From positions 1 to 42,526 of the forward strand of contig CANQCG010000012.1 in the NCBI GenBank assembly GCA_947589645.1: a stretch of DNA of 42,526 bases, written 5' to 3'. Numbering within the stretch: position 1 is the first letter of the stretch; each line of letters begins with the position of its first letter. Source of the stretch: an uncultured Clostridia bacterium. Lineage in GTDB: Bacteria > Bacillota > Clostridia > TANB77 > CAG-508. A program made the translations under genes and the position numbers. The notes under the pieces were generated by a model, which saw nothing but the letters and a program-made list of their open reading frames with translations, searched no databases and was not told the origin of the DNA. Below, piece after piece: positions 1 to 42,526 of this stretch.

Positions 1-2
1 TT

Positions 3-45
3 AAAGCCTTGTACATACTGATATAGTCAATGTACAAGGCTTTTT
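3..45. terminator. Hairpin terminator at the left edge
   Basis: A 14-bp perfect inverted repeat (AAAGCCTTGTACAT, 3-16, with its complement at 30-43) encloses a 13-nt loop and runs into a T tract on the plus strand. It would end a plus-strand gene lying to the left of the window and may also stop minus-strand transcription coming from the genes at 411-1278. Confidence 0.75.
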
Positions 46-410
46 ACCATTTTTTTACTGTCAAAGTCAGGTTATACATCAAATATTTTATTATTTCAAT
101 TATTGTACAAATATTTTACAAAATTATTATCTTTAATTTCTTATAGTTTTTTTCTTTTATTTTCCCCTTTGTATTTGTTTTCTATTGTTCTCTAAATAAT
201 ACTTTTAATATTATAGTACTTCGCTTTACCTTCAACAATTATCTGATATTTTTTACTTCCTACATTTAATAATCCATCATTACTTATATTTAATTTTATA
301 TTAAGATTATTTACTATGTTGATGCCGTTTCATTACAATACAGGGTTTCTATAGAGACAGTATAAGTTGTTGCCATTATTCTTTATATTTCCTTTATTTT
401 TGCTTTTTAA
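46..410. other. Intergenic stretch without a clear gene
   Basis: No intact gene is supported here. On the minus strand, 192-329 reads open for about 45 codons in a coding-looking way (it includes GKAKYYNIKSII just before a TAG stop) but has no start codon and is closed off upstream by adjacent TAA and TGA. It could be a decayed fragment related to the PH-domain gene next to it. The rest looks like plain AT-rich spacer. Confidence 0.3.
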
Positions 411-788
411 TTATATAACTTCGTTCTTTATATTTTGTTTTTTAGCATTTTCCCATTTTTCAGTCAATTTCATCATTTCTTCTTTTGAATGGCTTATATA
501 TTTTAACAACAAAATTTGTCCTTTGTCTTGTATTCGTATAAAACCATAATTAAAGATATTATCTTGAGCTGTTATATTAATTATCCTATATAAAGGAACC
601 ACATTTTGTCTTTTGATAAATACGCCTGTTTCAATTATTAATTTTTCATTATCATAGTAATATTTACAACTTTTTATTATGAAATATAAACATAATGGAT
701 ATATTAAACCATAAATAGTAAAGCATAATATTGCACACCATATAATTACAGGCAAATTTGTTTTCTTAATATAATTATATTCTTCCAT
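411..788 (-). CDS. Small membrane protein with bacterial PH (bPH2, YdbS-like) domain
   Basis: A 125-residue protein. Residues about 12-42 are very hydrophobic and form one long or two short membrane segments. The following part, with ETGVFIKRQNVVPLYRI and later GFIRIQDKG, is the strand pattern of the bacterial PH-like domain formerly called DUF304. Proteins of this family are small membrane-anchored proteins of unknown exact function. It lies 7 bp downstream of the zinc-ribbon gene and is probably co-transcribed with it. Its own ribosome binding site is weak (AGGTTGG well upstream), which suggests translational coupling. The family assignment is from pattern recognition and the role is unknown. 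Confidence 0.7.
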   Translation of the reverse strand: MEEYNYIKKTNLPVIIWCAILCFTIYGLIYPLCLYFIIKSCKYYYDNEKLIIETGVFIKRQNVVPLYRIINITAQDNIFNYGFIRIQDKGQILLLKYISHSKEEMMKLTEKWENAKKQNIKNEVI

Positions 789-795
789 TTTTATT

Positions 796-1278
796 TTACC
801 AACCTGTTATTTCCATTAATTTATAAGTTGCTACTGACTTACCATTTCCTAGTGAACCTATGGCTTTAAATTTCCATAATCCATTTGCCTCTAAATTGTT
901 TATATTTGCTAATGCTGTACCTATTTGAGCTCCATCAGTATCATATAGATTAAAAGTTACTTGAACATAACTATATTGTTTATTTGTATTATTTTTAATG
1001 CTTCCTTCAATAGTATAGCTCATTCCATATTGATCGCTACTTCCTGTATGCCCCTCTTGTAATGTAAATTTTTCTTGCTTTTGAGTTGTACTACTACCAC
1101 CTGTAGTTGTATTTTGATTACTGCTTCCTCCTGCTATTGCTCCAATTCCTATTATTATAATTATTAACGCTATTAGCACTCTTACTCCTGTGTGTTTTTG
1201 TTTTTTCCCACATTTTGGACATTCTTTGGCACTAGAGCTAATCTCTGCTCCGCATTCCTTACATATTTTCATTGCCAT
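796..1278 (-). CDS. Zinc-ribbon membrane protein with FxLYD-type domain
   Basis: A 160-residue protein. An N-terminal zinc ribbon has Cys6-x2-Cys9 and Cys20-x2-Cys23. A membrane segment follows at about residues 32-50, then a Ser/Thr/Gly/Gln-rich linker and an extracytoplasmic beta domain with the FNLYD signature (FxLYD family) at about residues 85-145. The topology is therefore a cytoplasmic zinc ribbon, a single pass and an outside beta domain. Its function is unknown; such proteins are common in Clostridia. The start follows GGAGG with 8-nt spacing, and a sigma-A-type promoter lies at 1311-1339. It is first in a probable two-gene unit with the PH-domain protein. Confidence 0.8.
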   Translation of the reverse strand: MAMKICKECGAEISSSAKECPKCGKKQKHTGVRVLIALIIIIIGIGAIAGGSSNQNTTTGGSSTTQKQEKFTLQEGHTGSSDQYGMSYTIEGSIKNNTNKQYSYVQVTFNLYDTDGAQIGTALANINNLEANGLWKFKAIGSLGNGKSVATYKLMEITGW

Positions 1279-1310
1279 GATTTATTCCTCCTTTTATTAA
1301 TTATAAAAGC

Positions 1311-1339
1311 AGTATATCATTATCATTTACATTTTGCAA
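1311..1339 (-). promoter_or_regulatory. Sigma-A-type promoter for the zinc-ribbon gene
   Basis: Read on the minus strand, TTGCAA (1334-1339) and TATACT (1311-1316) are separated by 17 bp. They lie about 30 bp upstream of the start codon at 1278. Confidence 0.5.
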
Positions 1340-1453
1340 TATTTTTTTACATTATTTGACATTTTTATTTTCTTAATATTCCCCCTCCCTCCCTTTTATC
1401 ATTTTCTCTCTTACCTCGTCTTCAAAAATATTTAACGTGTTTTTAAAAACTAC

Positions 1454-1482
1454 TTGACGAAATTTTGCATTTATAATATATT
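1454..1482 (+). promoter_or_regulatory. Candidate promoter of the acyl-CoA synthetase gene
   Basis: TTGACG (1454-1459) and TATATT (1477-1482) are separated by 17 bp. A second candidate is an extended -10, TTGGTATAAT ending at 1538. That element forms one arm of an inverted repeat, ATTATAC (1511-1517) and GTATAAT (1532-1538), which could be an operator. The 340-base space between 1278 and 1622 holds only these divergent control regions. Confidence 0.35.
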
Positions 1483-1621
1483 ATTTACAGCACAAATTAA
1501 AAGTAAAAAGATTATACATTAGTCAAAATTGGTATAATCTTAATATAAAAATTTATGTATTATATAAACAAGCCAAAGCATTAACTTAGATATAATAATA
1601 TATAAACAAATGGAGGCCAAA

Positions 1622-3358
1622 ATGAAATCAAAATTACCAGTATATGAAGAGTTAAAAACCAAATATCATAAAACAGAAGAAGTTACCAACTTCAAAGAGC
1701 TTCTAGACAGAGGAGCAACCATATTTAAAAACAGAGTTGCCTTCAAACTTAAAAACGAAAATAAAGAAATATATACGGTTACCTATGAAAAACTAAGAGA
1801 AGATGTAAAATCTCTTGGAACATACCTTATTTCAAAGGGATTATTAGGGAAAAGAATTTGCGTAACTGGCAAAAATAGTTACAAATGGGCAATATCTTAT
1901 TTAGCTGCTTCAATAGTTGGAATAGTAGTTCCAATAGACAAAGAACTACATGCTGAGGAAATTATTAATTTCTTAAATGTATCTGAAACATCAGCCATCC
2001 TTGGAGACACAAAAATATTAGATTCAGTTTATGAGCTTAAGGAAAAAATAGCAAACAAAAATATAATGTTTATAGCCTTTGATCCTACGGAAAATAAAGA
2101 TTTCTTAAACTTTGACTCAATGTTTAATTTAGGCGTTTCTCTACTTCAAGAAGGCAATGACTCTTTTGATAAAATACAAGTTGACCCAGATGAAATGAGA
2201 ATTTTGCTATTTACCTCTGGCACAACTGGAAATGCCAAAGGAGTATGTTTGTCACAAAGAAATATTTGCTCAAATATACTTTCAATTTATGGAATTGTAA
2301 AAGTAAAAAGAAGTGATTTGTTTTTATCAATACTTCCTATTCATCACACTTACGAATGTACCATTGGCTTTTTACTTCCACTCTATGGTGGAGCAAGCAT
2401 TGCTTTTTGTGAAGGTTTAAGATATATAACAAATAATATAAATGAATATCATCCTTCTGTTGTGTTATGCGTTCCATTGCTTTTAGAAAATATGCATAAA
2501 AAAATACTAAAAAGCATAAATGATGGACTTCCTGAAAAGTATAAAAAGCCAAATGAAAATCCATATGACTCTTTACCTTTCTACATCAAATCAGTAGTAA
2601 AATCTAAAGTTAAAAATTCACTAGGCGGAAGAATTAGAGTATTTATAGTTGGTGCTGCTGCTATGAACCCATCTATCATAGAAGATTTTGATAAATTGGG
2701 CTTGCATACTTTACAAGGTTATGGCTTAACAGAGTGCTCTCCACTTGTTGCAGGAAATACTGACTTTTTCTCAAAAAGTGATTCTTGTGGTCTTCCTATT
2801 CCAAATGTTGAATATAAAATTGATAACCCAAACGAAGAAGGCGTCGGCGAAATTATAGTTAAAGGTCCAAATGTAATGCTTGGTTACTATAATAATCCTG
2901 AAGAAACTAATAAAGTTTTAGTTGATGGTTGGTTTCATACTGGAGACCTTGGAAAAATTGATGAAAATGGTTATTTGTATATAACAGGTAGATGTAAGAG
3001 TGTTATCGTTACTAAAAATGGTAAAAATATTTACCCTGAAGAAGTTGAATATTACTTAAATGACCACCCTCTTATTTCTGAATCTTTAGTGTCTGGTATT
3101 AAAAAGGCAAATGATGATGAAACATATGTAAATGCTCAAATTTTTCCTAATATTGATGCCATAAAAGAAACTTTGAAAGGTAGCGTTCCTACCAAAGAAG
3201 AAATTTGGAAAATGATTTCTGATGCAGTCCAAAGCGTTAATGCAAAACTTCCTAACTATAAACATATTAAAAGCTTTATAGTTAGAGATGAAGAATTTGA
3301 AAAAACAACTACTAAAAAAATTAAGCGTTTTGGTAAGAATTTAGAAAATAAAAATTAA
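1622..3358 (+). CDS. AMP-forming long-chain acyl-CoA synthetase / AMP-binding enzyme
   Basis: A 578-residue ANL-superfamily adenylate-forming enzyme that activates a carboxylic acid, probably a fatty acid, to its acyl-AMP and then to a thioester with CoA. Visible core motifs are the phosphate-binding loop FTSGTTGNAKG (about residue 197), GYGLTECSP (about 365), the ATP-binding GWFHTGDLG (about 437), TGRCKSVIV (about 455) and a Lys-rich C-terminal TTTKKIKRFGK carrying the likely catalytic Lys. I chose the ATG at 1622 rather than the in-frame ATG at 1610, because GGAGG (1612-1616) lies between them and has ideal spacing only for 1622. It is monocistronic, ending in a terminator at 3388. Chain-length preference cannot be read from the sequence. 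Confidence 0.88.
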   Translation: MKSKLPVYEELKTKYHKTEEVTNFKELLDRGATIFKNRVAFKLKNENKEIYTVTYEKLREDVKSLGTYLISKGLLGKRICVTGKNSYKWAISYLAASIVGIVVPIDKELHAEEIINFLNVSETSAILGDTKILDSVYELKEKIANKNIMFIAFDPTENKDFLNFDSMFNLGVSLLQEGNDSFDKIQVDPDEMRILLFTSGTTGNAKGVCLSQRNICSNILSIYGIVKVKRSDLFLSILPIHHTYECTIGFLLPLYGGASIAFCEGLRYITNNINEYHPSVVLCVPLLLENMHKKILKSINDGLPEKYKKPNENPYDSLPFYIKSVVKSKVKNSLGGRIRVFIVGAAAMNPSIIEDFDKLGLHTLQGYGLTECSPLVAGNTDFFSKSDSCGLPIPNVEYKIDNPNEEGVGEIIVKGPNVMLGYYNNPEETNKVLVDGWFHTGDLGKIDENGYLYITGRCKSVIVTKNGKNIYPEEVEYYLNDHPLISESLVSGIKKANDDETYVNAQIFPNIDAIKETLKGSVPTKEEIWKMISDAVQSVNAKLPNYKHIKSFIVRDEEFEKTTTKKIKRFGKNLENKN

Positions 3359-3387
3359 AATTCTATTAATATTTAAACTTAGAAATT

Positions 3388-3421
3388 AAAAGTAGACATA
3401 TAAATTTTATATGCCTACTTT
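3388..3421 (+). terminator. Terminator after the acyl-CoA synthetase gene
   Basis: AAAGTAG-x-CATATAA pairs with TTATATG-x-CTACTTT around a short loop. There is one mismatch in the stem and T-rich sequence follows. Confidence 0.7.
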
Positions 3422-3512
3422 ATTTTTACATTGAGGAGTTTTTTATTCTCCCCATACTTTGCATCTTTTATAATATTTCACTTTCTCACACTTTTACTCT
3501 CTTCTTACCACT

Positions 3513-3643
3513 TTATATACTTCCCCACACTGAGCTTTCTCTCACAACCCATTATATACTTCCCCACACTGAGCATCCTCTCACAACCCATTATATACTG
3601 TCCCACACTTTTAGCCTCATTTTACAACCCATTATATATTTTC
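3513..3643. repeat. 39-bp tandem repeat overlapping the 3' end of pflA
   Basis: Units begin with TTATATACT at 3513, 3552 and 3591, with a partial fourth at 3632. The first two are 39 bp and differ at only three positions; the third is diverged and 41 bp long. Each unit ends in ACAACCCA. The last unit boundary includes the pflA stop codon (3622-3624), so on the minus strand the repeated sequence TATAATGGGTTGT encodes the last residues of PflA and then recurs downstream. There are no spacers, so this is not a CRISPR array. The preceding sequence (about 3440-3510) looks like further degenerate copies. Confidence 0.8.
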
Positions 3644-4359
3644 TTAGCCCTTTCTACATCCTCTTTCGTAGCTTCTCTAATGTGTGCCAATTCATATTTT
3701 TTCCCTAGCTCTGCCCATTTATATTTTCCAGCTGTATGATATGGCAAAAATTCTACCTTTTGTACTCCATTTAAAGTTTGTATAAATTCGCGTAACCTTC
3801 TTATATCAGCCTCATCATCTGTTAAGCCAGGAATTATTACTTGCCTTATCCACATTTTAATTCCATTATTGCTTAAATATTTTGCAAATTCTAATTCCTT
3901 TTTATTTGAAAAACCAGTAAGGTCTTTGCACTTTTCATCATCAATGTGTTTAATATCGAGCAAAACTAAATCAGTTAATGTTAATACTTCTTTTATATCT
4001 TGCGAAATGCTTACAATTCCTGAAGTATCTATACAAGTATGAATTCCAACTTTTTTTAATTTTTTAAATAATTCTATTAAAAATTTAACTTGTAATAGTG
4101 GCTCTCCACCTGTTACTGTCACTCCTCCATTTGAACTCTTAAAATATGGCTTGTATCTAATTATTTGATTAAATATTTCATCTAGAGATTTATAAGTTCC
4201 TCCTTTTATGTCCCATGTATCTCTATTGTGACAATATTTACATTTTAAATGACAGCCTTGCAAAAATATTACATACCTTATTCCTGGTCCATCAACTGTC
4301 CCTAAGCTTTCAAAGGAATGCACCTTGGCATAATATCTTACATCTCTTTGCTCTTCCAT
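3622..4359 (-). CDS. pflA: Pyruvate formate-lyase-activating enzyme
   Basis: A 245-residue radical SAM enzyme. It uses S-adenosylmethionine and a [4Fe-4S] cluster to abstract a hydrogen from the glycine of PflB, creating the glycyl radical. The cluster motif is Cys36-x3-Cys40-x2-Cys43 (GCHLKCKYC), preceded by the family signature TVDGPG and followed by TVTGGEPLLQ, the SAM-binding GGE region. Length is normal for PflA. It starts 7 bp after pflB. Its AGAGGA ribosome binding site overlaps the last codons of pflB, so the two are co-translated. An upstream ATG at 4365 is followed at once by TAA and is not usable. The C-terminus runs into a tandem repeat. Confidence 0.95.
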   Translation of the reverse strand: MEEQRDVRYYAKVHSFESLGTVDGPGIRYVIFLQGCHLKCKYCHNRDTWDIKGGTYKSLDEIFNQIIRYKPYFKSSNGGVTVTGGEPLLQVKFLIELFKKLKKVGIHTCIDTSGIVSISQDIKEVLTLTDLVLLDIKHIDDEKCKDLTGFSNKKELEFAKYLSNNGIKMWIRQVIIPGLTDDEADIRRLREFIQTLNGVQKVEFLPYHTAGKYKWAELGKKYELAHIREATKEDVERAKKIYNGL

Positions 4360-4366
4360 TTACATT

Positions 4367-6607
4367 TTAAATCCTCTCATGTATTGTTCTATTTATTACA
4401 TCAATTTGTTGCTCTTTTGTTAATTTTGTAAAGTTTACAGCATAGCCTGATACACGTATTGTAAGTTGAGGGTAATTTTCTGGGTGCTCCATTGCATCTT
4501 CTAATAATGCCCTGTCAAATACATTTACATTTATATGATGTGCATCTTGTGCAAAATATCCATCTAACATACTTACTAAATTATTTACTCTTTCTTGTGG
4601 CTCTTTTCCTAATGTGTTTGGAGTTATCGCAAATGTGTACGATATTCCATCTTCTGCATCTGCAAAAGGTAATTTTGCGATTGTATTCATTACTGCTAAA
4701 GCCCCTCTTGTATCTCTTCCATGTAAAGGGTTTGCTCCTGGTCCAAATGGTTCTCCTGCTCTTCTTCCATCAGGTGTATTTCCTGTTGCTTTTCCATATA
4801 CAACATTAGATGTAATTGTTAATATTGATAACGTGTGTTTTGCATTCCTATAAGTTGGGTATCTTTTTAGTTTATTTATAAATTTTTTAACTATTTCTAC
4901 AGCTAACTTGTCTACCCTGTCGTCATCATTGCCATATCTAGGAAATTCTCCTTCTACTTCATAATCTACTACTAAACCTTCTTCATTTCTGATTGTTTTT
5001 ACTTTAGCATATTTTATAGCAGATAATGAGTCTGCTACTACTGATAGCCCTGCTATTCCACATGCCATTGTACGTATTACTTCTCTATCGTGCAATGCCA
5101 TTTCAATAGCTTCATAAGCATATTTGTCATGCATATAATGAATTGCATTTAGTGCTTTTATATATACTTTTGCTACATAGTCCATCATTTGATCAAATTT
5201 AGTCATTACATCATCATAGTCTAAATATTCAGTTGTTACTGGCTCAAATTTTGGTGCAACCTGCTTTCCTGTTATTTCATCTTTTCCACCATTTATTGCA
5301 TATAATAGCGTTTTTGCTAAATTTGCTCTGGCACCAAAGAATTGCATTTGCTTTCCTATCTTCATTGGAGATACGCAACATGCTATTCCGTAGTCATCCC
5401 CTAATGTTACTCTCATTAAATCATCGTTTTCATATTGTATTGATGAAGTCTTTATTGATATTTGAGTTGCAAATTCTTTGAAACCTTTTGGCAATCTTGT
5501 AGACCATAATACAGTTAAATTTGGTTCTGGTGCTGGTCCTAGATTTATCAAAGTATGAAGTATTCTAAATGAGTTTTTCGTAACTAATGTTCTTCCATCT
5601 ATTCCCATGCCACCAATACTTTCAGTTACCCAAACAGGGTCCCCGCTAAATAATTCATTATAATCTGGTGTACGCAAAAACCTAACCATTCTTAGTTTCA
5701 TTACAAAATGGTCCATTAATTCTTGTACTACTTCTTCTGTAATTAGTCCCTCTTTTAAATCTCTTTCAAAATATATGTCTAAAAAGGTTGATGTTCTTCC
5801 TAAACTCATTGCTGCACCATTTTGATCTTTAATTGCTCCTAAATAGCCAAAATATAGCCACTGCACAGCCTCTTTTGAATTTCCAGCTGGTCTTGATATA
5901 TCAAACCCATACTTTTTTGCCATTTCTTTTAACGCATTTAATGCAGAAATTTGTTCAAAAATTTCTTCCCTTTGCCTAATAACTTCTTCTGTAAAGTCAT
6001 CAACATTTAATACATCTAATTCTTGTTTTTTCTCGTCTATTAGTACATCTACACCATAAAGTGCTACTCTTCTGTAATCTCCTATTATTCTTCCTCTACC
6101 ATAGCCATCAGGCAAACCTGTTATTAAATGTGAACTTCTCGCTGCTCTTATATCAGGTGTATATACACTATATACACCATCATTATGCGTTTTTCGTATT
6201 CCTGTTGTAAATATTCTGTCTACTTCTTCATCTACACTTCTTCCATAAGCTGCGCATGATTTTTCTACTATTTTTATTCCTCCAAATGGCATTATTGCTC
6301 TTTTTAAAGGTGCATCTGTTTGCAATCCTACAATTTCCTCTAACTCTTTATCTATATACCCTGCATCATGGCTTGCAACTCTTGATATTGTTTTTGCATC
6401 TATATCTAACACTCCACCTGGCGCTTCTTTTTCTTTTTTATATAGCTCTAAAACCTCGTCCCATAACTTTTTTGTTTTTTCTGTTGCTTCTGTCAAAAAA
6501 GATGAATCTCCTTCATAAGGCGTATAATTTTTTTGTATAAAATCTCTTACATTTATTTCTTCTGTCCAATCTCCAGTATCAAATCCTTCCCATTCCTCAA
6601 ATTTCAT
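4367..6607 (-). CDS. pflB: Formate acetyltransferase (pyruvate formate-lyase)
   Basis: A 746-residue glycyl-radical enzyme that converts pyruvate and CoA to acetyl-CoA and formate in anaerobic fermentation; it is cytoplasmic and homodimeric. The active-site pair Cys410-Cys411 sits in [10 protein letters not shown], and the radical glycine is Gly721 in RVSGYAVNF. Length and order match the family. The open frame extends 33 codons further upstream, but the start at 6607 is preceded by GGGAGG at good spacing and begins MKFEEWEGF, the usual PFL N-terminus. A weak extended -10 (TGATAAAAT, minus strand, 6672-6680) may be its promoter. It forms an operon with pflA. Confidence 0.97.
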
Positions 6608-6710
6608 ATATGTTCCTCCCTTTCTTTTGTTATTATGCTCTTTTAAGCCAAGATTATGAGGACATATAAAAATTTTATCAGAGTATTTTAAAAAATTTAG
6701 TAGCAATTTT

Positions 6711-6743
6711 AAAAGCCCACAAGTTTTAACTTGTGAGCTTTTT
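6711..6743 (-). terminator. Terminator of the winged-helix gene
   Basis: AAAAGC-x-CACAAGTT pairs with AACTTGTG-x-GCTTTT around a 2-nt gap, with T residues after it on the minus strand. It separates the gene at 6766-7707 from the pflBA operon. Confidence 0.8.
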
Positions 6744-6765
6744 ATTCATATTTTTTATGTACATA

Positions 6766-7707
6766 TTACATTTCTAATAATTTTAATTCTACATTTTCTA
6801 CTTTGTATTTATTTGTTGTAGGATCTAGCTTAAATTCTAATAAAGTATTTGTCAAACTATCTCCATTTTGTCTTAAATCTGTTGTGAAATATAATTTTAT
6901 TGAAGCTATCTCAACTTGATTTTTAACAATTTCTCTAAATACTTCAGCCGTATGTCTGTCATCCTCGCAAACAATTATTAATTGTGGTATTTGGTTATAG
7001 CCTGAATCTCCAGGCTCGAAATTATCATAAAATTCTTTGTATAATTTCATTTTATCTACTAATTTCTTTTGCCAGTCTTTTTCTCTTCTTATTACTTCAA
7101 ATACGAATTCGATTGATTTTTTATTTTTTGTAAGCTTTACACTTCCACCTGCTGTTTTAAAAGTTTTTCCTGATAATTTTGCTCTAAAAGATGGTTTAAC
7201 CACATAAGAATCAAAAGCCTTAACTTTACGCAAGTATGCTATAATTACTTGGTTTCCAGCTAATCTTTTCTTTATCATTGCAACAGGCTTTGTATTATCA
7301 GATGGTTGCCACTTGCATTCTATTTCTTTAGTTTCTAGCAAGTATTTACCCATCTTTTCTAGAGAATATATTCTATATATTCCCTTTCCTTCATCTGAAT
7401 TAAAATAATATCTTGTCAATATTTTAGATTTTACAAGTTGCTCTAATTTATTATTCAACTTGTCTTGTGATTTTGCATCAATTCCTTTTATTTCAAGCAT
7501 TTGATACAATTGTCTTGAAGTGATAAATTCAAATTCATTTACCAACTCTAGTATTTGAAAATGAATGTCTGTTATATGTCCTAAGTTAATCTTATGTACT
7601 ATTTGATTCATAGATACATATCCGTCTTTTCCATCAAATACTTTGATTTCACCTTCTCTAATTGCAAAAGGTGATACATCTGCTTTAATTTGGTTGTCTT
7701 CAACCAT
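6766..7707 (-). CDS. Winged-helix protein resembling replication-relaxation proteins
   Basis: A 313-residue soluble protein. Residues about 45-120 have the pattern of a winged helix-turn-helix, with FITSRQLYQML as helix-turn-helix and RYYFNSDEGKGIYRIY as wing. Residues about 140-265 contain alternating strands with basic and acidic residues (VFEVIRREKDWQKKL, then PQLIIVCEDDRHTAEV), recalling the nuclease-like C-terminal part of the Replic_Relax family. That family is best known from plasmids and integrated elements, yet this copy sits among housekeeping genes. It starts after GGGAGG, 13 bp downstream of the S1-domain gene, and ends in its own terminator. The assignment is tentative; it could be an unrelated DNA-binding protein. 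Confidence 0.5.
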   Translation of the reverse strand: MVEDNQIKADVSPFAIREGEIKVFDGKDGYVSMNQIVHKINLGHITDIHFQILELVNEFEFITSRQLYQMLEIKGIDAKSQDKLNNKLEQLVKSKILTRYYFNSDEGKGIYRIYSLEKMGKYLLETKEIECKWQPSDNTKPVAMIKKRLAGNQVIIAYLRKVKAFDSYVVKPSFRAKLSGKTFKTAGGSVKLTKNKKSIEFVFEVIRREKDWQKKLVDKMKLYKEFYDNFEPGDSGYNQIPQLIIVCEDDRHTAEVFREIVKNQVEIASIKLYFTTDLRQNGDSLTNTLLEFKLDPTTNKYKVENVELKLLEM

Positions 7708-7720
7708 GTCATCATCCTCC

Positions 7721-8203
7721 CTATTTTTCTATTAATAATTTGATTTTCTTTCGTTCTGGGACAATTTTTTTAATATATACATTGACTTCTTGCCCATATT
7801 CTACATTATCTACATATTCTGCCATTCCAACTAGGTTAGGAGTTAATTCTATAAAAATTCCATTTTTGTTTTTTTCTGTTTCTCTTACAATTCCTTTTAC
7901 ACTTGTTCCCTCTTGGAATTTTTTAGCGTTTTCATCCCATGTTCCAAGAAGTTCTTTGTAAGTTAACATTACTCTATTTTGCTCTCTATCTATAGATTTT
8001 ACCATAATTGGCAAATTTTGTCCAATTTTGACCCTTTCTTCAGGTGATTTTATTCTAGCCACTGATAAATCTTCTATATATGCAAGCCCTGTTATTCCAT
8101 TTTCTAACTTGATAAATGCTCCATAAGGCTTTATGCTTTTTACGGTACCATTTAAAACTTGACCTTCGTACATATTTGTTGATGTCAAATCATATTTTTT
8201 CAT
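7721..8203 (-). CDS. Protein with two S1 RNA-binding domains
   Basis: A 160-residue protein made almost entirely of two S1-type OB folds. The first spans about residues 12-85 (GQVLNGTVKSIKPYGAFIKL, GLAYIEDLS) and the second, weaker one about 92-160 (GTSVKGIVRE, NGIFIELTPNLVGMAEY). The first is close to the repeats of ribosomal protein S1. At this size it is not full S1 but one of the short S1-like proteins of Firmicutes, presumably binding RNA or ribosomes. It starts after AAGGAG at 7-nt spacing. The gene at 6766-7707 follows and is probably in the same transcript. Confidence 0.8.
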   Translation of the reverse strand: MKKYDLTSTNMYEGQVLNGTVKSIKPYGAFIKLENGITGLAYIEDLSVARIKSPEERVKIGQNLPIMVKSIDREQNRVMLTYKELLGTWDENAKKFQEGTSVKGIVRETEKNKNGIFIELTPNLVGMAEYVDNVEYGQEVNVYIKKIVPERKKIKLLIEK

Positions 8204-8330
8204 TCGTTTTCTCCTTTTTCTTATGTTCTGAAATCATTATATAGTTATTTAAAAATTTTAGCAATATTTTTTTATAATTAAAATAATTAATTAATTTTTA
8301 TTACAAATTAAATTCTTTTATTAATTATAA

Positions 8331-9059
8331 TTAACTTTGCTTAAAGTTAATTAATTTATTAATTTCTTCTTTTCTCAAATATCTCCATTTTCCTAGGGGT
8401 ATATCTTTTACAGTAATTTCTCCTATTTTTGTTCTGTGCAGTGCTAAAACTTTTCTTCCAACCGCTTCGCACATTCTTCTTACTTGTCTATTTTTTCCCT
8501 CATGTATTACAATTTCTAATCTTGAAATATTTTTTTCAATATCAGTTTTTAATATCTTTACTTTTGCCGGCTTTGTTATATAATCGCCTATATCTACGCC
8601 CTGCTTTAATTGATCTAGTTCTTCGTTAGATATAAGACCCTTTAAAGTAACTGTATAAGTTTTATTTACCTCATGTTTTGGATGAGTTATTTTATAAACA
8701 AAATCTCCATCATTGCTAAGAAGCAATGCTCCAGAGGTATACATATCTAGTCTTCCCACTGGTACTATTCTTTCTTTAACCTTTACTAAATCAAGCACAC
8801 TATCTCTTCCAAACTGGTCTTTTGTTGTTGTGACATAACCTATAGGCTTATTTAGTAAAATATATACAAAATTATCTTGCTTATTTAATTTTTTTCCGTC
8901 GCACTCAACTTCATCTTTATCTGGATCTACCTTTGTTCCTAGCTCAGTTACGACTTTACCATTTACCTTAACTCTTGATTGCAAAATAAGTTCTTCGCAC
9001 TTTCTCCTTGAAGCAACTCCACATTCAGCCATATATTTTTGAAGTCTAATTTCTTCCAA
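8331..9059 (-). CDS. RsuA/RluB-family pseudouridine synthase
   Basis: A 242-residue rRNA pseudouridine synthase. An N-terminal S4 RNA-binding domain (IRLQKYMAECGVASRRKCEELI, about residues 4-60, split here only by reading) precedes the catalytic domain with GRLDMYTSG, where Asp105 is the nucleophile. KNRQVRRMCEAVG near residue 195 is the usual C-terminal motif. RluB modifies 23S rRNA U2605 and RsuA modifies 16S U516; the sequence alone does not decide, although RluB is the more common form in Clostridia. The start appears to be TTG at 9059, 4 bp after rluD. It is co-transcribed with rluD. Confidence 0.88.
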   Translation of the reverse strand: MEEIRLQKYMAECGVASRRKCEELILQSRVKVNGKVVTELGTKVDPDKDEVECDGKKLNKQDNFVYILLNKPIGYVTTTKDQFGRDSVLDLVKVKERIVPVGRLDMYTSGALLLSNDGDFVYKITHPKHEVNKTYTVTLKGLISNEELDQLKQGVDIGDYITKPAKVKILKTDIEKNISRLEIVIHEGKNRQVRRMCEAVGRKVLALHRTKIGEITVKDIPLGKWRYLRKEEINKLINFKQS

Positions 9060-9063
9060 TATT

Positions 9064-9981
9064 TCATCTTCTTTCTTCCATATCTAATTTGTCTAGTATT
9101 TCTTTAAAATACTTAGGGATGTCTGCCTCTAACTGCATTTCTTTTCCTGTTTTAGGATGTTTAAATTTTATTTTTTGTGCATGTAACATTTGACCTTCTA
9201 CATTAAAATCATTTTTTCCATTTGAATAAGTATAATCTCCTACAACAGGATATCCAATATGTGATAGATGTACTCTAATTTGATGTGTCCTTCCTGTCTC
9301 TATTTTTATCTCTAGTAAAGTATATTTTTCGTATCTTTTTAAGACTTTAAAATGCGTTATTGCATTTTTGCCATCTCTAGTAACTGCCATTTTCTTTCTG
9401 TCTTTTGTACTTCTACCTATAGGCATATTTATCGTTGCCTCATTTTCTTTAACTACTCCCCTAACTAATGCAATATAAGTTTTTTCTACCTCATGATTTT
9501 TTATCTGCTTGCTTAAGTTTATGTGTGAAAAATCATTTTTAGCTACAATCAATATTCCAGAAGTATCTTTATCTAATCTATGAACTATACCTGGTCTAAT
9601 CTCCCCGCCTATACCAGAAAGAGAGTCTTTACAAATTGCCATTATAGCATTTACTAAAGTTCCATCCACATTTCCTATGGCAGGATGTACTACAAGCCCC
9701 TTTGGTTTATTTACTACTATTATATCATCGTCTTCATATATTACTTCTAGAGGAATATTTTGTGCTTTTAATTCTATGTCTTTAGGTTTATTTTCATTTA
9801 TTTCTATTAAATCATTTTCTTGCACTTTATATGATGCTTTTGTAGGTTTTTTGTTTACTAAAATATTTTCTTCTTCAATTAATCTTTGTACAGCTGTCCT
9901 AGATATTTCATTATTTACGCTAGATACATAAGCATCTATTCTTTTTCCTACATCACTACTATTTACTATATATTGTTTCAT
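9064..9981 (-). CDS. RluA/RluD-family 23S rRNA pseudouridine synthase
   Basis: A 305-residue enzyme. The N-terminal S4 domain covers about residues 12-75. The catalytic domain carries PGIVHRLDKDTSG with the nucleophile Asp137, and GRTHQIRVHLSHIGYPVVGD is the conserved C-terminal signature. Length and spacing are typical for RluD-like enzymes, which isomerise uridines in helix 69 of 23S rRNA. The AGGAGA ribosome binding site lies within the last codons of the upstream membrane-protein gene, indicating translational coupling. It is followed 4 bp later by the RsuA/RluB paralogue. Confidence 0.9.
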   Translation of the reverse strand: MKQYIVNSSDVGKRIDAYVSSVNNEISRTAVQRLIEEENILVNKKPTKASYKVQENDLIEINENKPKDIELKAQNIPLEVIYEDDDIIVVNKPKGLVVHPAIGNVDGTLVNAIMAICKDSLSGIGGEIRPGIVHRLDKDTSGILIVAKNDFSHINLSKQIKNHEVEKTYIALVRGVVKENEATINMPIGRSTKDRKKMAVTRDGKNAITHFKVLKRYEKYTLLEIKIETGRTHQIRVHLSHIGYPVVGDYTYSNGKNDFNVEGQMLHAQKIKFKHPKTGKEMQLEADIPKYFKEILDKLDMEERR

Positions 9982-9985
9982 TTAG

Positions 9986-11542
9986 TTATTCTCCTAAAAA
10001 ATCAGTTTGAATTGGTGATTCTTCTATTTTATATACTACAAAATAATCGTCTTCATATAAACAATTATATTTTCCGCGGTTTGTATTTGTAATTACTAAA
10101 TTTATTTTAGAATTTTTACATAATATTAAATGTGTTATTTCATATTTTTCGAAAATATTTTCATAAAATACATTTAAGTTTGATGAATCTATAAAATCCA
10201 TAAATATGTCTCTTCCATCGTCTTTATTGTTTGTTGGTGTATTAAATTCTGGTGCATATAAATCAGCTCTTGAATCTATAAATACTGGTATTCCTTTATA
10301 TAATAAATAACTTCCATAATTATATTCATTAAATAATTTTATTTCATCTAAATTTAGATTTTGCAAAATCCATTCGCTTGCATCAACAGGGTAAGTTGAT
10401 TTATCTACAAATGTGTTTCCATCTTTCTGAAGTATAAAATATACACTTAAAATTACTACTAAAAGTGTAATTAGCGCTATACTTATTTTACTAAATAATA
10501 TTTTTTCTATTATTTGAATTCCATTTTTTTTATAATTTTCTAGTATATCTAATAATAATTTATTTAAAATAATACTTCCTATTAAAAAGAATAAACTTTG
10601 ATGTCTTCTTGAATATAACATTAAAAACATTAGACCACCTAACATAAAAGCATCACTTAATTTTAGTTTTGCTTTTGTAAGCGTCATTATTAATAAAATA
10701 ATTCCAAACGCTGTTAAAGCTTCTACACTATTTATTAATGTGGTTGGAAGATGTTCACTTATATTTGATGTAGTATCTCCTAACATTGTTTTTATTATAT
10801 AATCATATGGTGTAAGACCAAGAGGCGAAAGAAGTCCTGTAAATAAGCAAACTATCATTATTATAATTAAATATTTTACATTTTTATTTAAAGTAACATT
10901 AATTCTTGTAAAAATAACTTTATTATCTAGCTTAGATATTTTAGCTATTATAAATTCGGCTATATATGGCAAATAAAGTATAAAATAGAACCACCATACT
11001 GCAACATGTAAATTAGCAATTAATATTGGTATTAAAATAAGTCCAAAAATATATCTTTTCTTTGGTTTATTTAAAAACATTTCTATAAAATATATTTCAA
11101 AAACAAATAATATATAAGTTACTAATTGTGCTCTTGCCGCAATAAAATCTCTTAATGCATACATTGCAAATAAAGTAATTACAAATGATATTAAAGTATT
11201 TTTAGCAATTTTTTTATTTACTTTAAATAATGTTACTCCTAAAAGTGCTGCTAAAAGAGCTGTTGCCAAATAAATTGCAACAAATGCTCCAGCCTCCCCA
11301 TTAAAAGCTTGTCCCACAGAATAAACTAAATATGTTGCAACATCATATGCCCAATGAGGATAAGTATATGGTAAATCTTCATGCCAAGAAAAAGGGTCTT
11401 GCATGTCGACTCCATTTTCTAATATATGTTTACCAATCGCAATAGTATAATAAGTATCATTTTGCATTGTAATTGGTGAAATTGATATGCAAAATATAAT
11501 TATCAAAATTATTAAAATAATATCTCTTGTTTTTTCTTTCAT
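9986..11542 (-). CDS. Polytopic membrane protein, possible GT-C-type glycosyltransferase
   Basis: A 518-residue protein with about 10-12 hydrophobic segments from residue 8 to about 375, then a soluble C-terminal domain (about 385-515). The N-terminal loop after the first segment contains acidic and aromatic residues (NDTYYTIAIGKHILENG, DPFSWHEDLPYTYPHWAYD). This resembles the first extracytoplasmic loop of GT-C lipid-linked sugar transferases. The C-terminal part has NEYNYGSYLLYKG and FIDSRADLY, seen in uncharacterised membrane proteins of the same general type. I do not recognise a named family, so the enzymatic role is an inference from topology. Its stop codon overlaps the rluD ribosome binding site. 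Confidence 0.6.
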   Translation of the reverse strand: MKEKTRDIILIILIIIFCISISPITMQNDTYYTIAIGKHILENGVDMQDPFSWHEDLPYTYPHWAYDVATYLVYSVGQAFNGEAGAFVAIYLATALLAALLGVTLFKVNKKIAKNTLISFVITLFAMYALRDFIAARAQLVTYILFVFEIYFIEMFLNKPKKRYIFGLILIPILIANLHVAVWWFYFILYLPYIAEFIIAKISKLDNKVIFTRINVTLNKNVKYLIIIMIVCLFTGLLSPLGLTPYDYIIKTMLGDTTSNISEHLPTTLINSVEALTAFGIILLIMTLTKAKLKLSDAFMLGGLMFLMLYSRRHQSLFFLIGSIILNKLLLDILENYKKNGIQIIEKILFSKISIALITLLVVILSVYFILQKDGNTFVDKSTYPVDASEWILQNLNLDEIKLFNEYNYGSYLLYKGIPVFIDSRADLYAPEFNTPTNNKDDGRDIFMDFIDSSNLNVFYENIFEKYEITHLILCKNSKINLVITNTNRGKYNCLYEDDYFVVYKIEESPIQTDFLGE

Positions 11543-11605
11543 TTGTTTTCTTCCTCTCTTACGGAATTATATCATAATAATTAGTAACTTTCTATATAAA
11601 ATTAA

Positions 11606-11634
11606 AAAAGACAGATTTTAAAATCTGCCTCTTT
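11606..11634 (-). terminator. Terminator of ssb
   Basis: CAGATTTTAAAATCTG forms the core of a hairpin flanked by AG and CT. On the minus strand it is followed by TTTTTT, just downstream of the ssb stop codon. Confidence 0.75.
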
Positions 11635-11645
11635 AGTTATCTTTT

Positions 11646-12353
11646 TTAAACTGCTTCTTGATTTGTATTTTCTGATGTTTCTTCTTTTTCATGTCCTGCC
11701 TGATCAATTAATTCTAAGCTACAAATTGAAACTTCATAAGCTACTTTTTGCTCTACTGTTCCATCTTCATATTTTTTCTCGTACATTCTAGATTGAATTC
11801 TTCCTACTATTTTAACTTGAGTTCCAACTTCTAAGTTCTTACAGAATCTAGCATTTCTTCCCCACGCTATTGTAGGTATATAATCAGATTTATTGTACGC
11901 TCTGTTAACCGCTAATAATAAGTCTGCTATTTCTCTTCCAAATGGTGTTTGTCTATAAATAGGCTTTTTACATACATAACCTATTAATACAACTTCATTT
12001 GTTGTCATTTCTTTTTTTACAATTTCGTTTTCTTCAGATGCTTCATCTTCTACTACAGTTTCCACATCTTTTGCAAATACTGTTAAAACTAATTTGTTTT
12101 TCTCGTTTTCATAACTATTGTATGATCTAAATTGTCCTTTTATAAGTAATTTGTTTCCTTCTGTTAACATCTCATCATTTATTAATCTTTCTGATGTTGT
12201 TACAGGTATTATGTCTGAATTTCCACTTAAACGTGGTATAGATAAATTAAATGTATAAAATCTCTCTCCGTAAATTTCATGACTGAATTTTTTTTCTCCA
12301 GTTACTTTCCCAACTAAAGTTAAATAGTTGTTTTCTAAATAATTTGTATCCAA
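11646..12353 (-). CDS. ssb: Single-stranded DNA-binding protein with two OB folds
   Basis: A 235-residue protein with two OB-fold segments. One covers about residues 8-90 (NYLTLVGKVTGEKKF). The other covers about 115-215 (NEVVLIGYVCKKPIYRQTPFGREIADLLLAVNR, PTIAWGRNARFCKNLEVG), and only this second half looks like classical SSB. The C-terminus is acidic and Gln/Asn-rich but lacks the canonical DDDIPF tip. Tandem-OB SSB proteins occur in Clostridia and would bind single-stranded DNA with two domains per chain. The start is TTG at 12353, 7 nt after GGGAGG. It is monocistronic and ends in a hairpin. Confidence 0.8.
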   Translation of the reverse strand: MDTNYLENNYLTLVGKVTGEKKFSHEIYGERFYTFNLSIPRLSGNSDIIPVTTSERLINDEMLTEGNKLLIKGQFRSYNSYENEKNKLVLTVFAKDVETVVEDEASEENEIVKKEMTTNEVVLIGYVCKKPIYRQTPFGREIADLLLAVNRAYNKSDYIPTIAWGRNARFCKNLEVGTQVKIVGRIQSRMYEKKYEDGTVEQKVAYEVSICSLELIDQAGHEKEETSENTNQEAV

Positions 12354-12491
12354 TTTATTTCCTCCCTTTATTTTTATATTCTTGTGTATCTTTTTAGTTT
12401 TTCTTAAATATCTACCTTCTTATTATAACTCATTTTTTTGGTTTTGTCTACATAAAAAGTTAATTTTTTCTAAAATATTTTCATTTTTTTG

Positions 12492-12992
12492 CTATTTTTG
12501 AATACTTTTGTCAGCAATCATATTAATTATGATTATTTTTATTAAAGAATTATATATTTCTTTAGTCCTGTTTTTTTCAAATTCTACTGGAATTTCTTGT
12601 TGTTCAATTATTTCATCATCTAAATTTTTAAAAGCTCTTTGCACACTTATTATTACTTGTGTATCACTTATACTAGAAGCTGTTATTGTTGCCTTTTGCT
12701 TTAGTCCGTAGGTTATTACCTTTATATTCATATCTTTTAAAATATCAACATTAGTATTATTATCCATATTTAAAAGCAAGCATTTCGTATTTTTTAATAT
12801 TTCTAACATATATGTTTTTTTATCTTTTAACTTTTCAAGAGAATCTTGTATAATTATTATTTCAAATTTTATATTTTTAATATTTTCTATACTTTTAGCA
12901 TTTATACAAATTACTTCTGCGTTTACATTTTCTATTTCTTTTTTTATTTGCTCGGTCTGTTTTGTGCTTGCAACTATTCCTATAATAAACAT
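12492..12992 (-). CDS. Uncharacterised protein with a weak Mur-ligase-like segment
   Basis: A 166-residue soluble protein. Alternating short strands and helices in the first 90 residues suggest a Rossmann-like alpha/beta fold (FIIGIVAS, EIIIIQDS, CLLLNMDN). The segment ITYGLKQKATITASSI resembles the opening of the C-terminal domain of Mur-ligase-like proteins, but no ATP-binding loop is present, so it is not an intact ligase. I chose the ATG at 12992, which has AAAGGTGG upstream at 6 nt, over the GTG at 13001 inside that ribosome binding site. Its function is unknown. It lies between the deacetylase and ssb, all on the minus strand. Confidence 0.6.
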   Translation of the reverse strand: MFIIGIVASTKQTEQIKKEIENVNAEVICINAKSIENIKNIKFEIIIIQDSLEKLKDKKTYMLEILKNTKCLLLNMDNNTNVDILKDMNIKVITYGLKQKATITASSISDTQVIISVQRAFKNLDDEIIEQQEIPVEFEKNRTKEIYNSLIKIIIINMIADKSIQK

Positions 12993-13063
12993 ATCTACCA
13001 CCTTTTGTTTTTCATTTATTGTTACCGAACTTTTACTAATTATACTCTTTTAGGCTTATCATA

Positions 13064-13831
13064 TTATTTTTTTATTTGAGTTCCATTATTATTTATTTCA
13101 TAATTTTCTTTATAAATTAAATCTGAAACTGTTACCACTTGAAAACCCTTTTGTTTTATATTTTTAAGTATCATATCTAAACTGTCTGCAGTATGAGCTG
13201 TTCCATTATGACTTAAAATTATATCGCCATTTTGCAAATTATTTCCTATTCTTTTCCACATTTGCTCCCCATTTAATGCTTGATAATCTAATGTATCTTT
13301 GTTCCACTGTATTACATAATAACCATTTTCAAAACCTGCTTTTACCACGGTATCATTATATTCACCATATGGTGCCCTATATAAAGTTGGCTTTTTGCCA
13401 GTAATTTGTTCAATTTTTTGTGAACATTTCTCAATTTCTAATAAATTTTCTTCATATGATAAGTTGCTTACATGTGGGTGTGTATTACTATGGTTTCCTA
13501 TTTCATGACCTGCTTCATATATTTTCTTTACCGCTTCTGCGTTTTTATCAATCCAATCTCCGACCATAAAGAAGGTTATTTTAACATCATTATTTTTTAG
13601 AGTTTTTAATATGTCATCAATATCATCTGCTGACCATGCACAGTTCATTGTAAATGCTACTTTTTTCTCCTCTGTCTCTACATTATATATAGGAAGCTCT
13701 GCCTTTAAATTAGCTGAAGTTTCAATAATATTGCTATTTACTGTTAAATTTGCTATACCAAATAACATTATAACTGTAAGAACAGATACAACATAAGCTA
13801 GTATTTTTTCTTTATTTAATATAATGAACAT
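13064..13831 (-). CDS. Membrane-anchored polysaccharide deacetylase-family protein (CE4)
   Basis: A 255-residue protein with an N-terminal membrane anchor (about residues 10-32) and an extracytoplasmic NodB-type domain. Motif 2 is intact (HSNTHP, His114 and His118 as metal ligands), as is motif 3 (RAPYGEYN). Motif 1, normally TFDDGP, reads TMNCAWS: the catalytic-base Asp position is Asn63 and the metal-ligand Asp position is Cys64. Related clostridial PdaB/YlxY-like proteins also deviate here, so reduced or altered activity on peptidoglycan or another glycan is likely. It starts at ATG 13831 after GGAGG. Confidence 0.85.
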   Translation of the reverse strand: MFIILNKEKILAYVVSVLTVIMLFGIANLTVNSNIIETSANLKAELPIYNVETEEKKVAFTMNCAWSADDIDDILKTLKNNDVKITFFMVGDWIDKNAEAVKKIYEAGHEIGNHSNTHPHVSNLSYEENLLEIEKCSQKIEQITGKKPTLYRAPYGEYNDTVVKAGFENGYYVIQWNKDTLDYQALNGEQMWKRIGNNLQNGDIILSHNGTAHTADSLDMILKNIKQKGFQVVTVSDLIYKENYEINNNGTQIKK

Positions 13832-13843
13832 AAAAATTCCTCC

Positions 13844-13877
13844 TAAAATAAGCTGTTTAATTTATATGCTTATTTTA
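13844..13877 (-). terminator. Hairpin between the SDR and the deacetylase
   Basis: TAAAATAAGC (13844-13853) and GCTTATTTTA (13868-13877) form a 10-bp perfect stem with a 14-nt loop. On the minus strand the T residues are inside the stem and GGAGG of the deacetylase follows at once. It could be a terminator for the cmk-alkD-SDR transcript, or a structure limiting access to that ribosome binding site. Confidence 0.5.
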
Positions 13878-13901
13878 AAAGGAATATGTTTTATAAAATA
13901 T

Positions 13902-14669
13902 TTATCTTTCTCTTTTTCTTTTTTGAGAATAATATACAAATTTACTACTAATAACACTTGGAACAATTTTCGAAGATACCGCAATTAGTTTAATAGTTGC
14001 TCCTGGTATAATTAAAAATTTATTTTTAAACATTTTGTCTATAGTATATTTTGCTACATACTCACTAGTTAATGAAGGTAACTCAAACTTAACTCCTGCA
14101 ACATTATTAAAATTTGTCTTTACTGGTCCTGAGCATAAAACACTAATTTTTACATTAGATTTTTGCTTTCTTAATTCTTCTCTTAAAGATTGTGAAAGTC
14201 TTAATACATATGCTTTTGATGAATAATATGCTGCCATAAGTGGACCTGGTAAAAAGCCAGAAATTGATGCTACATTTAAAATTCTTCCTTTATTTACTTT
14301 TTGCATATCTTGCAAAAATAATTTTGTTAAAATGTGCACAGCCGTAATATTTGTATTTATTAGAGAAATTTCTTTATCTAAATTTGTTTCAGTAATAAAT
14401 CCAAATTCTCCAAAGCCTGCATTATTTATCAAAATATCAATATTTCCAAATTTATTTTTAACTTCTTCATGTAATTTTTTGCAATTTTTGCTATCACTTA
14501 AGTCCATTGGTATAACTGTTACTTCCACTTTTAAATCTTTTTTTAATTCCTCTAATTGTGTCTCGTCTCTTGCAACTATTATTAAATTATACCCTTTGCT
14601 TGCTAAATTTCTTGCAAAGTCTCTTCCTATTCCAGAAGAAGCTCCTGTTATTAAGGCTATTTTATTCAT
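13902..14669 (-). CDS. Short-chain dehydrogenase/reductase
   Basis: A 255-residue classical SDR using NAD(P)H. The cofactor loop is TGASSGIG (residues 8-15), NNAG is at about 86, and the catalytic Ser is in NVASISG with the Tyr-x3-Lys pair in AYYSSKAY. ARDETQ after the second strand suggests NADP(H) preference. It is close to the DltE/YqjQ-like reductases of Firmicutes. The C-terminal 45 residues are hydrophobic and basic, possibly a membrane-associated tail. The substrate is not predictable. The start codon overlaps the end of the AlkD gene by 8 nt, so the two are translationally coupled. Confidence 0.88.
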   Translation of the reverse strand: MNKIALITGASSGIGRDFARNLASKGYNLIIVARDETQLEELKKDLKVEVTVIPMDLSDSKNCKKLHEEVKNKFGNIDILINNAGFGEFGFITETNLDKEISLINTNITAVHILTKLFLQDMQKVNKGRILNVASISGFLPGPLMAAYYSSKAYVLRLSQSLREELRKQKSNVKISVLCSGPVKTNFNNVAGVKFELPSLTSEYVAKYTIDKMFKNKFLIIPGATIKLIAVSSKIVPSVISSKFVYYSQKRKRER

Positions 14670-15363
14670 ATGAATTTACCTTTCTTTTTAAAGTTTTTAT
14701 AAATTCTTTTTCTTCTTTAGTGACTCTGTAAGATTCTATTATTTTCTGAATAGCTTTATTATGTGTAAAATTATCTAATTTATTATTTTTTAAATATTTA
14801 ATTGTTTTATCTTTTTGTTTAATAAAACTAACTGATAAAAGCCATGCTATCGCCATTTGCACATAATATTTATCTGTTTTTATTTTGCTGATATTACTTA
14901 TTACTTTGTCTATATATTTATCATTTAAATAATAATCTAAATACATTACTAAAACAAATCTAACTTGAAATTCATTATTAGAATTTATGTATTGCTCAAG
15001 AAATTCCCATATTGAACTTTGCTCTTTCTTTGCTATCTTTAGTTCACTACAAACAATGTCACACACAGCCCAACTATCAATTTTAGGGATAAATTTTTTT
15101 AAATACTTTTTTGTATCTTGCGCAGAAAGTTTTGACATTCCTATAAGTAAACCTTGTATTACTTTTTCTTCATAAAAATTCAAATCGTCTAATTCTAAAT
15201 ATGCTAAACAATTTTCTTTAGCTAAATCTTTAGCAATTTTTCTTAGTTTAGGGACTTGTACTCCTATAATATTATCTACATTTGGACATAAAGAGCTATG
15301 AAATTCTTTATATTTTAAATCTTGCAACTCATATAATTTTTGTCTTACTTCTTCTTTTATCAT
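14662..15363 (-). CDS. AlkD-like DNA alkylation repair protein
   Basis: A 233-residue all-helical protein of the AlkD family (HEAT-like repeats), DNA glycosylases that remove bulky or cationic alkylated bases without base flipping. The conserved Trp-x3-Asp pair appears in DSWAVCD, and the conserved Arg in EFQVRFVLVMYLDYY; YYVQMAIAWLLS is the typical later helix. It starts at ATG 15363, sharing one base with the cmk stop codon (TAATG). It ends 8 nt inside the SDR gene, so cmk, alkD and the SDR form one tightly coupled operon. Why a repair glycosylase is coupled to cytidylate kinase is not evident. Confidence 0.87.
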   Translation of the reverse strand: MIKEEVRQKLYELQDLKYKEFHSSLCPNVDNIIGVQVPKLRKIAKDLAKENCLAYLELDDLNFYEEKVIQGLLIGMSKLSAQDTKKYLKKFIPKIDSWAVCDIVCSELKIAKKEQSSIWEFLEQYINSNNEFQVRFVLVMYLDYYLNDKYIDKVISNISKIKTDKYYVQMAIAWLLSVSFIKQKDKTIKYLKNNKLDNFTHNKAIQKIIESYRVTKEEKEFIKTLKRKVNSYE

Positions 15364-16049
15364 TAAATTTTTTTACCTTTTCTATTTAATTCTTCCTCAA
15401 TTATTTTTAATACCCTATCTGTTACCTCTTGTATATTTAATTTAGATGAATCAACTAAAATAGCATCTTCTGCTTTTACAAGTGGAGCAACTTCGCGCTC
15501 TGTTTCTAGTTTATTTCTTTCAATTAATGAACTTAATATTTCTTCATATGGTGTATTAAGTCCTCTTTCTGTATTTTGTTTATACCTTCTTTTTGCTCTT
15601 TCTTCAATAGAACAGTCTAAAAATATTTTTACATCTGCATTTGGAAATACTATTGTCCCAATGTCTCTTCCTTCCATAATTATATTTCTATCATCACCCA
15701 TTTTTTGTTGTATTGGGGTTATTTTGTCTCTAACAATTTTTATAGCTGCATATTTTGCAACTGCTGCATCCACTCTTTCAGTTCTAATTTCTTTTGAAAC
15801 ATCTTGTCCATTTAGTAAAACAATTTGTTTTTCTCCTTCTCGTAACAACTGTATGTCTATATGCTCTAAAATTTGTGCTATTTTATCTAATTCTTCTGGC
15901 ATTACATTTTTATTTAAACAGTCTAATGCTACGCATCTATACATTGCACCTGTATCTATATTTACTATTCCTAATTTTTCTGCTACTAATTTTGTAATTG
16001 TTCCTTTTCCACTTCCTGCTGGACCATCAATTGCTATTACTATTCCCAT
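15363..16049 (-). CDS. cmk: Cytidylate kinase
   Basis: A 228-residue NMP kinase that phosphorylates CMP and dCMP with ATP. The P-loop is DGPAGSGKGT (residues 8-17) and DTGAMYRC is the CMP-binding segment. GRDIGTIVFPNADVKIFLD and ERAKRRYKQ carry the conserved Asp and Arg residues of the lid and base-recognition parts. Length is normal. It starts at ATG 16049 after GGAGG and is the first gene of the cmk-alkD-SDR operon. A terminator of the preceding gene lies immediately upstream. Confidence 0.96.
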   Translation of the reverse strand: MGIVIAIDGPAGSGKGTITKLVAEKLGIVNIDTGAMYRCVALDCLNKNVMPEELDKIAQILEHIDIQLLREGEKQIVLLNGQDVSKEIRTERVDAAVAKYAAIKIVRDKITPIQQKMGDDRNIIMEGRDIGTIVFPNADVKIFLDCSIEERAKRRYKQNTERGLNTPYEEILSSLIERNKLETEREVAPLVKAEDAILVDSSKLNIQEVTDRVLKIIEEELNRKGKKI

Positions 16050-16070
16050 TTTATTTTCCTCCTTTTAAAA

Positions 16071-16096
16071 TGCACAATTTGCTTTCAAATTGTGCA
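16071..16096 (-). terminator. Terminator of the phosphodiester glycosidase gene
   Basis: A perfect 11-bp stem, TGCACAATTTG with CAAATTGTGCA, closes a 4-nt loop and is followed by TTTT on the minus strand. It sits between the gene ending at 16113 and the cmk ribosome binding site. Confidence 0.85.
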
Positions 16097-16112
16097 GCTT
16101 TATGTATTATAT

Positions 16113-17414
16113 TTAATTTTCTTCATCATCTTTTAGTATAAATGCTGTTGCTATTTGTCTTGTTCTATGATTTCCACTTGCATCTACTGGATCATTTATA
16201 ATTTTACTATTAAATGTCATTGCACTTGATGTACCACCATCCAAATTTGATGCATTATATGCTCCATAATTTTGCATAATTTCTATTAAATCTTTTATAG
16301 TAGCACCTGGCATTGTTAGTCTTCTACCATCTAATACTAGGAATAATACTACACCATCTTGTCTTTGGCCGATAGCTGTACGTGGTGCAGTTCCCCATCC
16401 ACCATTTCCATAAATTTTGGCTGGTTCTCCATTAACTATTAAAAATGGCCCGAATGTTACAGAATCTCTAATGCCTAAGTTCCTAGCTTGAGCAAGTGTC
16501 ATTTTTCCTAAAACTAATTTATCATTATTATCAAATCCTACTACTCCACCTATCTCCGTAAATTGATTATTTGATATGAACTTTCCTTTTGAAAATATTA
16601 TTCCTAAAGGTGTAGAACCATTTCCATGTGAGCCCTCATCTTGGAAACCACCACCATTAATAGCTATTACAGCATCATTTTGCTTAGATATTTCTGTTAA
16701 ATATTGTCCAGAATTTCCTAAATATTTTGATGTTGCAACTTCTACTTTTGATGGATCATATATTGCTGCTAAATAGCCACTATAACCTTTTCCTGATACT
16801 TTTATTATCCTATAATTTTTACCTTCTGCATATATATTATATTTATCTTTGTCTAAATTCGGCGCAAGTATTTGTTTTTCAAATTCATTTTTGTATTCTA
16901 CAGTTTCTTCTGGAGGCATTATTACAATTAAATCTGTATTTGTCGTTTCGTGTGTATCCTCTATTTTATTTCTACTTAACACTTCATTTATTACGTCTTC
17001 ACTAAAAAACCATTCGGCTAAGTACTTATGTGACATTGTGGTCATAGCTGTTGTTATCCACCAGTCCCTAAATGTTGATATTGGTCCATAAAGCAAAAAT
17101 AATAATGTTAATATTCCTACTATTATTAATATTAATATTGTTATAATTATTTTTAATATTATTGGTGTTTTTTTATTCTTTTTTACTTGTTTCTTAAAAT
17201 CATTTTTTTCTTCTTGTTCTGTTTCTTTTTTAGAGGTTACTTCTACGCTTTTTTGAATATTATTTTCTTCTTGTTTTTTAATTTGACTCTGCGTGGTTTT
17301 TTTCTGCTTTTGTGTAGTATTTTTTGGGTCTTGTTTTGCTTTTTTAGTTTTGGGCTGTGTTACTTTTTTTGTTTTGTTTATTGATTTATTTTTTTCTATT
17401 GTTTTTTCTGCCAA
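16113..17414 (-). CDS. Membrane-anchored phosphodiester glycosidase-family (NAGPA-like) protein
   Basis: A 433-residue protein. Residues 1-75 are a low-complexity cytoplasmic tail rich in Lys, Gln, Thr and Glu. A single membrane segment lies at about 82-110. The outside domain (about 195-430) matches the NAGPA/DUF2233 family: AVIAINGGGFQDEGSHGNG, the GPFLIVNG region, TAIGQRQDG, FLVLDGRR and the active-site-like NLDGGTSSAM. Family members hydrolyse GlcNAc phosphodiester linkages and are linked to cell-surface glycans. It starts at TTG 17414, 7 nt after GGAAG. It is monocistronic, with a promoter candidate at 17460-17488 and a terminator at 16071. Confidence 0.87.
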   Translation of the reverse strand: MAEKTIEKNKSINKTKKVTQPKTKKAKQDPKNTTQKQKKTTQSQIKKQEENNIQKSVEVTSKKETEQEEKNDFKKQVKKNKKTPIILKIIITILILIIVGILTLLFLLYGPISTFRDWWITTAMTTMSHKYLAEWFFSEDVINEVLSRNKIEDTHETTNTDLIVIMPPEETVEYKNEFEKQILAPNLDKDKYNIYAEGKNYRIIKVSGKGYSGYLAAIYDPSKVEVATSKYLGNSGQYLTEISKQNDAVIAINGGGFQDEGSHGNGSTPLGIIFSKGKFISNNQFTEIGGVVGFDNNDKLVLGKMTLAQARNLGIRDSVTFGPFLIVNGEPAKIYGNGGWGTAPRTAIGQRQDGVVLFLVLDGRRLTMPGATIKDLIEIMQNYGAYNASNLDGGTSSAMTFNSKIINDPVDASGNHRTRQIATAFILKDDEEN

Positions 17415-17459
17415 TTTACTGCTTCCTTTCTTTTAACATTTCCCCATATTTTCTTTAGT

Positions 17460-17488
17460 ATTTTAGCATATCTATATTTATTTTACAA
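17460..17488 (-). promoter_or_regulatory. Promoter of the phosphodiester glycosidase gene
   Basis: Read on the minus strand, TTGTAA (17483-17488) and TAAAAT (17460-17465) are 17 bp apart. Confidence 0.5.
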
Positions 17489-17518
17489 GAACTATTAAAT
17501 TTTTAATAATTTTTTTAT

Positions 17519-17559
17519 TATTAACATATAATAGTCTTAAATAATAGCATATGTTAATA
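17519..17559. repeat. Inverted repeat between divergent promoters
   Basis: TATTAACATAT (17519-17529) and its exact complement ATATGTTAATA (17549-17559) are separated by 19 bp. It lies between the glycosidase promoter and the initiator-tRNA promoter and could be an operator for a dimeric regulator. Confidence 0.5.
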
Positions 17560-17591
17560 ACATTTCTTAATACTTTTTTGCATCTATAGTA

Positions 17592-17620
17592 TTGACAATG
17601 AATACACTAAGTAGTATAAT
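17592..17620 (+). promoter_or_regulatory. Consensus promoter of the initiator tRNA gene
   Basis: TTGACA (17592-17597) and TATAAT (17615-17620) are separated by exactly 17 bp, which is fully consensus. Transcription should start some 10 bases before the tRNA. Confidence 0.9.
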
Positions 17621-17635
17621 AATTTTATGATACAT

Positions 17636-17711
17636 CGCGGGATGGAGCAGTTGGCAGCTCGTTGGGCTCATAACCCAAAGGTCGTAGGTTCAAGTCCTAC
17701 TCCCGCAACCA
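17636..17711 (+). tRNA. Initiator tRNA-fMet (CAU)
   Basis: A 76-nt cloverleaf with encoded CCA. The anticodon is CAT in the loop CTCATAA. Two features mark it as the initiator: the first base C1 cannot pair with A72 at the end of the acceptor stem, and three consecutive G-C pairs (GGG/CCC) lie next to the anticodon loop. It has its own consensus promoter and its own terminator. Confidence 0.96.
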
Positions 17712-17717
17712 TTTTAT

Positions 17718-17753
17718 GAGTATTTTTTATTTTATAAAAATACTCTTTTTTTA
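17718..17753 (+). terminator. Terminator of the initiator tRNA gene
   Basis: GAGTATTTTT (17718-17727) pairs with AAAAATACTC (17736-17745) and is followed by a run of T. Confidence 0.85.
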
Positions 17754-17789
17754 TTTTTTATAAAAATTTTTTGTTAAAAATTAGTGTTC

Positions 17790-17840
17790 TTGCCAAAATA
17801 TGCCCAAATACGTGCATTTTTGGCAAATATGTGTTATAAT
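17790..17840 (+). promoter_or_regulatory. Promoter with three TGCC-type repeat sites
   Basis: An extended -10 (TGTTATAAT, -10 hexamer 17835-17840) has no good -35. In its place lie two 10-bp direct repeats, TGCCAAAATA (17791-17800) and TGCCCAAATA (17801-17810), and an inverted third copy (17818-17826, TTTTGGCAA). The outer copies form the perfect inverted repeat TTGCCAAAA/TTTTGGCAA. This looks like an operator for an activator or autorepressor of the gene at 17871. Confidence 0.6.
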
Positions 17841-17870
17841 AGATTTATAATAAAAATTGGAGGAATAAAT

Positions 17871-20072
17871 ATGTCTAATATAAAAAGTTCATCACAAGCC
17901 AAAAAAGCAGATAGTGTATCCCTAGATGAAAAAATAAAAATATTTGAAGAATTTCAAAAAACTGGTGCCCCTATAAATGGATCTACAATGTTTAAAGGTT
18001 ATCCCATAGGACATTGGGGTGTACTCATTAGAAATACATATAATCGTACAGTAAAAGGTAAAATGTCATATCACTTTTCACAAGAACAAATTAAAAAGTT
18101 GTGTTCTCTAGGAATTTTAGATTGTCAAAAAGATCCTTCTGTTAATGATAAAATACAAGCATTAGTAGAATGGATGCACAATTTTCCTAATGTTAAACCT
18201 TCACAGTTCACATTTTCACAAGATGACTTAAAGTCTTATTCGTCTTCTAAGAAAAATTATGAAAAAAATGCGCAAGAATTTTTAAAAATGTATCAATATT
18301 ACATGCATGTCAAAGAGCAATTTTATCTTGGATATTTAACCGATGAGCAGTTTTTAAAATGTAAGGAGGCTAGTATTGGTGGCGTTTTTGGTTTTCCTTC
18401 GTCTATTGAAAATATTTCGGCTAAAATAAATGAGCCCGCAGCTAATGTTGACTACATAATAAACACTTTTGGATCTTTGGAAAATTTCATAAAAGAATAT
18501 AGAAAAGGTAATTTTGTTGGAAAAGATTTATCTCTAGCAAATTCTATGTGTAAAAACACATTAGATATAGATTGTAATCCAAATTCTGAAATATATAATA
18601 ATTTGGTTTATGACATATTATATAATAATAATTCAACATGTGATATGGTTTTTTATTCTAGTAAAGCATTGCAAGAGCAATTAGATTCTTTACTTGAAAA
18701 ACATAGAAATATAATAGAAAATATATATGGTTTTAATGGAAACAGGAAAACCAGTGTACAATTAGCTTCTCAGGTAGGTATTTCTAGGCAAAGAATTAAT
18801 GCTATTGTAATTAAAAACTTAGATAAACTAAAAAAACGATCTAATAAGTTTACTTATATTAATAAATCATTACCTTTTGAATTTACTTCACAAGAACTAC
18901 CTTTACTGACGCCTGAGGAAAGAAAACAATATGAATCTTTATTACAATCATTTAATTTAAATGCGAGTCTAACACATTTAGACGCTAAAAATAGTATTTT
19001 ACAGTTACAAGAATACGTTGAACCTATAAAAATGCAATTAGAAAATAGGCAAAATGTAATTTCTGATGCATTATCTGGAATGCTAAATATATTAGGTTCA
19101 CTATATGTAAATACAAAAAATGAAAACTTTGACTTAATGCCTATTAAAGATTTAGATCTTTCTAACCAAATTCGAAATTGCCTAAATAAACAAGGATATA
19201 ATACATTGGCAGACATAAAAAACTTAACACCACAAGAAATATCAAGTATAAGAAATATCGGTCCTAATGCAATAAATGAAATTTCGGCTGTTATAAAATC
19301 TTATGATACCAAAAAAGCAAAAAATTTTTCTTATATAGAAGAATCTAAACATAAAATGGAGGAAAAACAGTCTCAATTAATTCCTCATATTCAAGAAGTA
19401 TTAGAAAACACCTATGCTAACTCTAAGGATGGCAGAAAAATGCTTGTTAAAGATCTTCCAATTGATATGGTAAAAGATAATACTAAAATTTTTACTAGCA
19501 CTTTTTGGGATACCATACAAGATATAGGTTTTAAAAATTTAGGTGAAATTGCTCTATTAAATGAAAAAGACCTTACAAATATCTCTAGTAAATATCTTAC
19601 TTCTGATATGCAAAAAATATTCCTTCCTGATGTTGAAAAAAATATTTTAAATTATAATTCAGATCCAAACCTACGCATAAAGATATCAGAGTTATGTTTA
19701 TCTAATAGAGCTTTGCATTGCTTAACAGGTATAGGAATAGAAACTTTACAAGATATTGCAAATTTAAAATATTCAGAAATAGCAAATATGCATTATGCCG
19801 GCAAGAAAACCGTAACAGAAATTTTAGATGTTCTTAGTAAATATAATTTAACTGTGCAACCTTATACAGATATTTCAGAACAAAATTCTATTTTGGCAAA
19901 CTTACGATACAAAAAGGATTCTTTAAAACATGCTAATAATGTTTTAAAAGATAAAATCTCCTCAGCAGAAGATTTATTAGATTCTTATAATAAATTATCT
20001 TGTAAAAATAATAATGTTATAAAATCAAATAATGATGAACAAACCTCTGAGGATGGAGTTTCTAGAGATTAA
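17871..20072 (+). CDS. Large regulator-like protein with sigma-region-4-like HTH and alpha-CTD-like modules
   Basis: A 733-residue soluble protein without a family name I recognise. Residues about 20-85 (IGHWGVLIRNTYNRTVKGKMSYHFSQEQ, broken here only by my reading) look like a helicase-associated (HA) module. Residues about 275-325 contain TSVQLASQVGISRQRINAI, a helix-turn-helix like sigma factor region 4. Residues about 422-480 (LDLSNQIRNCLNKQGYNTL, IRNIGPNAINEI) and 600-660 (ELCLSNRALHCLTGIGIETL, YAGKKTVTEILDVL) match the C-terminal domain of RNA polymerase alpha. About 526-585 may be a degenerate third copy. A coiled coil follows at 673-712. It is likely a DNA- and polymerase-binding regulator. 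The start follows GGAGG; an earlier ATG at 17784 lies upstream of the promoter. Confidence 0.65.
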   Translation: MSNIKSSSQAKKADSVSLDEKIKIFEEFQKTGAPINGSTMFKGYPIGHWGVLIRNTYNRTVKGKMSYHFSQEQIKKLCSLGILDCQKDPSVNDKIQALVEWMHNFPNVKPSQFTFSQDDLKSYSSSKKNYEKNAQEFLKMYQYYMHVKEQFYLGYLTDEQFLKCKEASIGGVFGFPSSIENISAKINEPAANVDYIINTFGSLENFIKEYRKGNFVGKDLSLANSMCKNTLDIDCNPNSEIYNNLVYDILYNNNSTCDMVFYSSKALQEQLDSLLEKHRNIIENIYGFNGNRKTSVQLASQVGISRQRINAIVIKNLDKLKKRSNKFTYINKSLPFEFTSQELPLLTPEERKQYESLLQSFNLNASLTHLDAKNSILQLQEYVEPIKMQLENRQNVISDALSGMLNILGSLYVNTKNENFDLMPIKDLDLSNQIRNCLNKQGYNTLADIKNLTPQEISSIRNIGPNAINEISAVIKSYDTKKAKNFSYIEESKHKMEEKQSQLIPHIQEVLENTYANSKDGRKMLVKDLPIDMVKDNTKIFTSTFWDTIQDIGFKNLGEIALLNEKDLTNISSKYLTSDMQKIFLPDVEKNILNYNSDPNLRIKISELCLSNRALHCLTGIGIETLQDIANLKYSEIANMHYAGKKTVTEILDVLSKYNLTVQPYTDISEQNSILANLRYKKDSLKHANNVLKDKISSAEDLLDSYNKLSCKNNNVIKSNNDEQTSEDGVSRD

Positions 20073-20092
20073 TATTTAGAAAGGTAAAAATA

Positions 20093-20311
20093 ATGAAAAA
20101 GAAAAATAAAATTTTAGAATTACAGGCAAATTATGAAGCCGGTCTTATTTCTGAACAAGACTTATCTAAAGAACAGAAAGATGAATTAATAGCTTTATAT
20201 AAAGAGCAAATTAAAATTTTAGAAGAAAAAAATATTCTTTATACACAAACTTTAGAAAATTATAAAAATAAAATTATAGAAAAAAGAAAACAATTAAAAA
20301 CAAACAAATAA
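20093..20311 (+). CDS. Small coiled-coil protein
   Basis: A 72-residue, highly charged protein (Lys/Glu-rich) predicted to be two helices. The middle segment SKEQKDELIALYKEQIKILE and the following helix have heptad-like hydrophobic spacing. There is no membrane segment and no recognisable domain. It starts 20 bp after the large regulator-like gene behind AGAAAGG and shares its terminator, so the two form a unit; it may be a partner of the larger protein, whose C-terminus is also coiled coil. The function is unknown. Confidence 0.6.
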   Translation: MKKKNKILELQANYEAGLISEQDLSKEQKDELIALYKEQIKILEEKNILYTQTLENYKNKIIEKRKQLKTNK

Positions 20312-20359
20312 TTTCATCTATAATTATTAATATTTAAAATTATCTCTATGTATTACAAT

Positions 20360-20412
20360 AAAAGCTTTCAAAATAGGTAAATAACATTTCCTTATTTGAA
20401 AGCTTTTTATTT
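20360..20412. terminator. Bidirectional terminator between convergent genes
   Basis: AAAAGCTTTCAAA (20360-20372) pairs with TTTGAAAGCTTTT after a 20-nt loop region with further partial pairing. T tracts lie on both sides, serving the coiled-coil gene (plus) and comEA (minus). Confidence 0.8.
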
Positions 20413-21095
20413 TAAATGCAAATTAGTTCTCTAATATTATTAAATTTATTTTCCCCTATTCCAGACACATTTTTAATATCTTCAACACTTGAAAATTTTC
20501 CATTTTCTTCTCTATATGAAATTATTTTTAAAGCTATTGATGGTCCTATTCCAGGTAATGTTTCAAGCTCTGTTTGAGTCGCTTCATTTATATTTACTAA
20601 TGTATTTTTAGTTTCTTTCATTTTAGTTTCCTCCATAATCACATTATCTCCACTATCAGATGTAATATACTCTTTTACATTAGTATTATTTTGTTCATTA
20701 TCATTTTTACTTGGAATATATATTTTCACTCCATCTGATAACACATATGCTAGATTTACCTTATCGACATCTGCATTTTCTGTAAAACCTCCTGCTTTAT
20801 TTACGGCATCAATAACTCTAGCATTGTTTTCAAGTTCTACTACTCCCGCTACTTTCACTTCTCCTGTAATGTGAACAATTATAATTTCTTTAGGTTCTTT
20901 ATTTGTCTCCCTATTTGCTATATTTTCTTGTTTTGTTTCTTCTTCATATGGCATTAATTCTTGAATTTTAGATTCTTCTTCAAATTCTTTATACATACTA
21001 CTATTCTTATAAAATATATAATATATTATCAATAACACTATAACAATAATCGCTATCACTAATATTTTTATATTTGTATTTTTTCTTTTTATCAT
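20412..21095 (-). CDS. comEA: ComEA-type DNA-binding competence protein
   Basis: A 227-residue membrane-anchored protein. The N-terminal membrane segment is at about residues 9-28, a Glu-rich linker follows, and an SLBB domain covers about 72-132 (VHITGEVKVAGVVEL, DAVNKAGGFT). The C-terminal double helix-hairpin-helix begins with VNINEATQTELETLPGIGP. This is the exact architecture of ComEA, the receptor that binds double-stranded DNA outside the membrane during natural transformation. No comEB or comEC is next to it; the gene stands alone, divergent from dacA. It starts at ATG 21095 after AAAGGATG. Confidence 0.92.
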   Translation of the reverse strand: MIKRKNTNIKILVIAIIVIVLLIIYYIFYKNSSMYKEFEEESKIQELMPYEEETKQENIANRETNKEPKEIIIVHITGEVKVAGVVELENNARVIDAVNKAGGFTENADVDKVNLAYVLSDGVKIYIPSKNDNEQNNTNVKEYITSDSGDNVIMEETKMKETKNTLVNINEATQTELETLPGIGPSIALKIISYREENGKFSSVEDIKNVSGIGENKFNNIRELICI

Positions 21096-21112
21096 AAAAT
21101 CATCCTTTCTTA

Positions 21113-21141
21113 TTGAAATTTATTGTAAATTACGATATAGT
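21113..21141 (+). promoter_or_regulatory. Promoter of the dacA-like gene
   Basis: TTGAAA (21113-21118) and TATAGT (21136-21141) are separated by 17 bp, about 40 bases upstream of the GTG start at 21181. Confidence 0.6.
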
Positions 21142-21180
21142 AATTATATGTTTTACAAATTTACTACTATGGAGGTAAGT

Positions 21181-22488
21181 GTGAAAATAAATAGATTAAT
21201 AAAAACGACTTTCATCTCACTTATATTAAGTGCAATTCTATTTTGTAATTATAGTTTTGCAGAAGATAATTCTAATTTACAGATATACTCAGACTCTGCA
21301 ATTTTAATTGAAAAAGAAACTGGGAAAATATTATATGCTAAAAATTCAGATAAAAAAATGTATCCAGCAAGTACTACCAAAATATTAACAGCCATTATAG
21401 CTATTGAAAAACTTTCTTTAGATGAGAAAATAACTGCAAGCTATGACGCCATAATGGCTATACCACCTGGCTATTCTAATGCTGCAATTCAGGTTGGAGA
21501 AACATTAACTGCCAAAGAATTATTACAAGTATTTCTGGTTCATTCTGCAAATGAAGCTGGTTTTATATTAGCAGAGCATATTTCTGGATCTTTTTCAAGT
21601 TTTGCTGATTTAATGAATGAAAAAGCTAAAGAAATTGGTTGTTTAAATACACATTTTACAAACCCTAGTGGCTTACAAGATGAAAATCATTATACAACAG
21701 CTTATGATTTAGCACTAATTGCAAGATATTGTATGAGTAATGATACATTCAGAAGCATTGTTTCTATGGAATCTTGTACAATTCCTGCAACAGATAAATA
21801 TGAGGAAAGATTTTTTAGAAATACAAATGAGATGTTATATTCTAAATCTCAATATTATAATGAAAATATTATTGGAATCAAAACTGGTTATACAAGTCAA
21901 GCTCTAAATTGTTTAATTGCTGGCTTTAAAAATGATGACATGGAATTAATATCTGTAGTTTTAGGTGCATCTGCATCTGTTGGAGATAAAAATTTAAGTG
22001 GAAAATATACAGACACAAAAACTTTATTTGACTACGGAGCACAGAATTTTAGAAATACTAAAATACTATCAGCAGGAGATGTTATAACAAATACCGAAGT
22101 TAAACACGCAGCATCTGACTCTAAAAATGTTGATTTAATAGTACAAAAAAATGTTTACGATTTTATTAATACTTCTATAAATATTGATGAAATTACTCCT
22201 GAAATAAAATTAAATGATAATATCGTTGCTCCAATAACAAAAAACTCTATTTTAGGTACTATTACTTATAATATTGATGGGGTATCTTATACTAGCAATC
22301 TAGTAGCCAAAAATGATGTAAGAGCTAATGAAGTTTTTGAAAATTTCTTAAAATTAATTTTTGCAGTGCTTATCATATTTATTATTTATAAATTAATGTA
22401 TAATAGTAAAAACAAAAAGAATGGTAAAAAGAACAAAAAGAAGAAAAAATCTAATGAAAACTTTACTTATGGAAGAGTAAAATATTAA
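21181..22488 (+). CDS. dacA: D-alanyl-D-alanine carboxypeptidase (penicillin-binding protein 5/6 family)
   Basis: A 435-residue serine peptidase that removes the terminal D-Ala of peptidoglycan pentapeptides. A signal peptide spans residues 1-27 (ending NYSFA). The catalytic motifs are Ser64-Thr-Thr-Lys67, Ser122-Ala-Asn124 and Lys234-Thr-Gly236. A C-terminal beta domain (about 285-375) precedes a membrane anchor (about 380-402) and a very Lys-rich cytoplasmic tail, unlike the amphipathic anchor of classical PBP5. I chose GTG at 21181, which has GGAGG at 5 nt, over the ATG at 21148, which lies close to the promoter and would delay the signal peptide. The symbol is by family; the organism may have several paralogues. 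Confidence 0.92.
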   Translation: MKINRLIKTTFISLILSAILFCNYSFAEDNSNLQIYSDSAILIEKETGKILYAKNSDKKMYPASTTKILTAIIAIEKLSLDEKITASYDAIMAIPPGYSNAAIQVGETLTAKELLQVFLVHSANEAGFILAEHISGSFSSFADLMNEKAKEIGCLNTHFTNPSGLQDENHYTTAYDLALIARYCMSNDTFRSIVSMESCTIPATDKYEERFFRNTNEMLYSKSQYYNENIIGIKTGYTSQALNCLIAGFKNDDMELISVVLGASASVGDKNLSGKYTDTKTLFDYGAQNFRNTKILSAGDVITNTEVKHAASDSKNVDLIVQKNVYDFINTSINIDEITPEIKLNDNIVAPITKNSILGTITYNIDGVSYTSNLVAKNDVRANEVFENFLKLIFAVLIIFIIYKLMYNSKNKKNGKKNKKKKKSNENFTYGRVKY

Positions 22489-22494
22489 TATTGT

Positions 22495-22519
22495 AGCGGT
22501 TGCTATTTAAGCAACCGCT
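22495..22519. terminator. Bidirectional terminator between dacA and the LCP gene
   Basis: AGCGGTTGCT (22495-22504) and AGCAACCGCT (22510-22519) form a perfect 10-bp stem with a 5-nt loop between convergent genes. Confidence 0.8.
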
Positions 22520-22529
22520 TAAAATTTTA

Positions 22530-23813
22530 TTATTTATTAAAATCATTTCCTATAATAACTGTTACATTTGCCTTGCTTGCTGTGTTTTTTGTAGTTAAAA
22601 TAGTTCCTATTCCTAAGGCATCTTTAATATTCTCTGCTACCTTTTCATCTGTATCGCCATTTGCTATAATCGTTGTATAAGTAGATTTTGTAGTAGTCTC
22701 TGCTTTTAATATATTATAACCTTTTTGCTTAAGAATAGTGGTCGTTGCTGATAAATTACTGCTTACACCTGTACCATTTAAAACTTCAATTTTAATTTTA
22801 GAATTATCTACTTTGCTTTCTGTTTCTGATTGATTGTCTTCATCCTGCTCTGTTTCAAACATTTCATTTACAAGCTCTTTAGATTTTTGCTTGTCCACTT
22901 TGTAAAACCATAATCCGTTTATTTTATCTGCTACTCCAGGTAATGAACCTGTCTTTATATTTTCTGTATTAAAATCAATAGCATAAGGAATATAATCTTT
23001 TAGAACATTTAATGTTAAGTTAGTTTTTACATATTGATATGCAATATCTAATATTTCACCTATTTTGCCAATATTTTTTAATTGTATAGTTTGTCTTGCA
23101 ACCTGAGTTAAGAAATCTCTTTGTGTCCTCATTCTACCTATATCATTATCTCCATAAGATGCAGGGTATGAAGTACCATTATTATTATGTCTAAATCTAA
23201 CTACATTTTCTGCTCTTTCACCATCTAGCTTTTGCCAACCTGCTTTTAAGTGTATGTGTAAATCTTGGCTTGAATCATCATAGTTCATATCTATTGGAAC
23301 ATTAAATTCTACTCCACCTATGGTATCTACTAACTTAATTAATGCTTCTGTATCTACAATAACATAGTATTGTAAGTCTAAACCTGTTAAATTATTTACT
23401 TCTTTTAGTATTTTATCTATGCTTGTCTGATAAAGTGCATTAATTTTATTATATGAATTTGCTGTATTTTCATTTGTTCCAACATATGTATCCCTAGGAA
23501 TTGATAATAATGAAGCTTGTTGAGTTTTTGGGTTATATGATGCTACTATTATTGTGTCTGTTAACACTGCAGAAGTATCTGTACTTATTCCAAGCAATAG
23601 TACTCTTAGCTCGTCCAAATTTTTTAAGGTTTCTTGGTCATGCCCAACAACAGTTGCTATCATTCCTTTTATTCCCCAGCCATTTTTATATCCACTATAA
23701 ACTACAAATCCTCCTATTGCCATTATTACTATTAAAATTAACAATAAGAAAAATTTTAATACTCTAAATCTTTTCTTTGCTTTTTTCTTCATTTTCTTCT
23801 TCTCTTGTTTCAT
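22530..23813 (-). CDS. LytR-CpsA-Psr family protein with LytR_C domain
   Basis: A 427-residue protein. A Lys-rich cytoplasmic start precedes one membrane segment (about residues 18-40). The LCP catalytic domain (about 65-250) contains LLGISTDTSAVLTDTIIVAS, SIPRDTYV with its conserved Arg-Asp, and RHNNNGTSYPASYGDNDIGR with the later Arg cluster. The C-terminal LytR_C domain (about 330-425) begins IEVLNGTGVSSNLSA. LCP enzymes transfer glycopolymers such as teichoic acid or capsule from a lipid carrier to peptidoglycan. It stands alone, convergent with dacA, and fits the envelope character of this region. Confidence 0.93.
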   Translation of the reverse strand: MKQEKKKMKKKAKKRFRVLKFFLLLILIVIMAIGGFVVYSGYKNGWGIKGMIATVVGHDQETLKNLDELRVLLLGISTDTSAVLTDTIIVASYNPKTQQASLLSIPRDTYVGTNENTANSYNKINALYQTSIDKILKEVNNLTGLDLQYYVIVDTEALIKLVDTIGGVEFNVPIDMNYDDSSQDLHIHLKAGWQKLDGERAENVVRFRHNNNGTSYPASYGDNDIGRMRTQRDFLTQVARQTIQLKNIGKIGEILDIAYQYVKTNLTLNVLKDYIPYAIDFNTENIKTGSLPGVADKINGLWFYKVDKQKSKELVNEMFETEQDEDNQSETESKVDNSKIKIEVLNGTGVSSNLSATTTILKQKGYNILKAETTTKSTYTTIIANGDTDEKVAENIKDALGIGTILTTKNTASKANVTVIIGNDFNK

Positions 23814-23897
23814 CGATTTTGTTCACTCCTAAAACTCTAATAATTCCCATATAGTATAACAAAGAACTTCTTAAATATCAAGATTTGAATGTAATTT

Positions 23898-24539
23898 TTA
23901 AAAAATTATGTGTAGCAATATATTATTTTGATACATGAATTTTGTAATAATAGAGCTATTGATTATATTAACAATTCCACTGTTAGCATTCATAGATACT
24001 ATAAGAAATACTATTGCAAGAATTACATATATAACTGCTAAACCTCTTATAACTCCGTATATAACTCCACCTAACTCATTAAACTGTTTAATTATTGGAA
24101 TATTTGTTATTAAATCAGAAACTAGTACCAATAGAATTAATACTATTCTTGTAGCAATAAATAGTCCTACCATAGACAATATATCTATTAATCTTACGGA
24201 TAATTCTTGTGCAACACTCTCCACAATTTCATTTTGAGTTTCTGCTATTGCATTTCCTACATATGATTGCATACTTTCTAAAAGGTTTTTCTTTTCTTCT
24301 TCATCAGCCTCTTCTAATTCTTTTGTACCATTTTCAATTATTATACTTTGTATTTTTTCATCTATTCCCGTATTATTAATTATTAAGTTTGAAACTGGTT
24401 TGTAAAAAATTAATGTAACAATAACTGCAATAATGAACGCACATAATTTTACTGCTACTTTTACTAAGCCTTTTTTATAACCTAAAAATATACTAATTGC
24501 CATTAAAGCTATTAAAATAATATCTATAATAATTCCCAT
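23898..24539 (-). CDS. CvpA family membrane protein
   Basis: A 213-residue protein with four or five hydrophobic segments (residues about 3-20, 25-45, 105-140 and 160-185). The opening IIDIILIALMAISIFLGYKKG is the CvpA signature, split here only by reading. A soluble acidic loop (about 60-100) lies between the segments. CvpA-like proteins have been linked to colicin V production and to envelope stress, but the biochemical role is unresolved. It starts at 24539 after AGGAAG. A 9-bp palindrome (24550-24570) lies between it and the upstream gene. Confidence 0.83.
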   Translation of the reverse strand: MGIIIDIILIALMAISIFLGYKKGLVKVAVKLCAFIIAVIVTLIFYKPVSNLIINNTGIDEKIQSIIIENGTKELEEADEEEKKNLLESMQSYVGNAIAETQNEIVESVAQELSVRLIDILSMVGLFIATRIVLILLVLVSDLITNIPIIKQFNELGGVIYGVIRGLAVIYVILAIVFLIVSMNANSGIVNIINSSIITKFMYQNNILLHIIF

Positions 24540-24549
24540 TTTTTCTTCC

Positions 24550-24570
24550 TATGCCAATAAAATTGGCATA
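24550..24570 (-). terminator. Palindromic hairpin before the cvpA-like gene
   Basis: TATGCCAAT (24550-24558) and ATTGGCATA (24562-24570) form a perfect 9-bp stem with a 3-nt loop. It lacks a good T tail on the minus strand and abuts the next ribosome binding site, so it may act as an attenuator or mRNA-processing structure rather than a full terminator. Confidence 0.45.
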
Positions 24571-24581
24571 ACTCCTTTCTT

Positions 24582-25754
24582 TTATAAATCTATAATCTCT
24601 ATTTTATCCCTATAAATTATCCCTGCCACTTTATTTGAAATCACAACATTATTTATTTCTTGATTTGATATATATTTTTTCATTAACCATCCATTTGTAT
24701 TAATAATATGTAATTCTGTTCCTAAGTTTACAGCTATTACTTTTTCATATGTATAAATTTCTTTTGCAATCCCTTCGGTCTCATATGTTTTTACACTGCC
24801 ATTTGTAACATTTGCTATATTTACACACGAGCTTGTTCCATATTCTGCTACGCTTTTTTCTTCTACAGTAATTACATTATTTTTTAATTCAATAGAAGCA
24901 AATATTGTTTTATTATTTTTCAAGTTGATAAGATTTCTATTTTCAGATTGCTCCATAACATCTATTGAATCATTATAACTGCATAAAAGTCTTTCTCTAT
25001 TTTGATATTCAATATTTGTAATTAATTTTCCTATATCGGCTGTATATGTATTTACTATTGAATTAGCCGAATCTGTTTTAGCTTTCATAATATCTATTAT
25101 TCTAACACTTGATTGTGTTACTACACCTGATAAATCAACTTCTGCTATTGCTAAATATTGATTATTTTTTGCAATGCTTATATCAATTACTTTATTAGTT
25201 GCAACATAAGTTTTAAATAAAGATTTTCCCTCTAAATTGTAAACACTTATTATATTTTCATAACTTATATCAGATATTACAACTCCTAAATAACCATTTT
25301 CGTTTATTTCTATTTGTAATATTCCTCCCTCAGCTGTATTATGCCAAAGCAATTGCTTGCCTTCTAATAAATAAAAATCTTCACCATTTTCTTCGGCTAA
25401 AACCAGATATTTCCCTGCTGTATCAAATATTGGATTGTTTACATTTGTTGTAATACTTGCTTCTTCTGTCCCTAATGTATTATATATTTTTAATACTTTA
25501 TTTTCTAAGGTAACGATATATTTATCAAAAGCATAAACATTAGAACTATTTTCGCCTTTAAATTCTATCGATATTGTATTTCCTTGCTCTATTTCTTTTC
25601 GTAAAACATTTATATCTGCCCATTTTCTAAAATCCCAGTTTTTACAATACAATATAAACATAATTATGGACGCTATAATAAGTATAAATAATATAATAGA
25701 AATTGCTATTTTTGTTTTGTTGACTCTCTTTTCTTTTTTTATATTTTCAACCAT
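24582..25754 (-). CDS. DUF5711-family membrane-anchored beta-propeller-like protein
   Basis: A 390-residue protein with a short basic cytoplasmic start, one membrane segment (about residues 14-38) and a large outside region made of repeated short strands (YAFDKYIVTLENKVLKIYN, GKYLVLAEENGEDFYLLEG, QYLAIAEVDLSG). This is the pattern of a WD40/PQQ-like propeller and matches DUF5711 proteins of Clostridia. No catalytic motif is seen and the function is unknown. It starts at 25754 after GAGGAG. The cvpA-like gene follows 42 bp downstream and may be co-transcribed. Confidence 0.75.
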   Translation of the reverse strand: MVENIKKEKRVNKTKIAISIILFILIIASIIMFILYCKNWDFRKWADINVLRKEIEQGNTISIEFKGENSSNVYAFDKYIVTLENKVLKIYNTLGTEEASITTNVNNPIFDTAGKYLVLAEENGEDFYLLEGKQLLWHNTAEGGILQIEINENGYLGVVISDISYENIISVYNLEGKSLFKTYVATNKVIDISIAKNNQYLAIAEVDLSGVVTQSSVRIIDIMKAKTDSANSIVNTYTADIGKLITNIEYQNRERLLCSYNDSIDVMEQSENRNLINLKNNKTIFASIELKNNVITVEEKSVAEYGTSSCVNIANVTNGSVKTYETEGIAKEIYTYEKVIAVNLGTELHIINTNGWLMKKYISNQEINNVVISNKVAGIIYRDKIEIIDL

Positions 25755-25853
25755 TATTTTCTCCTCTTGTAAATTTTGTCAAATTTCTCTTTAGCTATTA
25801 AAGTTATATCAGTTTTTATAGTTTTTTTCAATATAAATTAATAAAATTAATTA

Positions 25854-26891
25854 TTAATTGATTTTATATTTTAAAATAATAAAAATTTGAAAAAAGCCTA
25901 GTATTCCAAAAATAGGATATAATAAATTTATCAAATTTGAAAAGCCAATTTTGGAAAAAAATATACTAGTTATGCACAAAGCTATCGCAAATTGTGTATA
26001 ACTTTTCTTGGTTGTACAATTATTTTCTAAAATACTTATTCCTTCGGAAATAGCAGTTGTAAATATTGATACCAAAATAATAAATTCATAAATAATTTTA
26101 TACTGTGGAAAAAACTCACTTATTGAATATAGTGCTGGCATCTGTATATTATTTATATTTATTTTAATATTTATTAATAAAAAATAAATTATTAATGATA
26201 ATATTAATAAAATTATTCCAGAAAAAATTGATATTAAAAATATATTTTTATTTTTTTCTATTTTATTTTTTAAAGTAATTAATACTGGAATTAATAAAAT
26301 AATATTATAACTTGCATAAATAATTCCACTAAAAATAATTGAAAAATAATTTTCAAATATTTTTTGATTATTTATTTTAATTAAATAAATATTATTAATA
26401 TTTTTTATTCCAATAAAAAACATAAATGTTATTAATATTGGAATTATATATTTATTTACTTTTACTAAACCTTCTACATTTTTATTAAATATTATAAAAC
26501 ATATTAATGCTAAAAATATACTTCCAAATAATTCATTAATATTATATTGTTGTTTAAAATATGCGCCAAATCCTGCTACCATAATAAAAAAAGAAATTAT
26601 TAAAAAAATATTTATTACTATATTTGTAATATAAGAAAAATTTAAATATTTATTTTTTTTATTTTTAAAAATTATATTTAAAAAATTATTATATGTATTT
26701 ATATTTTCTTTTTTTATAATTTTAAATACTTTATAAATTATCATAGAAATTAATAAAACAGAAATTATTATTCCTAAAATTCCACCTGTTCCATATTTAT
26801 AAAAAAATAAATTTATTTCTTGTCCAGAGGCAAAACCAGCACCTATTATCGAGCCAATTATTACCATTGTAATTGTTAATATGTTTTTCAA
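25854..26891 (-). CDS. YkvI-like membrane transporter-family protein
   Basis: About 345 residues with roughly ten hydrophobic segments. It opens with KNILTITMVIIGSIIGAGFA and SGQEI, the characteristic start of YkvI-like proteins, distant relatives of amino-acid/cation symporters of the LeuT fold with unwound helix 1 at GAGFASGQE. The substrate is unknown. The open frame begins with an ATG at 26906, but that codon lies inside the terminator stem of the upstream gene. TTG at 26891, 9 nt after GGGGG and giving the family-typical N-terminus, is the better start. The gene is extremely rich in Ile, Asn and Lys, more so than its neighbours. Confidence 0.78.
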   Translation of the reverse strand: MKNILTITMVIIGSIIGAGFASGQEINLFFYKYGTGGILGIIISVLLISMIIYKVFKIIKKENINTYNNFLNIIFKNKKNKYLNFSYITNIVINIFLIISFFIMVAGFGAYFKQQYNINELFGSIFLALICFIIFNKNVEGLVKVNKYIIPILITFMFFIGIKNINNIYLIKINNQKIFENYFSIIFSGIIYASYNIILLIPVLITLKNKIEKNKNIFLISIFSGIILLILSLIIYFLLINIKININNIQMPALYSISEFFPQYKIIYEFIILVSIFTTAISEGISILENNCTTKKSYTQFAIALCITSIFFSKIGFSNLINLLYPIFGILGFFQIFIILKYKIN

Positions 26892-26895
26892 AAAT

Positions 26896-26925
26896 AAAAC
26901 CCCCATATAATTTTATGGGAGTTTT
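26896..26925 (-). terminator. Terminator of the Gld-type ABC operon, overlapping the ykvI start region
   Basis: AAAACCCCCATA (26896-26907) pairs with TATGGGAGTTTT (26914-26925) with one mismatch and a 6-nt loop, followed by TTTTATTTTT on the minus strand. The GGGGG in the stem may also serve as the ribosome binding site of the YkvI-like gene. Confidence 0.7.
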
Positions 26926-26939
26926 TTATTAATATTCTT

Positions 26940-28481
26940 TTATCTTTTTCTTCTTCTATATTGCCATACTAATATTCCTATTATAATAATTACAACTGGA
27001 GAGATAAATATTATTGCCATTATAATATTATGTTGTAACTCTGTTGCAGTATAAGTAACTGTATCATAACTCTTTCTTATAGTAATTGTATCTTCTCTTT
27101 CGTTTAAATATGCAATTGAATTTAAAACTGCATCTTCATTATTATATAAATCTACTATATAATTCTTATAGCCATTTATTGTAAATGGCATGTCAGAAAC
27201 GAATAGTTCATTTCCGAAGATTACTAATTTGGAAGTTTTACTTTCATCTATTTTTTTATTAGCAATTGCTGCTACTGTAAATTCCGCTTCTTCACTATCA
27301 GACTCTGTTCTTGAAGCACTTCCTAAATTAGCATTTGTTCTACGGAATGCTTTGTCTGATGTATATAATAATTCTTCATGTTCTACATTTAATTCTTCTA
27401 ACCTTTCTTCATCAAATTTTATGCTTACTGCGTCTGCTAAACATAAACTTAAATTCATGTTTAATTTTTCTGTTATACTATTACTTGGCATTTTTTCTAC
27501 AATAAAATCTGGGTAACCATATAACATATTTGTTGAATTTCCTTCAAATATTATTCCTTCTTCAAGTATAATTCCATATTGTTTTAAAATTTCTTCATAA
27601 TTTGGTAGATTCTTTTTTTCTATACTAGCTCCATTTAAAATTAATAATTCTCCGCCACGATTTATATATTCTAAAATTTTATCTCTTTCTAATTCTGTTA
27701 TATCTTCAGATAATGTAGTAATTACTAATGTATTACAATCTTCTGGTACACTACCTGCTGATAATATGTCTAATGTTTCTACTTGGTTAGCATCCTCTTT
27801 CATAGAATTCATTAGTGTTGCAAAATATGTTTCAACTTCATATTCTGCATGGTTAGCCATAAAATATATTTTTGGTTTATTTTTAGTTGTTACTTCTAAT
27901 ATTGCATTAGTTATGGCCTCTTCAGTAGTATCTATGGTTTCATATGTTGAGTAATCATATGTATATAAATCATAATCACTTAATAAAGTTTCGTTTTCTC
28001 CTGAGGAAATAATAATTATGCTACTATCTGTATCTAATGAGTATTTTTCCATTAAATCTTTTCTTGAGTTAAGATCATCTATTTTTTCTATTTGTATTTT
28101 ATTATTTAATAATATATATTTTTCTGCTAATTTAACAGTTGTATCTTGACTATCATAATTTATGAAGGTTATTTTTACATCTGCTTCTAAATTACCTAAT
28201 TTGGTTTTTGTTTCATCTGATAATGAAAAAACCTTATTTTCTGTTAAATCAATTTCAGGTAAAGTAAATTTATTTAATGCAAAATTTACAGCTAGATAAA
28301 TATCAATTATTACAACAATTAATAAAATAGTTCCAATAATATCTGTAAGCAATTTATTTTTTAGAACATCTGTAAATTTATGAAAAATATTTTGCTTTTT
28401 TTCTTTTTTATCTTGTTTAACAGTTAATGACTTTTTATTAACTTCCACTTCTAGCTCACCTTTGTTTTCTTTGTTTTTCAC
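26940..28481 (-). CDS. GldG-like auxiliary protein of an ABC transporter
   Basis: About 513 residues: a Lys-rich cytoplasmic start, one membrane segment (about residues 40-65), a long outside domain of the ABC_transp_aux/GldG type (about 80-470, with the tandem alpha/beta part IITTLSEDITELERDKILEY and GGELLILNG, shown in pieces) and a C-terminal membrane segment (about 485-505). Such proteins pair with GldA/GldF-like subunits; in Clostridia the exported substrate is unknown. An ATG at 28490 touches the GGAG directly. GTG at 28481 has GGAG at 9 nt, so I prefer it. It is the third gene of the operon, with a terminator right after it. Confidence 0.82.
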   Translation of the reverse strand: MKNKENKGELEVEVNKKSLTVKQDKKEKKQNIFHKFTDVLKNKLLTDIIGTILLIVVIIDIYLAVNFALNKFTLPEIDLTENKVFSLSDETKTKLGNLEADVKITFINYDSQDTTVKLAEKYILLNNKIQIEKIDDLNSRKDLMEKYSLDTDSSIIIISSGENETLLSDYDLYTYDYSTYETIDTTEEAITNAILEVTTKNKPKIYFMANHAEYEVETYFATLMNSMKEDANQVETLDILSAGSVPEDCNTLVITTLSEDITELERDKILEYINRGGELLILNGASIEKKNLPNYEEILKQYGIILEEGIIFEGNSTNMLYGYPDFIVEKMPSNSITEKLNMNLSLCLADAVSIKFDEERLEELNVEHEELLYTSDKAFRRTNANLGSASRTESDSEEAEFTVAAIANKKIDESKTSKLVIFGNELFVSDMPFTINGYKNYIVDLYNNEDAVLNSIAYLNEREDTITIRKSYDTVTYTATELQHNIIMAIIFISPVVIIIIGILVWQYRRRKR

Positions 28482-28494
28482 TAATTTCATCTCC

Positions 28495-29178
28495 TTACTT
28501 TACTAATTTTCTTCTTTGCAATACTATAATTGTCAAACTGATAAATACAAATGCAAATAATAATAATGATATTGTGCTTTCTATTGAAATTACACCTTGT
28601 GCAAAAGGCATATAAAAATCTATTAAAGCGAAATTAGCTAACACTTGATGAATATTTCCTGCAAACAATGAAATTATTAAAAATGCAATTGTTATAATTC
28701 CAGCTATTATTTGGTTTTCTGTAATACTTGATGCAAACATTCCTACAGATAATGTTGCAAGACTTATTAATACAAAGCCTAGCATTGCAACTAATGTTGT
28801 TACAATATTAGGTTTTCCAAGAAAACTTATAATTGCAAAAAACATTAAAGATATTACAAGTGTTACTAAAATTACAAATAAGGCTGCTAATAATTTTGCC
28901 ATTACAATTTTAAAAATACTTACAGATGAAGTTAAAAGTAATTGTTCTGTTCCTGTTTTTCTTTCTTCCGCAAACATCCTCATCGTTAATATTGGTACTA
29001 TTATTATTAGTCCATACAATGCTGTATAATAATATAAGCCTCCTAAATCTACTGTGCCTTGAGAAAATACTGTTAAAAAGAAAAATACACTAAAACATAA
29101 TAAAAATATTCCTATTACTACATAACCTATAGGAGATAAAAAATAACTTTTTAATTCTTTTTTAAATATTGCTCTCAT
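28495..29178 (-). CDS. ABC-2-type permease (GldF-like)
   Basis: A 227-residue integral membrane protein with six hydrophobic segments. The first cytoplasmic part contains FKKELKSYFLSPIGYVVIG, the usual opening of ABC-2 permeases of the GldF/NosY type. The loop MRMFAEERKTGTEQLLLTS holds the coupling helix. It overlaps the ATPase gene by 4 nt (ATGA) and is followed immediately by the GldG-like gene, so the three subunits are made together. Confidence 0.87.
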   Translation of the reverse strand: MRAIFKKELKSYFLSPIGYVVIGIFLLCFSVFFFLTVFSQGTVDLGGLYYYTALYGLIIIVPILTMRMFAEERKTGTEQLLLTSSVSIFKIVMAKLLAALFVILVTLVISLMFFAIISFLGKPNIVTTLVAMLGFVLISLATLSVGMFASSITENQIIAGIITIAFLIISLFAGNIHQVLANFALIDFYMPFAQGVISIESTISLLLFAFVFISLTIIVLQRRKLVK

Positions 29179-30119
29179 TTTTCTTCTCCTTTCTCAATTA
29201 ATTTCATAAATGCTTCTTCTAGACTAGTATCTGCTTTTTTCATTTCGAATATAGTTAAATTTTCTTTTGCGAAATTTGCAAAAAGAGTTTTTCTTATATC
29301 TATATTGTCTTGCACTTCTACTAAATATTGTTTAGTACCATCTTCATTTGTTTTTTCAAGTTTTATGCTTTTTATGCCCTCTATTTTATCTTTCATATGT
29401 GGTACTTTATTTTCAGGATCTTCTACTGTAACATAAATTATATTTTTATTTGTTACTTGTTTTTCTAGGTTCTCTGGCGTATCTATTGCTACTATCTCAC
29501 CTTTATTAATTATAACTACTCTGTTACATATTTGACTAACCTCAGATAATATATGAGAACTTAATATTACGGTATGCTCTTTTCCAAGATTTTTAATTAA
29601 TTCTCTTATTTCAGTTACTTGTTTTGGATCTAACCCGACTGTTGGCTCGTCTAAAATTATTACTTTAGGATTTGATACTAAAGTTCCTGCTAAACTTACT
29701 CTTTGCTTATATCCTCTTGATAAATTTCTTGTAAGTTTATTTTGAACATCAGTTAAACCTGTTTCTTCAAGTATTTTGTTTACACTTTCTTTTATTTGTT
29801 TTTTAGGCATGCCTTTAAGTTCTGCCATATATTTAACAAATTCTTTTACAGTTAAATCACTGTATAAAGGAACTCCTTCTGGCATATAACCTATTAATTT
29901 TTTTGCTTTACTTGGCTTTTTTAATACATCATAGCCATCTACTACAACAGTCCCAGAAGTCTGCTGAATAAAGCCTGTTATTATGTTCATAGTTGTACTC
30001 TTTCCAGCGCCATTAGGTCCTAAAAGTCCTACGACTTCGCCTTCTTTTACCTCAAAACTTATGCCTTTTAGTGCCTCAAATTTTCCGTACTTTTTAGTAA
30101 CATTTTCTAATTTTATCAC
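29175..30119 (-). CDS. ABC transporter ATP-binding protein (GldA-like)
   Basis: A 314-residue ATPase. The Walker A motif is GPNGAGKST (about residue 34), the Q-loop region is GYMPEGVPLY, the ABC signature appears as LSRGYKQRVSLA, and Walker B is VIILDEPTVGLDP with a downstream switch His in SSHILSE. The C-terminal 90 residues are the accessory domain seen in GldA/NatA-like subunits. It starts at GTG 30119 with GAGGAGG 8 nt upstream; an ATG just upstream leads to TGA after one codon. It is the first gene of a three-gene exporter operon with a promoter at 30152-30180. Confidence 0.92.
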   Translation of the reverse strand: MIKLENVTKKYGKFEALKGISFEVKEGEVVGLLGPNGAGKSTTMNIITGFIQQTSGTVVVDGYDVLKKPSKAKKLIGYMPEGVPLYSDLTVKEFVKYMAELKGMPKKQIKESVNKILEETGLTDVQNKLTRNLSRGYKQRVSLAGTLVSNPKVIILDEPTVGLDPKQVTEIRELIKNLGKEHTVILSSHILSEVSQICNRVVIINKGEIVAIDTPENLEKQVTNKNIIYVTVEDPENKVPHMKDKIEGIKSIKLEKTNEDGTKQYLVEVQDNIDIRKTLFANFAKENLTIFEMKKADTSLEEAFMKLIEKGEEK

Positions 30120-30151
30120 TGCATGTTCCTCCTCGTTTTATTTATGCCTTG

Positions 30152-30180
30152 ATAGTATCATTTAATCTTTTAATTGTAAA
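30152..30180 (-). promoter_or_regulatory. Promoter of the Gld-type ABC operon
   Basis: Read on the minus strand, TTTACA (30175-30180) and TACTAT (30152-30157) are 17 bp apart. Upstream lies an 8-bp inverted repeat, TTTTTGAC/GTCAAAAA (30234-30254), of unknown role. Confidence 0.5.
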
Positions 30181-30253
30181 TACAGTTCACAAAAATTTCA
30201 CATTTTTATTTAGGGCTATACAGTTTTTGTCGATTTTTGACTTAAGGTCAAAA

Positions 30254-30288
30254 ATATAGTAGTACTATAAATTTTAGCACTACTATAT
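30254..30288 (-). terminator. Terminator of the ABC-F gene
   Basis: ATATAGTAGT (30254-30263) pairs with ACTACTATAT (30279-30288). The stem extends inward through a G-T pair and CTA/TAG, and T residues follow on the minus strand. Confidence 0.7.
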
Positions 30289-30293
30289 ATTTT

Positions 30294-31874
30294 TTATTCA
30301 ATTCCTAAATACTCATTATAGGTTACTTCTTTATCTATTATTTTGTCACCTTTAATATCTATTATTCTATTTGCAACAGTTTGCATTAGTTGGTGGTCAT
30401 GTGAGGTAAATAAAATATTTCCTTTAAACTTTTGCATTCCTTCGTTAACAGAAGTTATACTCTCCATATCTAAATGGTTTGTTGGCTCATCAAATATCAA
30501 AAAGTTCGCACCTGAAAGCATCATCTTTGATAATACACATCTAACTTTCTCTCCTCCGGAAATTACTTTTACCTTCTTTAAAGATTCATCTCCAGAAAAT
30601 AGCATACGGCCTAAGAAGCCTCTTACATAAGATTCATCTGGATCTTTTGAATATTTTCTTAGCCATTCTGTTAAATTTTCATCTGTTTCAAATAAATAAT
30701 TATTATCTTTAGGGAAATATGAGCTTGTAATTGTTGTACCCCAAATTATTTCTCCCTCATCTGGTTCTAATTCTCCAGCAATAATTTGGAATAATACAGT
30801 TTTGGCATTTTCATTATCTGCTAAAAATGCTATTTTATCATTTTGCTTTACAGTAAATGAAATATTGTTTAATATTTTTTCTCCATTTATAGTTTTTGAT
30901 ATATTTTTAACTTGTAAAATTTCTCTACCTGGCTCTCTATCTGGCTTAAAATCTACATATGGGTATCTTCTATTTGATGGTTTTATTTCTTCTAATTCAA
31001 TCTTTTCCAATGTTTTCTTTCTTGAAGTTGCTTGTTTTGATTTAGAAGCATTTGCACTAAATCTTGCAATAAATTCTTGTAATTCTTTTATTTTTTCTTC
31101 CTTTTTCTTGTTTTGCTCTTTTGCTTGTTTTAGTGCTAATTGACTTGATTCATACCAGAAATCATAGTTTCCTGGGTAAACTTTTATTTTCCCAAAGTCG
31201 ACATCTGCAATATGTGTACAAACTTTATTTAAAAAATATCTATCATGTGATACTACAATTACTGTATTTTCAAAATTGATTAAAAATTCCTGTAGCCAAT
31301 CTATGCTTTTTAAGTCTAAGTCGTTTGTAGGCTCATCTAGTAATAAAACATCTGGATTTCCAAATAGACTTTGTGCTAAAAGTACTTTTACCTTTTCTCT
31401 AGCTTCTAATTCTTTCATTAATTTATAATGTTTTTCTGGTATTATTCCTAAATCATTAAGCAAAATTTCCGCATCAGACTCTGCATTCCAGCCATCTAAT
31501 TCTGCAAATTTTTCTTCTAGCTTTGCTGCCTTCATTCCATCTTCTTCTGAAAAATCTTCTTTTGCATAAATTGCTTCCTTTTCCTTCATTATTCTATAAA
31601 GTTCTTTGTTTCCCATTATTACAGTATCTAAAACAGTAAATTCTTCAAATGCAAAGTGGTCTTGTTTTAAAACTGATATCCTTTCATTTTTATCTAGGGT
31701 TACATCACCCTTGCTAGGCTCTAACTCCCCTGATAAAACTTTTAAAAATGTTGATTTTCCTGCTCCATTTGCTCCTATTATTCCGTAACAATTTCCTTTT
31801 CCAAATTGAATATTTACATCTTCAAATAAAACTCTTTTTCCAAATCTAATTGTTACTCCATTTGCTGATAACAT
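30294..31874 (-). CDS. ABC-F family ATPase
   Basis: A 526-residue protein with two ATP-binding cassettes and no membrane segment. The first cassette has GANGAGKST and LLLDEPTNDLD. The second has ISGGEKVRCVLSKMML and LIFDEPTNHLD, but its Walker A is degenerate (ADNENAKTVLF). A charged linker (about residues 235-300, Lys/Glu-rich, ending RKKTLEKIELEEIKPS) joins them. ABC-F proteins act on ribosomes to regulate translation or protect them from antibiotics; this one is nearest the YbiT-like branch, in which the second Walker A commonly deviates. No short leader ORF typical of antibiotic-induced ABC-F genes is seen upstream. It starts after AAGGAGG. Confidence 0.88.
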   Translation of the reverse strand: MLSANGVTIRFGKRVLFEDVNIQFGKGNCYGIIGANGAGKSTFLKVLSGELEPSKGDVTLDKNERISVLKQDHFAFEEFTVLDTVIMGNKELYRIMKEKEAIYAKEDFSEEDGMKAAKLEEKFAELDGWNAESDAEILLNDLGIIPEKHYKLMKELEAREKVKVLLAQSLFGNPDVLLLDEPTNDLDLKSIDWLQEFLINFENTVIVVSHDRYFLNKVCTHIADVDFGKIKVYPGNYDFWYESSQLALKQAKEQNKKKEEKIKELQEFIARFSANASKSKQATSRKKTLEKIELEEIKPSNRRYPYVDFKPDREPGREILQVKNISKTINGEKILNNISFTVKQNDKIAFLADNENAKTVLFQIIAGELEPDEGEIIWGTTITSSYFPKDNNYLFETDENLTEWLRKYSKDPDESYVRGFLGRMLFSGDESLKKVKVISGGEKVRCVLSKMMLSGANFLIFDEPTNHLDMESITSVNEGMQKFKGNILFTSHDHQLMQTVANRIIDIKGDKIIDKEVTYNEYLGIE

Positions 31875-31943
31875 TTTATTCCTCCTTGTTATTTTTTACT
31901 TGCAATATTATATACTATTTTAATTGTTTTTACAATATTTACA

Positions 31944-31972
31944 TTGAAAAAGTATAGTTTTTGTGATATTGT
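31944..31972 (+). promoter_or_regulatory. Promoter of the capA-like gene
   Basis: TTGAAA (31944-31949) and TATTGT (31967-31972) are 17 bp apart, about 30 bases before the start codon. Confidence 0.45.
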
Positions 31973-32001
31973 ATAGGTAGTTAAAATTTAAGGAGGTTAC
32001 T

Positions 32002-33231
32002 ATGGAAAAAACTCACAGAAAAAACACAAATCGCGTAAAAATACTTTTATTAATATTATTAATTTTACTTATAGTTGTAGCTGTTGTTTGCTATAAAAAT
32101 GGTTGGAGATTATTTTCTAATCCAGAAGCTTCAAACCCAACCTCTTCTGGTGATGTTGTTGAGGAAGAACCACCTATTCCAGAAGATATAAAAATTCAAA
32201 TGAGTGTTATTGGCGATGTAATGTGCCATGATTCACAATATAATGATGCTTATGTAAGCAGTACAGGAGATTATGATTTTTCATATGTTTTTTCAGATAT
32301 ACAAAAATATTTACAAGTAGCAGATATCGCTGTTGGAAATCTCGAGACTACTTTTGCTGGAAAAGAAGTTGGTTATAGCAATTACCCTACTTTTAACTCT
32401 CCTGAGAGATTAGCTTATGATTTAAAAACTCTTGGACTAGATGTTTTATCAACTGCAAACAATCACAGCTTAGACAAAAGATATAATGGTTTAGTAAGTA
32501 CTTTAAATTTCTTAGATGATGCTGGTATAGCTCATACTGGAACTTATGCTTCTCCAGAAGATCAAAATAAAATTTTAATACAAAATGTAAAAGGAATTTC
32601 AATTGCATTTTTAAGTTTTACATACGGAACAAATAGTATTCCTGTTCCTTCTGGTAAAGATTATTGCATAAATTTAATTGATAAAGAATTAATTGCAAAA
32701 CAAATCGAACTTGCAAAAGAGCAAAATCCTGATATGATTTGCGTATTTATGCATTGGGGAATTGAATATCAAACAAAAGAAAATAAAACTCAAGATGATT
32801 TAGCAGATTTCTTATTTCAAAATGGTGTAGATGTAATACTTGGTGGTCACCCACATGTATTGCAACCTATGGAAAAAAGACAAATTACATTAGAAGATGG
32901 AACTACTAAAGATGGTTTTGTTGTATATTCATTAGGTAACTTTATTTCTGGTCAAAGAGATGTAGATACCAAAAGCTCTGCTATACTAAATTTAGCAATT
33001 ACCAAAAATGGTGAAACAGGAAAAATTACTATAGATGATGTAACTTACATTCCTATATATATGCATAGAGCACCTGCAGGAAGACTTCAAAGATATAAAT
33101 TACTTGACATTGAAGCAAGTATTCAAAAATATGATGATGGAACTGATACATCAATTGGCTACTCAACATATACTACTATAAAACAAGCTTTGGGTGATAT
33201 TAAAAAAATACTTGGTGAAGAAATTCACTAA
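32002..33231 (+). CDS. CapA-family metallophosphatase-like surface polysaccharide/PGA protein
   Basis: A 409-residue protein with an N-terminal membrane anchor (about residues 12-32), a Pro/Ser/Glu-rich linker and a CapA (PGA_cap) domain from about residue 68. The calcineurin-like metal sites are visible: GDVMCHD, GNLETTF, ANNHSLD, FMHWGIEYQ and LGGHPHVLQP. CapA proteins take part in poly-gamma-glutamate or capsule production, but in Clostridia the family is broad and no capB or capC is nearby, so the product is uncertain. The start follows AAGGAGG. It ends in a strong terminator that recurs almost identically at 37218. Confidence 0.88.
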   Translation: MEKTHRKNTNRVKILLLILLILLIVVAVVCYKNGWRLFSNPEASNPTSSGDVVEEEPPIPEDIKIQMSVIGDVMCHDSQYNDAYVSSTGDYDFSYVFSDIQKYLQVADIAVGNLETTFAGKEVGYSNYPTFNSPERLAYDLKTLGLDVLSTANNHSLDKRYNGLVSTLNFLDDAGIAHTGTYASPEDQNKILIQNVKGISIAFLSFTYGTNSIPVPSGKDYCINLIDKELIAKQIELAKEQNPDMICVFMHWGIEYQTKENKTQDDLADFLFQNGVDVILGGHPHVLQPMEKRQITLEDGTTKDGFVVYSLGNFISGQRDVDTKSSAILNLAITKNGETGKITIDDVTYIPIYMHRAPAGRLQRYKLLDIEASIQKYDDGTDTSIGYSTYTTIKQALGDIKKILGEEIH

Positions 33232-33237
33232 ACTATA

Positions 33238-33269
33238 AAAGCTTGCATCTTCAATTGGATGCAAGCTTT
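33238..33269. terminator. Terminator, left twin
   Basis: AAAGCTTGCATC (33238-33249) pairs with GATGCAAGCTTT (33258-33269). T-rich sequence on both sides makes it bidirectional. It has the same stem as the hairpin at 37218-37249. Confidence 0.88.
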
Positions 33270-33280
33270 CTTTAGTTCCC

Positions 33281-34102
33281 TTAATAACTTGTCCAATAAT
33301 AATATAAAATATTTTTATCAACATCATAAACTCCTATTTCCCATCCAGTTGCTTCTTCTTCCTTAAAATTATATTTTTTATTTTCGTCTCTTGTTCTACA
33401 CACTAATCCATAATAATAGTATCCATTCTCTATTGAAAGTACTTCTTCATTGTATTCAAAATCATCTAGTTTGTCATTATCTAGCCTATCTTTAGTCCAT
33501 TTGGGGCTCTTCTCCAATATGTCTAATATATCTTTTTTTTGTTCTTCTGCGAATTCATATGTATAATAATCTGTGCCATCATTTTGTGGACCACCTCTAA
33601 CACTATATATTTCTCGTGCTTTATAATTACTTGTTGTTATTCCTAAAATTTTACTATAATCATTATGATAATTTAAAGGGGGATTTACAAAATAATAAAG
33701 TTTTGCGTTTTTTATATCCAGAATTGCATAAGCCTTCTTATAATAATATAGGTTTTCCCTATCTATAAAAAATTTTTTGCCTTCGTTAAGTTCATAAAAC
33801 TCCTTCATTATATACTCATAATATTTATTTTTACTCCATAGTTCACTATTCTCTAATTGATTTTTAATATTGCTTATACTACTGTTATTGATTTTATACA
33901 CTTTATATTTACTTAATATATCTTCATTATATACTGTATAATATTCTATATCATAATCCATAATTTTTATGCCAAGTTTTTTATAGTCGTTATTTGTGTT
34001 TGTAAAAATTTTTAATATAACTATATATGTACTTAAAAATAATATGATTATTATACATAATATTAATACTATGTTTTTTTGTCTCTCGGTTACCTTCAAC
34101 AT
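33281..34102 (-). CDS. Unrecognised membrane-anchored protein in the AbiE island
   Basis: A 273-residue protein of no family I can name. A hydrophobic segment at about residues 9-32 (IVLILCIIIILFLSTYIVIL) anchors it; the remaining part is soluble and very rich in Tyr, Asn, Lys and Asp, probably outside the cell. I chose ATG 34102, which has AAGGTGG at 5 nt, over the GTG codons inside that site. It begins 19 bp after the preceding gene and is the last of four minus-strand genes led by AbiEi, ending at the left twin terminator. It could be an effector or merely cargo. Confidence 0.6.
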   Translation of the reverse strand: MLKVTERQKNIVLILCIIIILFLSTYIVILKIFTNTNNDYKKLGIKIMDYDIEYYTVYNEDILSKYKVYKINNSSISNIKNQLENSELWSKNKYYEYIMKEFYELNEGKKFFIDRENLYYYKKAYAILDIKNAKLYYFVNPPLNYHNDYSKILGITTSNYKAREIYSVRGGPQNDGTDYYTYEFAEEQKKDILDILEKSPKWTKDRLDNDKLDDFEYNEEVLSIENGYYYYGLVCRTRDENKKYNFKEEEATGWEIGVYDVDKNILYYYWTSY

Positions 34103-34121
34103 GAACACCACCTTATAAAAT

Positions 34122-35189
34122 TTAAAATTCTCCTTCTTTTGTTTTAAATTTTATTTTTAAATCAAATGTTTTAATAACCCCATATTCACTTGATACAACT
34201 CCAAAATTATTTAATGTTGTTGAAAATATATCTATAATCTTTCCTTTTTCTGTATCTGCATATTCCTTTAAATCTTTAAAATCTGTAAAATCGTATGTAT
34301 CATTTATCTCTATGTCAAAATTCCATTTGTTTTCTTTATCCTTTTTTGCTTTTACATTCATAGTAGCATTATGTAGCGCATAAAGTAAATCTCCTGACTC
34401 AAATCTCACTAAAGAATCTTCTTTTTTATTATCTATAATAAATTCTTCTTTGCCTTCTCCGTATTTTTCTATTAACTGATTTAATTTTTCCTTAAATACT
34501 GTACTTTTCGTTATCAATGCTGTTATTTCATCGTCGTCTATAATTAAATCTTTTGGTTTTTGACCTATTATGGACAATGAATTCGATAATAACTTTGATG
34601 AAAGCTTTTTATTAGTTAATATTCCCCCTACAACCACAACTTGCCAAAACATATATTGCATTGAGTAAAACACCGTATATGAAATAGGGTTTGTTTGTTT
34701 TGTTGTATCAAATATAAAACTCACGTTTTTTATATAATTATCTACTAATTTTTCATCTAATTCTTCCCAATTAATTTTTTTAAATTCTTTTAAAAGCTCA
34801 TTAAACTTTTGAGAATAATTAAACAATTTGTATATTTCGTTTAATGTAAATGATATTGTCTCTACTATGTTTTTTGAAAATACGGTTATACTATTTATAT
34901 CTTTTGAAATCTTTTCTTTTATATCTTCTAAAAATTCTAGATTCATTAATTTTAGATAATTTAAAGCAATATATTTCTGTGCTAAGGCATATTTTTTCTT
35001 TTTACTAAGAAAAAATTTATGATTTTTCCAAGCAATTTTTGTACATAAAAATAACTCTTTATTCCAAATTATTTTCGGTGGTTTAGAAAATCCTAATAAA
35101 TCATATAAATTGTCCAAACACCCTCTTCCAAACATTACATATTTATAGTTATATGGTTTATTACATAAGATACATCTTTTTTCCTTCAT
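34122..35189 (-). CDS. Unrecognised protein with N-terminal Cys motif in the AbiE island
   Basis: A 355-residue soluble protein. The N-terminus has Cys6-x2-Cys9 and Cys24 (RCILCNKPY, GRGCLDNLY), a possible zinc site. The middle (about residues 70-200) is mostly helical and Lys-rich, with a short hydrophobic patch at about 170-190. The last 90 residues look like a beta domain (WNFDIEINDTYDF, VIKTFDLKIKF). I do not recognise the family. I chose ATG 35189, with AAGGAGG at 8 nt. It lies 52 bp after the AbiEii toxin gene and is probably on its transcript. Confidence 0.6.
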   Translation of the reverse strand: MKEKRCILCNKPYNYKYVMFGRGCLDNLYDLLGFSKPPKIIWNKELFLCTKIAWKNHKFFLSKKKKYALAQKYIALNYLKLMNLEFLEDIKEKISKDINSITVFSKNIVETISFTLNEIYKLFNYSQKFNELLKEFKKINWEELDEKLVDNYIKNVSFIFDTTKQTNPISYTVFYSMQYMFWQVVVVGGILTNKKLSSKLLSNSLSIIGQKPKDLIIDDDEITALITKSTVFKEKLNQLIEKYGEGKEEFIIDNKKEDSLVRFESGDLLYALHNATMNVKAKKDKENKWNFDIEINDTYDFTDFKDLKEYADTEKGKIIDIFSTTLNNFGVVSSEYGVIKTFDLKIKFKTKEGEF

Positions 35190-35241
35190 CTCTATATCCT
35201 CCTTCTTTAATATTTTCATTAATGTGATAAATATTTTTGTA

Positions 35242-36213
35242 TTATTTTATTGTGTATTTATTATTTAATTTCCATGTTATCATTGGATGTTCTTTTATTC
35301 TTTCTATAATTTTACTATCATCAAATAATAATTCTGGCTCATAAATACCTTTTTGAAATTTATCATAAAACTCTTTTATATTGTCATTAATTACTAAAAT
35401 ATTTTTTAAATACTTTGTTACAGCCTGTTTCATTTCATCCACATTGTTTTTCTGTGAATCTCTGTCTTTTAATGTAGGCAATAATTTTGTTTTGATATCT
35501 CTTGTTTTTATTTTTTCAATATTATTAATTTTCATATCTTTTAATTTATAATCATTAATTGCAATATATTCTAATATAAAACACTGTTTTAGCAACTTTT
35601 TCTCTTCATCATCAAACAAATCATATTTACTTAATATATAAACATCATATAAATCTCTAGCTGTAGTTCTATTTAATAAGGCACATAATTTTGTAGCATA
35701 TATTTCTATAGGATTTAAACAATGAATCGTTAAATTTTTGTCTTTAAATATATCTGTGTTCACTTTTATTTTTTTTGTTTCTAAAATATGTACCCTATTC
35801 ATATAATTTATTTCTATTTTTATATTATCAATATTTCCTTTTATATCTTCATATTCTGCAACAATAGAATCTAAGGCATATGCATTTTTAGATTTTTCTA
35901 TATTAATTTTATAGTTATTTGCATTTAAATATTGAATAATTAAATTATGTATGCTTTTTCTTTCCTCTATCATTTGAACTTTTGCTAAGTTTTCAGTCAA
36001 ATCTAAATCAATATCAACTGATAATCTTGGAAAATTAAATATTGCAGCATTTATAGCTGTCCCGCCTTTTAATGCTAATATGTTTTTTAATTTTTTATCA
36101 TTATTAATCCATTGTAGAATCGTAAGTAATCTTTCTACTTTTTCTAATGTTGATTTTATAAAACCTGTTTTTTCTGCAATATCTTCTATGTATTTTCTAT
36201 ATTGTTCTACCAA
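35242..36213 (-). CDS. abiEii: AbiEii-type nucleotidyltransferase toxin
   Basis: A 323-residue member of the AbiEii/AbiGii family, nucleotidyltransferase-like toxins of type IV toxin-antitoxin systems that halt growth during phage infection. The signature is visible as LALKGGTAIN (Gly50-Gly51-Thr52) and RLSVDIDLDL with Asp67 and Asp69 as likely metal ligands. IEIYATKLCALLNRTTARDLYD is the conserved helical part. The gene starts at TTG 36213, 8 nt after GGGAGG, and overlaps the antitoxin gene by 7 nt, the usual AbiE arrangement of antitoxin first, toxin second. Known relatives transfer nucleotides to tRNA; that activity is an inference here. Confidence 0.88.
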   Translation of the reverse strand: MVEQYRKYIEDIAEKTGFIKSTLEKVERLLTILQWINNDKKLKNILALKGGTAINAAIFNFPRLSVDIDLDLTENLAKVQMIEERKSIHNLIIQYLNANNYKINIEKSKNAYALDSIVAEYEDIKGNIDNIKIEINYMNRVHILETKKIKVNTDIFKDKNLTIHCLNPIEIYATKLCALLNRTTARDLYDVYILSKYDLFDDEEKKLLKQCFILEYIAINDYKLKDMKINNIEKIKTRDIKTKLLPTLKDRDSQKNNVDEMKQAVTKYLKNILVINDNIKEFYDKFQKGIYEPELLFDDSKIIERIKEHPMITWKLNNKYTIK

Positions 36214-36959
36214 TATAAAGTCCTCCCTTTAGTCAAAAATATTTCTGGAACTATTAAATTCCATTTTTTTATATATTTACTTTTCATATTTTTAGTTTCT
36301 TCATTAAAATATAATTTCTTATCTCCTGTTTTTTCTTTACATTTTTCTATTATTTCATCGTTAACACCATAATGTTCATTAAATAATTCTATAAAAAAAC
36401 CAACTTTAACATATAATTTTCTAGAATTATATTTTTCTAAATATTCTAATATCTTATTTCCATCTATTTGTCCAAATAATTCTAAACACATTATTAGTTC
36501 TTCATTGCCTCCTGCTAAATCTGTTCTATTTATGCAATCAATAAATGTTCTTTCCTTATCAGTAAGTCTTACGCCATTTTTTTGTATTACTCCAAAATCA
36601 TATTTACTATCCACAAATTTATATGATATTCCTTCAAAATTGAAATCTTTGAATCTTTTTTTCGTTGAAACATACACTTGGTAAAATATTTGATTTTTTA
36701 CTCCATAATATTCCAAAGCAGAATGATATGATATATATGCATCATCTTTTATTTTTGAGGCTATCATATATTGATCTGCAATTGTATTTTTAAACTCAAT
36801 ATCACACACAACATATAAATTATGTTTTACTCTTTTTATAAGATTAAAATTTAATAAATCATTTATTAGACTTCTAGCAGAATTTATATTACCCATTAAT
36901 TTGTATATATCATCTGAATTAAAAACTTTCAAACTTAAAATTTTTTCATACCTTATCAT
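36207..36959 (-). CDS. abiEi: AbiEi-type antitoxin and transcriptional regulator
   Basis: About 250 residues. The N-terminal winged helix-turn-helix (about residues 8-55, SARSLINDLLNFNLIKRV then HNLYVVCD as wing) binds the promoter in characterised AbiEi proteins. The middle part (SYHSALEYYG, residues about 70-80) and RLTDKERTFIDCI are typical of the AbiEi family. The frame is open from 37025, but TTGACA and TAAAAT lie at 37012-37040, so that ATG would be part of the promoter. I therefore take ATG 36959, preceded by GGAAAG. It is the first gene of the four-gene island operon. Confidence 0.83.
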   Translation of the reverse strand: MIRYEKILSLKVFNSDDIYKLMGNINSARSLINDLLNFNLIKRVKHNLYVVCDIEFKNTIADQYMIASKIKDDAYISYHSALEYYGVKNQIFYQVYVSTKKRFKDFNFEGISYKFVDSKYDFGVIQKNGVRLTDKERTFIDCINRTDLAGGNEELIMCLELFGQIDGNKILEYLEKYNSRKLYVKVGFFIELFNEHYGVNDEIIEKCKEKTGDKKLYFNEETKNMKSKYIKKWNLIVPEIFLTKGRTLYW

Positions 36960-37011
36960 TTTATTCACGCTTTCCGCATTATTATAGTGTTTTTTTACAC
37001 CTTTTTGATAC

Positions 37012-37040
37012 ATTTTAGCATACATATTTTATTTTGTCAA
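37012..37040 (-). promoter_or_regulatory. Promoter of the AbiE operon
   Basis: Read on the minus strand, TTGACA (37035-37040) and TAAAAT (37012-37017) are separated by 17 bp. Transcription would begin near 37005, downstream of the first in-frame ATG, which supports a start at 36959. Confidence 0.7.
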
Positions 37041-37177
37041 TGTTTTTTCACGTTATTTGTTTTATAAAATTGTTTTTTATAAAATATTGATACAAAAATC
37101 GTGATTTTTTCTTTTTGTCATTTGTTTTTTCCATAAAGTACTTTGTGTTCTTGCGTATAAAATTCATTTACTCATAA

Positions 37178-37204
37178 ATATCCACTGGTTATCCAGGTGG
37201 ATAT
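37178..37204. repeat. Hairpin at the right edge of the AbiE island
   Basis: ATATCCAC (37178-37185) pairs with GTGGATAT (37197-37204), with further TGG/CCA pairing inside. It lacks a T tail and lies 14 bp from the right twin terminator. It could be an operator, an element end or an RNA structure. Confidence 0.5.
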
Positions 37205-37217
37205 TGTTGTAACCAGA

Positions 37218-37249
37218 AAAGCTTGCATCCTCAGTGGGATGCAAGCTTT
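37218..37249. terminator. Terminator, right twin
   Basis: AAAGCTTGCATCC (37218-37230) pairs with GGATGCAAGCTTT (37237-37249) around a 6-nt loop. The outer 12 bp of each arm are identical to the hairpin at 33238-33269 and only the loop differs. It ends the FemX-like gene. Confidence 0.88.
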
Positions 37250-37252
37250 CTT

Positions 37253-38311
37253 TTATCTTTTTCCTTGTAATTTATCTTTAAATTTAAATACAGCCTTATA
37301 AATTGCTTCACTAATATTAAAAATTGTATTCATAACCGGGTTAAACACAATATACATTTCATTTATAAACTCTATAAAGTCCCCATTAAAGCCTTTTTTA
37401 AACTTATAGACTCCATATTGTGGATCTTTAGGGTCTTTAAAACCTGATACTCCCCTAAAATCATACCACTCGCAATTATTCTGAAGTGCCCATTTTATCA
37501 TTTCCCATTGCATTAAATATGTTGCCATCAAATTTCTATGTTCATTTGTGCTACCACCATATAAATACCAAACTTTATTTCCATATAATATTGGAAATAC
37601 CGTTGCTATAGGTTTTCCTTCATATTCTGCAAATAGTATTTTTACATGCTCTGGTCCCATTTCATCATAAACTCTTTCAAAATAAGACATTGGTCTTATA
37701 AAAAAGCCATCTCTTTTACCTGTTATAAGCATAATATCATAAAATGTTTTTATATCTTCTCTTGTTCCTTCTCTTACGGTCACACCTTTTCTAGCAGACA
37801 ACCTTATATTATATCTAGTCTTTTCGTGGAAAGATTTTAATAATTCTTCTTCTGTTTTGTTTTTAACATTTAATCTAAAAACATATTTAGGTTGTATAAC
37901 TTGTTTAATATTTTTTATGTTTTTCTTAGTTTTTATTCCAAGTTCATCTATAATTTTTTTGAATTCCTCGTCATCAGCAGAAATATCTGGATCTAGTTTA
38001 AATATAAATGCTTTATATTTTTTTGCTATTTTTTTTGCTTCATCAAATAATTCCTTTAGCGTGTTTTTATCATGTGGATCACATACGAACCCTCTTGGAG
38101 CATACATAATATATCTATTAAAAATAGGTACTTTTCTTAATAATATGCTCATTGTTGCCTTTATTTCTCCACTCTTATCTTTTACAATGATAAATTCGTT
38201 TTTCCATTCTATTTTTACTTTTGCCCATTCTGGTGACTGCATAAAATTAGTTTTAGGATTTTCATTTAAAAATTTCTTTAATTTTTCTTCTTCGCTTTTT
38301 GAAAGCTCCAT
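37253..38311 (-). CDS. FemX/FemAB-type peptidoglycan aminoacyltransferase
   Basis: A 352-residue tandem-GNAT protein of the FemABX family, which transfers amino acids from aminoacyl-tRNA to the stem peptide of the peptidoglycan precursor. Diagnostic parts are FMQSPEWAKVK near the N-terminus, KTRYNIRLSARKGVTVREG in the middle and YLYGGSTNEHRNLMATYLMQ, WYDFRGVSG and YKFKKGFNG toward the C-terminus. Length (about 350) fits FemX without the long coiled-coil arm of FemA. ATG 38311 has AGAGG at 7 nt and is preferred over 38338. It is monocistronic and ends at the right twin terminator. The number and kind of amino acids added cannot be read. Confidence 0.88.
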   Translation of the reverse strand: MELSKSEEEKLKKFLNENPKTNFMQSPEWAKVKIEWKNEFIIVKDKSGEIKATMSILLRKVPIFNRYIMYAPRGFVCDPHDKNTLKELFDEAKKIAKKYKAFIFKLDPDISADDEEFKKIIDELGIKTKKNIKNIKQVIQPKYVFRLNVKNKTEEELLKSFHEKTRYNIRLSARKGVTVREGTREDIKTFYDIMLITGKRDGFFIRPMSYFERVYDEMGPEHVKILFAEYEGKPIATVFPILYGNKVWYLYGGSTNEHRNLMATYLMQWEMIKWALQNNCEWYDFRGVSGFKDPKDPQYGVYKFKKGFNGDFIEFINEMYIVFNPVMNTIFNISEAIYKAVFKFKDKLQGKR

Positions 38312-38400
38312 CTTATTACCTCTCTTTTCACTTTTCATTGTTGTATAAATTATACTTAAATAGATATTCTATGTCAACAAAATTATTTCTACATTTTTTT

Positions 38401-39204
38401 CTATTTTCCAATAAACATCTGGACAAAAACTTTGCCATATTTTGAACTGCTTACAACCCCTATTCCTGTGTAATTAAAATTACCATTTAAAATATTTGCT
38501 TTGTGTCCTGCCGAATTCATCCATGCATTTACGGCCGCACTATTATTGGAATTTCCTGCTATGTTTTCTCCTGCTGTTTTATAAGATATTTTAAAACTTT
38601 TTAACATATCAAAAGGTGAACCATAAATTGGAGAAGTATGTGAAAAATAATTATTTGTTACCATATCTTGAGCTTTTATTTTTGCTACCCTTTGTACCTC
38701 ATTATCTATTTTTAAAGCCTGCAAACCATTATTTGTCCTTTGTTTATTAATTAAATTAAAAATCTCTTGTTCATCTGCACTTAATGAAGAATTTGTTTGC
38801 TGATTATTAGTTGTACCGCTTGAAGTTCCTGTATTTCCACTACTACCTGTATTTGTACTACCACCTGTACCTCCTGAGCTTGATGAATTTGGGTAAATTG
38901 GTCTTACATATTTTCTACTTACTGCACCAACGAAATCTCCTTCAACTTGAACAATATACCAATCACCTACTCCAGCAAATACCCTTATATATTCATTTTT
39001 CTTAACTGTAGTTATTACTTTATACTGCGTGCCTGGTCCGCTTCTCACATTAAGTGTTGTTGCAGTAACTATTGCTGTTGAAAAATCCACTTTATAATAA
39101 TGTTGCATTCCAAAAGAAGTAGAAACTCCACATATAACAAAAATGAATATTATAATCATTAAAGCCCTTAAAATATTTTTCTTTTTAATCATTATGACAT
39201 TCAA
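38401..39204 (-). CDS. Secreted SH3b and CAP (SCP-like, YkwD-type) domain protein
   Basis: A 267-residue secreted or anchored protein. A hydrophobic signal/anchor lies at about residues 12-32. A bacterial SH3 domain follows (about 40-105, TTLNVRSGPGTQYKVIT), then a Ser/Gly/Thr-rich linker, then a CAP domain (about 140-267) with IFNLINKQRTNNGLQAL, SHTSPIYGSPFDML, AGENIAG and the C-terminal VFVQMFIG. Such proteins bind cell wall through SH3; the CAP role in bacteria is unclear. The start is TTG 39204 with GGAGGG at 7 nt; an ATG four codons on has poor spacing. Confidence 0.88.
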   Translation of the reverse strand: MNVIMIKKKNILRALMIIIFIFVICGVSTSFGMQHYYKVDFSTAIVTATTLNVRSGPGTQYKVITTVKKNEYIRVFAGVGDWYIVQVEGDFVGAVSRKYVRPIYPNSSSSGGTGGSTNTGSSGNTGTSSGTTNNQQTNSSLSADEQEIFNLINKQRTNNGLQALKIDNEVQRVAKIKAQDMVTNNYFSHTSPIYGSPFDMLKSFKISYKTAGENIAGNSNNSAAVNAWMNSAGHKANILNGNFNYTGIGVVSSSKYGKVFVQMFIGK

Positions 39205-39276
39205 AAAACATCCCTCCTGCTAATAAATATTACAGGCTGAATGTCCAATATGCGTTTATCTTTTAATATACAAATA

Positions 39277-39302
39277 AAAGTCATAGATTTAACTATGACT
39301 TT
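39277..39302 (-). terminator. Terminator of the hepT-mntA pair
   Basis: AAAGTCATAG (39277-39286) pairs with CTATGACTTT (39293-39302), 10 bp perfect with a 6-nt loop, followed by TTATTT on the minus strand. Confidence 0.8.
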
Positions 39303-39363
39303 ATTAATTGTTAAAATTTTAATATATTTATTCAAATTTTTTTATATTAATTTTATACTCTTA

Positions 39364-39684
39364 CTATGCAACCTTTATTCCTGTTTTTATTACTTCCTGG
39401 ATAAAATAGTCTGAATTTTCATCAAAATCTTTTTTCTTTATAGGATGTGGTTCTATTCTAGCATCAATATTCCATGTCATCCCCATTAATTGAGCCATGC
39501 AATCATATATATCATCAAAATCATCTGAAATGACTGCAAGATCAATATCACTATATTCATTTTCTGTTCCTTTTGCATATGAGCCAAATAGTATAATAGC
39601 TGAAATATTATAATATTTTTTTATCTCACATATAAATTTGTTTATACTATCAGAAACCTCTTTGCTTATTGCTCTTTCAACCAT
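39364..39684 (-). CDS. mntA: MntA-like nucleotidyltransferase antitoxin
   Basis: A 106-residue minimal nucleotidyltransferase. The motif Gly34-Ser35 with Asp46-x-Asp48 (GSYAKGTENEYSDIDLAV) is complete, so it should be catalytically competent. In characterised HepT-MntA systems this protein adds AMP to the HEPN toxin and so silences it. Its ATG at 39684 has GAGGAGG at 7 nt, located inside the end of the HEPN gene, and the two reading frames overlap by 19 nt. The order toxin then antitoxin is usual for this family. Confidence 0.86.
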   Translation of the reverse strand: MVERAISKEVSDSINKFICEIKKYYNISAIILFGSYAKGTENEYSDIDLAVISDDFDDIYDCMAQLMGMTWNIDARIEPHPIKKKDFDENSDYFIQEVIKTGIKVA

Positions 39685-40055
39685 TTATAAACCTCCTCTA
39701 TGTTCTTTATTTGCTTTGCAGTATATTCATTTGTGCATTTTTCCTCAAAGCTTTTTTTATAATCATCATATCTCGCACTTATATTAAAAGTATTTATAAC
39801 CTGAATTTTTTCTTTCATTTCATTTGGAACATTTAAATTGATTTTTTGTGAAAGTAATATTAAGTTATGAATTTTAGGTGCAATTGGATCTTTAGGGTTA
39901 TTTCTAGCATATAAACCCTTTAAGATTTTTTCAATTACTAGATGACCTATAAACAAGCACCATGTATTTTTATGATTTTCAAATAAAACTTTCATAGTAT
40001 CAAAATCATCGTCACTGCTATTAAACCAATAATTCATCAAATCTATATTATTCAT
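39666..40055 (-). CDS. hepT: HEPN-domain toxin (HepT-like)
   Basis: A 129-residue four-helix HEPN protein, partner of the nucleotidyltransferase encoded next. WFNSSDDDFDTMKVLFE, CLFIGHLVIEKILKGLYA and APKIHNLILLSQKINL are the successive helices of the family; NISARYDDYKKSF is the last conserved patch. The R-x4-6-H catalytic motif of RNase-type HEPN toxins is not visible, so toxicity by RNA cleavage is uncertain. It starts at 40055 with AAAGG upstream and lies just downstream of the terminator of tRNA-Lys, a common site for accessory genes. Confidence 0.82.
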   Translation of the reverse strand: MNNIDLMNYWFNSSDDDFDTMKVLFENHKNTWCLFIGHLVIEKILKGLYARNNPKDPIAPKIHNLILLSQKINLNVPNEMKEKIQVINTFNISARYDDYKKSFEEKCTNEYTAKQIKNIEEVYKWLKEQ

Positions 40056-40084
40056 ATAAGAAAACCTTTCTTTACAATAATAAA

Positions 40085-40118
40085 ACTATCCATATTATCT
40101 TTTACTAATATGGATAGT
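40085..40118 (-). terminator. Terminator of tRNA-Lys(CUU)
   Basis: ACTATCCATATTA (40085-40097) and its exact complement (40106-40118) form a 13-bp stem with an 8-nt loop, followed by TTTTATT on the minus strand. Confidence 0.85.
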
Positions 40119-40138
40119 CTATTCGTTATTTGTATTTT

Positions 40139-40214
40139 TGGTGAGCCATAGAGGGATCGAACCTCCGACCGTCAGATTAAGAGTCTGCTGCTCTACCAGC
40201 TGAGCTAATGGCCC
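40139..40214 (-). tRNA. tRNA-Lys (CUU)
   Basis: A 76-nt cloverleaf with encoded CCA. The acceptor stem is GGGCCAT with ATGGCTC, the D-arm is GCTCAGCTGGTAGAGC, the anticodon loop CTCTTAA gives CTT, and the T-arm has GGTTCGATCCC. Position 27-43 appears unpaired (G-A). It has its own consensus promoter and terminator. Confidence 0.94.
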
Positions 40215-40235
40215 ATATTAGCTTAGAACATTTTA

Positions 40236-40264
40236 ATTATAGTCTCTTTTAACAGCTTTGTCAA
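40236..40264 (-). promoter_or_regulatory. Consensus promoter of tRNA-Lys(CUU)
   Basis: Read on the minus strand, TTGACA (40259-40264) and TATAAT (40236-40241) are separated by exactly 17 bp. Confidence 0.9.
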
Positions 40265-40374
40265 TAGTTGTTTTTGTATTTCTACTTTTAAATACTAGAT
40301 ATAATATACTACCATATAATATTGTACTACATAATTTTCATTTGATGAAATATAATATTACATGAGGTGTAGAT

Positions 40375-40572
40375 ATGATAAAATTTAATGTTAAAGAACT
40401 TATGGAAAAACAAAATATTACTAGATATAGATTACAAAAATTAACCAATTGGAACTATAAAAGAATTAATGCATATTACTTTAATAAAGTTATAAGTATA
40501 AATGTCAATGAGCTTGATACTTTATGTGATATATTTAACTGTAATTTAAGTGATTTAATAGAACGCAAATAA
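40375..40572 (+). CDS. Small XRE-family HTH regulator
   Basis: A 65-residue Cro/CI-type DNA-binding protein consisting of little more than the helix-turn-helix. ELMEKQNITRYRLQKLTN contains the first helices, and VNELDTLCDIFNCNLSDLIE is the typical end of the fold. The recognition helix region NWNYKRINAYYFNK is atypical in having few small residues. No effector domain is present. It starts behind GAGGTG. The target is unknown; the gene is divergent from tRNA-Lys and stands alone. Confidence 0.82.
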   Translation: MIKFNVKELMEKQNITRYRLQKLTNWNYKRINAYYFNKVISINVNELDTLCDIFNCNLSDLIERK

Positions 40573-40720
40573 AAATTTTCTTACTGTTTTGACCATTTTT
40601 CACTTCTTATTTCAAAAAAACTAAAAATTTTTAAAATTTTTAGAAAAAATACTTGAATATTGTAGAATTTAATATTATAATTTATGAAGCAAAAGATAAA
40701 TGAATTTAAGGAGAATTAAA

Positions 40721-41185
40721 ATGGAGTTAACAAAAAATATTTTTTTTAATACAGATAAATTAGTAGAAAATACTACAGTTAAAATATATTACACTGGAGA
40801 TTTATTTCAAAATGGTTCTGAAACTGTATCAATTCACTATGGTTTCGGAATGAATTGGGACAATGTTAGTGATGTAGAAATGCAAAAAACAGAATTAGGT
40901 TTTCAAGCAGAAATAAATTTATGTGGTGTAGAATCTTTTAACTTCTGTTTTAGAAATGGCGAAGATAAATGGGATAATAATGAAGGTAAAAACTACATAT
41001 TCCCTATTGAAAAAGTTTCAACAGAATTAGTTGTTTTATCTGATGAACCAGTAGCTTTAGGTAGTGCAAGAAAATTAAGAAGATCTTATTTATGGAGCAA
41101 AAAAATACGTATTGCAGTTTATAAAATCATTACTTATCTTCCAAAAATTATATCTGGAAATTATAAAAGAAAAGTATCTGAATAA
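40721..41185 (+). CDS. CBM25-like carbohydrate-binding protein without signal peptide
   Basis: A 154-residue protein. Residues about 15-105 match a family 25/53-type starch- or glycogen-binding module: VKIYYTGDLFQNGSETVSIH, GFGMNWDNV and FCFRNGEDKWDNNEGKNYIF provide the aromatic and Asn residues that stack on sugars. There is no signal peptide, so it acts inside the cell, plausibly on glycogen. The last 40 residues are strongly basic with amphipathic character (RKLRRSYLWSKKIRIAVYK), perhaps binding membrane or RNA. ATG 40721 has AAGGAG at 7-8 nt, preferred over 40700. It is monocistronic. Confidence 0.72.
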   Translation: MELTKNIFFNTDKLVENTTVKIYYTGDLFQNGSETVSIHYGFGMNWDNVSDVEMQKTELGFQAEINLCGVESFNFCFRNGEDKWDNNEGKNYIFPIEKVSTELVVLSDEPVALGSARKLRRSYLWSKKIRIAVYKIITYLPKIISGNYKRKVSE

Positions 41186-41186
41186 T

Positions 41187-41213
41187 AAAAAGTGTCCTTA
41201 TAGGGCACTTTTT
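41187..41213. terminator. Bidirectional terminator
   Basis: AAAAAGTGTCC pairs with GGGCACTTTTT (with a G-T pair) around a short loop, between the convergent CBM25-like and SDR genes. Confidence 0.8.
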
Positions 41214-41224
41214 AGTTTGCTTTT

Positions 41225-41956
41225 TTAAATTATAGTCCATCCACCATTTAGTGATATGATTTGTCCTGTTGTAAATTCATCTTCCACAAGCCATTTAACA
41301 CATTTAGCTATATCAGTTACTTTTCCAACCTTTCCTAAAGGTATTTCTTCTTTTAATATTTTTAAATCATTTTCGGTTAAATTCTTATTCATATCTGTAT
41401 CAATTAGCCCTGGCGCAATTGAATTAACTCTAATGTTGCTAGGTCCTAACTCTTTTGCTAGAGACTTTGTCATTGCATCCATCCCTGCTTTCGAAATAGC
41501 ATAAACTGTTTCACATGAAGCACCTACTATTCCATGCACTGATGAAATATTGATAATATTACCACTTTTATTATGTATCATATTTGGTAACACTTCTTGA
41601 GTCATGCAAAATGCAGAATATAAGTTAGTATTTATAATTTTATTCCAATCTTCATCTGTAAAGTCTGTAAATAATTTGCTTTGGGCAATTCCAGCATTAT
41701 TTATTAATACATCTATTCTCTTATATTTATTTAAAACAAACTCTACTAAAATTTTTGCTTCTTTTCTATTAGAAACATCTGCTTTAAATATATCTATTTT
41801 TATGTTCTCTTTTTGTAATTCTTCTTTTAATTCTATAGCTAATTGTTCAGATTTATTATAATTTGCAATTACTATATTGCCTTCTCTCGCTAAGGTTTTT
41901 GCTATTTCTCTCCCTATTCCTCTTGATGCACCTGTTACTATAATTATTTTATTCAT
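41225..41956 (-). CDS. FabG-like 3-oxoacyl-ACP reductase / SDR
   Basis: A 243-residue classical SDR. TGASRGIG is the cofactor loop, NNAG is at about residue 87, the catalytic Ser is in NISSVHG and the Tyr-x3-Lys in YAISKAG. NIRVNSIAPGLIDTDM and ISLNGGW are the FabG-like end motifs. It would reduce a 3-keto group with NADPH, most simply 3-oxoacyl-ACP in fatty acid synthesis, but it is alone without other fab genes, so other substrates remain possible. It starts at 41956 after AAGGTG, downstream of the tRNA cluster. Confidence 0.87.
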   Translation of the reverse strand: MNKIIIVTGASRGIGREIAKTLAREGNIVIANYNKSEQLAIELKEELQKENIKIDIFKADVSNRKEAKILVEFVLNKYKRIDVLINNAGIAQSKLFTDFTDEDWNKIINTNLYSAFCMTQEVLPNMIHNKSGNIINISSVHGIVGASCETVYAISKAGMDAMTKSLAKELGPSNIRVNSIAPGLIDTDMNKNLTENDLKILKEEIPLGKVGKVTDIAKCVKWLVEDEFTTGQIISLNGGWTII

Positions 41957-41989
41957 TTATTTCACCTTCTACTTATTCAATAAAATAAA

Positions 41990-42027
41990 AAGTCAATAAT
42001 TAAGAGATACCTCAAAACTATTGACTT
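41990..42027 (-). terminator. Terminator of the tRNA cluster
   Basis: AAGTCAATA near 41990 pairs with TATTGACTT (42019-42027) with a partly paired interior, followed by TTTTATTTTA on the minus strand. It ends the Lys-Glu-Thr tRNA transcript. Confidence 0.75.
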
Positions 42028-42031
42028 CATT

Positions 42032-42338
42032 TGGAGCCACTTGTCCGACTTGAACGGACGACCTACTGATTCATACTACCACAATTTTCATTGCCACAAT
42101 AAGTGTTTGTAGTCTGGACTTTCTCTTTGCCATGACGTAAAGTTTTAGGCACATCGTATAAAGTCTCTACACTCAAGAATTACTTCTTTAGCTCGGGATT
42201 AACATATAATAAATTTAGTCTTCCCCGAATTAGCGATGTCCACTTTATAAGTTTCCTCATAAAGGTGCAAGATAGTTCAAAATAAATATTTTTATTTCTC
42301 CCACAAGTCAGTTGCTCTACCAACTGAGCTAAAGTGGC
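42032..42338 (-). tRNA. tRNA-Thr (UGU), interrupted by a group I intron
   Basis: The 5' exon is 42303-42338 (36 nt) and the 3' exon 42032-42071 (40 nt); joined they give a normal 76-nt tRNA with encoded CCA. Acceptor GCCACTT pairs with AAGTGGC, the D-arm is GCTCAGTTGGTAGAGC, the anticodon stem ACTGA pairs with TCAGT, the loop is CTTGTAA with anticodon TGT, and the T-arm is GTCCGTTCAAGTCGGAC. The exons match the usual clostridial tRNA-Thr(UGU). The 231-nt insertion falls between positions 36 and 37, next to the anticodon. The junction is unambiguous, because neither edge can be shifted. It lies 2 bp after tRNA-Glu. Confidence 0.93.
42072..42302 (-). ncRNA. Group I self-splicing intron (IC3-like) in tRNA-Thr
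   Basis: 231 nt, no ORF. It begins after U36 and ends in G, as group I introns require. P1: UGU|GGGA pairs with UCUUGCA (intron nt 31-37), with U-G at the splice site and guide GCA matching the anticodon. P2 (nt 39-60) is capped by a GAAA tetraloop. P3: ACATCG (64-69) with CGATGT (147-152). P4: TTCGGG (74-79) with CCCGAG (106-111) inside AATCCCGAGC, the Q element. P6: AAGAA/TTCTT. P7: GACTTT (138-143) in GTGTAGAGACT, the R element, with AAAGTC (181-186), the S element. P8: GCC/GGC. The layout closely follows the small tRNA introns of Anabaena and Azoarcus. Confidence 0.93.
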
Positions 42339-42340
42339 AT

Positions 42341-42415
42341 TGGTGACCCCGACGGGAATCGAACCCATGTCTCCGCCGTGAAAGGGCGATGTCTTAACCG
42401 CTTGACCACGGGGCC
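42341..42415 (-). tRNA. tRNA-Glu (UUC)
   Basis: A 75-nt cloverleaf with encoded CCA. Acceptor GGCCCCG pairs with CGGGGTC, the anticodon loop CTTTCAC gives TTC, and the T-arm contains GGTTCGATTCC. It is uninterrupted, between tRNA-Lys(UUU) and tRNA-Thr(UGU). Confidence 0.95.
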
Positions 42416-42422
42416 ATAAATA

Positions 42423-42450
42423 AATGAATATTAACGAATTAATATTCATT
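42423..42450 (-). other. UUCG-capped hairpin between tRNA-Lys and tRNA-Glu
   Basis: AATGAATATTAA (42423-42434) and its exact complement (42439-42450) form a 12-bp stem. On the transcript strand the loop is the very stable UUCG tetraloop. It may aid processing of the tRNA precursor or act as a weak terminator. Confidence 0.55.
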
Positions 42451-42452
42451 TT

Positions 42453-42526
42453 TGGTGAGCTATCCGCGACTCGAACGCGGGACAACTTGATTAAAAGTCA
42501 AGTGCTCTACCACCTGAGCTAATAGC
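42453..42526 (-). tRNA. tRNA-Lys (UUU), cut by the window edge
   Basis: 74 of an expected 76 nt are present, with encoded CCA; the first two bases lie beyond the right edge. The D-arm is GCTCAGGTGGTAGAGC, the anticodon loop CTTTTAA gives TTT, and the T-arm contains GCGTTCGAGTCGC. It is the most upstream visible gene of the tRNA cluster. Confidence 0.92.

Follow-up and report, generated by a model that had tools for sequence, protein, structure and literature searches.

Near one end of the window, the whole 42,526-nt stretch of DNA analysed from an uncultured Clostridia bacterium, the two halves of a tRNA-Thr(UGU) gene lie apart from one another, raising the question of what the sequence between them is and how a functional tRNA could be obtained from such a gene. 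The features of the locus are as follows:

42303..42338, minus strand: 5' exon of tRNA-Thr(UGU), tRNA positions 1-36, with the anticodon UGU at its end
42072..42302, minus strand: group I intron of 231 nt, ORF-less, preceded by U36 and with omega-G (42072) as its last base
42032..42071, minus strand: 3' exon of tRNA-Thr(UGU), tRNA positions 37-76, CCA encoded
42341..42415, minus strand: tRNA-Glu(UUC), the upstream neighbour of tRNA-Thr(UGU) within the tRNA cluster
42453..42526, minus strand: tRNA-Lys(UUU), truncated by the contig end, first in a Lys-Glu-Thr cluster that is kept in relatives
41989..42028, minus strand: intrinsic terminator directly 3' of tRNA-Thr, a 13-bp outer stem followed by UUUUU (-17.3 kcal/mol, z -6.2)

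An earlier note on this DNA had described two halves of a perfect tRNA-Thr(UGU), 231 nt apart and broken after position 36, and ARAGORN in intron mode agreed, calling a perfect tRNA-Thr(tgt) on the complement of 42032-42338, 76 nt after joining, with an intron of 231 nt separating position 36 from position 37 (cttgt|aatca). When ARAGORN was run without intron mode, the split tRNA-Thr(UGU) was missed in the window. The exact boundaries were confirmed by uninterrupted alleles from the same genus that match the joined exons. Four genomes (G365, G359, G375 and G439) carry an uninterrupted tRNA-Thr(UGU) that equals the joined exons at all 76 nt (100% identity). Where the contig reaches far enough, this gene stands in the Lys(UUU)-Glu(UUC)-Thr(UGU) or Glu-Thr order seen in the window, and close intron-free versions were seen at that cluster position in three others (G066, G455 and G379). 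The gene was split in 6 of 118 genomes of the genus (G000, which is the genome of the window, G267, G367, G463, G369 and G394). An assembly artefact was ruled out, the same intron being present in independent MAGs (rabbit, sheep and goat gut, other projects). Together with comparisons of fold and splice sites, the intron-free alleles support the original view that tRNA-Thr(UGU) is interrupted after position 36 by a group I intron.

The paired regions of the intron were assigned as follows:

42305-42299 with 42272-42266, minus strand: P1, in which exon U34 G35 U36 pairs with intron GCA
42243..42264, minus strand: P2, 9 bp with a GAAA loop
42239-42234 with 42156-42151, minus strand: P3, 6 bp, with compensatory changes across hosts in five of the six pairs
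42227-42224 with 42197-42194, minus strand: P4, enclosing P5
42220-42218 with 42203-42201, minus strand: P5, inside P4
42169..42192, minus strand: P6 and P6a hairpin
42167-42161 with 42121-42116, minus strand: P7, with a bulged A and a conserved G-C pair, enclosing P8
42129..42150, minus strand: P8
42112-42109 with 42079-42076, minus strand: P9, with inner hairpins, one of which has a GAAA loop

P1 has its U36.G wobble at the splice site and extends four further base pairs into the intron, while the conserved G-C pair of P7 is presumably the guanosine-cofactor site, as would be expected from established knowledge of group I introns. All of the P1 to P8 pairings claimed previously for the insert exist, and of the 60 pairs drawn the window copy has 59 as standard pairs, the sole mismatch being A193/C205 in P8. 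When 32 introns from five tRNA hosts were aligned, RNAalifold found P3, P4, P5, P6, P8 and P9 unaided, and two-sided change was seen in 37 of the 57 pairs of its consensus, a count in which the tRNA arms are included. A second structure, the group I fold with its P7 pseudoknot, was drawn by hand and scored on the aligned introns. In 22 aligned Thr introns, 99.2% of base-pair cells were paired and 17 pairs showed two-sided change; across the 32 introns of five hosts the corresponding values were 90.8% and 36. As a control the pairing partners were slid, upon which the paired cells fell to 30-40%. Compensatory change was found in P2, P3, P5, P8 and P9, with P7 conserved and retaining a bulged A; the intron core was invariant, and across at least nine genera the fold was kept by compensatory changes. 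The minimum-energy fold of the single window intron was only mildly better than that of shuffled sequences (z -2.1), as would be expected of an AT-rich ribozyme with a pseudoknot, and covariation was therefore relied upon instead. Subgroup IC3 is marked by its core sequence and by tetraloop contacts between L2 and P8 and between L9 and P5; with a loosely defined motif, every copy showed GNRA-type sequences in both its L2 and its L9 stretch. To judge by their core sequence, the introns may belong to IC3.

The Rfam group I model RF00028, a search with which the earlier note had suggested, matched 42094-42289 on the minus strand with a score of 35.7 bits (E 1.6e-7 when searched locally, 9.3e-8 when calculated per genome). 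The gathering score of 50 bits, a curated cut-off and not a biological definition, was not reached, and taken alone the match would have been judged negative. RF00028 matches were obtained in 44 of 292 family genomes (17 of these 44 passing the gathering score) and in 33 of 287 genomes at order level. As the RF00028 score alone was arguable, relatives were collected for comparison, and a covariance model of the intron core, R1, was built from them. In the genome of the window, R1 finds three introns and RF00028 one. Besides the Thr intron on contig C12, they are:

C5:274-388 (L240:177-483): intron of tRNA-Tyr(GUA), 221 nt, after U35
C7:401-521 (L241:309-610): intron of tRNA-Asn(GUU), 226 nt, after U35

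Both host tRNAs were missing from an ordinary tRNA scan of this genome. Of the 292 family genomes sampled, 105 gave R1 matches, representing 19 of 39 genera, with at most three per genome. Among 391 class-level genomes, all matches fell within order TANB77 except one weak match (G834), and 398 phylum-level genomes gave three further matches, of which one was good (G1142, 66 bits). The latter (L242, G1142:C1:532981) comes from a GC-rich genome within the phylum but outside Clostridia and interrupts a CAU tRNA; the U/G rule would place its insertion between tRNA positions 33 and 34.

At exactly the site occupied in the window, 22 tRNA-Thr(UGU) introns were identified in relatives, with exons joined by ARAGORN and by hand. 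The hosts within the family were tRNA-Thr(UGU), Tyr(GUA), Asn(GUU) and Lys(CUU); a sister family added Leu(UAA). A census gave 155 distinct introns of 188-251 nt (64 Thr, all at the site used in the window, 55 Tyr, 31 Asn, 4 Lys and 1 Leu). A pattern scan of named genomes returned 49 stretches, all from MAGs labelled Clostridia, Clostridiales, Clostridium, Clostridiaceae or Lachnospira, with stated isolation sites mostly in rabbit, sheep and goat gut. The ARAGORN labels Phe, Ile and Asp given to some copies were rejected upon inspection by hand, these being tRNA-Asn(GUU) with U35|U36 and a terminal G, as was the label Pyl for four copies, which are initiator tRNA-Met. The longer group I introns in initiator tRNA-Met (L002, L004, L005 and L075) all have the usual G absent before the 3' exon sequence AACCCGA.

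The U before the insert and the G at its end, noted initially for the window copy, were the same in all 64 distinct tRNA-Thr(UGU) introns, and a U closing the 5' exon and a G as last intron base were found in 155 of 155 distinct introns, in a census whose patterns themselves required the host-specific U and G. As these bases were fixed by the search, the fit of the guide sequences and the intron-free alleles form the independent part of this evidence. The guide sequence was UUGCA in 64/64 Thr introns, UUGCAG in 55/55 Tyr introns, UUAGCAG in 31/31 Asn introns and UUAGGAG in 4/4 Lys introns. Each guide fits the 5' exon (P1) and the 3' exon (P10) of its own host, and the bases preceding its pairing G match the first bases of the 3' exon (AA or UAA), which is what P10 would require. 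An intron of the archaeal or eukaryal kind, with a bulge-helix-bulge removed by proteins, would share the anticodon-loop position; however, a 36/37 site with U.G and omega-G, a length of 231 nt, a full P3-P9 group I core and a bacterial host contradict protein splicing, which is vanishingly improbable here.

The preferred reading, to which we assign a probability of roughly 0.9 on comparative sequence evidence, is that the insert represents an intact group I ribozyme intron, without an ORF, which would splice itself out, belongs to a set inherited mostly vertically with losses and is tolerated because it removes itself. The Lys-Glu-Thr cluster would be transcribed as one precursor ending at the terminator past tRNA-Thr, and the intron would fold into its P3-P8 and P4-P6 domains. 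Guanosine bound in P7 would then attack P1 at its U36.G wobble. Once released, U36 would attack just behind the terminal intron G, and the ligated tRNA-Thr(UGU) would undergo its usual maturation. Splicing would be expected to occur in the cell independently of proteins. The set to which the intron would belong appears concentrated in order TANB77, the introns of tRNA-Tyr(GUA) and tRNA-Asn(GUU) in the same genome included.

The earlier note had also argued that, were this the only UGU-reading tRNA-Thr, the cell would depend on splicing for translation. The genome contains Thr(GGU) and Thr(CGU) tRNAs, and no second, uninterrupted tRNA-Thr(UGU) was found in it, so the proposed dependence stands, provided that the assembly (a draft of 49 contigs, 97.8% complete and without several other tRNAs) has not lost one. 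Likewise, this draft assembly yielded no Tyr or Asn tRNA without an intron. ACA accounts for 333 of 587 Thr codons in 29 ORFs of the window, and ACA together with all Tyr and all Asn codons makes up 1588 of 10468 codons counted, about 15%. Normal protein synthesis in this bacterium would thus probably depend on three self-splicing ribozymes (Thr, Tyr and Asn). It could be argued that the interrupted gene is a dead copy that no longer splices, with ACA read by another tRNA, given that the genome is a draft in 49 contigs and that one genome, G084, has an intact extra tRNA-Thr(UGU) beside tRNA-Val(UAC) (L173, G084:C7:17985) in addition to the interrupted gene. An intact Thr(UGU) was, however, absent from 16 of 17 intron-bearing genomes tested by pattern search, and Thr(GGU) and Thr(CGU) normally do not read ACA. 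The identity of the exons to intron-free alleles within the genus, the invariant core and the conservation of the fold over at least nine genera also argue against loss of function, and a dead copy is considered highly improbable.

The involvement of three tRNA genes, all interrupted at once and each with no second copy found, could further suggest a regulated checkpoint, in which the supply of guanosine, the general group I cofactor, or of Mg2+ would set the splicing of these three tRNAs, thereby gating the roughly 15% of codons affected. Against this, the introns are absent in many close relatives with no visible replacement, and at 188-251 nt they have no aptamer-sized extra domain, so that such regulation appears very doubtful. 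The related proposition that one ORF-less intron lineage, residing in four or five essential tRNA genes (at most three per genome), physiologically controls translation through a joint need for splicing, instead of being baggage that is tolerated, is likewise very unlikely. If the introns self-splice, as the preferred reading holds, some species would probably need ribozymes to translate ACA and every Tyr and Asn codon, and the intron-plus and intron-minus alleles within one genus offer natural pairs for measuring cost and loss.

In the intron tree, each host tRNA forms one clade and no host switching was seen, with support of 85/90 for Thr alone (97/95 with viral rows), 100/97 for Tyr and 100/100 for Asn. 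Grouping by genus required 15 changes for 14 genera in Thr introns (minimum 13, shuffled mean 48), 18 for 15 genera in Tyr introns (minimum 14, shuffled mean 40) and 13 for 12 genera in Asn introns (minimum 11, shuffled mean 23). As the trees largely follow host genera, inheritance appears to have been largely vertical, with many losses or absences, and one clade per host with grouping by genus suggests that each site was occupied rarely, followed by passage within the lineage. Mostly vertical inheritance does not account for the arrival of the intron in four or five different tRNAs.

That the intron is still spreading between genomes at a fixed site, by homing or reverse splicing, would accord with its patchy presence in the genus (6/118 genomes), with the occurrence of the same intron lineage in several tRNAs and of related introns in viral contigs and phages, and with one Tyr intron of another family that nests with genus g15. 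However, no endonuclease-sized ORF was found in the 155 introns (188-251 nt), the intron trees track genera closely with one clade per tRNA host and without switching, and BLAST of the window intron against phage and plasmid records gave no match. Active mobility is therefore regarded as unlikely, and a mostly vertically inherited, self-splicing intron remains the favoured explanation.

Group I introns in tRNA genes are a known kind, and the present ones are canonical, but their host tRNAs and bacterial group are unusual. The tRNA-Leu(UAA) intron of cyanobacteria and plastids is likewise small, of group I and sited in the anticodon loop; it is old and has mostly been inherited vertically, and an order-level relative (L094) and phage relatives have a Leu(UAA) intron after U34. 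The cyanobacterial and plastid intron differs, in a comparison by description only, from the window intron, whose host is Thr(UGU), whose site is 36/37 and which occurs in Clostridia, with several different tRNAs interrupted in a single genome. In proteobacteria, the tRNA-Ile(CAU) intron of Azoarcus and the tRNA-Arg(CCU) intron of Agrobacterium are also short and located in the anticodon loop, and self-splice in known cases; they are set apart, by description and not by sequence, through other host tRNAs and other phyla. The patchy group I intron of cyanobacterial initiator tRNA-Met shares the anticodon-loop location, but in Synechocystis it has a 150-codon ORF (PMC5733544), unlike the ORF-less Clostridia introns.

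A 2014 review table gives bacterial tRNA group I introns only in cyanobacteria, alpha- and beta-proteobacteria (PMC4033280), and a review of bacterial group I introns does not mention tRNAThr (PMC3984707). Group I introns have caused fMet and Ile2 tRNAs to be missed in 36 bacterial genomes (PMC8450103), some tRNAs of circularized, mostly CPR, genomes have group I introns (PMC8172020), and short introns have been claimed in cyanobacterial tRNA-Arg, Gly and Lys (PMC5733544). In the literature searched, mostly without subscription papers, no account of Clostridia with introns in tRNA-Thr, Tyr or Asn was found. The suggestion of a new or little-described tRNA-Thr case is upheld to that extent, but the case is not a lone one, with Tyr and Asn introns alongside and many genera involved. 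As about a third of the sampled genomes of this gut Clostridia family bear introns, both the host range and the tRNA range are widened, and these introns explain some of the tRNAs missing from such draft genomes.

Viral contigs (IMG/VR) gave no match to a close-core pattern, and a looser pattern found introns in tRNA-Arg(UCU). Among these records (L180-L224), 36 viral contigs carry a relative of roughly 200 nt in tRNA-Arg(UCU) after U34, and others have introns in tRNA-Leu(UAA) or in an apparent capsid gene. The viral tRNA-Arg(UCU) introns resemble the window intron in a core that matches the model built in this analysis at 91-95 bits (copies tested), in the U before the intron (U34|C35) and in the terminal G, but differ in tRNA and site and form their own clade. 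Phages are a possible source of the introns described here. Two viral tRNA-Leu(UAA) introns (L178 and L198) seem to contain a long reading frame, perhaps for an endonuclease, and a 735-kb phage record (LR756501.1, L226) has a tRNA-Leu(UAA) interrupted by a group I intron that shares this core. A tRNA-Leu(UAA) intron was also seen in a tRNA cluster (L358, G167:C1:51861-52411) on a contig with phage-type group I introns elsewhere, and six group I intron matches lie within 32 kb at G223:C1:129651-161328, probably in phage genes. In the crAss-like phage cr116_1 (L227), the DNA polymerase I gene is annotated as two pieces with an ORF between them, and the stretch matches, by BLAST, the core of a viral relative of the window intron.
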